A stretch of DNA of 33,374 nucleotides, taken from contig JALOLS010000022.1 of NCBI GenBank assembly GCA_025455865.1, forward strand, positions 1-33,374. Reading direction: 5' to 3'. The notes under the pieces are model-generated. The model saw nothing but the letters and a program-made list of their open reading frames with translations. It ran no database searches and was not told the DNA's origin. Origin of the DNA: Thermoleophilia bacterium (lineage in GTDB: Bacteria > Actinomycetota > Thermoleophilia > Miltoncostaeales > Miltoncostaeaceae). Below are positions 1-33,374 of the stretch, one piece after another (positions within the stretch are counted from its first letter, which is position 1; each line of letters opens with the position of its first letter). Position numbers and translations under genes: made by a program.

Positions 1-952
1 GGGCGTACTCGTAGTTGCCGTATTCGGGGCGGCCGTCGGGGCCGATCCGGGTCCGGCCGAGGGCCTTGAGGGTCAGGGTCGCCTCGCCCTGCACCTCGGG
101 GCTCTGGGCCCGCATGCGGATGCGGGCGTCGACCTGGATCTCGGGCGGGGCGCACACGTCGCGCAGGAGCTCGGAGTAGACCTTGCGGAAGTAGGCCGCG
201 CCGGCGCCGTTGCCGACCACGCTGCCGCTCACCTGGCGCTCGCTGACCACGTTGCCCTTGTCGTCGGTCAGGCGGTAGGTGCCGGTGTAGGTCGACCCGA
301 CGCTGGTGATCTCGCCGCTCACGGTGAGCTGGGCCGGCGGGCCGCCACGCAGCCGCGCGGCCGCCGCCCGGGCCTGGGCGCGGGTCTGGCCGCGCTCGCG
401 GGCGGCGGCCTTCTGCAGCTCCTGGAGGACCGCGTTCCAGACCGGGTCGAAGGCCTGCCGCTTCGGTGGCGTGGGCTTCGGCCGGCAGGGCTGGCTGCCC
501 CGCGGCACGGTGTTCCGGATGTCGCTCCACCACTCGCTCGGCGCCGGCACATCACGCGCCCCGGCGAAGTCCGGGTCGGTGATGCGGATCGTCCCGAGCT
601 GGACGCTGACCGATGCGGGGGTCGCGGCCTGCTGGCGCACGTTCACCGCCCGCCCGGCCACCGTGACCAGCTGCGCGCGGGTGCGCAGGCGGCCCTGGGG
701 GGTGAAGAAGCGCGAGGCCACCACCCAGGCCCCGGGGGTGAGCTGGAGGGTGGCCCGCCCGCGCGGGGCCTGGGCGAAGACCCAGTCGCGATCCGGGGCG
801 AGCGGGTAGGCCAGCACCGTGGGCGGGAAGCTGCGGGCCGTCGGGGTGTTCGGGGGCGGCGGCAGCTGCACCCGGACCGGGGCGGCGGCCGCGAGGGCGG
901 ACGTGGCGGCGAGGGCACCACCCGCGAGGAGGACCAGCGGGAGTCGTCGCAT
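1..952 (-). CDS. Secreted protein of unknown function, paralog of the next gene (3' end off the window)
   Basis: I do not recognise the family. About 317 codons are visible, read from an ATG at 952 preceded by a GGAG ribosome site. The N-terminus has two arginines followed by a hydrophobic Leu/Ala/Gly stretch ending in ASA/ALA-type residues, so it looks like an exported protein with a cleaved signal peptide. After it come a Pro-rich segment, a beta-rich stretch with the pattern GRATLQL...GAWVV, an Arg/Ala-rich helical middle with a CRP motif, and a C-terminal region containing a CAPPEIQVDAR motif and RIGPDGRPEYGNYEY. The same blocks occur in the same order in the upstream neighbour, 19 bp away, so the pair is a tandem duplication and probably co-transcribed. 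No catalytic motif is apparent. The stop codon lies beyond the left edge. Confidence 0.8.
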   Translation of the reverse strand, partial: MRRLPLVLLAGGALAATSALAAAAPVRVQLPPPPNTPTARSFPPTVLAYPLAPDRDWVFAQAPRGRATLQLTPGAWVVASRFFTPQGRLRTRAQLVTVAGRAVNVRQQAATPASVSVQLGTIRITDPDFAGARDVPAPSEWWSDIRNTVPRGSQPCRPKPTPPKRQAFDPVWNAVLQELQKAAARERGQTRAQARAAAARLRGGPPAQLTVSGEITSVGSTYTGTYRLTDDKGNVVSERQVSGSVVGNGAGAAYFRKVYSELLRDVCAPPEIQVDARIRMRAQSPEVQGEATLTLKALGRTRIGPDGRPEYGNYEYA

Positions 953-971
953 GGTCTCCGCCGTGGCCGGG

Positions 972-2300
972 CTACCCGTCCGGTGGGCGGGTGACCGTGA
1001 CGTCGGCCGAGTACGTGCCCGTCACCCCGCCGAGGCTGGCCTCACCGCTCCTCGTCGCGCGCCGGCCGAGGGCGGGCACGTCGACCGTGATGCCCGCGGG
1101 GATCGCCGTGATGCCCGCGATGAGCTGGTCGCCCCCGTTGCAGGGGCTCTGGAAGACATAGCCCATGTTGGCCGCCGGCCCGAGGATGACGCTGAAGGCG
1201 CCCGCGGTGGTGCGGGTGGCGAGGGCCGTGGGCGGGCCGAAGGGCTCACCCGTGCTCGTCCCGGCGAGGGTCGCGGCGCAGCGCGCCCCTGGGAGCGCTG
1301 CGAGCGCCTGGGACTCGACCTGCCACGTGACCGTCGTCGCGTACTCGTAGTTGCCCCGCTCGACGCGGCCGTCGGGGCCGATGCGCTCGCGGCCGAGGGC
1401 GCGGAGCGTCACGACCGCGCTCCCGCGCACGTCGCGGTTGCCCGCGTCGAAGGCGACCCGGGCGTCGACCTGGATCGTCGGGGGCGCGCACAGGTCCCGG
1501 ACGACCTCCGCGAACGCGGCCTTGAAGAAGTCGCCGACCCTGCCGGTCCTCGTGACCGTCCGCTCGGCCACGACCCGCCCCTGCGCGTCGGTGAGGCGGA
1601 ACGTGCCGGACTGCCGCCCCACCGAGAGCTCCGACACCTCGCCGCTGAACGTCGCGGTGGCCCGGCCCCCGGAGAGCCGGCTCGCGGCCGCGCGGGCCCG
1701 GGCGCGGACGCCGGCCGGCCCGGTGGCCGCCGCGCGTCGCGCCGCCTGCTGGACGGCCTGCCAGAGCGGGTTGCGTCCGGTGGGGGCGGAGGGCGCGACC
1801 GTGGGGCGGCAGGGGTCGCCCGGGGGGAGCCGGAGCGAGGTGATCTCGGTCGCCCATTCGTTCATGCGCTCGAGGTACGCCGGAGGCAGGCTCCCGGCGT
1901 ACGAGCGGTCGGTGAGGCGGATCGTCCCGATGCCGACCGACGGCGCGTCGCCGGCCGTCGCCGACTGCCGCCGCACGGTGACGGCCCGCCCGGCGGCCAC
2001 CTCCACGAGCTCCGCGCGGTAGCGCCGCTGGCCGCGGGCCGTGTAGGCCGCGGTGACCACGATCCACGGGCCCGCGTCGAGACGGAGGGTGGCCCGCCCC
2101 CGCGGGGCGGCCGCGCCGGCCCAGTCGCGCCCGGGGTCGAGCGGGTAGGCAAGCACCATCGGCGGCAGGGCCTGGGCGAGCCGGGCGGTCGGCGGTGGCG
2201 GCACCAGGATCGTGACCCGGCCCGTGGCCCCGAGCGCCGGGACCGCGGCGAGCGCCGCGAGCAGCGCGGCGAGGAGGGCGATCGGTGAGCCACGGCGCAT
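972..2300 (-). CDS. Secreted protein of unknown function, tandem paralog
   Basis: 442 aa predicted from the second of two adjacent ATG codons. The second ATG is preferred because a TATCCT hexamer sits six bases upstream and because it matches the MRR start of the paralog. Residues 1-26 form a signal peptide (Arg-Arg, then Leu/Ala-rich, then AxG cleavage-like). The mature protein has beta-rich blocks GRATLRL/GPWIVV, a CRPTVAP segment, an Ala/Arg-rich helical middle, CAPPTIQVDARV, then a repeat of the RIGPDGRVERGNYEYA block also seen in the paralog. Its C-terminal part of about 115 residues has two further cysteines and a Gly/Thr-rich beta-like pattern. I see no enzyme motif; an extracytoplasmic binding or structural role is a guess. 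It follows the menaquinone operon with 52 bp between and has its own candidate promoter. Confidence 0.8.
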   Translation of the reverse strand: MRRGSPIALLAALLAALAAVPALGATGRVTILVPPPPTARLAQALPPMVLAYPLDPGRDWAGAAAPRGRATLRLDAGPWIVVTAAYTARGQRRYRAELVEVAAGRAVTVRRQSATAGDAPSVGIGTIRLTDRSYAGSLPPAYLERMNEWATEITSLRLPPGDPCRPTVAPSAPTGRNPLWQAVQQAARRAAATGPAGVRARARAAASRLSGGRATATFSGEVSELSVGRQSGTFRLTDAQGRVVAERTVTRTGRVGDFFKAAFAEVVRDLCAPPTIQVDARVAFDAGNRDVRGSAVVTLRALGRERIGPDGRVERGNYEYATTVTWQVESQALAALPGARCAATLAGTSTGEPFGPPTALATRTTAGAFSVILGPAANMGYVFQSPCNGGDQLIAGITAIPAGITVDVPALGRRATRSGEASLGGVTGTYSADVTVTRPPDG

Positions 2301-2306
2301 CATCGG

Positions 2307-2312
2307 AGGATA
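2307..2312 (-). promoter_or_regulatory. Candidate -10 hexamer TATCCT for the secreted paralog pair
   Basis: The minus strand reads TATCCT six bases before the second ATG (2300) and three before the first (2303). With usual -10 to +1 spacing, transcription would begin at or next to the second ATG, giving a leaderless message. No clear -35 is seen. Confidence 0.45.
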
Positions 2313-2352
2313 CGCGCCGAGCGGCCCCCCGGAGTCCGATTCGACGAACCGC

Positions 2353-3444
2353 TCAGAACCGCTTGACGACCCGGTAGAGCGTGTCCCGCTGGACCGCGCG
2401 GCGGCCGGTGGCCTCGATGGCCCCGACCATGCGCTCGGTGTCCAGGCGGAAGGCGGTGCCCGCGGCGCGGACGACGTTCTCCTCGATCATGATCGAGCCC
2501 ATGTCGTCGCAGCCCACCTCCAGCGCGAGCTGGCCGATCCTCAGGCCCTGGGTGACCCAGGAGCTCTGCAGGTGGGGCACGTTGTCGAGGTACAGGCGGC
2601 TCACGGCGACCATCATCAGGTAGTCGGCCGCGGTGGTGTGCTGGTGGTCGTCGCCGCGCGCGGAGCCACCGCCGGACTGGTAGCTCCAGCAGACGAACGC
2701 CCGGAATCCTCCGGTCTCGTCCTGGGCGTCACGCAGGCGGCGCAGGTGCTCGACCCGGTCCTCGACGGTGTCCACCGTGCCGTACATCATCGTCGCGGTG
2801 GTGGACATGCCGCGCCGGTGGGCGGCCTGCATGACCCCGAGCCACTCGTCCGTGGTGGTCTTGCGGGGGGCGATCACGTCGCGCACGCGGTCGACCAGGA
2901 TCTCGGCGCCGCCGCCCGGGATGGAGTCCAGGCCGGCCGCCTGCAGACGGGTGAGCGTGGTGTCGAGGTCGAGCCTTGAGTACTTGGCGATGTGCAGCAC
3001 CTCGCTGGGCGAGAGCGCGTGCAGGTGGATCGGGTAGCGGGCCTTGATGGAGGCGAACAGGTCCTCGTACCACTCGATCCGGAGGCCGGGGTGGTGGCCG
3101 CCCTGCAGGAGCAGCGCCGTGCCGCCCAGGTCGAGCGTCTCCTCGATCTTGCGGAAGATGACCGACTTGGGGAGGACGTACCCCTCGGGGTCGCGGGGGT
3201 GACGGTAGAAGGCGCAGAAGTCGCAGTCGGTGACGCAGAAGTTCGTGTAGTTGACGTTGCGGTCGACCACGAACGTGACCTCGCCGGCCACGGTCATCCG
3301 CTCGCGCGCCCGCCGGGCCGCCGCGCCCACCCGCACCAGGTCGCGGGAGGCCAGCAGCGCCAGGGCGTCCTCGTCGCTCAGGCGCACGCCGGCGTCGGCG
3401 CGCTCGATGACCTCCAGGTGAGACGGGGGGGAGATGGTCGCCAT
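2353..3444 (-). CDS. mqnC: Cyclic dehypoxanthinyl futalosine synthase (radical SAM, menaquinone)
   Basis: This radical SAM enzyme cyclises dehypoxanthine futalosine in the futalosine route to menaquinone, in the cytoplasm. The 363-aa protein has the cluster motif at residues 70-77 (NFCVTDCDFCAFYR, spacing Cx3Cx2C), preceded by the family-typical VVDRNVNYTN. The Tyr after CAF and the long Gly-rich LLQGGHHP segment fit MqnC better than MqnE. The C-terminal half carries the family pattern with SSWVTQGL, the Gln of GQLALE, and GCDDMGS. Length is normal. It lies 13 bp downstream of mqnA and is the last gene of the operon. The ATG start has a CGGAG ribosome site. A TAACAT hexamer ten bases upstream could also serve as a local promoter. 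Assignment within the MqnC/MqnE family rests on motif memory only. Confidence 0.93.
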   Translation of the reverse strand: MATISPPSHLEVIERADAGVRLSDEDALALLASRDLVRVGAAARRARERMTVAGEVTFVVDRNVNYTNFCVTDCDFCAFYRHPRDPEGYVLPKSVIFRKIEETLDLGGTALLLQGGHHPGLRIEWYEDLFASIKARYPIHLHALSPSEVLHIAKYSRLDLDTTLTRLQAAGLDSIPGGGAEILVDRVRDVIAPRKTTTDEWLGVMQAAHRRGMSTTATMMYGTVDTVEDRVEHLRRLRDAQDETGGFRAFVCWSYQSGGGSARGDDHQHTTAADYLMMVAVSRLYLDNVPHLQSSWVTQGLRIGQLALEVGCDDMGSIMIEENVVRAAGTAFRLDTERMVGAIEATGRRAVQRDTLYRVVKRF

Positions 3445-3457
3445 ACGGACTCCGATG

Positions 3458-4258
3458 TTACGCGGCCAGCGAGGGCAGCCGGTCGAGCTCGCCGGCCGCG
3501 GCGGCCAGCTCCAGGAAGCGGGCGAGGCCGGCGCGCTCGGGCGGGCCGAAGCCGTAGGAGAGGCGCCCGAGGTAGCGGCGCACGTAGTCCTCGGGGAACG
3601 GGAACCGGGCGGCGGCGGCCGCCACCACCGGGTCGGGGTCGCGAAGGTAGGAGCCGCGGGCGGTGGCCAGCATCCGGGCGAGCGCGCGCACGTCGGCCGG
3701 CCGCGCCCGGGCGACCTCCTCGCGGGCGGCCCAGACCGCGAACACCATCGGCAGCCCCGTGCGCTCGCGCCAGCGCTCGCCCAGGTCCGTCGCGTACGGC
3801 GCCCAGCCGGCCCGCAGCGACTCGAGCGCCTCGTCGGCGATCAGGAGCACGGCGTCGACCTCGGCCAGCGCCGCACGGGGGTCGCCGCGCAGCGGCCGGA
3901 ACGGCGGCGTGCCGTCCGGGAGCAGGATGCGCAGGAGGGCCACCGAGCTCGCGCTGGCGGGGGTGACCGCCACGCTCCGCACCCGGTCGAAGGGGACGCG
4001 CGAGAAGACCTGGATCGAGTCGACGGTCCCCTCGCATGAGATGGAGGCGACCGGGATGAGGCGCAGGCGGCCGGCGTTCCGGGCGTAGGCGATGCTCGAC
4101 ATGCACGAGACGTCGAGGCGGTCCTCCAGCAGGGCGTCGTTCAGCGTGGTGGGCAGGCCGTCGGTGAACTCCAGGCCGGGTCCGGCCAGGCGCTCGAGCC
4201 CGTGGTAGACCGGGTACATGTTGAGCGCGCTGATGCGGCCCACGCGGAGCGGCGTCAC
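3458..4258 (-). CDS. mqnA: Chorismate dehydratase / MqnA family
   Basis: MqnA removes water from chorismate to give 3-(1-carboxyvinyloxy)benzoate, the first step of the futalosine pathway. The 266-aa protein has the periplasmic-binding-protein-like fold signatures of the family: RVGRISALNMYP near the N-terminus, GLPTTLNDAL at residues 35-43, the LDVSCMSSIAYA segment at 49-59 that lines the substrate pocket, and VAVTPASASSVALLRILL. MqnD is the homologous alternative, but the 'SSIAYA' segment and the start pattern favour MqnA. It starts with GTG that overlaps the previous stop as GTGA, so it is translationally coupled. Its neighbours mqnC, menG and ubiX support a menaquinone role. mqnB, mqnD, a full mqnE and the prenyltransferase are not in this window. 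Confidence 0.9.
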   Translation of the reverse strand: MTPLRVGRISALNMYPVYHGLERLAGPGLEFTDGLPTTLNDALLEDRLDVSCMSSIAYARNAGRLRLIPVASISCEGTVDSIQVFSRVPFDRVRSVAVTPASASSVALLRILLPDGTPPFRPLRGDPRAALAEVDAVLLIADEALESLRAGWAPYATDLGERWRERTGLPMVFAVWAAREEVARARPADVRALARMLATARGSYLRDPDPVVAAAAARFPFPEDYVRRYLGRLSYGFGPPERAGLARFLELAAAAGELDRLPSLAA

Positions 4259-4797
4259 CGGGCCACCGCCTCCCGGCCGGCCGCCGCGGCGAGCGCCGCC
4301 GGATCGGTGGGGTCGCCGTCCGGGATGACCCAGTCGTCGGCGCCGAAGGCGGTGGCGACCTGGCAGGTGGCGGGCCCGAGCCGGCGCCAGTGCGGGCGCA
4401 CCCGCACCCCGGCCGGCAGGGCGAGCCGGGCGGCGGCGATCACCGTCATGTCCTCCACGCCCCAGGATCCGGGGCGGGCGGACGACCCCTCGCCCGGCAC
4501 CGGGCAGACCGCGCGCAGGAGCCCCGTGCGCCGGGCGAGCGCGGCCAGGGCGTCCAGGCGGTCGGCCACCTGCTGCGGCGTGGTCCCGGCCCCGTAGGCG
4601 ACCGCCGCCTCGCTCGGTCGCCCCGCGGCGTGGGCGGCCTCGTGCTCGGCGACGGGCCGCTCGAGGTCTCCGTCGACGAGCCAGTCCGCCGGCGCGGCGT
4701 CCCGGGTCCAGGTGACCGGGCCGCCGGGCGCGGCGGCGAGGGCGGCGGCGAGGGGGTCGGCGGCGTCCAGGATGGCCAGGATCTCCTGCCGGGTCAT
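4255..4797 (-). CDS. MqnC/MqnE-like protein lacking the radical-SAM cluster segment
   Basis: 180 aa, starting at an ATG that overlaps the prenyl synthase stop (ATGA) and ending in a GTGA overlap with mqnA. By eye, residues 55-155 align with the second half of MqnC/MqnE. An AH..G....A..YG block is followed by a TG-containing loop, then a GVEDMTVIAAARL block, then HWRRLGPATCQVA and FGADDW. MqnC in this operon has matching positions (AHRRGM, MMYG, DETGGF, VAVSRL, SSWVTQGL, GQLALE, GCDD). Residues 25-43 (GGPVTWTRDAAPADWL) resemble the strand just before the iron-sulfur cysteines. The Cx3Cx2C motif and the first half of the barrel are absent. The protein is about half family length, yet its frame is open and its overlaps are precise, so it looks maintained. 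An inactive partner or a futalosine-binding scaffold is inference. Confidence 0.75.
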   Translation of the reverse strand: MTRQEILAILDAADPLAAALAAAPGGPVTWTRDAAPADWLVDGDLERPVAEHEAAHAAGRPSEAAVAYGAGTTPQQVADRLDALAALARRTGLLRAVCPVPGEGSSARPGSWGVEDMTVIAAARLALPAGVRVRPHWRRLGPATCQVATAFGADDWVIPDGDPTDPAALAAAAGREAVAR

Positions 4798-5768
4798 GAG
4801 TAGCGGTCCACCACCCCGTCGGCGATCTCGAGCAGCGCCTCGGCGTCGGCCCCGTCGAGCGGCCCGTCGAGCACCGCCTCGCGGGCCAGGCGCACGTACT
4901 CGAGCGCCCGGTCGCGGGCCAGCGCGACCCCCCGGTGCACCGCGAGCCGGTCGCACAGGTCCTCGACCGCGGCGCCGTCGGTCCCGGCCGCGCGGATGCC
5001 GAGCGCGAGCCCCGGCTCCTCCCGCAGGGCCAGGATCACCGGCAGGGTGACCGTGCCGCCCAGCAGGTCGGTGCCGCGGCGCTTGCCGGTGGCCGCGGGC
5101 TCGCCGGCGATGTCGAGGATGTCATCGAAGATCTGGAAGGCCAGGCCGACGTGCTGCCCGAAGGCGGCCAGGCGTCCGGCCGCCTCCGGGCCGGCGCCGG
5201 AGACCAGGGCGCCGAGCCGGCACGCCACCGAGAACAGCGCGGCGGTCTTGCGCCGGCAGCGGTCGAGGTAGGCCGCCTCGGTGAGGGCGAGGTCGTGGGC
5301 GGCCGCCTGCTGGTCCATCTCCCCCCGGGAGAGGTCGAGCGCGGCGTCGGCCAGGGCCTGCACCGCCTGCGGCGACCGCGACCGGGTGAGCTCGGCGAAG
5401 GCCCGGGCGAACAGGAAGTCGCCCACCCGCACCGCCACCTCGGCGCCCTGCGCCCGCGCGACGGTGGGCCGCCCCCGGCGGGTGGTGGCCCCGTCGATGA
5501 GGTCGTCGTGCACCAGGGTGGCCATGTGGACCAGCTCCACCGCCGCGGCCGCCGCGACCAGGGCGTCGCGGTCCTCCCCCCGGCGGGCCGAGGCGCAGAA
5601 CACCAGCATCGGCCGCACCCGCTTGCCGCCGGCGGACAGGGTGTCGGCCGCCGGGGCGCTGACCGCGGGGGCGTACCCGGCGACCACCTCGGCCAGGCGG
5701 GCCTCGCAGGCGACCATCCACGGCGCGATGGTGCGGACGAAGCCCGGGAGGGCGGGCGCCGTGCTCAT
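4794..5768 (-). CDS. Long-chain polyprenyl diphosphate synthase (trans type)
   Basis: This enzyme adds isopentenyl diphosphate units to make the all-trans side chain, here presumably for menaquinone. The 324-aa protein has both aspartate-rich metal sites, DDLID at residues 88-92 and DDILD at 215-219, plus GGKRVRPML at 47-55, RRGRPT at 97-102 and the GDFLFARAF helix at 116-124. These are the hallmarks of the IspB/HepT/GGPPS superfamily. The start chosen is the ATG that overlaps the menG stop (ATGA); longer in-frame extensions are antisense-like, Arg/Pro-rich sequence. Chain length cannot be read reliably from the sequence. A smaller DDxxD-less homolog lies in the neighbouring heme/ubiD operon (11342-11875) and might be a partner subunit. 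Confidence 0.92.
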   Translation of the reverse strand: MSTAPALPGFVRTIAPWMVACEARLAEVVAGYAPAVSAPAADTLSAGGKRVRPMLVFCASARRGEDRDALVAAAAAVELVHMATLVHDDLIDGATTRRGRPTVARAQGAEVAVRVGDFLFARAFAELTRSRSPQAVQALADAALDLSRGEMDQQAAAHDLALTEAAYLDRCRRKTAALFSVACRLGALVSGAGPEAAGRLAAFGQHVGLAFQIFDDILDIAGEPAATGKRRGTDLLGGTVTLPVILALREEPGLALGIRAAGTDGAAVEDLCDRLAVHRGVALARDRALEYVRLAREAVLDGPLDGADAEALLEIADGVVDRYS

Positions 5769-6484
5769 CCGCGCACCCGGCCGTGGTGGAGCTGCACGAT
5801 GCCGGCCGCGAGCGGCCGCCAGCGCACGTCGTCCATGCCGGCGGCGGCCATCCGGGCGGCGAGCCCCCGCGGGTCGGGGAAGCGCCGCACCGAGGCGGGC
5901 AGGTAGGAGTAGGCGGCGCCGTCGCCCGCCACCAGGCGGCCGAGCAGCGGGACGATGCGGTCGAACCAGAGTCCGTAGAAGGCGCGCAGGCGCGTGGGGG
6001 AGGTGATCTCCAGCACGACCACGCGCCCGCCCGGGCGCACGACCCGGGCCATCTCGGCCAGGCCGGCGTCGAGGTCGTCCCAGTTGCGGGCGCCGAAGGC
6101 CACGGCGGCGGCGTCGAAGGCGGAGTCCTCGAAGGGCAGGGCCAGGGCGTCCCCGGCCCGGAACGTGGCCCGCGCCCCCCGGGCCGCGGCCTTCTCGCGC
6201 GCCCGCTCGAGCATCTCCTCGGCGAAGTCGACGCCCACCACCTCGCCGAGCGGCGTGACCCGGTCGGCGAGCATCAGCGCGAGGTCGCCGGTCCCGGTGC
6301 ACACGTCCAGGGCCCGGCCCCCGGCCGACACGTCGGCCGCGGCGGCGGCGGCCTGGCGCCAGCCCCGGTCCATGCCGGCGGTCATGAGGCGGTTCAGCAG
6401 GTCGTAGCGCGGGGCGATGCGGTCGAACATGGCCCGGACCTCGCCGGCGGGCAGGCGGCCGGCGCGCACCCCCGCGCTCGTCAC
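5765..6484 (-). CDS. menG: Demethylmenaquinone methyltransferase (UbiE/MenG family)
   Basis: SAM-dependent C-methyltransferase for the last step of menaquinone synthesis. The 239-aa protein has the UbiE family opening (RAMFDRIAPRYDLLNRLMTAG, residues 17-37), the SAM-binding motif ALDVCTGTGDLAL at 58-70, GVDFAEEML, and the conserved AFGARNWDDLDAGLAEM and VVLEITSP segments, ending with the GIVQLHHG block typical of the family. GTG at 6484 was chosen because it overlaps the ubiX stop as GTGA and gives normal family length. It is coupled at its other end to the prenyl synthase by ATGA. In this context the substrate is demethylmenaquinone rather than a ubiquinone precursor. Confidence 0.93.
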   Translation of the reverse strand: MTSAGVRAGRLPAGEVRAMFDRIAPRYDLLNRLMTAGMDRGWRQAAAAAADVSAGGRALDVCTGTGDLALMLADRVTPLGEVVGVDFAEEMLERAREKAAARGARATFRAGDALALPFEDSAFDAAAVAFGARNWDDLDAGLAEMARVVRPGGRVVVLEITSPTRLRAFYGLWFDRIVPLLGRLVAGDGAAYSYLPASVRRFPDPRGLAARMAAAGMDDVRWRPLAAGIVQLHHGRVRG

Positions 6485-7104
6485 GTGGCCACCGCCTGGG
6501 GCTCGCCCCAGCGCTTGAGCAGGTCGTGCGGCACCCCGATCTGGTCCAGGGCCTTGCCGACGACGAAGTCGATCATGTCCTCGACCCGCTGGGGCAGCAT
6601 GTAGAGCCCGGGCATGGCCGGGAGCACCACCGCGCCGGCCCGGGTCACCGTGAGCATGTTCTCCAGGTGGATGGCCGAGAGCGGCGTCTCCCGCGGGATC
6701 AGCACCAGGCGCCGGCGTTCCTTGAGCATGACCTCGGCGGCCCGGTGGATGAGGTTCTCGCCGGTGCCGTGGGCGATCTTCGCGAGCGTCGAGGTGGAGC
6801 AGGGGGCGATGAGCGCGGCCGGCGTGAGCGACGACCCCGACGCGAACGATGCGGCGATGTCGCGCGGGTCGAGCACCTCCAGCGTGCCCGCCGGGTCGGC
6901 GAAGCGGTCCACGAACCGCTGCACGACCACGTCGCGCGGCGCGACCGGCCGGGCCCCCTCGCCGAGGATCTCGTGGGAGACGACCTGGCACCCCGCGCCG
7001 CTGACGCACAGGCCCACGTGGCAGCCGGCCCGGGTGAGCGCGCGCAGCGCGTGGCCGCCGTAGGCGGCGCCGCTCGCTCCGCTGACCCCGAGGAAGACCC
7101 TCAT
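6481..7104 (-). CDS. ubiX: Flavin prenyltransferase UbiX
   Basis: UbiX makes prenylated FMN, the cofactor of UbiD-type decarboxylases. The 207-aa protein begins with GVSGASGAAYG (flavin-binding SGASG), carries the central segment APCSTSTLAKIAHGTGENL, the RRRLVLIPRETPLSAIHLENM block that holds the prenyl and phosphate sites, and PAMPGLYMLP near the C-terminus; all are family hallmarks at the expected positions. Its client is probably the UbiD encoded at 9909-11345. It is the first gene of the mqn operon and overlaps menG by four bases (GTGA). Upstream lie a TACCAT hexamer and the hairpin that ends the qcr operon. Confidence 0.95.
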   Translation of the reverse strand: MRVFLGVSGASGAAYGGHALRALTRAGCHVGLCVSGAGCQVVSHEILGEGARPVAPRDVVVQRFVDRFADPAGTLEVLDPRDIAASFASGSSLTPAALIAPCSTSTLAKIAHGTGENLIHRAAEVMLKERRRLVLIPRETPLSAIHLENMLTVTRAGAVVLPAMPGLYMLPQRVEDMIDFVVGKALDQIGVPHDLLKRWGEPQAVAT

Positions 7105-7114
7105 CCGACCGGCG

Positions 7115-7120
7115 ATGGTA
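7115..7120 (-). promoter_or_regulatory. Candidate -10 hexamer TACCAT for the ubiX-mqnC operon
   Basis: The minus strand reads TACCAT ten bases before the ubiX ATG. This would give a leader of only a few bases. It lies between the qcr terminator hairpin and the first gene, where an operon promoter is expected. No convincing -35 is visible. Confidence 0.35.
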
Positions 7121-7141
7121 TCCCGCTCCCTCCTGAAACGG

Positions 7142-7170
7142 GACGGGGACCCTCACCGAGGGTCCCCGTC
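7142..7170 (-). terminator. Hairpin terminator after qcrC
   Basis: A perfect inverted repeat: a 13-bp stem (7142-7154 with 7158-7170) around a 3-base loop, starting 31 bases past the qcrC stop. The stem is GC-rich. Downstream on the minus strand there is only a short CGTTTC rather than a long T-run, so it is an actinobacterial-type hairpin that ends the qcrABC message before ubiX. Confidence 0.75.
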
Positions 7171-7200
7171 ATGGTGGTGCTGCGCCCCGTCAGGCGCGGG

Positions 7201-7956
7201 TCACTTGTACTTGGTGCCGAGGTTGTTCAGGTACTCGCCGAGGACCTCGAGGTCCTGCTGGGGCAGCGACGCGAAGGCCGGCATCGAGGACCCGGGGATC
7301 TTCGACTGCGGGTTCTTCAGGTGGTCGATCTGCCACTGCACCCCGCGGTTCTTGCCGCCCTCGTTGGTGAGGTTCGGGCCCGGCCCCGCGGCCCCCACCC
7401 CCTTGATCATGTGGCACGACCCGCATCCGTTGGCGATGAAGAGCTCCGTGCCCCGGGTGCTGATCTCGTCCTGCGGCTCGAGCTCGATGGTCTCGCCCGA
7501 CCCGATGCCCTCCGGGGCGGTGGCGCCCAGGTAGGTCATGTAGCCCATGAAGGCGATCACCAGGGTGCCCACGGCCATCGAGATGGGCCGCTTCCAGATC
7601 CGCCGCTCCGGCCCCCGGTCGATGAACGGCCAGATGATCATGAGCAGGATCAGGATGTTGGGGATGATGAACGTGCCCATGATGACGGGCGTGAGCACGT
7701 TCTGGTTCTTGAAGATGCGGAGCAGCTCGAAGAGGAAGAAGAAGTACCACTCCGGGCGGGGGATGAAGTCCGACGACGCCGGGTTGACCGGCTCGCCGAT
7801 CTCCACGCGGGCCACGATGGCCAGCGTGATGACGATGCCGATCGCGAGCAGCGCGATCAGCGAGTCCTTGTAGATCGCATACGGGAAGAACGGCTTGCCG
7901 TCCTTCTTGGCGGCGGCGTAGTCCTGCTTGTACGCCTCCTGCTGGGACTTCTTCAT
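7201..7956 (-). CDS. qcrC: Menaquinol:cytochrome c reductase cytochrome b/c subunit (subunit IV-cytochrome c fusion)
   Basis: A 251-aa membrane protein that joins the C-terminal part of cytochrome b (subunit IV) to a c-type cytochrome domain, as in the Bacillus b6c complex. Residues 31-50, 92-111 and 124-145 are membrane helices. The quinol-site motif PEWY is at 68-71. The heme c site CGSCH is at 178-182 and the likely axial Met is in SSMPAF (Met225). The protein takes electrons from menaquinol via the Rieske centre and passes them to heme c at the outer membrane face. Its ATG overlaps the qcrB stop by one base (TAATG). A hairpin follows the stop. Typical actinomycetes instead use a diheme cytochrome c subunit with a long cytochrome b, so this architecture is taxonomically informative. 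Confidence 0.93.
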   Translation of the reverse strand: MKKSQQEAYKQDYAAAKKDGKPFFPYAIYKDSLIALLAIGIVITLAIVARVEIGEPVNPASSDFIPRPEWYFFFLFELLRIFKNQNVLTPVIMGTFIIPNILILLMIIWPFIDRGPERRIWKRPISMAVGTLVIAFMGYMTYLGATAPEGIGSGETIELEPQDEISTRGTELFIANGCGSCHMIKGVGAAGPGPNLTNEGGKNRGVQWQIDHLKNPQSKIPGSSMPAFASLPQQDLEVLGEYLNNLGTKYK

Positions 7957-8789
7957 TACTCGGCCACCTCCGCGCGCGCCGGGACGGCGGGCTCGCCGGC
8001 CGGCACGACCGTGCGCCCGGCCAGCGACTGACGCTCGCGCGCGGCGCGCCGGCGGGCGTCCTCCTCGTCACGCTCGATGCGCAGCCGCCGCTTGGACCAC
8101 GGCGGCTCGGAGATGCCGAGGCGCGTGATGAAGTAGAGGTGCAATCCGATGAACGTGGCGATGCCGCCGGGTATGACCAGCATGTGGATGGAATAGAACC
8201 TGGACAACGTATTGGGCCCGAACTCCGGCCCCGCCCGCAGGATGTCGCCGACGTAGGGGCCGAGGATGGGCGCGCTCGCGGTGATGTTCACCGCGACCAC
8301 GGTGGCCCAGTAGGCCTTCTGGTCCCAGACCAGCAGGTAGCCGGTGAGGCCCATGAACATGGTCATGAAGAGCAGGACCGCGCCCGTGACCCACGTGAGC
8401 TCGCGCGGGTACTTGTAGGCGCCCCAGATGAACACGCGGCCCATGTGCAGGAACACCACGACGATCATCGCCGAGGCGCCCCACTTGTGCATGCCGCGCA
8501 CGAGCCAGCCCCAGGTCACCTCGTCGGTGATGTACTCGATGCTCCGGAACGCCGTGTTGGTGTCCGGCTTGTAGTACATGGCCAGCACGATGCCGGTGAT
8601 CGCCTGCAGTCCGAACAGCGCCATCGCGGTGAACCCGAGCGTCTGGAACCAGCTCGTGCCCTTCGGGATGTTGCGGAAGAGGAACCACCTGGCGCCGGTC
8701 TTGACGCCGGAGCGATCGTCGACGTAGTCGACGACGGCCTCCCCCGTCTTCACGACTGGGCCCTTGGGCCCGATGTCCTTTGTGGTCAC
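7956..8789 (-). CDS. qcrB: Menaquinol:cytochrome c reductase cytochrome b6-like subunit
   Basis: 277-aa integral membrane subunit that binds two b hemes and forms the quinol sites. Four heme-ligand histidines are visible: His101 (RGMHKWGAS), His115 (VVFLHMGRVF), His202 (FYSIHMLVIP) and His217 (FIGLHLYFI). The spacing of 14 in the first pair and 15 in the second matches the b6-type rather than the mitochondrial-type cytochrome b. It lacks the C-terminal helices, which are encoded by qcrC. The last 45 residues or so form an Arg/Glu- and Ala/Pro-rich cytoplasmic tail, which is longer than I expect for the family. It sits between qcrA, whose stop is 8 bp upstream, and qcrC. Confidence 0.94.
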   Translation of the reverse strand: MTTKDIGPKGPVVKTGEAVVDYVDDRSGVKTGARWFLFRNIPKGTSWFQTLGFTAMALFGLQAITGIVLAMYYKPDTNTAFRSIEYITDEVTWGWLVRGMHKWGASAMIVVVFLHMGRVFIWGAYKYPRELTWVTGAVLLFMTMFMGLTGYLLVWDQKAYWATVVAVNITASAPILGPYVGDILRAGPEFGPNTLSRFYSIHMLVIPGGIATFIGLHLYFITRLGISEPPWSKRRLRIERDEEDARRRAARERQSLAGRTVVPAGEPAVPARAEVAE

Positions 8790-8797
8790 CTGGGCTC

Positions 8798-9637
8798 CTA
8801 CTGGAACGGGTAGAGGTACGAGAGCTTGCCGGTCACCGGCTCGCCCGGGTTGTGCAGGGCGAAGGGCTGCTCTTCCTGGTCGATCGAGTACGGCTTGCCG
8901 ATCAGCACCTTGTAGGACGGCTTCATGTTCGCCGCCACCTCGGCGATCGGGACCGGCTCAGAGGAGTTGCCGTCGACGACCTTGACGTCCAGCCGGTCGA
9001 GCGGGCGCGGCGGCGGGCCGGCGGTCACCAGGCCGCGGCCGTCGTAGGCGCCGCCGTGGCACGGGCAGACGTAGCCGCCGGAGCCCGGCGAGAACGCCGA
9101 CGGGCAGCCGAGGTGCGCACAGCGGTTCCAGATGACGATGAGGTCGAAGTCCTCCGGCGTGAGGCTCCCGACCACCTCGCGGTAGCGCGCCTCGAACTGG
9201 GCGGTGGACTCCTCGGCGCTCGGCGTGGGGACGACCACGCCGGTCTTCGGGCCGTAGCGGACGAACACCCGCCGGTCGGCCTCGGGGTCCGGGCCGGAGA
9301 CGGCCAGTGAGGTGACCTTGCCGATCTGCTGGGAGGTGCTGACGTTCTGGTACGGCGGCGCGTTCTGGACGAACTCCGTCGCCGGCCCCACGTCGACCCA
9401 GCGGAACTCCTCGTCGGTCAGGGTGGGCGCCACCGCGAAGCCGACGACCGGGACCAGGATGGCGGCGGTCATGACGCCACCGGTGACGACCGCCACGTTG
9501 GTCAGGAACTTGGTCCGGGTGACGTATGCGGGGTCGTCGCTGTGGTCCGGCTCCGGCTCGTGGGTGTGAACCCGCGGACCACGGTATGGCCCGGTCGAGG
9601 GATCCTCAGGGGACCCGTTTGCCGGTTGCTCAGACAC
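8798..9637 (-). CDS. qcrA: Rieske iron-sulfur subunit of the menaquinol:cytochrome c reductase
   Basis: 279 aa read from the GTG at 9637, preceded by AGGAGGT. A hydrophilic, acidic N-terminal tail of about 45 residues precedes one membrane anchor (residues 45-69). The 2Fe-2S ligands are in CAHLGC (Cys173, His175, Cys178) and CPCHGG (Cys191, Cys193, His194), the two Rieske boxes. Cys178 and Cys193 are placed to form the structural disulfide. The region between the anchor and the first box (about 100 residues) is longer than in minimal Rieske proteins. It is the first gene of the operon qcrABC. A longer in-frame reading from 9853 exists, but it runs through the 40-bp repeats and looks non-coding. 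Confidence 0.92.
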   Translation of the reverse strand: MSEQPANGSPEDPSTGPYRGPRVHTHEPEPDHSDDPAYVTRTKFLTNVAVVTGGVMTAAILVPVVGFAVAPTLTDEEFRWVDVGPATEFVQNAPPYQNVSTSQQIGKVTSLAVSGPDPEADRRVFVRYGPKTGVVVPTPSAEESTAQFEARYREVVGSLTPEDFDLIVIWNRCAHLGCPSAFSPGSGGYVCPCHGGAYDGRGLVTAGPPPRPLDRLDVKVVDGNSSEPVPIAEVAANMKPSYKVLIGKPYSIDQEEQPFALHNPGEPVTGKLSYLYPFQ

Positions 9638-9641
9638 TGCG

Positions 9642-9648
9642 ACCTCCT
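9642..9648 (-). promoter_or_regulatory. qcrA: Strong ribosome binding site AGGAGGT deciding the qcrA start
   Basis: AGGAGGT lies four bases before GTG 9637. This near-perfect Shine-Dalgarno selects the GTG over the longer in-frame start at 9853. Most other genes here rely on coupling or lack a leader. Confidence 0.7.
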
Positions 9649-9663
9649 GCCGGGGATGGCTGG

Positions 9664-9682
9664 TAGTCGCGACACTAGTCGC
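9664..9682 (-). promoter_or_regulatory. qcrABC promoter region with inverted and direct repeats
   Basis: TAGTCGC occurs twice (9664-9670, 9676-9682), 12 bases apart, and 9669-9682 is a perfect inverted repeat (GCGAC-acta-GTCGC). Inside it the minus strand reads TAGTGT (9673-9678), a TAnnnT -10 candidate that gives a leader of about 30 bases including the AGGAGGT. The overlap of a palindrome with a -10 suggests a repressor operator; this is inference. Confidence 0.35.
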
Positions 9683-9780
9683 CCACCCGGGCGGGGGCCG
9701 ATCCGCGTGGCCGGGGTGGGCCATGAGGGGCCGGTTGTCCCCCCGGGTGCGGGATTGCCGAACCCCGCCCGCCCGCCCGA

Positions 9781-9860
9781 GGCCCGAGTCTTGTGGGAGG
9801 GCCTCAAGGGCATCCGGGGGGGCCCGAGTCTTGTGGGAGGGCCTCAAGGGCATCCGGGGG
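9781..9860. repeat. 40-bp perfect tandem repeat, two copies plus a partial third
   Basis: Bases 9781-9820 and 9821-9860 are identical, and 9861-9869 (GCCCGAGTC) begins a third copy. It lies in the 271-bp non-coding gap between ubiD and qcrA. The unit length is not a multiple of three, so it is not a protein repeat. Each copy contains GGGCCTC; the GAGGCCC at 9779-9785 can pair with 9799-9805. The rest of this gap holds the ubiD hairpin (9886-9904) and the qcr promoter region. Confidence 0.95.
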
Positions 9861-9885
9861 GCCCGAGTCCTCCGGGGGCGCCGGG

Positions 9886-9904
9886 CACCGGGGCGGCCCC
9901 GGTG
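9886..9904 (-). terminator. Hairpin after ubiD, probable operon terminator
   Basis: Perfect 8-bp GC stem (CACCGGGG with CCCCGGTG) and a 3-base loop, beginning five bases past the ubiD stop on the minus strand. There is no T-run, so it may be a weak terminator or an mRNA 3'-end stabiliser for the hemB-ubiD operon. Confidence 0.55.
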
Positions 9905-9908
9905 GGCG

Positions 9909-11345
9909 CTACCGGGGGAAGGGGATGCCGAGCTCCGCCCAGCGGGCGTCGACCCGGGCGCGCACCTCGTCGCTCATGCGGATCTCCTCGGGCCAGGGGC
10001 GCACGACGCCCTCGCCCGGCCACTTGCGCGTGGCGTCGAACCCCACCTTGCTGCCGTAGGCGAAGTAGGGGGCGGCGTGGTCGAGCGCGTCCACGGGGCC
10101 CTCGGTGACCAGCATGTCCCGGCCCACGTCCACGTTGGAGAACGCGCGGAAGGCCACGGCGGAGACGTCGCGCACGTCCACGTCGTGGTCGACCACCACC
10201 ACGCAGCGGGTCAGCGAGAGCAGCCCCATGCCCCAGACCGCGTTGATCAGCTTCTTGGCGTGGCCGGGGTAGCGCTTCTTGACCGAGACGATCGCGCAGT
10301 TGTGGAACACCCCCTCCAGCGGGAGGTTCATGTCCACGAGGTCCGGCAGGGTCATCCTGAGCAGCGGCAGGAAGAGCCGCTCGGTGGCCTTGCCGAGCCA
10401 GAGGTCCTCCATCGGCGGCATCCCGACGACGGTGGTCGAGTAGATCGCGTCCCGGCGCATGGTCATGCCGGTGAGGTGGAAGGTGGGGTAGTCATCCACC
10501 GGGGTGTAGAAGCCGGTGTGGTCGCCGAACGGTCCCTCGGGGCGCAGGTCGGTGGCGTCGACGTAGCCCTCCAGCACGATCTCGGCGCTCGCCGGCACCT
10601 CCACCGGCTGGGTGCGGCAGGGCACCATCTCGACCTTCCGGCCGCGCAGGAAGCCCGCGAACATCATCTCGTCCACGTGCGGGGGGAGGGGCGCGGTGGC
10701 CGAGTAGGTGAGGGCCGGGTCGGTCCCGATCGCCACCGCGACCGGCACCCGGCCCTGGGAGTCACGCAGGTGCGCCGCGCCGTCCTTGTGGATCTGCCAG
10801 TGCATCATGCAGGTCTTCCTGTCGACCTTCTGGATGCGGTACATGCCGCAGTTGCGCACCCCGGTGCGCGGGTCGCGGCTGAAGACCAGCGGCAGCGTGA
10901 CGAACGGCCCGCCGTCCTCGGGCCAGCAGGTCAGGATGGGCACCAGGTCCAGGTCGGGCTCGGGCAGCACCACCTCCTGGCACGGCCCGCTCTTCGCGGT
11001 CCCCGGCATGAACGAGGCGAGCTCGCGCAGCTTCCCCAGCGCCTTGACCTTCTGCACCAGCCCCTGCGGCGGCTGCAGCTCGATGAGCTCCTCGATGCGC
11101 CCGGCCAGCGCGTCCAGGCTCTCGGTGCCGAGGCCCATCGCCATGCGCCGCTCGGAGCCGAACTGGTTGATCAGCACCGGCATGCGGCTCCCGCGGACGG
11201 TGCGGAAGAGCAGCGCCGGCGCCCCGCCCTTCATCCCGCGGTCGGCGATCTCGGTGATCTCCAGATGCGGGTCGACCTCGGCGGTGACCTCCACCAGCTC
11301 GCCCTCGGCCTTCAGCCGGGCCACCCACTCACGCAGATCCCTCAC
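9909..11345 (-). CDS. ubiD: UbiD-family prenyl-FMN-dependent decarboxylase, probably menaquinone pathway
   Basis: 478 aa, normal for UbiD. It begins RDLREWVARLKAEGEL, as in the family. It carries the cofactor-binding stretch with NCGMYRIQ and MMHWQIHKD (about residues 165-188) and the catalytic block RPEGPFGDHTGFYTP (268-282) with the conserved glutamate and aspartate. The C-terminal domain contains VKKRYPGHAKK and VVVVDHDVDVRD, both typical. UbiD proteins remove an aromatic carboxyl group using prenyl-FMN made by UbiX, which is encoded at 6481-7104. In the futalosine pathway this would act on a prenylated 1,4-dihydroxy-naphthoate, but the exact substrate is inference. GTG at 11345 overlaps the preceding stop (GTGA). 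It is the last gene of a heme operon. Confidence 0.92.
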   Translation of the reverse strand: MRDLREWVARLKAEGELVEVTAEVDPHLEITEIADRGMKGGAPALLFRTVRGSRMPVLINQFGSERRMAMGLGTESLDALAGRIEELIELQPPQGLVQKVKALGKLRELASFMPGTAKSGPCQEVVLPEPDLDLVPILTCWPEDGGPFVTLPLVFSRDPRTGVRNCGMYRIQKVDRKTCMMHWQIHKDGAAHLRDSQGRVPVAVAIGTDPALTYSATAPLPPHVDEMMFAGFLRGRKVEMVPCRTQPVEVPASAEIVLEGYVDATDLRPEGPFGDHTGFYTPVDDYPTFHLTGMTMRRDAIYSTTVVGMPPMEDLWLGKATERLFLPLLRMTLPDLVDMNLPLEGVFHNCAIVSVKKRYPGHAKKLINAVWGMGLLSLTRCVVVVDHDVDVRDVSAVAFRAFSNVDVGRDMLVTEGPVDALDHAAPYFAYGSKVGFDATRKWPGEGVVRPWPEEIRMSDEVRARVDARWAELGIPFPR

Positions 11346-11875
11346 CTCAGCGCCTCCGCGATCGCCGGTACCGGGGGCAGGTCGGCGACCACGGCCCACA
11401 TGGGGGCGCCGTCGCCGGCCTGCAGCGCCCGCTTGGCCGCCCGCACCCGCACCTGCAGCTCGCCGCCGCCCTCGCCGGCGATCGCCGCCGCGGTGGCCCG
11501 CCACAGCGCGGGGAGGTCCTCCCGGCGCTCGTCGGCCACCAGCGCGGCCGAGAGGGCCACCAGGTCGGCCAGCGCCTCGATGACCTCGAGGTCGCCGGCG
11601 GCGGCCACGCGGACCAGACCCTGCGCGTAGCAGTAGTCGCCGGCGAGCACGCGCCGGCCGGGGTCGGCCGGCGCGAGGTGGCGGGGGCGGCCGTGGTGGA
11701 GCAGGAAGCCCTCCAGGATCAGGTCCAGGCCGGCGGCCTGCGCCGCGGTGAGCGGCGGGGCGACCAGCCCGGCCAGGAGGGCGGGGCTCGGGGGCTCGAC
11801 CAGGTCGGTGGCGAGGGAGGGCTGCTCGGCCAGCGCGGCGCGGACGGCCCGCCCGGCGTCCTCGGCCACGCTCAA
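11342..11875 (-). CDS. Prenyl-synthase-like small protein lacking DDxxD motifs
   Basis: 177 aa from a TTG that overlaps the hemL stop (TTGA); GTG 11869 is an alternative start. I do not recognise it with certainty. Residues 55-110 align by eye with the trans-prenyl synthase encoded at 4794-5768. LEGFLLHHGRPRHL takes the place of VELVHMATLVHDDLIDG...RRGRPT. RRVLAGDYCYAQGL matches VAVRVGDFLFARAF, and VIEALADLVALSAAL matches AVQALADAALDLSRG. Both metal-binding DDxxD motifs are missing, so catalysis is unlikely. Two-subunit polyprenyl synthases (HepS/HepT, HexA/HexB) have a small non-catalytic subunit, and this could be one. It ends in a GTGA overlap with ubiD, so the stretch is tightly coupled. 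Confidence 0.6.
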   Translation of the reverse strand: MSVAEDAGRAVRAALAEQPSLATDLVEPPSPALLAGLVAPPLTAAQAAGLDLILEGFLLHHGRPRHLAPADPGRRVLAGDYCYAQGLVRVAAAGDLEVIEALADLVALSAALVADERREDLPALWRATAAAIAGEGGGELQVRVRAAKRALQAGDGAPMWAVVADLPPVPAIAEALR

Positions 11876-13122
11876 GCAGCCACCGCGCGGGCGAGCGCCG
11901 CCCCGGTGGCGCGGATGTCGTCCTCGGTGTGGGCCAGGCCGCAGAACCACGCCTCGAACTGCGAGGGCGGCGGGTAGACCCCGTCGGCCAGGAGCGCCCG
12001 GGCCAGGCGCCCGTAGGCCTCGGTGTCCGCGGCGAGCGCCGAGGCGTAGTCGGTGACCGGGGCGTCGGTGAAGAACGGGGTGAGCATCGAGCCGACGCGG
12101 TTGATCGTCACCGGGGCGCCGCTCGCCACGATGGCGTCCTCCAGCATCGCCCCGAGCTCCTCCAGCCGGGCGTAGGTGCCCTCCCGGGCGAGCTCGCACA
12201 GCGTGGCCAGGCCCGCGGTGGTGGCGAGGGGGTTCCCCGAGAGCGTCCCGGCCTGGTAGCAGGGCCCCTCGGGCGCGAGCTCGCGCATGACGTCCGCCCG
12301 CCCCCCGAAGGCCCCGACCGGGAGCCCGCCGCCGATGACCTTGCCCAGGCAGGTGAGGTCGGCGCGGACGCCGAACCGCTCCTGGGCACCGCCGTAGGCC
12401 ACCCGGAACCCGGTGATGACCTCGTCGAGGATGAGCAGCGCGCCGGTGCGGTCGCACGCCGCGCGCAGGCCCTCCAGGTATCCGGGCGCCGGGGGGACGA
12501 CCCCCATGTTCCCGGCCACCGGCTCCACGATGATCGCCGCGGCGCCCTCCAGGGCGGCCTCGGCGGCGGCCAGGTCGTTGTAGGGCACCAGCCGGGTCGC
12601 GGCGGTGGCGCCCGCGGTCACGCCGGGGCTGGTCGGCACCCCGAGGGTGGTGGCGCCGCTGCCGGCCTGCGCGAGCAGGCCGTCGATGGCCCCGTGGTAG
12701 CCGCCCTCGGCCTTCACCACCACCTCGCGGCCGGTCGCCGCGCGGGCCAGCCGCACCGCGCCCATGACCGCCTCCGAGCCCGACGAGGTCATGCGCACCC
12801 GCTCGATGGAGGGGAACGCGGCGCAGACCGCCTCGGCGAAGAGCACCTCGCGCTCGGTCGGCGCCCCGTAGGACGTCCCGCGCCCGAGCGCCTCGCGCAG
12901 GTCCCCGATCACCGCCGGGTGGGCGTGCCCCAGGATGGCCGGGCCCCAGGTGGCGAGGTAGTCGGTGTAGCGGTTGCCGTCGGCGTCCCAGACGAAGGCG
13001 CCCTCGGCGCGGTCGACGAACAGCGGATCGCGCCCGATGGCGCGCATCGCGCGCACGGGGGAGTTCACCCCGCCCACCAGCACGCCCCTCGCCCGCGCGA
13101 AGAGCGCGTCGCTCCTGCTCAG
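11872..13122 (-). CDS. hemL: Glutamate-1-semialdehyde 2,1-aminomutase
   Basis: PLP enzyme that converts glutamate-1-semialdehyde to 5-aminolevulinate, the tetrapyrrole precursor. The 416-aa protein has the family opening (SRSDALFARARGVLVGGVNSPVRA), GHAHPAV, the MTSSGSEAVMGAVRLAR phosphate-binding segment, the PLP aspartate in LDEVITGFR (233-240), the Schiff-base lysine in LGKVIGG (Lys261) and AGTLSGNPLA. The start is odd: the residue that aligns with the family's first Met is a CTG at 13122, overlapping the upstream stop as CTGA, with GGAGAAGGGG just before. An ATG 18 codons further upstream (13176) would add an Arg/Gly-rich extension not usual in the family. It lies between ahbAB and the prenyl-synthase-like gene, with overlaps at both ends. 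Confidence 0.93.
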   Translation of the reverse strand: MSRSDALFARARGVLVGGVNSPVRAMRAIGRDPLFVDRAEGAFVWDADGNRYTDYLATWGPAILGHAHPAVIGDLREALGRGTSYGAPTEREVLFAEAVCAAFPSIERVRMTSSGSEAVMGAVRLARAATGREVVVKAEGGYHGAIDGLLAQAGSGATTLGVPTSPGVTAGATAATRLVPYNDLAAAEAALEGAAAIIVEPVAGNMGVVPPAPGYLEGLRAACDRTGALLILDEVITGFRVAYGGAQERFGVRADLTCLGKVIGGGLPVGAFGGRADVMRELAPEGPCYQAGTLSGNPLATTAGLATLCELAREGTYARLEELGAMLEDAIVASGAPVTINRVGSMLTPFFTDAPVTDYASALAADTEAYGRLARALLADGVYPPPSQFEAWFCGLAHTEDDIRATGAALARAVAA

Positions 13123-14216
13123 CGCCCCTTCTCCCAGACCGGGAGCGGCCGCCCGGCCATGGCCAGGTCCTCCCACGCCCGGTACTCGGGCGAGTAGTAG
13201 ACCAGCCGGACCTTCTTGAACTCATACGTCGAGTAGAGGACCGCGCGGTCGCCCGGGGCGGTGAGCCCGGTCTCCTCGGCGATGGCGGCGATGGTCTCCT
13301 CGCAGGCGTCCTTGGAGCGGGCGTGGACCATCGTGAACAGGTTGTAGGGCCAGTCGGGATAGACCGGCCGCCGGTAGCAGTGGCTCACCGCGCGGTAGGC
13401 GGCCATCTGGGGGCCGAGCTCCTCCACGCGCTCCTCCGGGACCCTCCACACCGCCATGCCGTTGGCCCCGAAGCCGGCCTTGCGGTGGTTCAGCACCGCC
13501 GCGAACCGCCGCATGTAGGACCGCTCAACGAACCGCTCGCCGGCGGCGAGCAGCTCGTCGGTGCCCATCCCGGCGGCCTCGGCCCAGGCGTCGAACGGGG
13601 TCGGCTCGATGGGGAGGTCCTGCTGCAGCACCAGGATGTACCGGCGGTCCTCGTCGGTGGGGAGCACGCCGTCGCCCCGGCGCGGCGGTGGCTTCTGCTC
13701 GGTCTTGGCGCCGGCGTCGGACGCCCCGGTCATGTCGAGCTGCACGTTGATCTTGAACAGCTTGAGGGTGGGCAGCAGCCGCATCGAGACGGCGTCGGTC
13801 TCCCGCGCCAGCACCTCGACGGTCTCCTCCAGGCCCAGCCGGGCCCCGGGCTCCACCGCCACCGTGAACCACAGGTTGAAGTGGTGGGTGCGGCGGTAGT
13901 TGTGGCTCACGCCCGGGTGGCCGCTGACCACCTTCGCGGCGGCGAACAGGCGCTCGTCCGGGTAGCTCGCGGCCACCAGGCTGCTCTCGTAGCCCAGGGC
14001 CCGGGTGTCGAAGATGGCCGACACCTGCCGCACGATCGCCGCGTCCTTCAGGCGCCGGGTCCGCGCGATGACCTCGTCCTCGCCCAGGCCGATCCGCTCG
14101 CCGACCGCCGCGAACGGCCGGCGGACCATCGGGATGCCGGCCTGCAGGGCGTTCAGGAGCACCTGGTCGGTGTCGTCCGGCTTGTGGCGGACGGGCGTCG
14201 GGGCGGCGGTGCTCAA
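13119..14216 (-). CDS. Fused siroheme decarboxylase-like protein (AhbA-AhbB / NirD-NirL type)
   Basis: 365 aa, two AsnC/Lrp-fold halves joined by a charged Lys/Pro linker (about residues 163-185). The first half has the HTH-like start (TDQVLLNALQAGIPMVRRPF) and the family block VSHNYRRTHHFNLWFTV (103-119). The second half has LNHRKAGFGANGMAVWRVPE (242-261), VSHCYRR...WPYNLFTMVH (277-298) and LYSTYEFKKVRLVYY (327-341). These blocks are diagnostic for AhbA/AhbB and NirDLGH, which decarboxylate siroheme on the way to heme b or heme d1. These families are often misnamed as Lrp regulators. Placed between hemB and hemL it probably serves heme synthesis. TTG at 14216 was chosen from the TTGA overlap with the hemB stop. 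AhbC, AhbD and Nir partners are not in the window. Confidence 0.85.
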   Translation of the reverse strand: MSTAAPTPVRHKPDDTDQVLLNALQAGIPMVRRPFAAVGERIGLGEDEVIARTRRLKDAAIVRQVSAIFDTRALGYESSLVAASYPDERLFAAAKVVSGHPGVSHNYRRTHHFNLWFTVAVEPGARLGLEETVEVLARETDAVSMRLLPTLKLFKINVQLDMTGASDAGAKTEQKPPPRRGDGVLPTDEDRRYILVLQQDLPIEPTPFDAWAEAAGMGTDELLAAGERFVERSYMRRFAAVLNHRKAGFGANGMAVWRVPEERVEELGPQMAAYRAVSHCYRRPVYPDWPYNLFTMVHARSKDACEETIAAIAEETGLTAPGDRAVLYSTYEFKKVRLVYYSPEYRAWEDLAMAGRPLPVWEKGR

Positions 14217-15232
14217 CGGAGGTCCTCCTGGATCCACCGGGCGGCGTCGGTGGCGTAGTAGGTGATGAGGTTGTCGGCGCCGGCCCGGGCGATGGCGGTC
14301 AGCGTCTCCAGGGCGGCCTGACGCTCGTCCAGCCAGCCCCGCTCGGCCGCGGCCTTGATCATGCTGTACTCGCCGCTGGTGTGGTACGCGGCGAGCGGCA
14401 GGTCGGTGTGCTCGCGCACCCGGCGCACGACGTCGAGGTAGGTGGCCGCGGGCTTGACCATCACCATGTCGGCCCCCTCGGCCACGTCGGCGGCCACCTC
14501 GCGCACCGCCTCGCGGCCGTTGGCCGGGTCCATCTGGTAGCCCTTGCGGTCGCCCATGCCCGGCGCCGAGCCCGCCGCCTCGCGGAACGGGCCGTAGAAC
14601 GCCGACGCGTACTTGGCGGCGTAGCTCATGACCGCCACCGTCTCGTGCCCCTCCGCGTCGAGGGCGTCGCGGATGGCGCCCACCCGGCCGTCCATCATGT
14701 CGCTGGGGGCGACGACGTCGGCGCCCGCCTCGGCGTGGCTCACCGCCGTGCGGCTGATGAGCTCCAGCGAGCGGTCGTTGTGGACGTGCCCGTCGACCAG
14801 CACCCCGCAGTGGCCGTGGTCGGTGTAGGCGCACAGGCACACGTCGGTGATGACGACCAGGTCGGGGAGGGCGTCCTTGAGCGCCGCGACGGCGGCCTGC
14901 ACCACGCCGCCGGGCTCGTGCGCGCCGCTCGCCTCGGGGTCCTTGTGGTCGGGCACGCCGAAGAGGAGCACGGCCGGGACCCCCAGCCGCAGGGCCTCGC
15001 GCGCCGTGCGCACGATGCCGTCGCGCGACATGCGGGCCACGCCGGGAAGCGCCTGGACGGGCTGGTGCACGCCCTCGCCCGGCACCGCGAAGAGCGGCAG
15101 GATGAGCTGGTCGGGCGAGAGGCGCGTCTCGCGCACCATCCGCCGCACCCCCGCGGTGGTGCGCAGGCGCCGGTGGCGCACCCGGGGGAAGCCGCCCGTG
15201 GCGGCCGCGGAGTGGGCGGCGGGCAGGGTCAC
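14213..15232 (-). CDS. hemB: Delta-aminolevulinate dehydratase (porphobilinogen synthase), zinc-cysteine type
   Basis: Condenses two 5-aminolevulinate molecules to porphobilinogen. 339 aa from the GTG at 15232, typical length. The metal site TDVCLCAYTDHGHCG (129-143) has three cysteines (132, 134, 142), marking the zinc-dependent class. Active-site lysines are in MSYAAKYASAFYGPFR (Lys207) and MVKPAATYLD (Lys260, Schiff base). DRKGYQMDP and YHTSGEYSMIKAA are also as in the family. It is the first gene of a five-gene operon hemB-ahbAB-hemL-(prenyl-synthase-like)-ubiD. A TACACT hexamer eight bases before the GTG suggests a leaderless transcript. Confidence 0.95.
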   Translation of the reverse strand: MTLPAAHSAAATGGFPRVRHRRLRTTAGVRRMVRETRLSPDQLILPLFAVPGEGVHQPVQALPGVARMSRDGIVRTAREALRLGVPAVLLFGVPDHKDPEASGAHEPGGVVQAAVAALKDALPDLVVITDVCLCAYTDHGHCGVLVDGHVHNDRSLELISRTAVSHAEAGADVVAPSDMMDGRVGAIRDALDAEGHETVAVMSYAAKYASAFYGPFREAAGSAPGMGDRKGYQMDPANGREAVREVAADVAEGADMVMVKPAATYLDVVRRVREHTDLPLAAYHTSGEYSMIKAAAERGWLDERQAALETLTAIARAGADNLITYYATDAARWIQEDLR

Positions 15233-15240
15233 GGACGGCG

Positions 15241-15246
15241 AGTGTA
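15241..15246 (-). promoter_or_regulatory. Candidate -10 hexamer TACACT for the hemB operon
   Basis: The minus strand reads TACACT with eight bases to the hemB GTG, the spacing expected for a leaderless start. The 75-bp gap 15233-15307 is shared with the divergent plus-strand gene. Confidence 0.5.
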
Positions 15247-15294
15247 CCGCCGCCGGGTCCGGGGGCGGGGGTGGACGGCGGGCGCCCGGGCCGC

Positions 15295-15300
15295 GAGGAT
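15295..15300 (+). promoter_or_regulatory. Possible -10 hexamer GAGGAT upstream of the 15308 gene
   Basis: GAGGAT keeps the A at position 2 and T at position 6 of the -10 and sits seven bases before GTG 15308. No ribosome site is visible, so a leaderless message is plausible. The match is weak. Confidence 0.25.
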
Positions 15301-15307
15301 CGCGTCC

Positions 15308-15886
15308 GTGCCCCCGTCCGCGCCCCGCCACGCGATCGACCTGATCTGGCTCCCGCTCGGGGCCGGCGGGTGGCTGGTGGCCGCCAACGGGCGGGCGATG
15401 GAGGCCGCGGCCGCGCGCCTGCAGCGCCGCCGGCCGCAGCCCCTGTTCCACGCCGGCCTCGAGGTCTGGGCCGACGGGGAGCGGTGGGTGATCGAGCAGA
15501 CCCCGGTGCCCCCCGGGCCGCCCGCCCGCCGGGGCGTCGTCGGCCAGGGGCCGGTGGGGGCTCGCTGCCTCGGGCGCCTGCGGGTCTTCCGGTATGAGGT
15601 CCGCCGATGGCGCGGCGGGGAGATCCCCGACCTCGCCTGGGCGGCCGAGCGCCGGCGGGTCTCCACCGACCCGGCGGCCGCGGCCCGCCTGCTCGGCCTG
15701 GCCCCGCAGGTTCCGCTCGGGGTGTGGGGCCGGCGGATGCCCGGGACCGACGAGATGTGGAACTCCAACGCCATCGTCGCCTGGCTCCTCGCCCGCACCG
15801 GCCTGCCGGCGGCCGGCCTCCACCCGCCCGGCGGCGGCCGGGCCCCGGGCTGGCGGGCCGGCCTGGTGGTGGCGGAGCGCGGCTAG
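15308..15886 (+). CDS. Unknown protein with WNSN motif
   Basis: 192 aa from GTG. I do not recognise the family. It is hydrophilic overall, with no signal peptide or clear membrane helix. Visible features are FHAGLEVWADGERWVIEQTP (residues 47-66), a Pro/Gly loop, an RVFRYEVRRWRGGEIPD block (92-108), and near the C-terminus VWGRRMPGTDEMWNSNAIVAWLLARTGL (139-166). An early His in an 'HAGLEV' strand and a later N-x-N before a 'WLLxxxGL' helix recall the circularly permuted papain-like/NlpC-LRAT layout, where that later position carries NCN; here a Ser stands in place of the Cys. This resemblance is speculative. The gene is divergent from hemB, and its stop overlaps the candidate promoter of the next gene. 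Confidence 0.75.
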   Translation: MPPSAPRHAIDLIWLPLGAGGWLVAANGRAMEAAAARLQRRRPQPLFHAGLEVWADGERWVIEQTPVPPGPPARRGVVGQGPVGARCLGRLRVFRYEVRRWRGGEIPDLAWAAERRRVSTDPAAAARLLGLAPQVPLGVWGRRMPGTDEMWNSNAIVAWLLARTGLPAAGLHPPGGGRAPGWRAGLVVAERG

Positions 15887-15889
15887 GCT
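15884..15889 (+). promoter_or_regulatory. Candidate -10 hexamer TAGGCT for the SDR gene
   Basis: TAGGCT overlaps the TAG stop of the preceding gene and lies seven bases before ATG 15897. No Shine-Dalgarno is present. This matches the leaderless arrangement known from Actinobacteria. Confidence 0.45.
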
Positions 15890-15896
15890 CCCCGGG

Positions 15897-16604
15897 ATGC
15901 CGCCCCGCCCCGTCGCCCTGGTCGTCGGCGCCCGCAACGTCGGGCGCGCCGTGGTGGCCGACCGCCTCGCCGCGGGCTGGAAGGTGCTGGCCGTCGCGCG
16001 CACCCGCTCGACGCTCACCGAGCTGCGGCGTGCGTGCCCGGGGGTGGGGACGATGGAGGCCGACGCCGCCGACCCCGCGCTCATGGCCGCGGCCATCGCG
16101 CGCTGCCGCATGGAGATGGGCGGCCTGGACCTGGTGGTGAACGCGATCACCGACCCGCCCCGCGACCAGCCGTTCGGCGGCGGGGAGATCGCCGGCGCGC
16201 CGCCCGGGCGGCTGGAGGAGTGGGTGCGGCCCTACCTCCCGGCGGCCTGGGAGGTGCTCCGGCAGGCCGGCGGGGCCATGAAGCAGCAGGGGAGCGGAAC
16301 GATCGTCCAGGTCGTGGGGCCCTCGGGCCGCCGGCCGGGCGCGGGCCGCGGGCCGTTCGGGGTGGCCCAGATGGGCGCCCGGGCGCTCACCACGGTGCTC
16401 GCGCAGGAGCTCCGGCCCGAGGGGGTCCACGTGGCCCTGGTGGTGGCCGACGGCTTCATCCGCACCGATCGCAACCCCGAGGGCGACATCCGGCCCGAGG
16501 ACGTCGCATCGGCCATCGGCTACCTGGCCGGGCAGGCCCCCTCGGCGTGGACCCACGACCTGGTCTTGACCCCGCGGGCCGGGGACTGGATCCCGACCCC
16601 GTAG
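15897..16604 (+). CDS. SDR-fold protein with a substituted catalytic pair
   Basis: 235 aa Rossmann-fold protein of the short-chain dehydrogenase/reductase family. The start VALVVGARNVGRAVVADRLAAG (6-27) is a variant of the TGxxxGIG cofactor loop, and LDLVVNAI (78-84) corresponds to the NNAG strand. The segment GTIVQVVGPSG (134-144) is at the catalytic serine strand. The next block, GPFGVAQMGARALTTVLAQEL, aligns with YxxxK, but Tyr is Phe154 and Lys is Gln158. The usual chemistry is therefore doubtful, and it may bind NAD(P) or another ligand as a sensor or scaffold. Target and pathway are unknown. ATG 15897 was chosen from the adjacent TAGGCT. Confidence 0.8.
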   Translation: MPPRPVALVVGARNVGRAVVADRLAAGWKVLAVARTRSTLTELRRACPGVGTMEADAADPALMAAAIARCRMEMGGLDLVVNAITDPPRDQPFGGGEIAGAPPGRLEEWVRPYLPAAWEVLRQAGGAMKQQGSGTIVQVVGPSGRRPGAGRGPFGVAQMGARALTTVLAQELRPEGVHVALVVADGFIRTDRNPEGDIRPEDVASAIGYLAGQAPSAWTHDLVLTPRAGDWIPTP

Positions 16605-16636
16605 CCCTCGCCGCCGCCGGGCTCGACCCGGAGGCC

Positions 16637-17197
16637 ATGGTCGCCGGCTACCTGGGCGGCTGGTTCCCCATGGACGAGCCGGGCGCCCGCGGGCCGGTGG
16701 GCTGGTACGAGTGCGATCCCCGGGCGGTGCTGCCGGTCGACGGGTTCCGGGTTCCCCGCACGGTCGCGCGCACCGTGCGCCGGCGCGGCTACGCCATCCG
16801 CATCGACACCGCGTTCGACGCGGTCCTCACCGCCTGCGCGGCCCGCCGGACCGGCGTGTGGCTCACCCCGCGCCTCGCCGCCGGCTACTCGGCCCTCCAC
16901 CTGGTGGGGCTGGCCCACTCGGTGGAGGCGTGGGACGGCGAGCGGCTGGTGGGCGGCCTGTTCGGCGTCGCCCTCGGCGGGCTCTACACCTCCGAGAGCA
17001 TGTTCCACCGGGCGCCCGACGGCGGGAACGCCGTGCTGCTCGCCACCGCCGGCCACCTGGCCGAGCGCGGGTTCACGCTCTGGGACGTGCAGATGGCGAG
17101 CGATCACACCCGCCGGTTCGGGCTGGAGGAGATCCGGCCCGCCGAGTATCGCCGGCGCCTGCGCCGGGCCCTGGCGGCGCGGCCGGCGTTCGCCTGA
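16637..17197 (+). CDS. aat: Leucyl/phenylalanyl-tRNA--protein transferase
   Basis: Aat transfers Leu or Phe from tRNA to the N-terminus of proteins bearing Arg or Lys, marking them for ClpS/ClpAP-type degradation. Recognisable blocks are GYLGGWFPMDEPG, the W...CDPRAVLPVDGFRVPRTVARTV segment, YAIRIDTAFDAVLTACA, and LVGLAHSVEAWDGERLVGGLFGVALGGLYTSESMFHRAPDGGNAVLLATAGHL, and the C-terminal LWDVQMASDHTRRFG. The start is uncertain. ATG 16637 gives 186 aa, slightly short. The open frame continues upstream, with possible CTG 16586 or a GTG near 16546, which would add the LDPEAM-type residues seen in homologs and overlap the SDR gene. Confidence 0.9.
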   Translation: MVAGYLGGWFPMDEPGARGPVGWYECDPRAVLPVDGFRVPRTVARTVRRRGYAIRIDTAFDAVLTACAARRTGVWLTPRLAAGYSALHLVGLAHSVEAWDGERLVGGLFGVALGGLYTSESMFHRAPDGGNAVLLATAGHLAERGFTLWDVQMASDHTRRFGLEEIRPAEYRRRLRRALAARPAFA

Positions 17198-17243
17198 CGC
17201 GGGGCCCCCTCGCGCACGGGCGGGCCCGGGCCGATGGGAGGGC

Positions 17244-17924
17244 ATGGGACGCCGAGCCGCCGCCATCGTGGCCGCCTGCGCGCTGGGGATCGGCGCCGGC
17301 CCGGCGAGCGCCTGGGACGAGGGCCCCGTCCCGCTGCCGGTCCCGGCCGACCCCGCTCCGGTCACCCCGGCGCCGGCGCCCGATCCGGCCCCCGCCCCGC
17401 GGCCGGATCCCCCGCCGGCCGTCCCCGGGCTCGACCTGGCCGCCCTCGCCCCGGCCGCGCAGCGCGAGGTCGCGGCGGCGGTGCGCTCCTACCCGGCCCG
17501 GATGCGCCGGATGCTCGCCGCGGTACGGCCCAGGGTGCCGGTGGACGCCTCCGGCCGCTGCGCGCCGTCGAGCTGCGTGCGGCAGGTGGGGGGCCGGCCG
17601 CGGGCGCTCAGCCTCACCGCCGAGCACATGGCCGACGCGCGGGTGCTCCGCTACATCCTCGCCCACGAGCTCGGGCACGTGGTCGACCTGGCCGGCCTCG
17701 GCGCCCGGGCCCGGACGACGTTCGTGCGGCTGGCCGTCGCGCGCGGCGTGCCGGCGTGCCTGCCCTACGCCGGCGGGTGCGTGAGCCAGGAGGACGTCCT
17801 GGCCGACTCGATCGCGTTCTGGGCCACCGGCGACCTCGCCATGCGGAGCGTCTACGACGTCCCGCCGGTGGTCTCGCGGGCGGAGATGGGCCGGTTCCTG
17901 GCCCGCTGGTGGCGCCCGGGCTGA
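17244..17924 (+). CDS. Secreted zincin-like protein with HELGH motif
   Basis: 226 aa. ATG 17244 has a GGGAGGG ribosome site. Residues 1-23 are a signal peptide (Arg-Arg, hydrophobic core, ASA cleavage). Residues 25-65 form a Pro/Ala linker with PAP repeats. The globular part carries YILAHELGHVVDLAGLG, with HExxH at 141-145. Downstream, SQEDVLADSIAFWATGD (181-197) offers a Glu or Asp as third zinc ligand, as in gluzincins. Four cysteines (106, 111, 172, 179) could form two disulfides outside the cell. The protein is small for a secreted protease, and its substrate is unknown. It ends four bases from the stop of the convergent membrane protein. Confidence 0.8.
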   Translation: MGRRAAAIVAACALGIGAGPASAWDEGPVPLPVPADPAPVTPAPAPDPAPAPRPDPPPAVPGLDLAALAPAAQREVAAAVRSYPARMRRMLAAVRPRVPVDASGRCAPSSCVRQVGGRPRALSLTAEHMADARVLRYILAHELGHVVDLAGLGARARTTFVRLAVARGVPACLPYAGGCVSQEDVLADSIAFWATGDLAMRSVYDVPPVVSRAEMGRFLARWWRPG

Positions 17925-17928
17925 GCCC

Positions 17929-18987
17929 TCAGGCGGGCTCGCGCAGCGCCTCGCGCCGGGGCACGCCCTCGACGGCCAGGCAGCAGAGCCCCCCGGCGAC
18001 GTTGCTCAGGGTCTCGGCGGCCTGGAGCAGCAGCCCGAAGGCCACGGCCGTCTCGACCGGCACCCCGAAGCTCACCGAGAGGGGGATGGCCGCGGCGGCC
18101 TGGAAGGTCCCGACGTTGCCGGGCAGCAGGGGCACGGCGTGCGCGACGCAGAGCGTGATGCTCACGACGGCCGCCGCCGCGGCGAGGTCGCGCGTCGCCC
18201 CCACGGCGGCCAGGGCGAGCATCGCCGCCGCCCAGCCCGCCACCCACTGGCCGGCCCCGCTGGCCAGCACGTAGGCCGCCCGCCCCGGGGTCCGCAGCGC
18301 GCGGGCGCCGTCGTGGACGCCGCCCCAGGTGCGCGCGGCCACGCGCAGCGCGACCCCGGTCCGGCCCGCCCGCCCGGCGCCGAGCGCCCGCGGGCGGATG
18401 ACGGCGGCGAGGGCGGTGCCGCCCAGGCTGGCGGCGCCGACGACCAGGGCGGTCACCCTCGCGTACCCGGGCAGGGGGAGCACGATGCCCGCGGCGAGCG
18501 CGAGCGCCCCCCAGACCGCGGTCGCCACGAGGTGCTCGGCGACCATCGTGCCGGCCACGGCCTCGTGGGACACCATCAGGCCGCGCCGGCAGAGGCGCCG
18601 CCGGCCGAGCACCACCTTGGCCACGTCGCCCATGCGGGCGACCAGGAAGGCGTTCAGCATGGCGCCGATGAGCAGCGGGGCGACCATGTCGTACCAGCGG
18701 GACCGGCCGTCCACCTCCGGGAGGCCGTCGGCCAGGCCCTGCCAGGTCATCGCCTTGAGCACGGTCGAGCAGAGCGACGCGAGGGCGGCGGCCGCCGCCA
18801 GGTGCCACGCGCTCCCGGCGATGGCCCCGCCGAGCGCCGACCAGTCGAGGCGCCAGGCCGCCAGGGCGAGGAGCCCGGCGACCACGACCACCCGGGCCAC
18901 CGCCCAGGCCCGCCGGGCGCGCGGGTCGCGTCGCCCGTCCGCCGGAGCGGGGAGGGCCACCGCGCGCGCCGCGTCGCCGGTGCTCAC
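17929..18987 (-). CDS. LPG-synthase-TM / flippase-like integral membrane protein
   Basis: 352 aa from GTG 18987, with about eight hydrophobic helices. Family marks of PF03706-type proteins are visible. One is the segment around helix 3 with LIGAMLNAFLVARMGDVAKVVLGRRR. Another is the late VAHAVPLLPGNVGTFQAAAAIPLSVSFGVP block, close to the PGGLGxxE-like motif of the family, followed by the AVAFGLLLQAAETLSNV helix. Such proteins accompany lipid-linked sugar enzymes and are proposed lipid or glycolipid flippases; here the cargo is unknown. A short hydrophilic N-terminus with Arg-rich residues faces the cytoplasm. It is transcribed divergently from the GT39-like gene at 19093 and has a TACGCT hexamer eight bases before its start. 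Confidence 0.85.
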   Translation of the reverse strand: MSTGDAARAVALPAPADGRRDPRARRAWAVARVVVVAGLLALAAWRLDWSALGGAIAGSAWHLAAAAALASLCSTVLKAMTWQGLADGLPEVDGRSRWYDMVAPLLIGAMLNAFLVARMGDVAKVVLGRRRLCRRGLMVSHEAVAGTMVAEHLVATAVWGALALAAGIVLPLPGYARVTALVVGAASLGGTALAAVIRPRALGAGRAGRTGVALRVAARTWGGVHDGARALRTPGRAAYVLASGAGQWVAGWAAAMLALAAVGATRDLAAAAAVVSITLCVAHAVPLLPGNVGTFQAAAAIPLSVSFGVPVETAVAFGLLLQAAETLSNVAGGLCCLAVEGVPRREALREPA

Positions 18988-18995
18988 GGGGCCGG

Positions 18996-19001
18996 AGCGT
19001 A
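18996..19001 (-). promoter_or_regulatory. Candidate -10 hexamer TACGCT for the 17929-18987 gene
   Basis: The minus strand reads TACGCT with eight bases to GTG 18987 and no Shine-Dalgarno in between, consistent with a leaderless transcript. Confidence 0.45.
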
Positions 19002-19092
19002 GGCAGGCGCCCCCGTCCCGTGGGGTCGCGTTGCACCCGGTCACCTCAGGTTCACCCGCGCGAAACCGGCCGGCCGGTACTCCTTCGGGCGG

Positions 19093-21045
19093 ATGGCGTC
19101 CCGCCCCCTCCCCCGTGCGCGGGTCCCCCTCGCGGCCGGCCTGGCCGCCGTCGGCGCCTCGGCGCTCGTCGTGCGCCTGTGGGGCATCGGCGCCGCCGAC
19201 CCCGGCCAGGCCGAGCACCACAAGCTCGAGGCGCTCGCCGCCTGGCGGGCCGGCGAATGGATCGTCGACGGCGAGCACCCGGCCCTGTTCAAGGGCGCGG
19301 CGTGGCTGGCCACCGGCCTGCTCGGCGACGGCGTCGGGGCCCTGCGGGTGCCGAGCGCGGTGGCCGGCGCGGCGGCCTGTGTCCTGGCGGTGCTGGTCGG
19401 GCGGCGCCTGGCCGGGCCGGTGGCCGGCTGGGCCGCGGGGGCGCTGCTCGCCCTCGGCACGGTGCCGGTGGCGATCGACCGCGTGGGCAAGGAGGACGCG
19501 CTCATGCTGGCCCTCGCCCTGGGCGCGGTGCTGGTGTGGCTCCACGCCGAGGGGCGGCCGGGGCGCTGGCTCGGCGTCGCGGCGCTGGCCGGCGCGGCCG
19601 CGGCGGCCAAGTACGAGGCCGCGCCGCTCCTGCCGGCGCTCGTGCTGGCCGGCCGGATCGGGCTCGGCCCCCGGCTCGCGCCCCCCGGCGTGCGCGGCGG
19701 CCTGCGGGTGGCCGGCGCCTTCGCCGCCGCCCACCTGGCCCTGAACCCGCTGCTGCTCCTGCCGGCCCAGTGGGAGTTCCTGTGGGGGTTCACCAGCGCG
19801 CTGGCCGGCGGCACGCCGCCGCCGGACGGCACCGTGGTGCCCACCGACGGGTTCGCCGCCGCGGGCGAGATCCATCAGGTGAAGCCGGTCTGGTACTACG
19901 CGCTCTACCTCGGCGTGAAGGCGCAGCCGGCCTGGGTCGTCCTCGTCGTGGCCGGGGCCGCGCTCGCCGCCGCCCGCCGCACGCGGCCCGACCTGCTGCT
20001 CCTGGCCTGGGGCGCGGGCTACGTGGCGGCCGTCTCGCTGGTGCCGTTCGGCTTCGCCCGCTACCTGGCGCCCGCGCTGCCGGCGCTGGCCATCCTGGGC
20101 GGGCTGGCGTGGCAGCGGGCGACCGCCGGGCGGCCGCCCTGGGTCCAGGCCGGGGCCGCCGCGGCCGGGGTGACGGCGCTGGCCCTGCCCCTCGCGCCGG
20201 CCCTGCCGCTGCCCTCGCTCTACGTGAGCCCCCTGGGCGGCGGGAGCCGGGAGGCCCTGCACTGGACCCCGGACGATGCGGTCGGCAACCTCGGCGCCGC
20301 CCGCGCGGTGGCCTTCATCGAGCGCGCGATCCCGGCCGGCCGGGTGGCCGCGGCCGACCCGACCCTGGTGCGCTTCCTGTCGGGCGGGCGCCTGCGCGCG
20401 GTGGCGGTCGAGGGCCTGGCGCCCCGGCCGGCGGCGCTCCGGGCGGCCGGGGTGGGGAGCGTCCTGGTGCAGCCCTCGCAGGTCAGCCTGGGCAACGCGC
20501 CGCTCTTCCGCTGGCTCGGGCGCGCCCGGCCGGCGACGGTGGTCCGGGTGCGGGGCCTGGTGGTCGCCCGGGTCTACCGCGTGGGGCCGGACGGGCGGCC
20601 GTACACCCGGACCCCGGCCACGTCGGCCACGGCCGGGAACCGCGCGCGCAGCGCCGCGTCCAGCCCGGGCACGCCTCTGAACGCCCGGCCGGCCACCACG
20701 GCCCCCGCCCCCGCCGCCTCGCGCAAGATCGCCTCCCGCCCCAGGGACCCGGAGCCCACCCGGACCAGCGAGGCGTCGATCGCGCCCGGAGGGGTCGGCC
20801 GCCCGGCGAGCGCGGGCACCCGCGGCAGGTCGCTCACCACCTCCTCCCCGGGGGCGGTGGCGCCGCGGACCCGGTCGGCCACGGCGGCGAGGGCGTCCCG
20901 CTCGCGGGCGCCCATCACCTCCCGCCCGGCCATGACCCCGGGCACCAGGAGGAGCGCGCCCGCCGCCGCCGTCAGGGCGGCGGTGCGCGGGAGCAGGGCG
21001 GATGCGGCCAGGACCGCGGCGGGCGCGGAGAGGACGACCAGGTGA
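19093..21045 (+). CDS. GT39-like polytopic membrane glycosyltransferase with an antisense-like tail
   Basis: 650 aa as read to the first stop. Residues 1 to about 505 look real: a first helix (about 12-30), an acidic loop (AEHHKLEALAAWRAGEW) in the position of the catalytic Asp/Glu loop of the ArnT/PMT/GT39 fold, DGEHPALFK, a second acidic loop RVGKEDALML, and about ten helices in total, then a soluble C-terminal part ending near RVYRVGPDG. These enzymes use polyprenyl-phosphate sugars on the outer membrane face. After about residue 505 the frame continues about 150 codons of Arg/Ala/Ser/Thr/Pro-rich sequence that is antisense to the convergent gene (20574-21959). That tail is probably not a conserved domain. 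Confidence 0.82.
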   Translation: MASRPLPRARVPLAAGLAAVGASALVVRLWGIGAADPGQAEHHKLEALAAWRAGEWIVDGEHPALFKGAAWLATGLLGDGVGALRVPSAVAGAAACVLAVLVGRRLAGPVAGWAAGALLALGTVPVAIDRVGKEDALMLALALGAVLVWLHAEGRPGRWLGVAALAGAAAAAKYEAAPLLPALVLAGRIGLGPRLAPPGVRGGLRVAGAFAAAHLALNPLLLLPAQWEFLWGFTSALAGGTPPPDGTVVPTDGFAAAGEIHQVKPVWYYALYLGVKAQPAWVVLVVAGAALAAARRTRPDLLLLAWGAGYVAAVSLVPFGFARYLAPALPALAILGGLAWQRATAGRPPWVQAGAAAAGVTALALPLAPALPLPSLYVSPLGGGSREALHWTPDDAVGNLGAARAVAFIERAIPAGRVAAADPTLVRFLSGGRLRAVAVEGLAPRPAALRAAGVGSVLVQPSQVSLGNAPLFRWLGRARPATVVRVRGLVVARVYRVGPDGRPYTRTPATSATAGNRARSAASSPGTPLNARPATTAPAPAASRKIASRPRDPEPTRTSEASIAPGGVGRPASAGTRGRSLTTSSPGAVAPRTRSATAARASRSRAPITSRPAMTPGTRRSAPAAAVRAAVRGSRADAARTAAGAERTTR

Positions 21046-21959
21046 TGCAGGAAGAGCGGACGGTGGACGAGCGCGAGCAGGGCCCCGCCGGCGAGCAGGG
21101 TGATCTCCGGGGCCTGGTCCCGCGCCCAGGTCGCGGATCCCCGGGCGCCGCGGGCGGCCAGGCCGGCCCCGAGCACCAGGGCCAGGCCCGCGAAGCCGGC
21201 CACGAGGGCCAGGGGCGGGTTCCCGGGCGGCAGGTCGATCCCGCGGGCGGCGCCGCGGATGCCGGCCACGCCCTCGGCGATCGCCCCGGCCTCGCCCGCG
21301 TGGACGACCGCGACCGCCGCGCCCACGAGGGCGGCTCCGAGCGCCGCGGCCAGGACCGCGGGCCGGCGGGCGCGGGCGGTGAGGGCGAGCACCGCGAGCG
21401 CCGGCAGCACGGCGAGCGCGGAGAGCTTGGTCAGCACCGCCGCGGCGGCCAGGGCGCCGGCGGCGAGGCCCCAGGCCGGGCGCCGCACCGCGGCGCGGGC
21501 GGCCACCAGGGCCCAGAGGGTGAGGGCCATGGCCGGGAGGTCTGCGCTCACCACGGCGGCCCGGCCGGCGACCGCGGGCGCGGCGAGGACCAGGGCGCAG
21601 GCGGCCAGGCCCCGCAGGGCGCCGTGACCGGGCCGTACGATCGCCCACGCCGCGAGCCCGGCGGCCAGCGCCCATCCCAGGGCGGCCACCCGCAGCCCGG
21701 TCTCCCCCCCGCCGGCGCGCCAGACCACCTCCAGGGCGGCGAAGAAGAGCGGCGGCTGCGAGGCGAAGACCTCGGATCCGAGCGTGGCGCCGCCCGCCAG
21801 GGCCCGGGCGCTCGCGGCGTAGACGCCCTCGTCGAACTCCGCCGAGGGCACCCGGATGTCCCGCCCCAGCAGGAGGCCCGCCAGCGCGAGCAGCGCCGCG
21901 ACCGCGGCCGCCTCGGCCGCGATCACCCGTGCCCCCGCCCGGCCGCGCGGGCGCCTCAC
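20574..21959 (-). CDS. GT39-like polytopic membrane glycosyltransferase
   Basis: 461 aa from GTG 21959. The first helix (about 12-31) is followed by the hallmark loop SAEFDEGVYAASARALAGG, whose Asp-Glu pair corresponds to the catalytic acid of PMT/ArnT-type GT-C enzymes, and then by SQPPLFFAALEV, the conserved 'PPL' after the loop. About ten Ala/Leu/Val-rich helices follow and a soluble domain of about 120 residues closes the protein. It likely transfers a sugar from a polyprenyl-phosphate donor outside the membrane; acceptor unknown. Its 3' end overlaps the tail of the convergent GT39-like gene by 472 bases. It is divergent from the epimerase gene, with 35 bp between. Confidence 0.85.
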   Translation of the reverse strand: MRRPRGRAGARVIAAEAAAVAALLALAGLLLGRDIRVPSAEFDEGVYAASARALAGGATLGSEVFASQPPLFFAALEVVWRAGGGETGLRVAALGWALAAGLAAWAIVRPGHGALRGLAACALVLAAPAVAGRAAVVSADLPAMALTLWALVAARAAVRRPAWGLAAGALAAAAVLTKLSALAVLPALAVLALTARARRPAVLAAALGAALVGAAVAVVHAGEAGAIAEGVAGIRGAARGIDLPPGNPPLALVAGFAGLALVLGAGLAARGARGSATWARDQAPEITLLAGGALLALVHRPLFLHHLVVLSAPAAVLAASALLPRTAALTAAAGALLLVPGVMAGREVMGARERDALAAVADRVRGATAPGEEVVSDLPRVPALAGRPTPPGAIDASLVRVGSGSLGREAILREAAGAGAVVAGRAFRGVPGLDAALRARFPAVADVAGVRVYGRPSGPTR

Positions 21960-21968
21960 CGGGGCGCG

Positions 21969-21974
21969 AGCGTA
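21969..21974 (-). promoter_or_regulatory. Candidate -10 hexamer TACGCT in the divergent 21960-21994 gap
   Basis: The minus strand reads TACGCT nine bases before GTG 21959. It lies inside an inverted repeat (GGGCGC 21962-21967 with GCGCCC 21978-21983). The plus-strand epimerase gene has a GGGAGGGG ribosome site at 21984-21991. Confidence 0.4.
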
Positions 21975-21994
21975 CCAGCGCCCGGGAGGGGCCG

Positions 21995-22963
21995 ATGAGC
22001 CGGGCGCTGGTGACCGGGGCCGCCGGCTTCATCGGCCATCACCTGTGCGACGCGCTGCTCCGGCGCGGCTGGGAGGTCGTGGGCCTCGACCGCCTGACCG
22101 ACTTCACCCCGCGCGAGGAGAAGCGCCGCCGCGTGGCGGCGCTCAGCGGGTGGGACGGCTTCCGCTTCGCCCACGCGGACCTGGTGCGGGACCGCATCGA
22201 CCGCCTGGTGGCGCAGGCGGCGGTGGTGTTCCACCTGGCCGGCCAGCCCGGGGTGCGCGACTCCTACGGGGCCGGGCTCGACCGGCACCTGCGCGACAAC
22301 GTGGACGCCACCCGGGCGCTCGCCGAGTCGATGGCCCGGGCCGCGCCCCCCGGGGCCCGCCTGGTGATGGCCGGCACCTCGTCGGTCTACGGCGACGCCC
22401 CGGCGCCGTTCCGCGAGGACGGCCCCACGCGCCCGCGCTCGCCCTACGGGGTGACCAAGCTCGCCGCCGAGGGGCTGGCCCGCGCGCTGCTCGACCGCGC
22501 CGAGGTCGAGGTCGTGGTGCTCCGCTACTTCACCGTCTACGGCCCGGGGCAGCGGCCGGACATGGCCTTCCACCGCTTCATCACCGCCGCGCTCACCGGC
22601 GAGCCGGCGCCGCTCATGGGCGACGGGCGCCAGACCCGCGACGTCACCTTCGTGGCCGACGCGGTGGCCGCGACGGTCGCCGCGGCCCGCCGGGGGGCGG
22701 GCGTCTACAACGTGGGCGGCGGGAGCCCGGCGTCCGTCCTGGAGGCGCTCGAGGTCATCGCCGGGCTCGCCGGCCGGCCGGTGCCGGTCCTCCCGGGCCC
22801 GCCCGCCCGGGGCGACGTGGCCGCCACCCTGGCCGACACCGGACGGGCCCGCCGGGACCTCGGGCTCTGCGCGCGCACCTCGCTGGAGGAGGGGATCGCC
22901 CTGCAGATGGCCGCCGTGGCCCGCTCCCTGGGCCGCGCCCGCCGGACCGCGGTGCGGGTGTGA
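21995..22963 (+). CDS. NAD-dependent nucleotide-sugar epimerase/dehydratase
   Basis: 322 aa extended-SDR enzyme acting on a nucleotide sugar. The NAD-binding loop is VTGAAGFIGHHL (residues 6-17), the catalytic serine strand is AGTSSVYG, and the active-site pair is in SPYGVTKLAAE (YxxxK). LRYFTVYGPGQRPDMAFHRFI is the typical substrate-binding segment, followed by RDVTFVADAV and NVGGG. The pattern fits UDP-glucose/UDP-glucuronate 4-epimerase relatives, but the exact sugar is not decided. GGGAGGGG precedes ATG 21995. It heads a plus-strand operon with a flippase-like protein and a GT2 enzyme and overlaps the next start (GTGA). Confidence 0.92.
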   Translation: MSRALVTGAAGFIGHHLCDALLRRGWEVVGLDRLTDFTPREEKRRRVAALSGWDGFRFAHADLVRDRIDRLVAQAAVVFHLAGQPGVRDSYGAGLDRHLRDNVDATRALAESMARAAPPGARLVMAGTSSVYGDAPAPFREDGPTRPRSPYGVTKLAAEGLARALLDRAEVEVVVLRYFTVYGPGQRPDMAFHRFITAALTGEPAPLMGDGRQTRDVTFVADAVAATVAAARRGAGVYNVGGGSPASVLEALEVIAGLAGRPVPVLPGPPARGDVAATLADTGRARRDLGLCARTSLEEGIALQMAAVARSLGRARRTAVRV

Positions 22964-23856
22964 CCGCCCTGCTCGCCCTGCGCGGCCGTGCGCTCGCCGG
23001 CGGCCTCTCGCTCGCCCTGGTGGCCGCACTGGTCCTCGCCGGCGACCCCGGGCGCCTGGCCGAGGCGCTGCGCGGCCGCGGCCTCGGGGTCGTCACCCTG
23101 GTGGCCGCGCTCTACCTGGCCAACAGCGCCGCGAAGGCCCTCCGCTGGCGGATCCTGCTGGGGGCGGCGGGGGTGCGGGCGCCCTTCGGGGCGGCGTACC
23201 GCGCGCACCTGGTCGGCATGTCGGTGAACAACCTCCTGCCCGCCGGCGTCGCCGGGGAGCCCGTGCGCCTGGCCCGCCTCCAGGGGCGGGTGACCCGGCC
23301 CGGCCTCGCCGCCACCGGCGCCGACCGCGCCCTGGACCTGGTGGTCATCGCCGCCGTCGCCGCCGGGGCGGTCCCGCTGCTCGCCGGGATCGACCCCGAC
23401 CTGGTCGGGCCCCTCATGGCGCTGGCCGCCGCCACCGGGCTGGTCCTGCTCGGGCTCGCCGCCCTCGCCTGGCGCCGGCTCGGCCTGGGCGCGCTCGCCC
23501 GCCGGCCGGGTCCCGCGATCGCCGCGGCGCTCCTCACCGTCCCGATCCAGGCCAACGACGCGGTCCGGCTGATGCTGGTGGCGTCGCTCTACGGCATCGA
23601 CGCCGGGTTCTGGCGCGCCCTGGGGATCGTCGCCGTGGCCACCGCGGCGGGGATGCTCACGATCGTGGGCGCGGGCGCCGGGCTGGCCGCGACGGCCGCG
23701 GCCCTGCTGGTCGCCGGCGGGGCGCCGGCCGCCGACGCGGCCGCGGTCGGCCTGGTGTTCGTGGCGACCTCGACCTGGATCAGCTTCCCCCTGGGCGCCG
23801 CCGCGGTGTGGGCGGGGCGCCGCGACCCGCGACCGACGGAGGCCCGATGGACCTGA
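22960..23856 (+). CDS. LPG-synthase-TM / flippase-like integral membrane protein (second)
   Basis: 298 aa from a GTG that overlaps the epimerase stop (GTGA). Seven to eight helices are visible. The family block is LYLANSAAKALRWRILLGAAGV followed by MSVNNLLPAGVAGEPVRLARL (the N.LPAG..GE..R pattern of PF03706), then GADRALDLVVIAAVA. The late segment AAGMLTIVGAGAGLAATAAALLVAGG corresponds to the Gly-rich 'PGGLG' region. It is a paralog of the protein at 17929-18987. Placement between a sugar epimerase and a polyprenyl-phosphate glycosyltransferase suggests a role in moving or modifying a lipid-linked sugar; this is inference. Its end overlaps the next start by ten bases. Confidence 0.88.
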   Translation: MTALLALRGRALAGGLSLALVAALVLAGDPGRLAEALRGRGLGVVTLVAALYLANSAAKALRWRILLGAAGVRAPFGAAYRAHLVGMSVNNLLPAGVAGEPVRLARLQGRVTRPGLAATGADRALDLVVIAAVAAGAVPLLAGIDPDLVGPLMALAAATGLVLLGLAALAWRRLGLGALARRPGPAIAAALLTVPIQANDAVRLMLVASLYGIDAGFWRALGIVAVATAAGMLTIVGAGAGLAATAAALLVAGGAPAADAAAVGLVFVATSTWISFPLGAAAVWAGRRDPRPTEARWT

Positions 23857-24575
23857 CCGTGGTGCTGCCCGCCCGCAACGAGGAGGAGGCCCTGCCCGGC
23901 GTCATCACCGACCTTGCGGCGGCGTTCGACCGGCACGCGATCCGGGGGGAGGTGCTGGTGGTCGACGACGGGAGCGACGACGCGACCCCCCAGGTCCTCC
24001 GCGCCCTGGCCGGCCCGCGGCTGCGGGTGATCTCCTTCCCGGCCACCCGCGGGCGGGCCCACGGCCTGGCCGCGGGGATGGCCGCCGCGCGCGGGGCCGT
24101 GGTGGCGCTCATGGACGCCGACGGCCAGTACGACCCCGAGGACCTGCCCGCGCTCGTCGCCGCGCTGGAGGCCGGCGCCGACCTGGCGAACGGCGTCCGC
24201 GTGGAGCGGCGCGACGACGCGGCCCGGCGGGGGGTGTCGCGCGCCTACAACCTGGCGGTCATGCGCCTGGCCTGCGGGGTGCGCGTGCGCGACGCCAACA
24301 GCGGGCTCAAGGCGATCCGGGCGGCGGCGATCCCGCGGCTCGGCTTCGACCCGCAGGGCATGCGCCGGGGGCACCGGTTCCTGGTCGCGCAGGCGGTGCG
24401 GCGCGGGCTGCGGGTGGCCGAGGTCCCGGTCCGCCACCGCGACCGGGCGGGCGGGGCGTCCTACATCCGGCCGTGGCGCGAGGCGCGCCACACCGTCCAT
24501 GACCTGGTGGTCTTCCGCCGCCGGATGCGGGCCGTCGCGCCCGCGGAGGCGCCCCCGGCGGTCGAGGCCTCCTGA
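23847..24575 (+). CDS. GT2 glycosyltransferase, polyprenyl-phosphate sugar synthase-like (DPM1 type)
   Basis: 242-aa soluble GT-A enzyme. Motifs: TVVLPARNEEEALPGVI at the N-terminus, EVLVVDDGSDDAT for the nucleotide-binding Asp pair, the metal-binding LMDADGQYDPEDLPALV, then DANSGLKAIRAAAI and VPVRHRDRAGGASYIRP. The 'DADGQYDPEDLP' form is typical of dolichyl/undecaprenyl-phosphate mannose or glucose synthases. There is no C-terminal membrane pair, so it would work at the cytoplasmic face and hand its lipid-sugar to a flippase. The flanking flippase-like gene and two GT39-like enzymes fit that route. ATG 23847 lies inside the end of the previous gene. Confidence 0.9.
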   Translation: MDLTVVLPARNEEEALPGVITDLAAAFDRHAIRGEVLVVDDGSDDATPQVLRALAGPRLRVISFPATRGRAHGLAAGMAAARGAVVALMDADGQYDPEDLPALVAALEAGADLANGVRVERRDDAARRGVSRAYNLAVMRLACGVRVRDANSGLKAIRAAAIPRLGFDPQGMRRGHRFLVAQAVRRGLRVAEVPVRHRDRAGGASYIRPWREARHTVHDLVVFRRRMRAVAPAEAPPAVEAS

Positions 24576-24576
24576 C

Positions 24577-24852
24577 CTACAACCTGCGGCGCAGATCGAT
24601 GAGCGCGTCGAGCTCCGTCCGCGCGGCGTCGAGCTCCAGGCGCAGGCGGGCGGCGTCGGCGAAGCGGGGCAGGCGCAGGGCCCGGCGCGCGGCGTCCAGG
24701 CGCTCGGGCGGCCAGTCGGCGACCAGGGCGGCCTCGGCCTCGGCGCGGGCGAGGGCGGCCTCGAGCATCGCGATCACGTCGCGCAGGCGATCGGCCTCGG
24801 CCGCGGCGCCGGCCACCAGGTCGTCGCGGTGCTCGCGGTCGATGGGGCTCAC
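24577..24852 (-). CDS. Small charged helical protein
   Basis: 91 aa from a GTG overlapping the ABC permease stop (GTGA). I do not recognise a family. It is almost entirely helical by composition, with Ala/Glu/Arg/Leu heptad-like runs (AAAEADRLRDVIAMLEAALARAEAE and later ARLRLELDAARTELDALIDLRRRL), so a coiled coil is likely. No membrane segment or cysteine. Precise overlap with the transporter genes suggests it is co-expressed and may be an accessory of the ABC system. It ends one base from the convergent GT2 gene stop. Confidence 0.7.
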   Translation of the reverse strand: MSPIDREHRDDLVAGAAAEADRLRDVIAMLEAALARAEAEAALVADWPPERLDAARRALRLPRFADAARLRLELDAARTELDALIDLRRRL

Positions 24853-26198
24853 TGGTGCGCCCTCCGGTGCAGGGCCCACCCGGCCGCGCCGCTGAACACC
24901 AGCGCGACCAGGGCCAGGTGGCCGAACGTGACCCAGAGGTCCCCCGGCACGGAGGGCTCGACCAGGAGCGTCTGGTAGGCCGCGAACGCCGGGCCGAAGG
25001 CGGTCAGGCCGCTCACGAGCGCGGCGGCGTCGTTGCCCGGGACCAGGCCCAGGAAGATGAGCGGCAGCGCGAGCATGAGGCCGGCCAGGAGCGCCGTGCG
25101 GGTCTCGCGGGCCAGCGCCCCCACCAGCACCCCGAAGGCCCCGAAGCCCAGGCCGGACAAGAGGAGCGCGACGACCCACAGCCCCCAGCGGCCGACCGCG
25201 AGGGTGGTGGTGAGGGCGACGATCACCAGCAGCACGGCCCCGACCACCAGGCACGCGAGCGCGGCGAACACGGTCTTCTCACCGACCAGCGCGCCGGGCG
25301 ACAGCAGCCCGCGGGCCAGGCGCACGAGGGCGTTGTCCTCGCGCTCGCTCGACAGCGCGGCGGCGGCGAGCAGCACGCCGACCAGGCCCAGGCTCACCAG
25401 CAGCGCCCCGGCGAAGCCGAACGCCGAGAGCGGCTCGCGGCCCTCCGGGCCCTCGGAGACCGACAGCTTGATGGGGCTCGCGATGGCGTTGGCGGCCGGC
25501 CGGGCCAGGTCGAGGTTCTCGCCCACCCCCTCGATGTAGGCGCGCAGCGGCTCGATCTTCCGGACCAGGTCCGGGCGGCCGATGCGGCCGAGCTCCCGCT
25601 GCAGCTCGGTCAGGATCTCGTCGCTGCGCCCCAGGCCGACCAGGTCGCCGGTGCGCCCGAAGAGCGCGATCGACCCGCCCTGGTCGATCAGGTCCACCAG
25701 GCGCAGGACCTGGCCCACGTAGGTCTCGGCCAGCTCCTGGTTCAGCCGGTACACCGTGCTCTCCAGGCGGCGCTGGATGGCCTCGGCCTCGATCGGCTGG
25801 CGGGGGGAGGTGACCAGCGAGATGACCGGCGAGCGCACCCCCGACTGCAGGTCGCTCACGAAGCCGTCGGGCAGGGTGAGCACGGCGGTGACCTGGCCGT
25901 CGTCCAGCGCGCGGCGGGCCTCATCGGGCCCCAGGCGCTTCAGGTCGACCTCCCGCTCCAGGCGCGCGACGTAGTCGTCCACCGACAGGCGCTGCTCCCC
26001 CACCTGCACCGTGCGCCCGGTGGTGTCGAGGTTCACGAAGGCCACCGTGGGCTTGCGCTCACCGCCCTGGAGCGCGAGCGCCACCAGCACCGCGACGACC
26101 ACCGGGTAGCCCACCAGCACGGCGACCAGCGCCGGGCTGCGCCGGATGAGCCGGAGGTCCTTCCCGAGCAGGAGCAGCGCGTTCCGCAGCGCCCGCAT
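24849..26198 (-). CDS. ABC-2 type transporter permease with large extracytoplasmic domain
   Basis: 449 aa. One N-terminal helix (about 24-44) is followed by about 240 mostly hydrophilic residues with helical Leu/Arg/Glu stretches, then five or six helices in the last 170 residues, the layout of ABC2_membrane_3/NatB-like permeases. The segment SSEREDNALVRLARGLLSPGALVGEKTVFAAL between late helices matches the 'E...G.l..l...P.s....gK' coupling region of the family. It pairs with the ATPase at 26198-26908, whose stop its ATG overlaps (ATGA). Export is the probable direction; substrate unknown. Confidence 0.88.
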   Translation of the reverse strand: MRALRNALLLLGKDLRLIRRSPALVAVLVGYPVVVAVLVALALQGGERKPTVAFVNLDTTGRTVQVGEQRLSVDDYVARLEREVDLKRLGPDEARRALDDGQVTAVLTLPDGFVSDLQSGVRSPVISLVTSPRQPIEAEAIQRRLESTVYRLNQELAETYVGQVLRLVDLIDQGGSIALFGRTGDLVGLGRSDEILTELQRELGRIGRPDLVRKIEPLRAYIEGVGENLDLARPAANAIASPIKLSVSEGPEGREPLSAFGFAGALLVSLGLVGVLLAAAALSSEREDNALVRLARGLLSPGALVGEKTVFAALACLVVGAVLLVIVALTTTLAVGRWGLWVVALLLSGLGFGAFGVLVGALARETRTALLAGLMLALPLIFLGLVPGNDAAALVSGLTAFGPAFAAYQTLLVEPSVPGDLWVTFGHLALVALVFSGAAGWALHRRAHQ

Positions 26199-26908
26199 CA
26201 GCCGTCCTCGCCCACCAGGCGCAGGAACGCCCGCTCGGCCGCGTCGCGGTCGTCCGGGTCGCCGCCCTCCTCGCGCACCAGCTCGCGCATGGTCCCGTCG
26301 AACACCGCGCGCCCGTGGGAGAGCACCACCACGCGCCCGGCGTGGCGGGCGGCCTCGTCGACCGACTGGGTGCTGAACGCCATCGCCAGGCCGTCCTCCT
26401 GGCACAGGCGCGTGAGCCAGGTCCACAGGCGGTGCACCTGCTCGGGCGAGAGCGTCGCGGTCGGCTCGTCCAGCAGCAGCACCGACGGCTCGCCGGCCAG
26501 CGCGATGGCCAGGTTCAGCCGCTGCATGGTCCCGGTGGACAGATGGGCCGCCTGCCGGTCCGCGAAGCGCACCAGGTCCGCGCGCTCGAGCAGCCGCTCG
26601 GCCCGGCCCTCGGGGTCGGGGACGCCCTCCAGGGCGGCGAACAGCCGCAGGTTCTCACGGCAGGTGAGGCGCTGGTAGAGCGCGGGGCGCTGCGGCACCC
26701 AGCCCACCCGCGCGGCGGTCCCGGCCGCGACGGTCAGGGTGCCCTCGCTCGGGCGGCTCACGCCGGCGAGCATCCTGAGCAGCGTGGTCTTGCCGGCGCC
26801 GTTCGGGCCGATCAGCGCGACGCTCTCGCCCGGCGCGAGGTCCAGGTCGGTGGGCTCCAGCGCCACCACCCGCCGGTAGCGCTTGGCCAGCCCCCGGGCC
26901 GAGAGCAC
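26198..26908 (-). CDS. ABC transporter ATP-binding protein with degenerate signature and H-loop
   Basis: 236-aa ATPase of the CcmA/NatA-like class. Walker A GPNGAGKTT is at 34-42, the Q-loop is in VPQRPALYQRLT, and Walker B plus the catalytic Glu are in SVLLLDEPTATL (142-153). The signature reads LSTGT (123-127) instead of LSGGQ. The switch-loop His appears replaced by Gln181 (FSTQSVDEA). Both changes are unusual in an active exporter, and hydrolysis may be slow or need a partner. GTG 26908 is the first start after the upstream stop, 31 bp away. Confidence 0.88.
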   Translation of the reverse strand: MLSARGLAKRYRRVVALEPTDLDLAPGESVALIGPNGAGKTTLLRMLAGVSRPSEGTLTVAAGTAARVGWVPQRPALYQRLTCRENLRLFAALEGVPDPEGRAERLLERADLVRFADRQAAHLSTGTMQRLNLAIALAGEPSVLLLDEPTATLSPEQVHRLWTWLTRLCQEDGLAMAFSTQSVDEAARHAGRVVVLSHGRAVFDGTMRELVREEGGDPDDRDAAERAFLRLVGEDG

Positions 26909-26939
26909 GGGGGCCGGGGGCGCCTCGGCCGCGGGCGCC

Positions 26940-28118
26940 TCACTCGGGCCGGACGCCGGGGGCCTCCATCACGCGGGGCGGGTCCTCGCGCGGCGCGGGG
27001 CGCGGCGCCTCCGCGGGGCGCGGTTCCGGGACCGCCGTCGCGAGCGCGGGCTCCCGGGCCTCCCAGCGGGCCAGCCCCGCCCGGTCCATCACGAAGCCCA
27101 CGGTCTCCTTGACGATGACCAGCACCGGGATCGCCAGCAGGATCCCGGGCAGGCCGTAGAGCTGCTCGCCCACCAGCAGGCCGAAGATGACCACCAGCGG
27201 ATGCACCCCCACCGCGTCGCCCATGATCTGGGGCACCACCACGTGCCCCTCGAGCTGGTGGATCGCGATGAACGCGATGATCACCCACAGCGCGGTGAGC
27301 GGCGAGGTGAAGAGCGCGAGCACGACCGGCGGGACGGCGCCCAGGATGGGGCCGATGTAGGGGATGAACTCCATCACGAACACCCACGCGGCGAAGAGCG
27401 CGGCGTAGCTCGCGCCCTGCACGAAGATGCCGGTGACCCCGTAGATCCACAGCACCACGCCCGCGCTCACCCCGATGATCAGCGACACCAGGAGCTGCGC
27501 CTTCACATACGAGGTCAGCGTGCGCTCGGTGCGGCGCAGGAACGCCCCGGCCTCCGGCCCGCCGATCCGCTGGGCGAAGCGCGCGATGCGCGGCGCGTCG
27601 AGGAGCATGTAGACGCAGGCCACGATGATGATGACCAGCGTCACCAGGATGCCGAGCACGTCCAGCGAGTAGGTCAGCGCGTTGTCGGCCAGGTCCGACA
27701 CCCAGTCGCGGATGGCCTGGATGGCGCCGTCGGCACGCTCCTGCACGTTGACGTTGATGCCGTGCCGGTCGAAGAAGCCCTGCAGGTTCTGGACCTGCCG
27801 CTGGGCCTGGTCGGTGTAGAGCGGGAGGTTGTTCTGCACCTCCTCGATCTGGGTGCGGATGGGGTTGATGAGCAGGAACACCGCCCCGCCGACCACCGAG
27901 AGGAAGCTCAGGAACACCACCAGCACCGCCAGCCCCCGCGGGATGTGCAGGCGCCGGAGCCCCCGCACCAGGGGGTTCAGCAGCAGCGCCACGACCACCG
28001 CGAGGGTGAAGACGAAGATGACGTGGCCCAGGGTCTGCCCGAGGATCCAGCCGACCACGACCAGTGCCGCGCCGATCAGCACCGTGACCCAGGGTGGGGC
28101 AGCCGGTCGGCTGGACAT
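26940..28118 (-). CDS. AI-2E / PerM-family transporter
   Basis: 392 aa. Helices near residues 8-48, a middle hydrophilic segment, then SLDVLGILVTLVIIIVACVYMLLDAPRI and the C-terminal set with FIPYIGPILGAVPPVVLALF, the 'P.iGp.ig..P' signature of the family, and LEGHVVVPQIMGDAVGVHPLVVIFGLLVGEQLYGLPGILLAIPV, the 'E..vl.P.i.g....l.p' signature. Members export small molecules or Na+/Li+ in exchange for protons; here the substrate is unknown. The last 45 residues are a Pro/Ala/Arg-rich tail. The ATG at 28118 is preferred, since an earlier ATG (28127) overlaps the -10-like TAGGAT. Confidence 0.93.
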   Translation of the reverse strand: MSSRPAAPPWVTVLIGAALVVVGWILGQTLGHVIFVFTLAVVVALLLNPLVRGLRRLHIPRGLAVLVVFLSFLSVVGGAVFLLINPIRTQIEEVQNNLPLYTDQAQRQVQNLQGFFDRHGINVNVQERADGAIQAIRDWVSDLADNALTYSLDVLGILVTLVIIIVACVYMLLDAPRIARFAQRIGGPEAGAFLRRTERTLTSYVKAQLLVSLIIGVSAGVVLWIYGVTGIFVQGASYAALFAAWVFVMEFIPYIGPILGAVPPVVLALFTSPLTALWVIIAFIAIHQLEGHVVVPQIMGDAVGVHPLVVIFGLLVGEQLYGLPGILLAIPVLVIVKETVGFVMDRAGLARWEAREPALATAVPEPRPAEAPRPAPREDPPRVMEAPGVRPE

Positions 28119-28125
28119 GGGGGCC

Positions 28126-28131
28126 ATCCTA
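28126..28131 (-). promoter_or_regulatory. Candidate -10 hexamer TAGGAT for the AI-2E/ABC operon
   Basis: The minus strand reads TAGGAT seven bases before ATG 28118. It overlaps the alternative ATG at 28127, which argues against that start. Confidence 0.5.
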
Positions 28132-28179
28132 TCGTGGGCGCACGTGCCCCCCGGCGGCGTCGGTCGCGTCCGCGGCCGG

Positions 28180-28185
28180 TACCCT
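28180..28185 (+). promoter_or_regulatory. Candidate -10 hexamer TACCCT for the 28196 gene
   Basis: TACCCT lies ten bases before ATG 28196 in a 77-bp divergent gap. It would give a message with a leader of a few bases at most. Confidence 0.35.
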
Positions 28186-28195
28186 CATCGCCGGA

Positions 28196-28978
28196 ATGTC
28201 GTCACGCACCCAGGAGCCCGCGCCCTCCGGCGCACCGCCGGAGGAGGGCCTCTCCGCCGAGCAGCTCGCGAGCCGGCGGGCGCGCCGGCGCGCGGCCGAC
28301 CGCCAGAGCCACCGTCGCCTGCTGACGCGGGTCGGGGCGCCGGCCGCGCTGGCCGTGCTGGTCGTCGTGGCCCTGGTGCTGGCCGCCCGCAGCGGCTCGG
28401 GGCAGGAGCCGCCCGCGCCGGTCGCCGACCCGGTGCCCTCCGGGGGGCTGGCGGCCACGCCGCCCGCCCGCGCGGTGGTCATGGCCCGCATCGGCCGGCT
28501 CGACCTGCGGCTGCCGGTGGGCCGTGAGCAGGTGACCGCGGTGCTCTTCCATCCCATCATGACCCCGGGCGGCGTCCCGCTCACCCCGGCCGACGGGCTC
28601 GACCACCACACCGCCGGGGGCGACGACGGCGCCCCGTCCGCCGGCGTCGACGTGGGCGCCCCGGTGGGCACGACGGTCTACTCGCCGGTGGACGGCGTGG
28701 TGACCGCGGTCATCCCGTTCCGGGTCCAGGGGCGGCCGGAGGGCCTGGAGATCGCCCTCACCCCGAACGGGCTGCCCGACGTGGTCGTGCGCGTGGCCCA
28801 CATCGAGCCCACCGCCGACGGGGTCGTGCCCGAGGTGGGCCAGGCGGTCGGGGCCGGGCGCACGGTGCTCGGCCGGGTGCGCGACCTGTCGCGGATCTCC
28901 AGCATGGAGATCGCCCGCTACACCGCCGACGCCGGCAACCACGTGGCCATCGAGGTCGTCCGCCTGGCGTCCGGGTAG
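28196..28978 (+). CDS. Membrane-anchored degenerate LytM/M23-like protein
   Basis: 260 aa: a hydrophilic, Arg-rich N-terminus (1-45), one membrane helix (47-64), a Pro/Gly/Ala linker, then a beta-rich domain outside the cell. SAGVDVGAPVGTTVYSPVDGVVTAV (148-172) matches the M23 pattern 'HxGxDfaap.GTpVyA..dGvV', with Asp152 kept but the first zinc His replaced by Ser148. The 'H.H' pair near the end is reduced to NHVAIEV (His249 only). VVRVAHIEP (196-204) corresponds to the 'YgHl' strand. Catalysis is therefore unlikely. Such inactive LytM proteins elsewhere act as activators of cell-wall hydrolases (EnvC-type), which would be inference here. Confidence 0.8.
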   Translation: MSSRTQEPAPSGAPPEEGLSAEQLASRRARRRAADRQSHRRLLTRVGAPAALAVLVVVALVLAARSGSGQEPPAPVADPVPSGGLAATPPARAVVMARIGRLDLRLPVGREQVTAVLFHPIMTPGGVPLTPADGLDHHTAGGDDGAPSAGVDVGAPVGTTVYSPVDGVVTAVIPFRVQGRPEGLEIALTPNGLPDVVVRVAHIEPTADGVVPEVGQAVGAGRTVLGRVRDLSRISSMEIARYTADAGNHVAIEVVRLASG

Positions 28979-28982
28979 GCCG

Positions 28983-29765
28983 GTGCGCGCCCTCCTCATC
29001 GGCGACGTGGTGGGCACCCCCGGGATGCGCGCCCTGCTCGAGGCGCTCCCCGGCCTGCGCCGTGATCACGACCCCGACGTGGTGGTCGTCAACGCCGAGA
29101 ACGCCGCGTCCGGCGCCGGCACCTCGGCCAAGCAGGCCCGTGAGCTGCTCGCCGCCGGGGTCGACGTGCTCACCGGGGGCAACCACACCTTCCGCCAGGC
29201 CGACCTCTACCCGGTGCTCGAGCAGGAGCCCCGCGTGCTGCGCCCCGCCAACCTCTCCGACCGCGCCCCCGGCCGCGGCACGGTGGTGGTCGACGTGCGC
29301 GGCGGCTGGCGGGTGGCGGTGGTCAACCTGATCGGCTCGGTGTTCCTGGACGCCGCCCACTCCCCGTTCGCGGTGGTCGACGACCTGGTCGACCGCGCCC
29401 GCCGGGAGACCCCGTTCGTGCTGGTCGACCTGCACGCCGAGGCGACCAGCGAGAAGGTGGCGATGGGCTGGCACCTGGACGGCCGGGTGACCGCGCTGGT
29501 CGGGACCCACACCCACGTGCAGACCGCCGACGCCCGGGTGCTGCCGGGCGGCACGGCGTACATCACCGATCTGGGCATGACCGGGCCGCACGAGTCGGTC
29601 ATCGGCGTGCGGCGCGAGATCGCCGTGAAGCGGTTCCTGACCGGCCTGCCCGGGCGCTTCGAGCCGGCCAGCCGCGACGTGCGCGTGCAGGGCGTGGTGG
29701 TCGAGGCCGGGCCCGACGGCCGGGCCGTCTCGATCGCCGCGTTCGACCTCGGCGCCCCGCGGTAG
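28983..29765 (+). CDS. YmdB-family metallophosphodiesterase
   Basis: 260 aa from GTG 28983, four bases after the upstream stop. All metal ligands of the YmdB/TIGR00282 family are in place: Asp in LLIGDVVGTPG, the NAENAASGAG loop, Asn-His in TGGNHTFRQ, VDLHAEATSEK and VGTHTHVQTAD, with the closing DLGMTGPHESVIGV block. Characterised members hydrolyse 2',3'-cyclic nucleotides and, in Bacillus, affect biofilm and RNA turnover. In many genomes the gene lies near rny (RNase Y); no rny is in this window. Confidence 0.93.
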   Translation: MRALLIGDVVGTPGMRALLEALPGLRRDHDPDVVVVNAENAASGAGTSAKQARELLAAGVDVLTGGNHTFRQADLYPVLEQEPRVLRPANLSDRAPGRGTVVVDVRGGWRVAVVNLIGSVFLDAAHSPFAVVDDLVDRARRETPFVLVDLHAEATSEKVAMGWHLDGRVTALVGTHTHVQTADARVLPGGTAYITDLGMTGPHESVIGVRREIAVKRFLTGLPGRFEPASRDVRVQGVVVEAGPDGRAVSIAAFDLGAPR

Positions 29766-29768
29766 GCT
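29763..29768 (+). promoter_or_regulatory. Candidate -10 hexamer TAGGCT upstream of the P-II-like gene
   Basis: TAGGCT overlaps the TAG stop of the YmdB gene. No start codon lies seven bases downstream; the P-II-like GTG (29822) is about 46 bases past the expected +1 and has its own GGGAGGGG site (29812-29819). This would be a led transcript. Confidence 0.3.
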
Positions 29769-29821
29769 CACCCGGGGGCGGGTCCGTCGGGAAGGCGCCC
29801 GGCATTGTCGCGGGAGGGGCG

Positions 29822-30166
29822 GTGCTGAAGATCGAGGCCGACATCCGTCACGACGCCCTCGAGGGCCTCCGCAGCGCGCTCGCGCGCGAGGGGCTCCCCT
29901 CGCTCAGCGTGGGGGAGACCTACGGCTGGGACGTGGTGCGCGGACGCCGGGTGGTCCGCCCGCGCCTGCGCCTGGAGATGGTGGTCCAGCGCGAGGACGT
30001 CGAGCGCGCGGTGGACCTGGTGATCGAGTACGCCCGCACCGGCCGGGAGGGGGACGGGATGATCGCGCTGCTCCCGGTGGCGGACGCCGTCCGCGTGCGC
30101 ACGACCCAGCGGGGGCGCGAGGTGGTCGTGTCGCACACCGGCATCCCGGACACCCTCTCCCCGTGA
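29822..30166 (+). CDS. P-II (GlnB/GlnK)-like signal protein with shortened T-loop
   Basis: 114 aa from GTG, with a GGGAGGGG ribosome site. The P-II core is clear. The N-terminal strand is LKIEADIRHDALEGLRSALAREGL. The B-loop ARTGREGDGMIALLPV keeps the TGxxGDGxI nucleotide-binding pattern, and ADAVRVRTTQRG matches the C-terminal 'vRIRTgErG'. The T-loop, between VGET and LRLEMVV, is about seven residues shorter than in E. coli GlnB. It lacks the Tyr51-type uridylylation site, reading YGWDVVRGRR. No amtB, glnD or glnA is adjacent. It overlaps the acyl-CoA synthetase start (GTGA), so the two are translationally coupled. ATP/ADP sensing that controls the neighbour is a reasonable inference. Confidence 0.85.
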   Translation: MLKIEADIRHDALEGLRSALAREGLPSLSVGETYGWDVVRGRRVVRPRLRLEMVVQREDVERAVDLVIEYARTGREGDGMIALLPVADAVRVRTTQRGREVVVSHTGIPDTLSP

Positions 30167-32841
30167 GCGCCGGCCTCCCGCCGGCCGGCCACGAGGAGCC
30201 GCTCCGCCTGGTCGACGGGCGGAGCGTGGCGGTGCGCGTGGTGGGCGGGCCCGACGACGGCCCCCTGGTCGCCGGGCTCTTCGACCGGCTCTCGCCCGAG
30301 GCCATGGCGATGCGCTTCGGGAGCGCCCGCCGCGGGCTCTCCGAGGCCGAGGTGCGCCGCATGAGCGCGGCCCCGGGCCCGGAGGGGCTCGGCTTCCTGG
30401 CGCTGGCGCGCGGGGCCGGCGGCGACCGGGCGGTGGCGCTCGCCCGGATGGACCGGGAGCCCGACGCCCCCGAGGGGGAGTTCTCGGTCGCCGTCGACGA
30501 CGCCTGGCAGGGGGTCGGGATCGGGACCGGCCTGCTCGAGCGGGTGCTGGCCCACGCCGCCGGCTGCGGGCTGGACGGCCTCTGGGCCGGGGTGCGGCCG
30601 GGCAACCGCCGGATGCTCGGGGTGTTCCGGGCCCTCGGGGGCGACGTGCGCGAGATGGCGGGCCACGATGAGGTGCTCGTGCGCCTGCCCGTGGTGCCCG
30701 ACGACGAGCTCGAGGAGGCCGAGGCGGCGCGCTTCGCCCGGGCCGCCGCCGCGTCGCTCGATCCGATGTTCCGGCCCCGGGCGATCGCGGTGGTCGGCGC
30801 CTCGCGCGACCCGGCCAAGCCCGGCGGCGCGGTCTTCCGGGCCATCCGCCGCAGCGGCTTCCCGGGCCCGGTGTACCCCGTGAACCCGGCCGCGGCCAGC
30901 GTGGACGGGGTGCCCACCCACCCGAGCGTGGCCGACCTGCCCGAGGGCGTGGACCTCGCGGTGGTCGCGGTGCCGGCGGAGCGGGTGATCGAGGTGACCC
31001 GCCAGGCCGCCGGGCGCGGCATCCGGGCGATGGTGGTGCTCACCTCGGGCTTCCGGGAGGCGGGCCCCGAGGGACGGGCGCTCGAGGACCGGCTCCTGCA
31101 CGTGGCCCGCACCTCCGGCATCCGCATCCTCGGCCCCAACTGCCTGGGGCTCGCGGTCACCGACCCCGCCCGCCCGTTCGACGCCACGTTCGGGCCGGCG
31201 TCGCCGCCCTCCGGGCGCATGGCCTTCGCGAGCCAGAGCGGCGGCCTGGGCGTCGGGGCGCTCGCCTACTGCGCCGAGCACGGCCTTGGGCTCTCGGCCT
31301 TCGCGAGCATGGGCAACAAGGCCGACCTGTCCTCCAACGACCTGATCGCCTGGTGGGACCAGGACGAGCGCACCCGCGTGGTGCTGCTGTACCTGGAGGG
31401 CTTCGGCAACCCGCGGCGGTTCGCCCGGCTGGCCCGGCGGGTGGCCCGCCGCACCCCGATCGTGGCGCTCAAGGCCGGCCGGGGGGCCGCGGGGCGCCGG
31501 GCGGCCGGGTCCCACACCGCGGCGCTCGCCGCCGGCGACGCCCCCACCGACGCGCTCTTCGCCCTGGCCGGGGTCGTGCGGGTGGACACCGTGGAGGAGC
31601 TCTTCGACGTCGGTCAGCTCCTGGCCGGGCAGCCGGTGCCCGCGGGCCCGCGGATCGGCATCGTCTCCAACGCCGGTGGCCCCGGGATCCTGGCCGCCGA
31701 CGCCTGCGACGCGCTGGGCCTCGTCGTCCCGGCGCTCTCGCCGGCCGCCGTGGACGCGGTGCGGGCGGCGCATCCCACCGTGGCGGGACCGGCCAACCCG
31801 GTGGACCTCGGGGCGGGGGCCGGCGCGGCGGCGATGGCCGGCGTGGGCGAGGCGCTCATCGCCTCGGGCGAGGTGGACGCGGTGCTCGCGGTCTTCACGC
31901 TGCTCGCCGGGGGTGACGCGGCCGAGGCCGCGCGCGCGGTGCAGTCCCTCGCCGACGGGCGCCTGTGCGTGGCGGGGTGCATGCTCGGCGCACCGGTGCC
32001 GGTGCCGCCCCCGGGCGCCGAGTGGCCGGTGGCGTGGTCGGAGTTCCCCGAGGTCGCCGCCCGGGCGCTCGCCCGTGCGGTCGAGGCGGGGGCGGTGCGC
32101 CACCGGGCGCCCGACCCCGCCCCGCCGGTGCCCGGGGTGGACCGGGCGGCCGCCCGCGCCGTGCTCGATCAGGCCGAGCCGGGCGCCTGGCTCCCGCCCG
32201 CCGCGGTCGAGGCGCTCCTGGCCGCCTACGGCATCCCCTTCGCCCGCGCGCGCATCGCCCGGAGCGCCGCGGACGCCGCCGCCGCCCAGGCCGCCATCGG
32301 GCGCCCGGTCGCGGTGAAGCTCCTCTCGTCCACCGTCACCCACAAGAGCGACGTGGGCGGGGTGGTGCTCGGGTGCGCCTCGCCGGCGGCGGCCGGGATG
32401 GCCTGGTGGACCATCGAGGGCCGGCTGGCCGCGCGGCGGCGGCAGGGCGAGATGGAGGGCGTGGTCGTGCAGGAGATGGCCCCGGCGGGTCTCGACCTCA
32501 TCGTGGGCGCGGTCGCCGACCCGGTCTTCGGCCCCCTGGTGCTCGCGGGGATCGGCGGCGTGCAGGCCGAGCTCTGGCGGGACCGGGCGCTCGCCCTCGC
32601 CCCGGTCGGCCCGCGGGCGGCGTCGGCCCTCTGGGACGAGCTGCGCGGGGCGCCGCTGCTCGACGGCTACCGGGGCGGGCCCCGGGCCGACCGGGCGGCG
32701 CTCGCCGACGTGGTCATGCGGGTGGCGCGGCTGGCGGCCGAGCAGCCGCTGCTCGCCGAGCTGGACCTGAACCCGGTGCGGGCGCTGGCCCCGGGGAGCG
32801 GCGCCGTCGTCGTGGACGCCCGGGCCCGTCGGGCGCCCTGA
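30163..32841 (+). CDS. GNAT-fused NDP-forming acyl-CoA synthetase (Pat/PatZ-like)
   Basis: 892 aa. Residues about 15-180 form a GNAT acetyltransferase domain with the acetyl-CoA loop in DAWQGVGIGTGLLERVLAHA. Residues about 200 to the end form the ADP-forming acetyl-CoA synthetase layout: a CoA-binding Rossmann domain (PRAIAVVGASRDP), the succinyl-CoA-ligase-like domain with SQSGGLGVG and the phospho-His segment GSHTAAL, and a C-terminal ATP-grasp domain (AVKLLSSTVTHKSDVGGV). The order GNAT first, synthetase second differs from E. coli PatZ, where GNAT is last. Members often acetylate metabolic enzymes such as AcsA; whether the synthetase part is active cannot be told by eye. The gene overlaps the P-II-like gene by four bases. 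Confidence 0.9.
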   Translation: MSAGLPPAGHEEPLRLVDGRSVAVRVVGGPDDGPLVAGLFDRLSPEAMAMRFGSARRGLSEAEVRRMSAAPGPEGLGFLALARGAGGDRAVALARMDREPDAPEGEFSVAVDDAWQGVGIGTGLLERVLAHAAGCGLDGLWAGVRPGNRRMLGVFRALGGDVREMAGHDEVLVRLPVVPDDELEEAEAARFARAAAASLDPMFRPRAIAVVGASRDPAKPGGAVFRAIRRSGFPGPVYPVNPAAASVDGVPTHPSVADLPEGVDLAVVAVPAERVIEVTRQAAGRGIRAMVVLTSGFREAGPEGRALEDRLLHVARTSGIRILGPNCLGLAVTDPARPFDATFGPASPPSGRMAFASQSGGLGVGALAYCAEHGLGLSAFASMGNKADLSSNDLIAWWDQDERTRVVLLYLEGFGNPRRFARLARRVARRTPIVALKAGRGAAGRRAAGSHTAALAAGDAPTDALFALAGVVRVDTVEELFDVGQLLAGQPVPAGPRIGIVSNAGGPGILAADACDALGLVVPALSPAAVDAVRAAHPTVAGPANPVDLGAGAGAAAMAGVGEALIASGEVDAVLAVFTLLAGGDAAEAARAVQSLADGRLCVAGCMLGAPVPVPPPGAEWPVAWSEFPEVAARALARAVEAGAVRHRAPDPAPPVPGVDRAAARAVLDQAEPGAWLPPAAVEALLAAYGIPFARARIARSAADAAAAQAAIGRPVAVKLLSSTVTHKSDVGGVVLGCASPAAAGMAWWTIEGRLAARRRQGEMEGVVVQEMAPAGLDLIVGAVADPVFGPLVLAGIGGVQAELWRDRALALAPVGPRAASALWDELRGAPLLDGYRGGPRADRAALADVVMRVARLAAEQPLLAELDLNPVRALAPGSGAVVVDARARRAP

Positions 32842-32868
32842 CCCCTTTTATCTGCGCAACAGAAGAAG

Positions 32869-32874
32869 TATTCT
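32869..32874 (+). promoter_or_regulatory. AT-rich promoter candidate (TATTCT) for the DUF2249 gene
   Basis: The 30 bases 32846-32875 are strikingly AT-rich for this window and contain TATTCT plus an imperfect palindrome TCTG-CGCAA-CAGA (32851-32863). A GGGAG ribosome site lies before GTG 32909, so this would be a led and possibly regulated transcript. Confidence 0.5.
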
Positions 32875-32908
32875 GGCCCGGTCAGCCACCCCGGACCGGG
32901 AGCCGCCC

Positions 32909-33139
32909 GTGAGCCAGGCCGTCGTCATCGATGTGCGCGAGATCGTCCCGCGCGAGCGCCACCCCCTGATCTTCTCGACCCTCGACGACCTGCCCTCCGG
33001 CGGCGTGCTCGAGATCGTGAACGACCACGACCCGGCGCCGCTGCGCTACCAGCTCGAGGCGACCCGCCCCGACGCCTTCGCCTGGGAGTACCTGGAGCAG
33101 GGGCCGGAGGTCTGGCGGGTGCACATCACCCGGCGGTAG
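32909..33139 (+). CDS. DUF2249 small protein
   Basis: 76 aa from GTG. The pattern VIDVREIVPRERHPLIFSTLDDLPSGGVLEIVNDHDPAPLRYQLEATRP...FAWEYLEQGPEVWRVHITR is typical of DUF2249 (the 'D.Rp..p..R...i...f..L..G....lvndhdP..L...' signature). Its function is not settled; homologs often sit with nitrosative-stress, iron-sulfur repair or denitrification genes, or are fused to hemerythrin-like domains. Here no such neighbour is seen. Length is normal for a stand-alone copy. It has its own promoter candidate and ends three bases from the stop of the convergent partial gene. Confidence 0.85.
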   Translation: MSQAVVIDVREIVPRERHPLIFSTLDDLPSGGVLEIVNDHDPAPLRYQLEATRPDAFAWEYLEQGPEVWRVHITRR

Positions 33140-33142
33140 GGG

Positions 33143-33374
33143 TCAGCCTGCGGGGGTGACCCGGCGCACCGGGCCGCGGATGCGGATGGCCCGGGTCACC
33201 CGGCAGTCGTTGCCCCGCCGCAGGTCGGCGTCGCCCCGCGGGTGGGTCAGGCACACCCGCAGGTGCCAGGTCCCGCCGGCCAGGTTGCGCGGCAGGCGCA
33301 CGTCCAGGCGGCGGGTCAGGGCCCCGGCGCGGCCGGCGGCACGAGCCCGGGCCGGCCGGGCCCCGGGACGCAGG
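33143..33374 (-). CDS. C-terminal part of a probable extracellular beta-domain protein (5' end off the window)
   Basis: The last 77 codons of a gene entering from the right edge. The sequence ends RLDVRLPRNLAGGTW..., HLRVCLTHPRGDADLRRGNDCRVTRAIRIRGP, a two-cysteine beta-sandwich edge that resembles CARDB/Ig-like cell-surface domains. The stop is at 33143-33145. Family assignment is tentative because most of the protein is missing. It is convergent with the DUF2249 gene. Confidence 0.65.
   Translation of the reverse strand, partial: LRPGARPARARAAGRAGALTRRLDVRLPRNLAGGTWHLRVCLTHPRGDADLRRGNDCRVTRAIRIRGPVRRVTPAG

Follow-up and report, generated by a model that had tools for sequence, protein, structure and literature searches.

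A half-length relative of MqnE, probably kept for a non-radical role, in the menaquinone operon of the Miltoncostaeaceae

Gene X and its place in the operon

The menaquinone operon of a Thermoleophilia bacterium of the family Miltoncostaeaceae encodes, between two ordinary biosynthetic genes, a 180-aa protein that resembles one half of the radical SAM enzyme MqnE. The locus lies on contig JALOLS010000022.1, of which the whole stretch analysed (33,374 nucleotides) is referred to here as the window, and it raises the question of whether such a half-enzyme is a decaying gene, a working part of the futalosine pathway or something new. The open reading frame, hereafter gene X, occupies window positions 4797-4255 on the minus strand, with its ATG at 4797 and its TGA at 4257-4255. 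The gene start overlaps the stop codon of a polyprenyl diphosphate synthase gene (4794-5768, minus strand; PF00348, E=2.7e-63) in an ATGA tetranucleotide (4794-4797, minus strand), and its stop overlaps the GTG start of mqnA, encoding chorismate dehydratase (3458-4258, minus strand; PF02621, E=2.3e-57), in a GTGA (4255-4258, minus strand). The frame and both overlaps had been described in an earlier, sequence-only reading of the locus and are borne out by the sequence; across related loci the overlap with the prenyl synthase gene is found in 25 of 30 and that with mqnA in all 30.

The neighbours of gene X were identified with Pfam and NCBIfam profiles as mqnA, the prenyl synthase gene and mqnC, the last encoding a full-length cyclic dehypoxanthinyl futalosine synthase complete with its radical SAM domain (2353-3444, minus strand; TIGR03699, 460.9 bits, above the cut-off). 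Upstream of the prenyl synthase gene are a ubiE-like menaquinone methyltransferase gene (5765-6484, minus strand, start inferred) and a ubiX-like prenyltransferase gene (6481-7104, minus strand), with a ubiD-like gene at a greater distance; these were assigned from the sequence, and their order matches that of related loci. Haem and quinone genes share a common cluster in the window: a gene with siroheme-decarboxylase-like (NirDL/AhbAB) domains (13119-16556) and a glutamate-semialdehyde-aminotransferase-like gene (11872-13176) adjoin the menaquinone and cytochrome bc genes.

Homology to MqnE and an internal deletion

Profile searches relate gene X to the second half of MqnE and MqnC far beyond chance, as the sequence-only reading had proposed from alignment by eye. 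Matches were obtained to the CofH-family model TIGR00423 (E=5.7e-8, profile positions 151-262 of 310), to the MqnE model TIGR03700 (E=3.7e-7, profile positions 193-303 only) and to the NCBIfam MqnC model (E=5.9e-6). By score gene X belongs neither to MqnE nor to CofH_C, reaching 29.4 bits against a curated cut-off of 434.55 bits for TIGR03700 and 11.5 bits against a gathering score of 27 bits for CofH_C (PF19288). MqnE structure 6XI9 was the sole PDB match by sequence (E=0.0024). When a profile of 20 gene X sequences was aligned by hhalign with a profile of MqnE, MqnC and CofH, the probability was 98.7% and E=2.1e-16; in this and the merged alignment, residues 45-157 (4327-4665, minus strand) match the MqnE/MqnC segment that opens with the W..H..AH..G helix and closes with the FGxDD motif.

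The CxxxCxxC motif, already noted as missing, is absent from the gene X sequence, and the half of MqnE that holds the cluster and binds SAM appears as a gap in the alignment. Residues 3-31 (4705-4791, minus strand) correspond, by hhalign and the AlphaFold model, to the N-terminal helices and first strand that precede the CxxxCxxC loop in MqnC/MqnE. The 33 N-terminal columns scored 23.8 against the equivalent place in MqnC (best of 30 column shuffles, 18.9) and 17.8 against MqnE (best of 30, 14.0). Since this N-terminal alignment outscores every one of the 30 column shuffles, an internal deletion is supported, one that took out the cluster loop together with the strands that follow it. Of the N-terminal resemblance to MqnC from which such a deletion had been suggested, residues 3-31 hold up, and the likening of the tail end of that stretch, APADW, to NYTN does not. 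The merged alignment also reveals a second deletion of ~25 residues just before a short C-terminal tail (residues 170-180; 4258-4290, minus strand) that resembles the ..AGRxPVER.. segment of MqnE.

Predicted fold

AlphaFold, given gene X with 29 family sequences, returned a model with pLDDT 95.1 and pTM 0.91, in which the N-terminus forms two helices and a strand (H3-12, H15-22, E28-31). A structure search had been chosen beforehand as the point at which the proposed relation could fail; with this model, the best Foldseek matches in the PDB were the MqnE crystal structures 6XI9 and 6XIG (E about 1e-7, TMq 0.61-0.64), followed by HydE and BioB, and gene X is accordingly predicted to keep the fold of the MqnE C-terminal half. 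By comparison with BioB, gene X presumably retains strands 5-8 along with strand 1, strands that sit next to one another in the closed barrel. Conserved residues lie mostly at strand ends, on what is the active-site side of the full parent barrels. In genus g10 the protein is shorter still (153-154 aa, L032-L041) and has lost the W..H..AH..G helix as well; the 153-aa form was modelled at pLDDT 93.2, and its best match was again MqnE, more weakly (E 0.001). No match at E 0.001 was found in a viral structure library, where the closest entry was a Pandoravirus protein annotated as aminodeoxyfutalosine synthase (BFVD A0A2U7UFW1, E 0.0028).

Distribution and selection

Homologues between mqnA and the prenyl synthase gene, which the sequence-only reading had suggested looking for, were found at the same place in 38 of the 40 Miltoncostaeaceae genomes that carry mqnA (40 of 42 in the family). 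In all 34 named loci gene X adjoins mqnA, and in nearly all the prenyl synthase gene lies on its other side. The two mqnA-bearing genomes that lack it (G007 and G016) both belong to genus g8, in which the prenyl synthase gene runs directly into mqnA: gene X is cleanly gone, and mqnA, mqnC and MqnE are kept. Since g8 is nested among gene X-bearing genera in a tree of MqnA, MqnC and MqnE, its absence there is a loss, and because one genus has lost it so cleanly, gene X is not strictly essential; the futalosine pathway genes can persist without it.

Outside the family, a search of 246 genomes of the phylum with the gene X profile gave no short MqnE-derived frame other than one of 174 aa in G133, which is sited near a contig end and was not accepted as a truncated MqnE; all other matches lay in frames of at least 286 aa. 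Two further candidates (L086 and L087) proved to be full length with CxxxCxxC. Searching the genome contigs with the single gene X protein as query gave no matches, and none of the papers found on MqnE, MqnA, the futalosine pathway or Miltoncostaea describes gene X in its title or listed abstract. Miltoncostaeaceae are described as soil and water bacteria. Records titled Bifidobacterium breve and Acidobacteria (L069, L080, L077) bear Miltoncostaeaceae-type operons with gene X, and these MAG titles look wrong.

Within genera, median pN/pS over 61 pairs was 0.41 for gene X, 0.33 for mqnA and 0.29 for the prenyl synthase gene. At about 50-60% overall identity, 21 residues are invariant across the gene X family, and no listed copy has an internal stop. 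These comparisons indicate purifying selection across one family, with dN/dS well below 1. Conservation and pN/pS rule out decay, in agreement with the earlier view that the gene was not degenerating, which also finds support in the mqnA overlap and the presence of the gene throughout most of the family.

The residues under constraint are partly those of MqnE and partly new. Retained from MqnE are A55, H56, G59, Y68, G69, G113, D116, R124, W137, G141, Q146, F151 and G152, with AH..G, YG, FG and, in relatives, PGSxGVEDL as shared motifs. Residues fixed in MqnE are changed at H70, E72, R85, D128, N129, G158 and T159 (gene X numbering), and further MqnE-conserved positions are replaced at 65, 80 and 134, so that the conserved set of the MqnE C-terminal half is no longer present as a set. 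Gene X has invariants of its own at R80, W112, P128, R134, P135, W156 and P159, some of them invariant only in the 180-aa form. With these MqnE-fixed residues changed, the substrate pocket has not been preserved in its MqnE form. With most MqnE-conserved residues lost and new invariants gained, gene X would therefore be a repurposed protein and not a plain mimic of MqnE, and the turnover points to a new role instead of a copy of the MqnE pocket.

A proposed origin from the operonic mqnE

Two other families of the class, f2 and f4, carry a full-length mqnE between ubiE or the prenyl synthase gene and mqnA, that is, in the slot of gene X, and mqnE and mqnC paired about 2 kb apart are the usual arrangement in class Thermoleophilia. 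The intact MqnE of the Miltoncostaeaceae is encoded outside the menaquinone operon (G000:C152:16033-17082; also L010, and L046 7010-8104), in the window's own genome beside unrelated genes. This enzyme resembles MqnE more closely than MqnC; its intact copies mostly score 390-418 bits, below the TIGR03700 cut-off, which the majority of other families possessing a full mqnE exceed. In our tree it forms a clade of its own outside the MqnE of the class, and forcing the two together gave a borderline result (AU p 0.0545). The family's intact MqnE may, on this tree, have been acquired from another lineage. In family f10, one locus (L211, G145) has three CofH-family genes within 7 kb, one of which matches both MqnC and MqnE weakly and is a possible further paralogue.

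Outside the family, the gene X profile finds operonic MqnE best (71.8 bits), against 40-53 bits for the family's own MqnE. A tree of the short shared region placed gene X among f4-type MqnE. Over so short a region, groupings with MqnC or with the family's MqnE were not rejected (AU p 0.50 and 0.45), and phylogeny alone did not place gene X; with these alternatives surviving, its descent from the operonic mqnE is therefore argued mainly from position. Most likely, gene X is what became of the former operonic mqnE, which shrank once a second MqnE had taken its place and was then kept.

Function and alternative explanations

Three other accounts of gene X have to be weighed against repurposing. 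A redundant operonic mqnE might be whittled away slowly and tolerated mainly for translational coupling between the prenyl synthase gene and mqnA. The series of forms looks like stepwise shortening, from a full mqnE in other families through ~180 aa in most genera and 153 aa in g10 to none in g8, and both the constant gene X-mqnA overlap and a pN/pS slightly above that of the neighbours fit such a course. A tolerated remnant should nevertheless hardly retain its invariant residues, its low pN/pS and its uninterrupted frames, nor be confidently folded in prediction at 153 aa, and the direct junction restored in g8 indicates that coupling does not need gene X; we consider this account quite improbable. 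A similarly slim chance is given to gene X as half of a split or mixed enzyme that docks on MqnE or MqnC, for instance by replacing or adjoining the homologous half-barrel, and alters activity or stability in the manner of an activating pseudoenzyme subunit. One barrel half with its former interface exposed, encoded beside mqnA and mqnC in a family whose intact MqnE is unusually divergent (402 bits against 434.55), would suit docking, but the genomes examined encode full-length MqnE and MqnC, barring pieces at contig edges, and g8 has a similarly divergent MqnE without gene X.

It is also conceivable, if unlikely, that gene X now encodes a novel small enzyme or regulator that has a pocket of its own and no remaining tie to the MqnE substrate. 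In favour of this, the private invariants R80, W112, R134, W156 and P159 stand beside the retained D116 and W137, and much of the MqnE set is replaced; however, gene X stays in the menaquinone operon in every locus seen, and no missing pathway step fits its distribution. A role for gene X as substitute for the futalosine hydrolase MqnB was discarded, as canonical MqnB is missing in the family with or without gene X: G005 has gene X and a sub-threshold MqnB match, and g8 has neither. No MqnB above the TIGR03664 cut-off was found in Miltoncostaeaceae genomes or among the family f6 genomes listed, and those listed above it in the class are all in family f4. Another nucleosidase probably performs the MqnB step in the Miltoncostaeaceae.

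We give about an even chance to the reading that the mqnE first present in the operon survives, repurposed, as gene X, likely an accessory that binds a ligand or a partner. On this view aminofutalosine synthesis would have passed to a second, divergent MqnE with its gene elsewhere; the operonic copy would then have been stripped of strands 2-4 and of the cluster loop, and the shrunken copy would have been retained as a small non-radical protein. Binding of a ligand or partner is suggested by where the invariant residues lie, mostly on the parent barrel's active-site side; co-translation with mqnA and the restriction of gene X to the menaquinone operon point to a place in the MqnA-MqnE section of the pathway. 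Gene X is most likely, we infer, a non-catalytic accessory of that section. Beside the co-translated MqnA and the relocated MqnE it could, tentatively, bind an intermediate of the pathway (the product of MqnA, for example) or stabilise one of the enzymes. Of the roles suggested earlier (inactive partner, chaperone or substrate carrier), a simple substrate carrier or an essential partner is argued against by the replacement of most MqnE-conserved residues and the clean loss in g8.

Comparison with known systems and significance

MqnE is the closest known protein, sharing with gene X the fold of the common half and, in related families, the operon slot; gene X differs in lacking the CxxxCxxC loop and about three barrel strands and in having most MqnE-fixed residues replaced. 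MqnC and CofH are likewise homologous over the C-terminal half, and the gene X N-terminus aligns somewhat better with MqnC, whereas gene X has no radical SAM domain and forms its own clade. As a homologue of a pathway enzyme that has lost the catalytic site and is kept by selection, gene X is a candidate pseudoenzyme of the futalosine pathway. In the trypanosome AdoMet decarboxylase prozyme, a pseudoenzyme subunit was derived from a duplicated enzyme. The prozyme resembles gene X as a selection-kept paralogue of an active enzyme of the same pathway with its catalytic site lost, but in gene X half of the fold is gone as well, and gene X is known from sequence and a predicted fold.

A further possibility, less probable than the main reading, is that strands 5-8 with strand 1 of a radical SAM barrel now form a domain in their own right, with a new pocket of conserved residues and a novel function in menaquinone synthesis that needs no radical chemistry, the parent enzyme having been replaced by a divergent MqnE elsewhere. 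Gene X is a natural case of a radical SAM barrel minus its cluster half, the remainder of which has stayed conserved over the lifetime of an entire bacterial family. It is probably the leftover half of a radical enzyme, under selection, with a new non-radical job in the menaquinone (vitamin K2) pathway. If its function is found, gene X would demonstrate that a radical SAM barrel's substrate half can exist independently, and it may bring to light a new accessory factor for menaquinone synthesis by the futalosine route.
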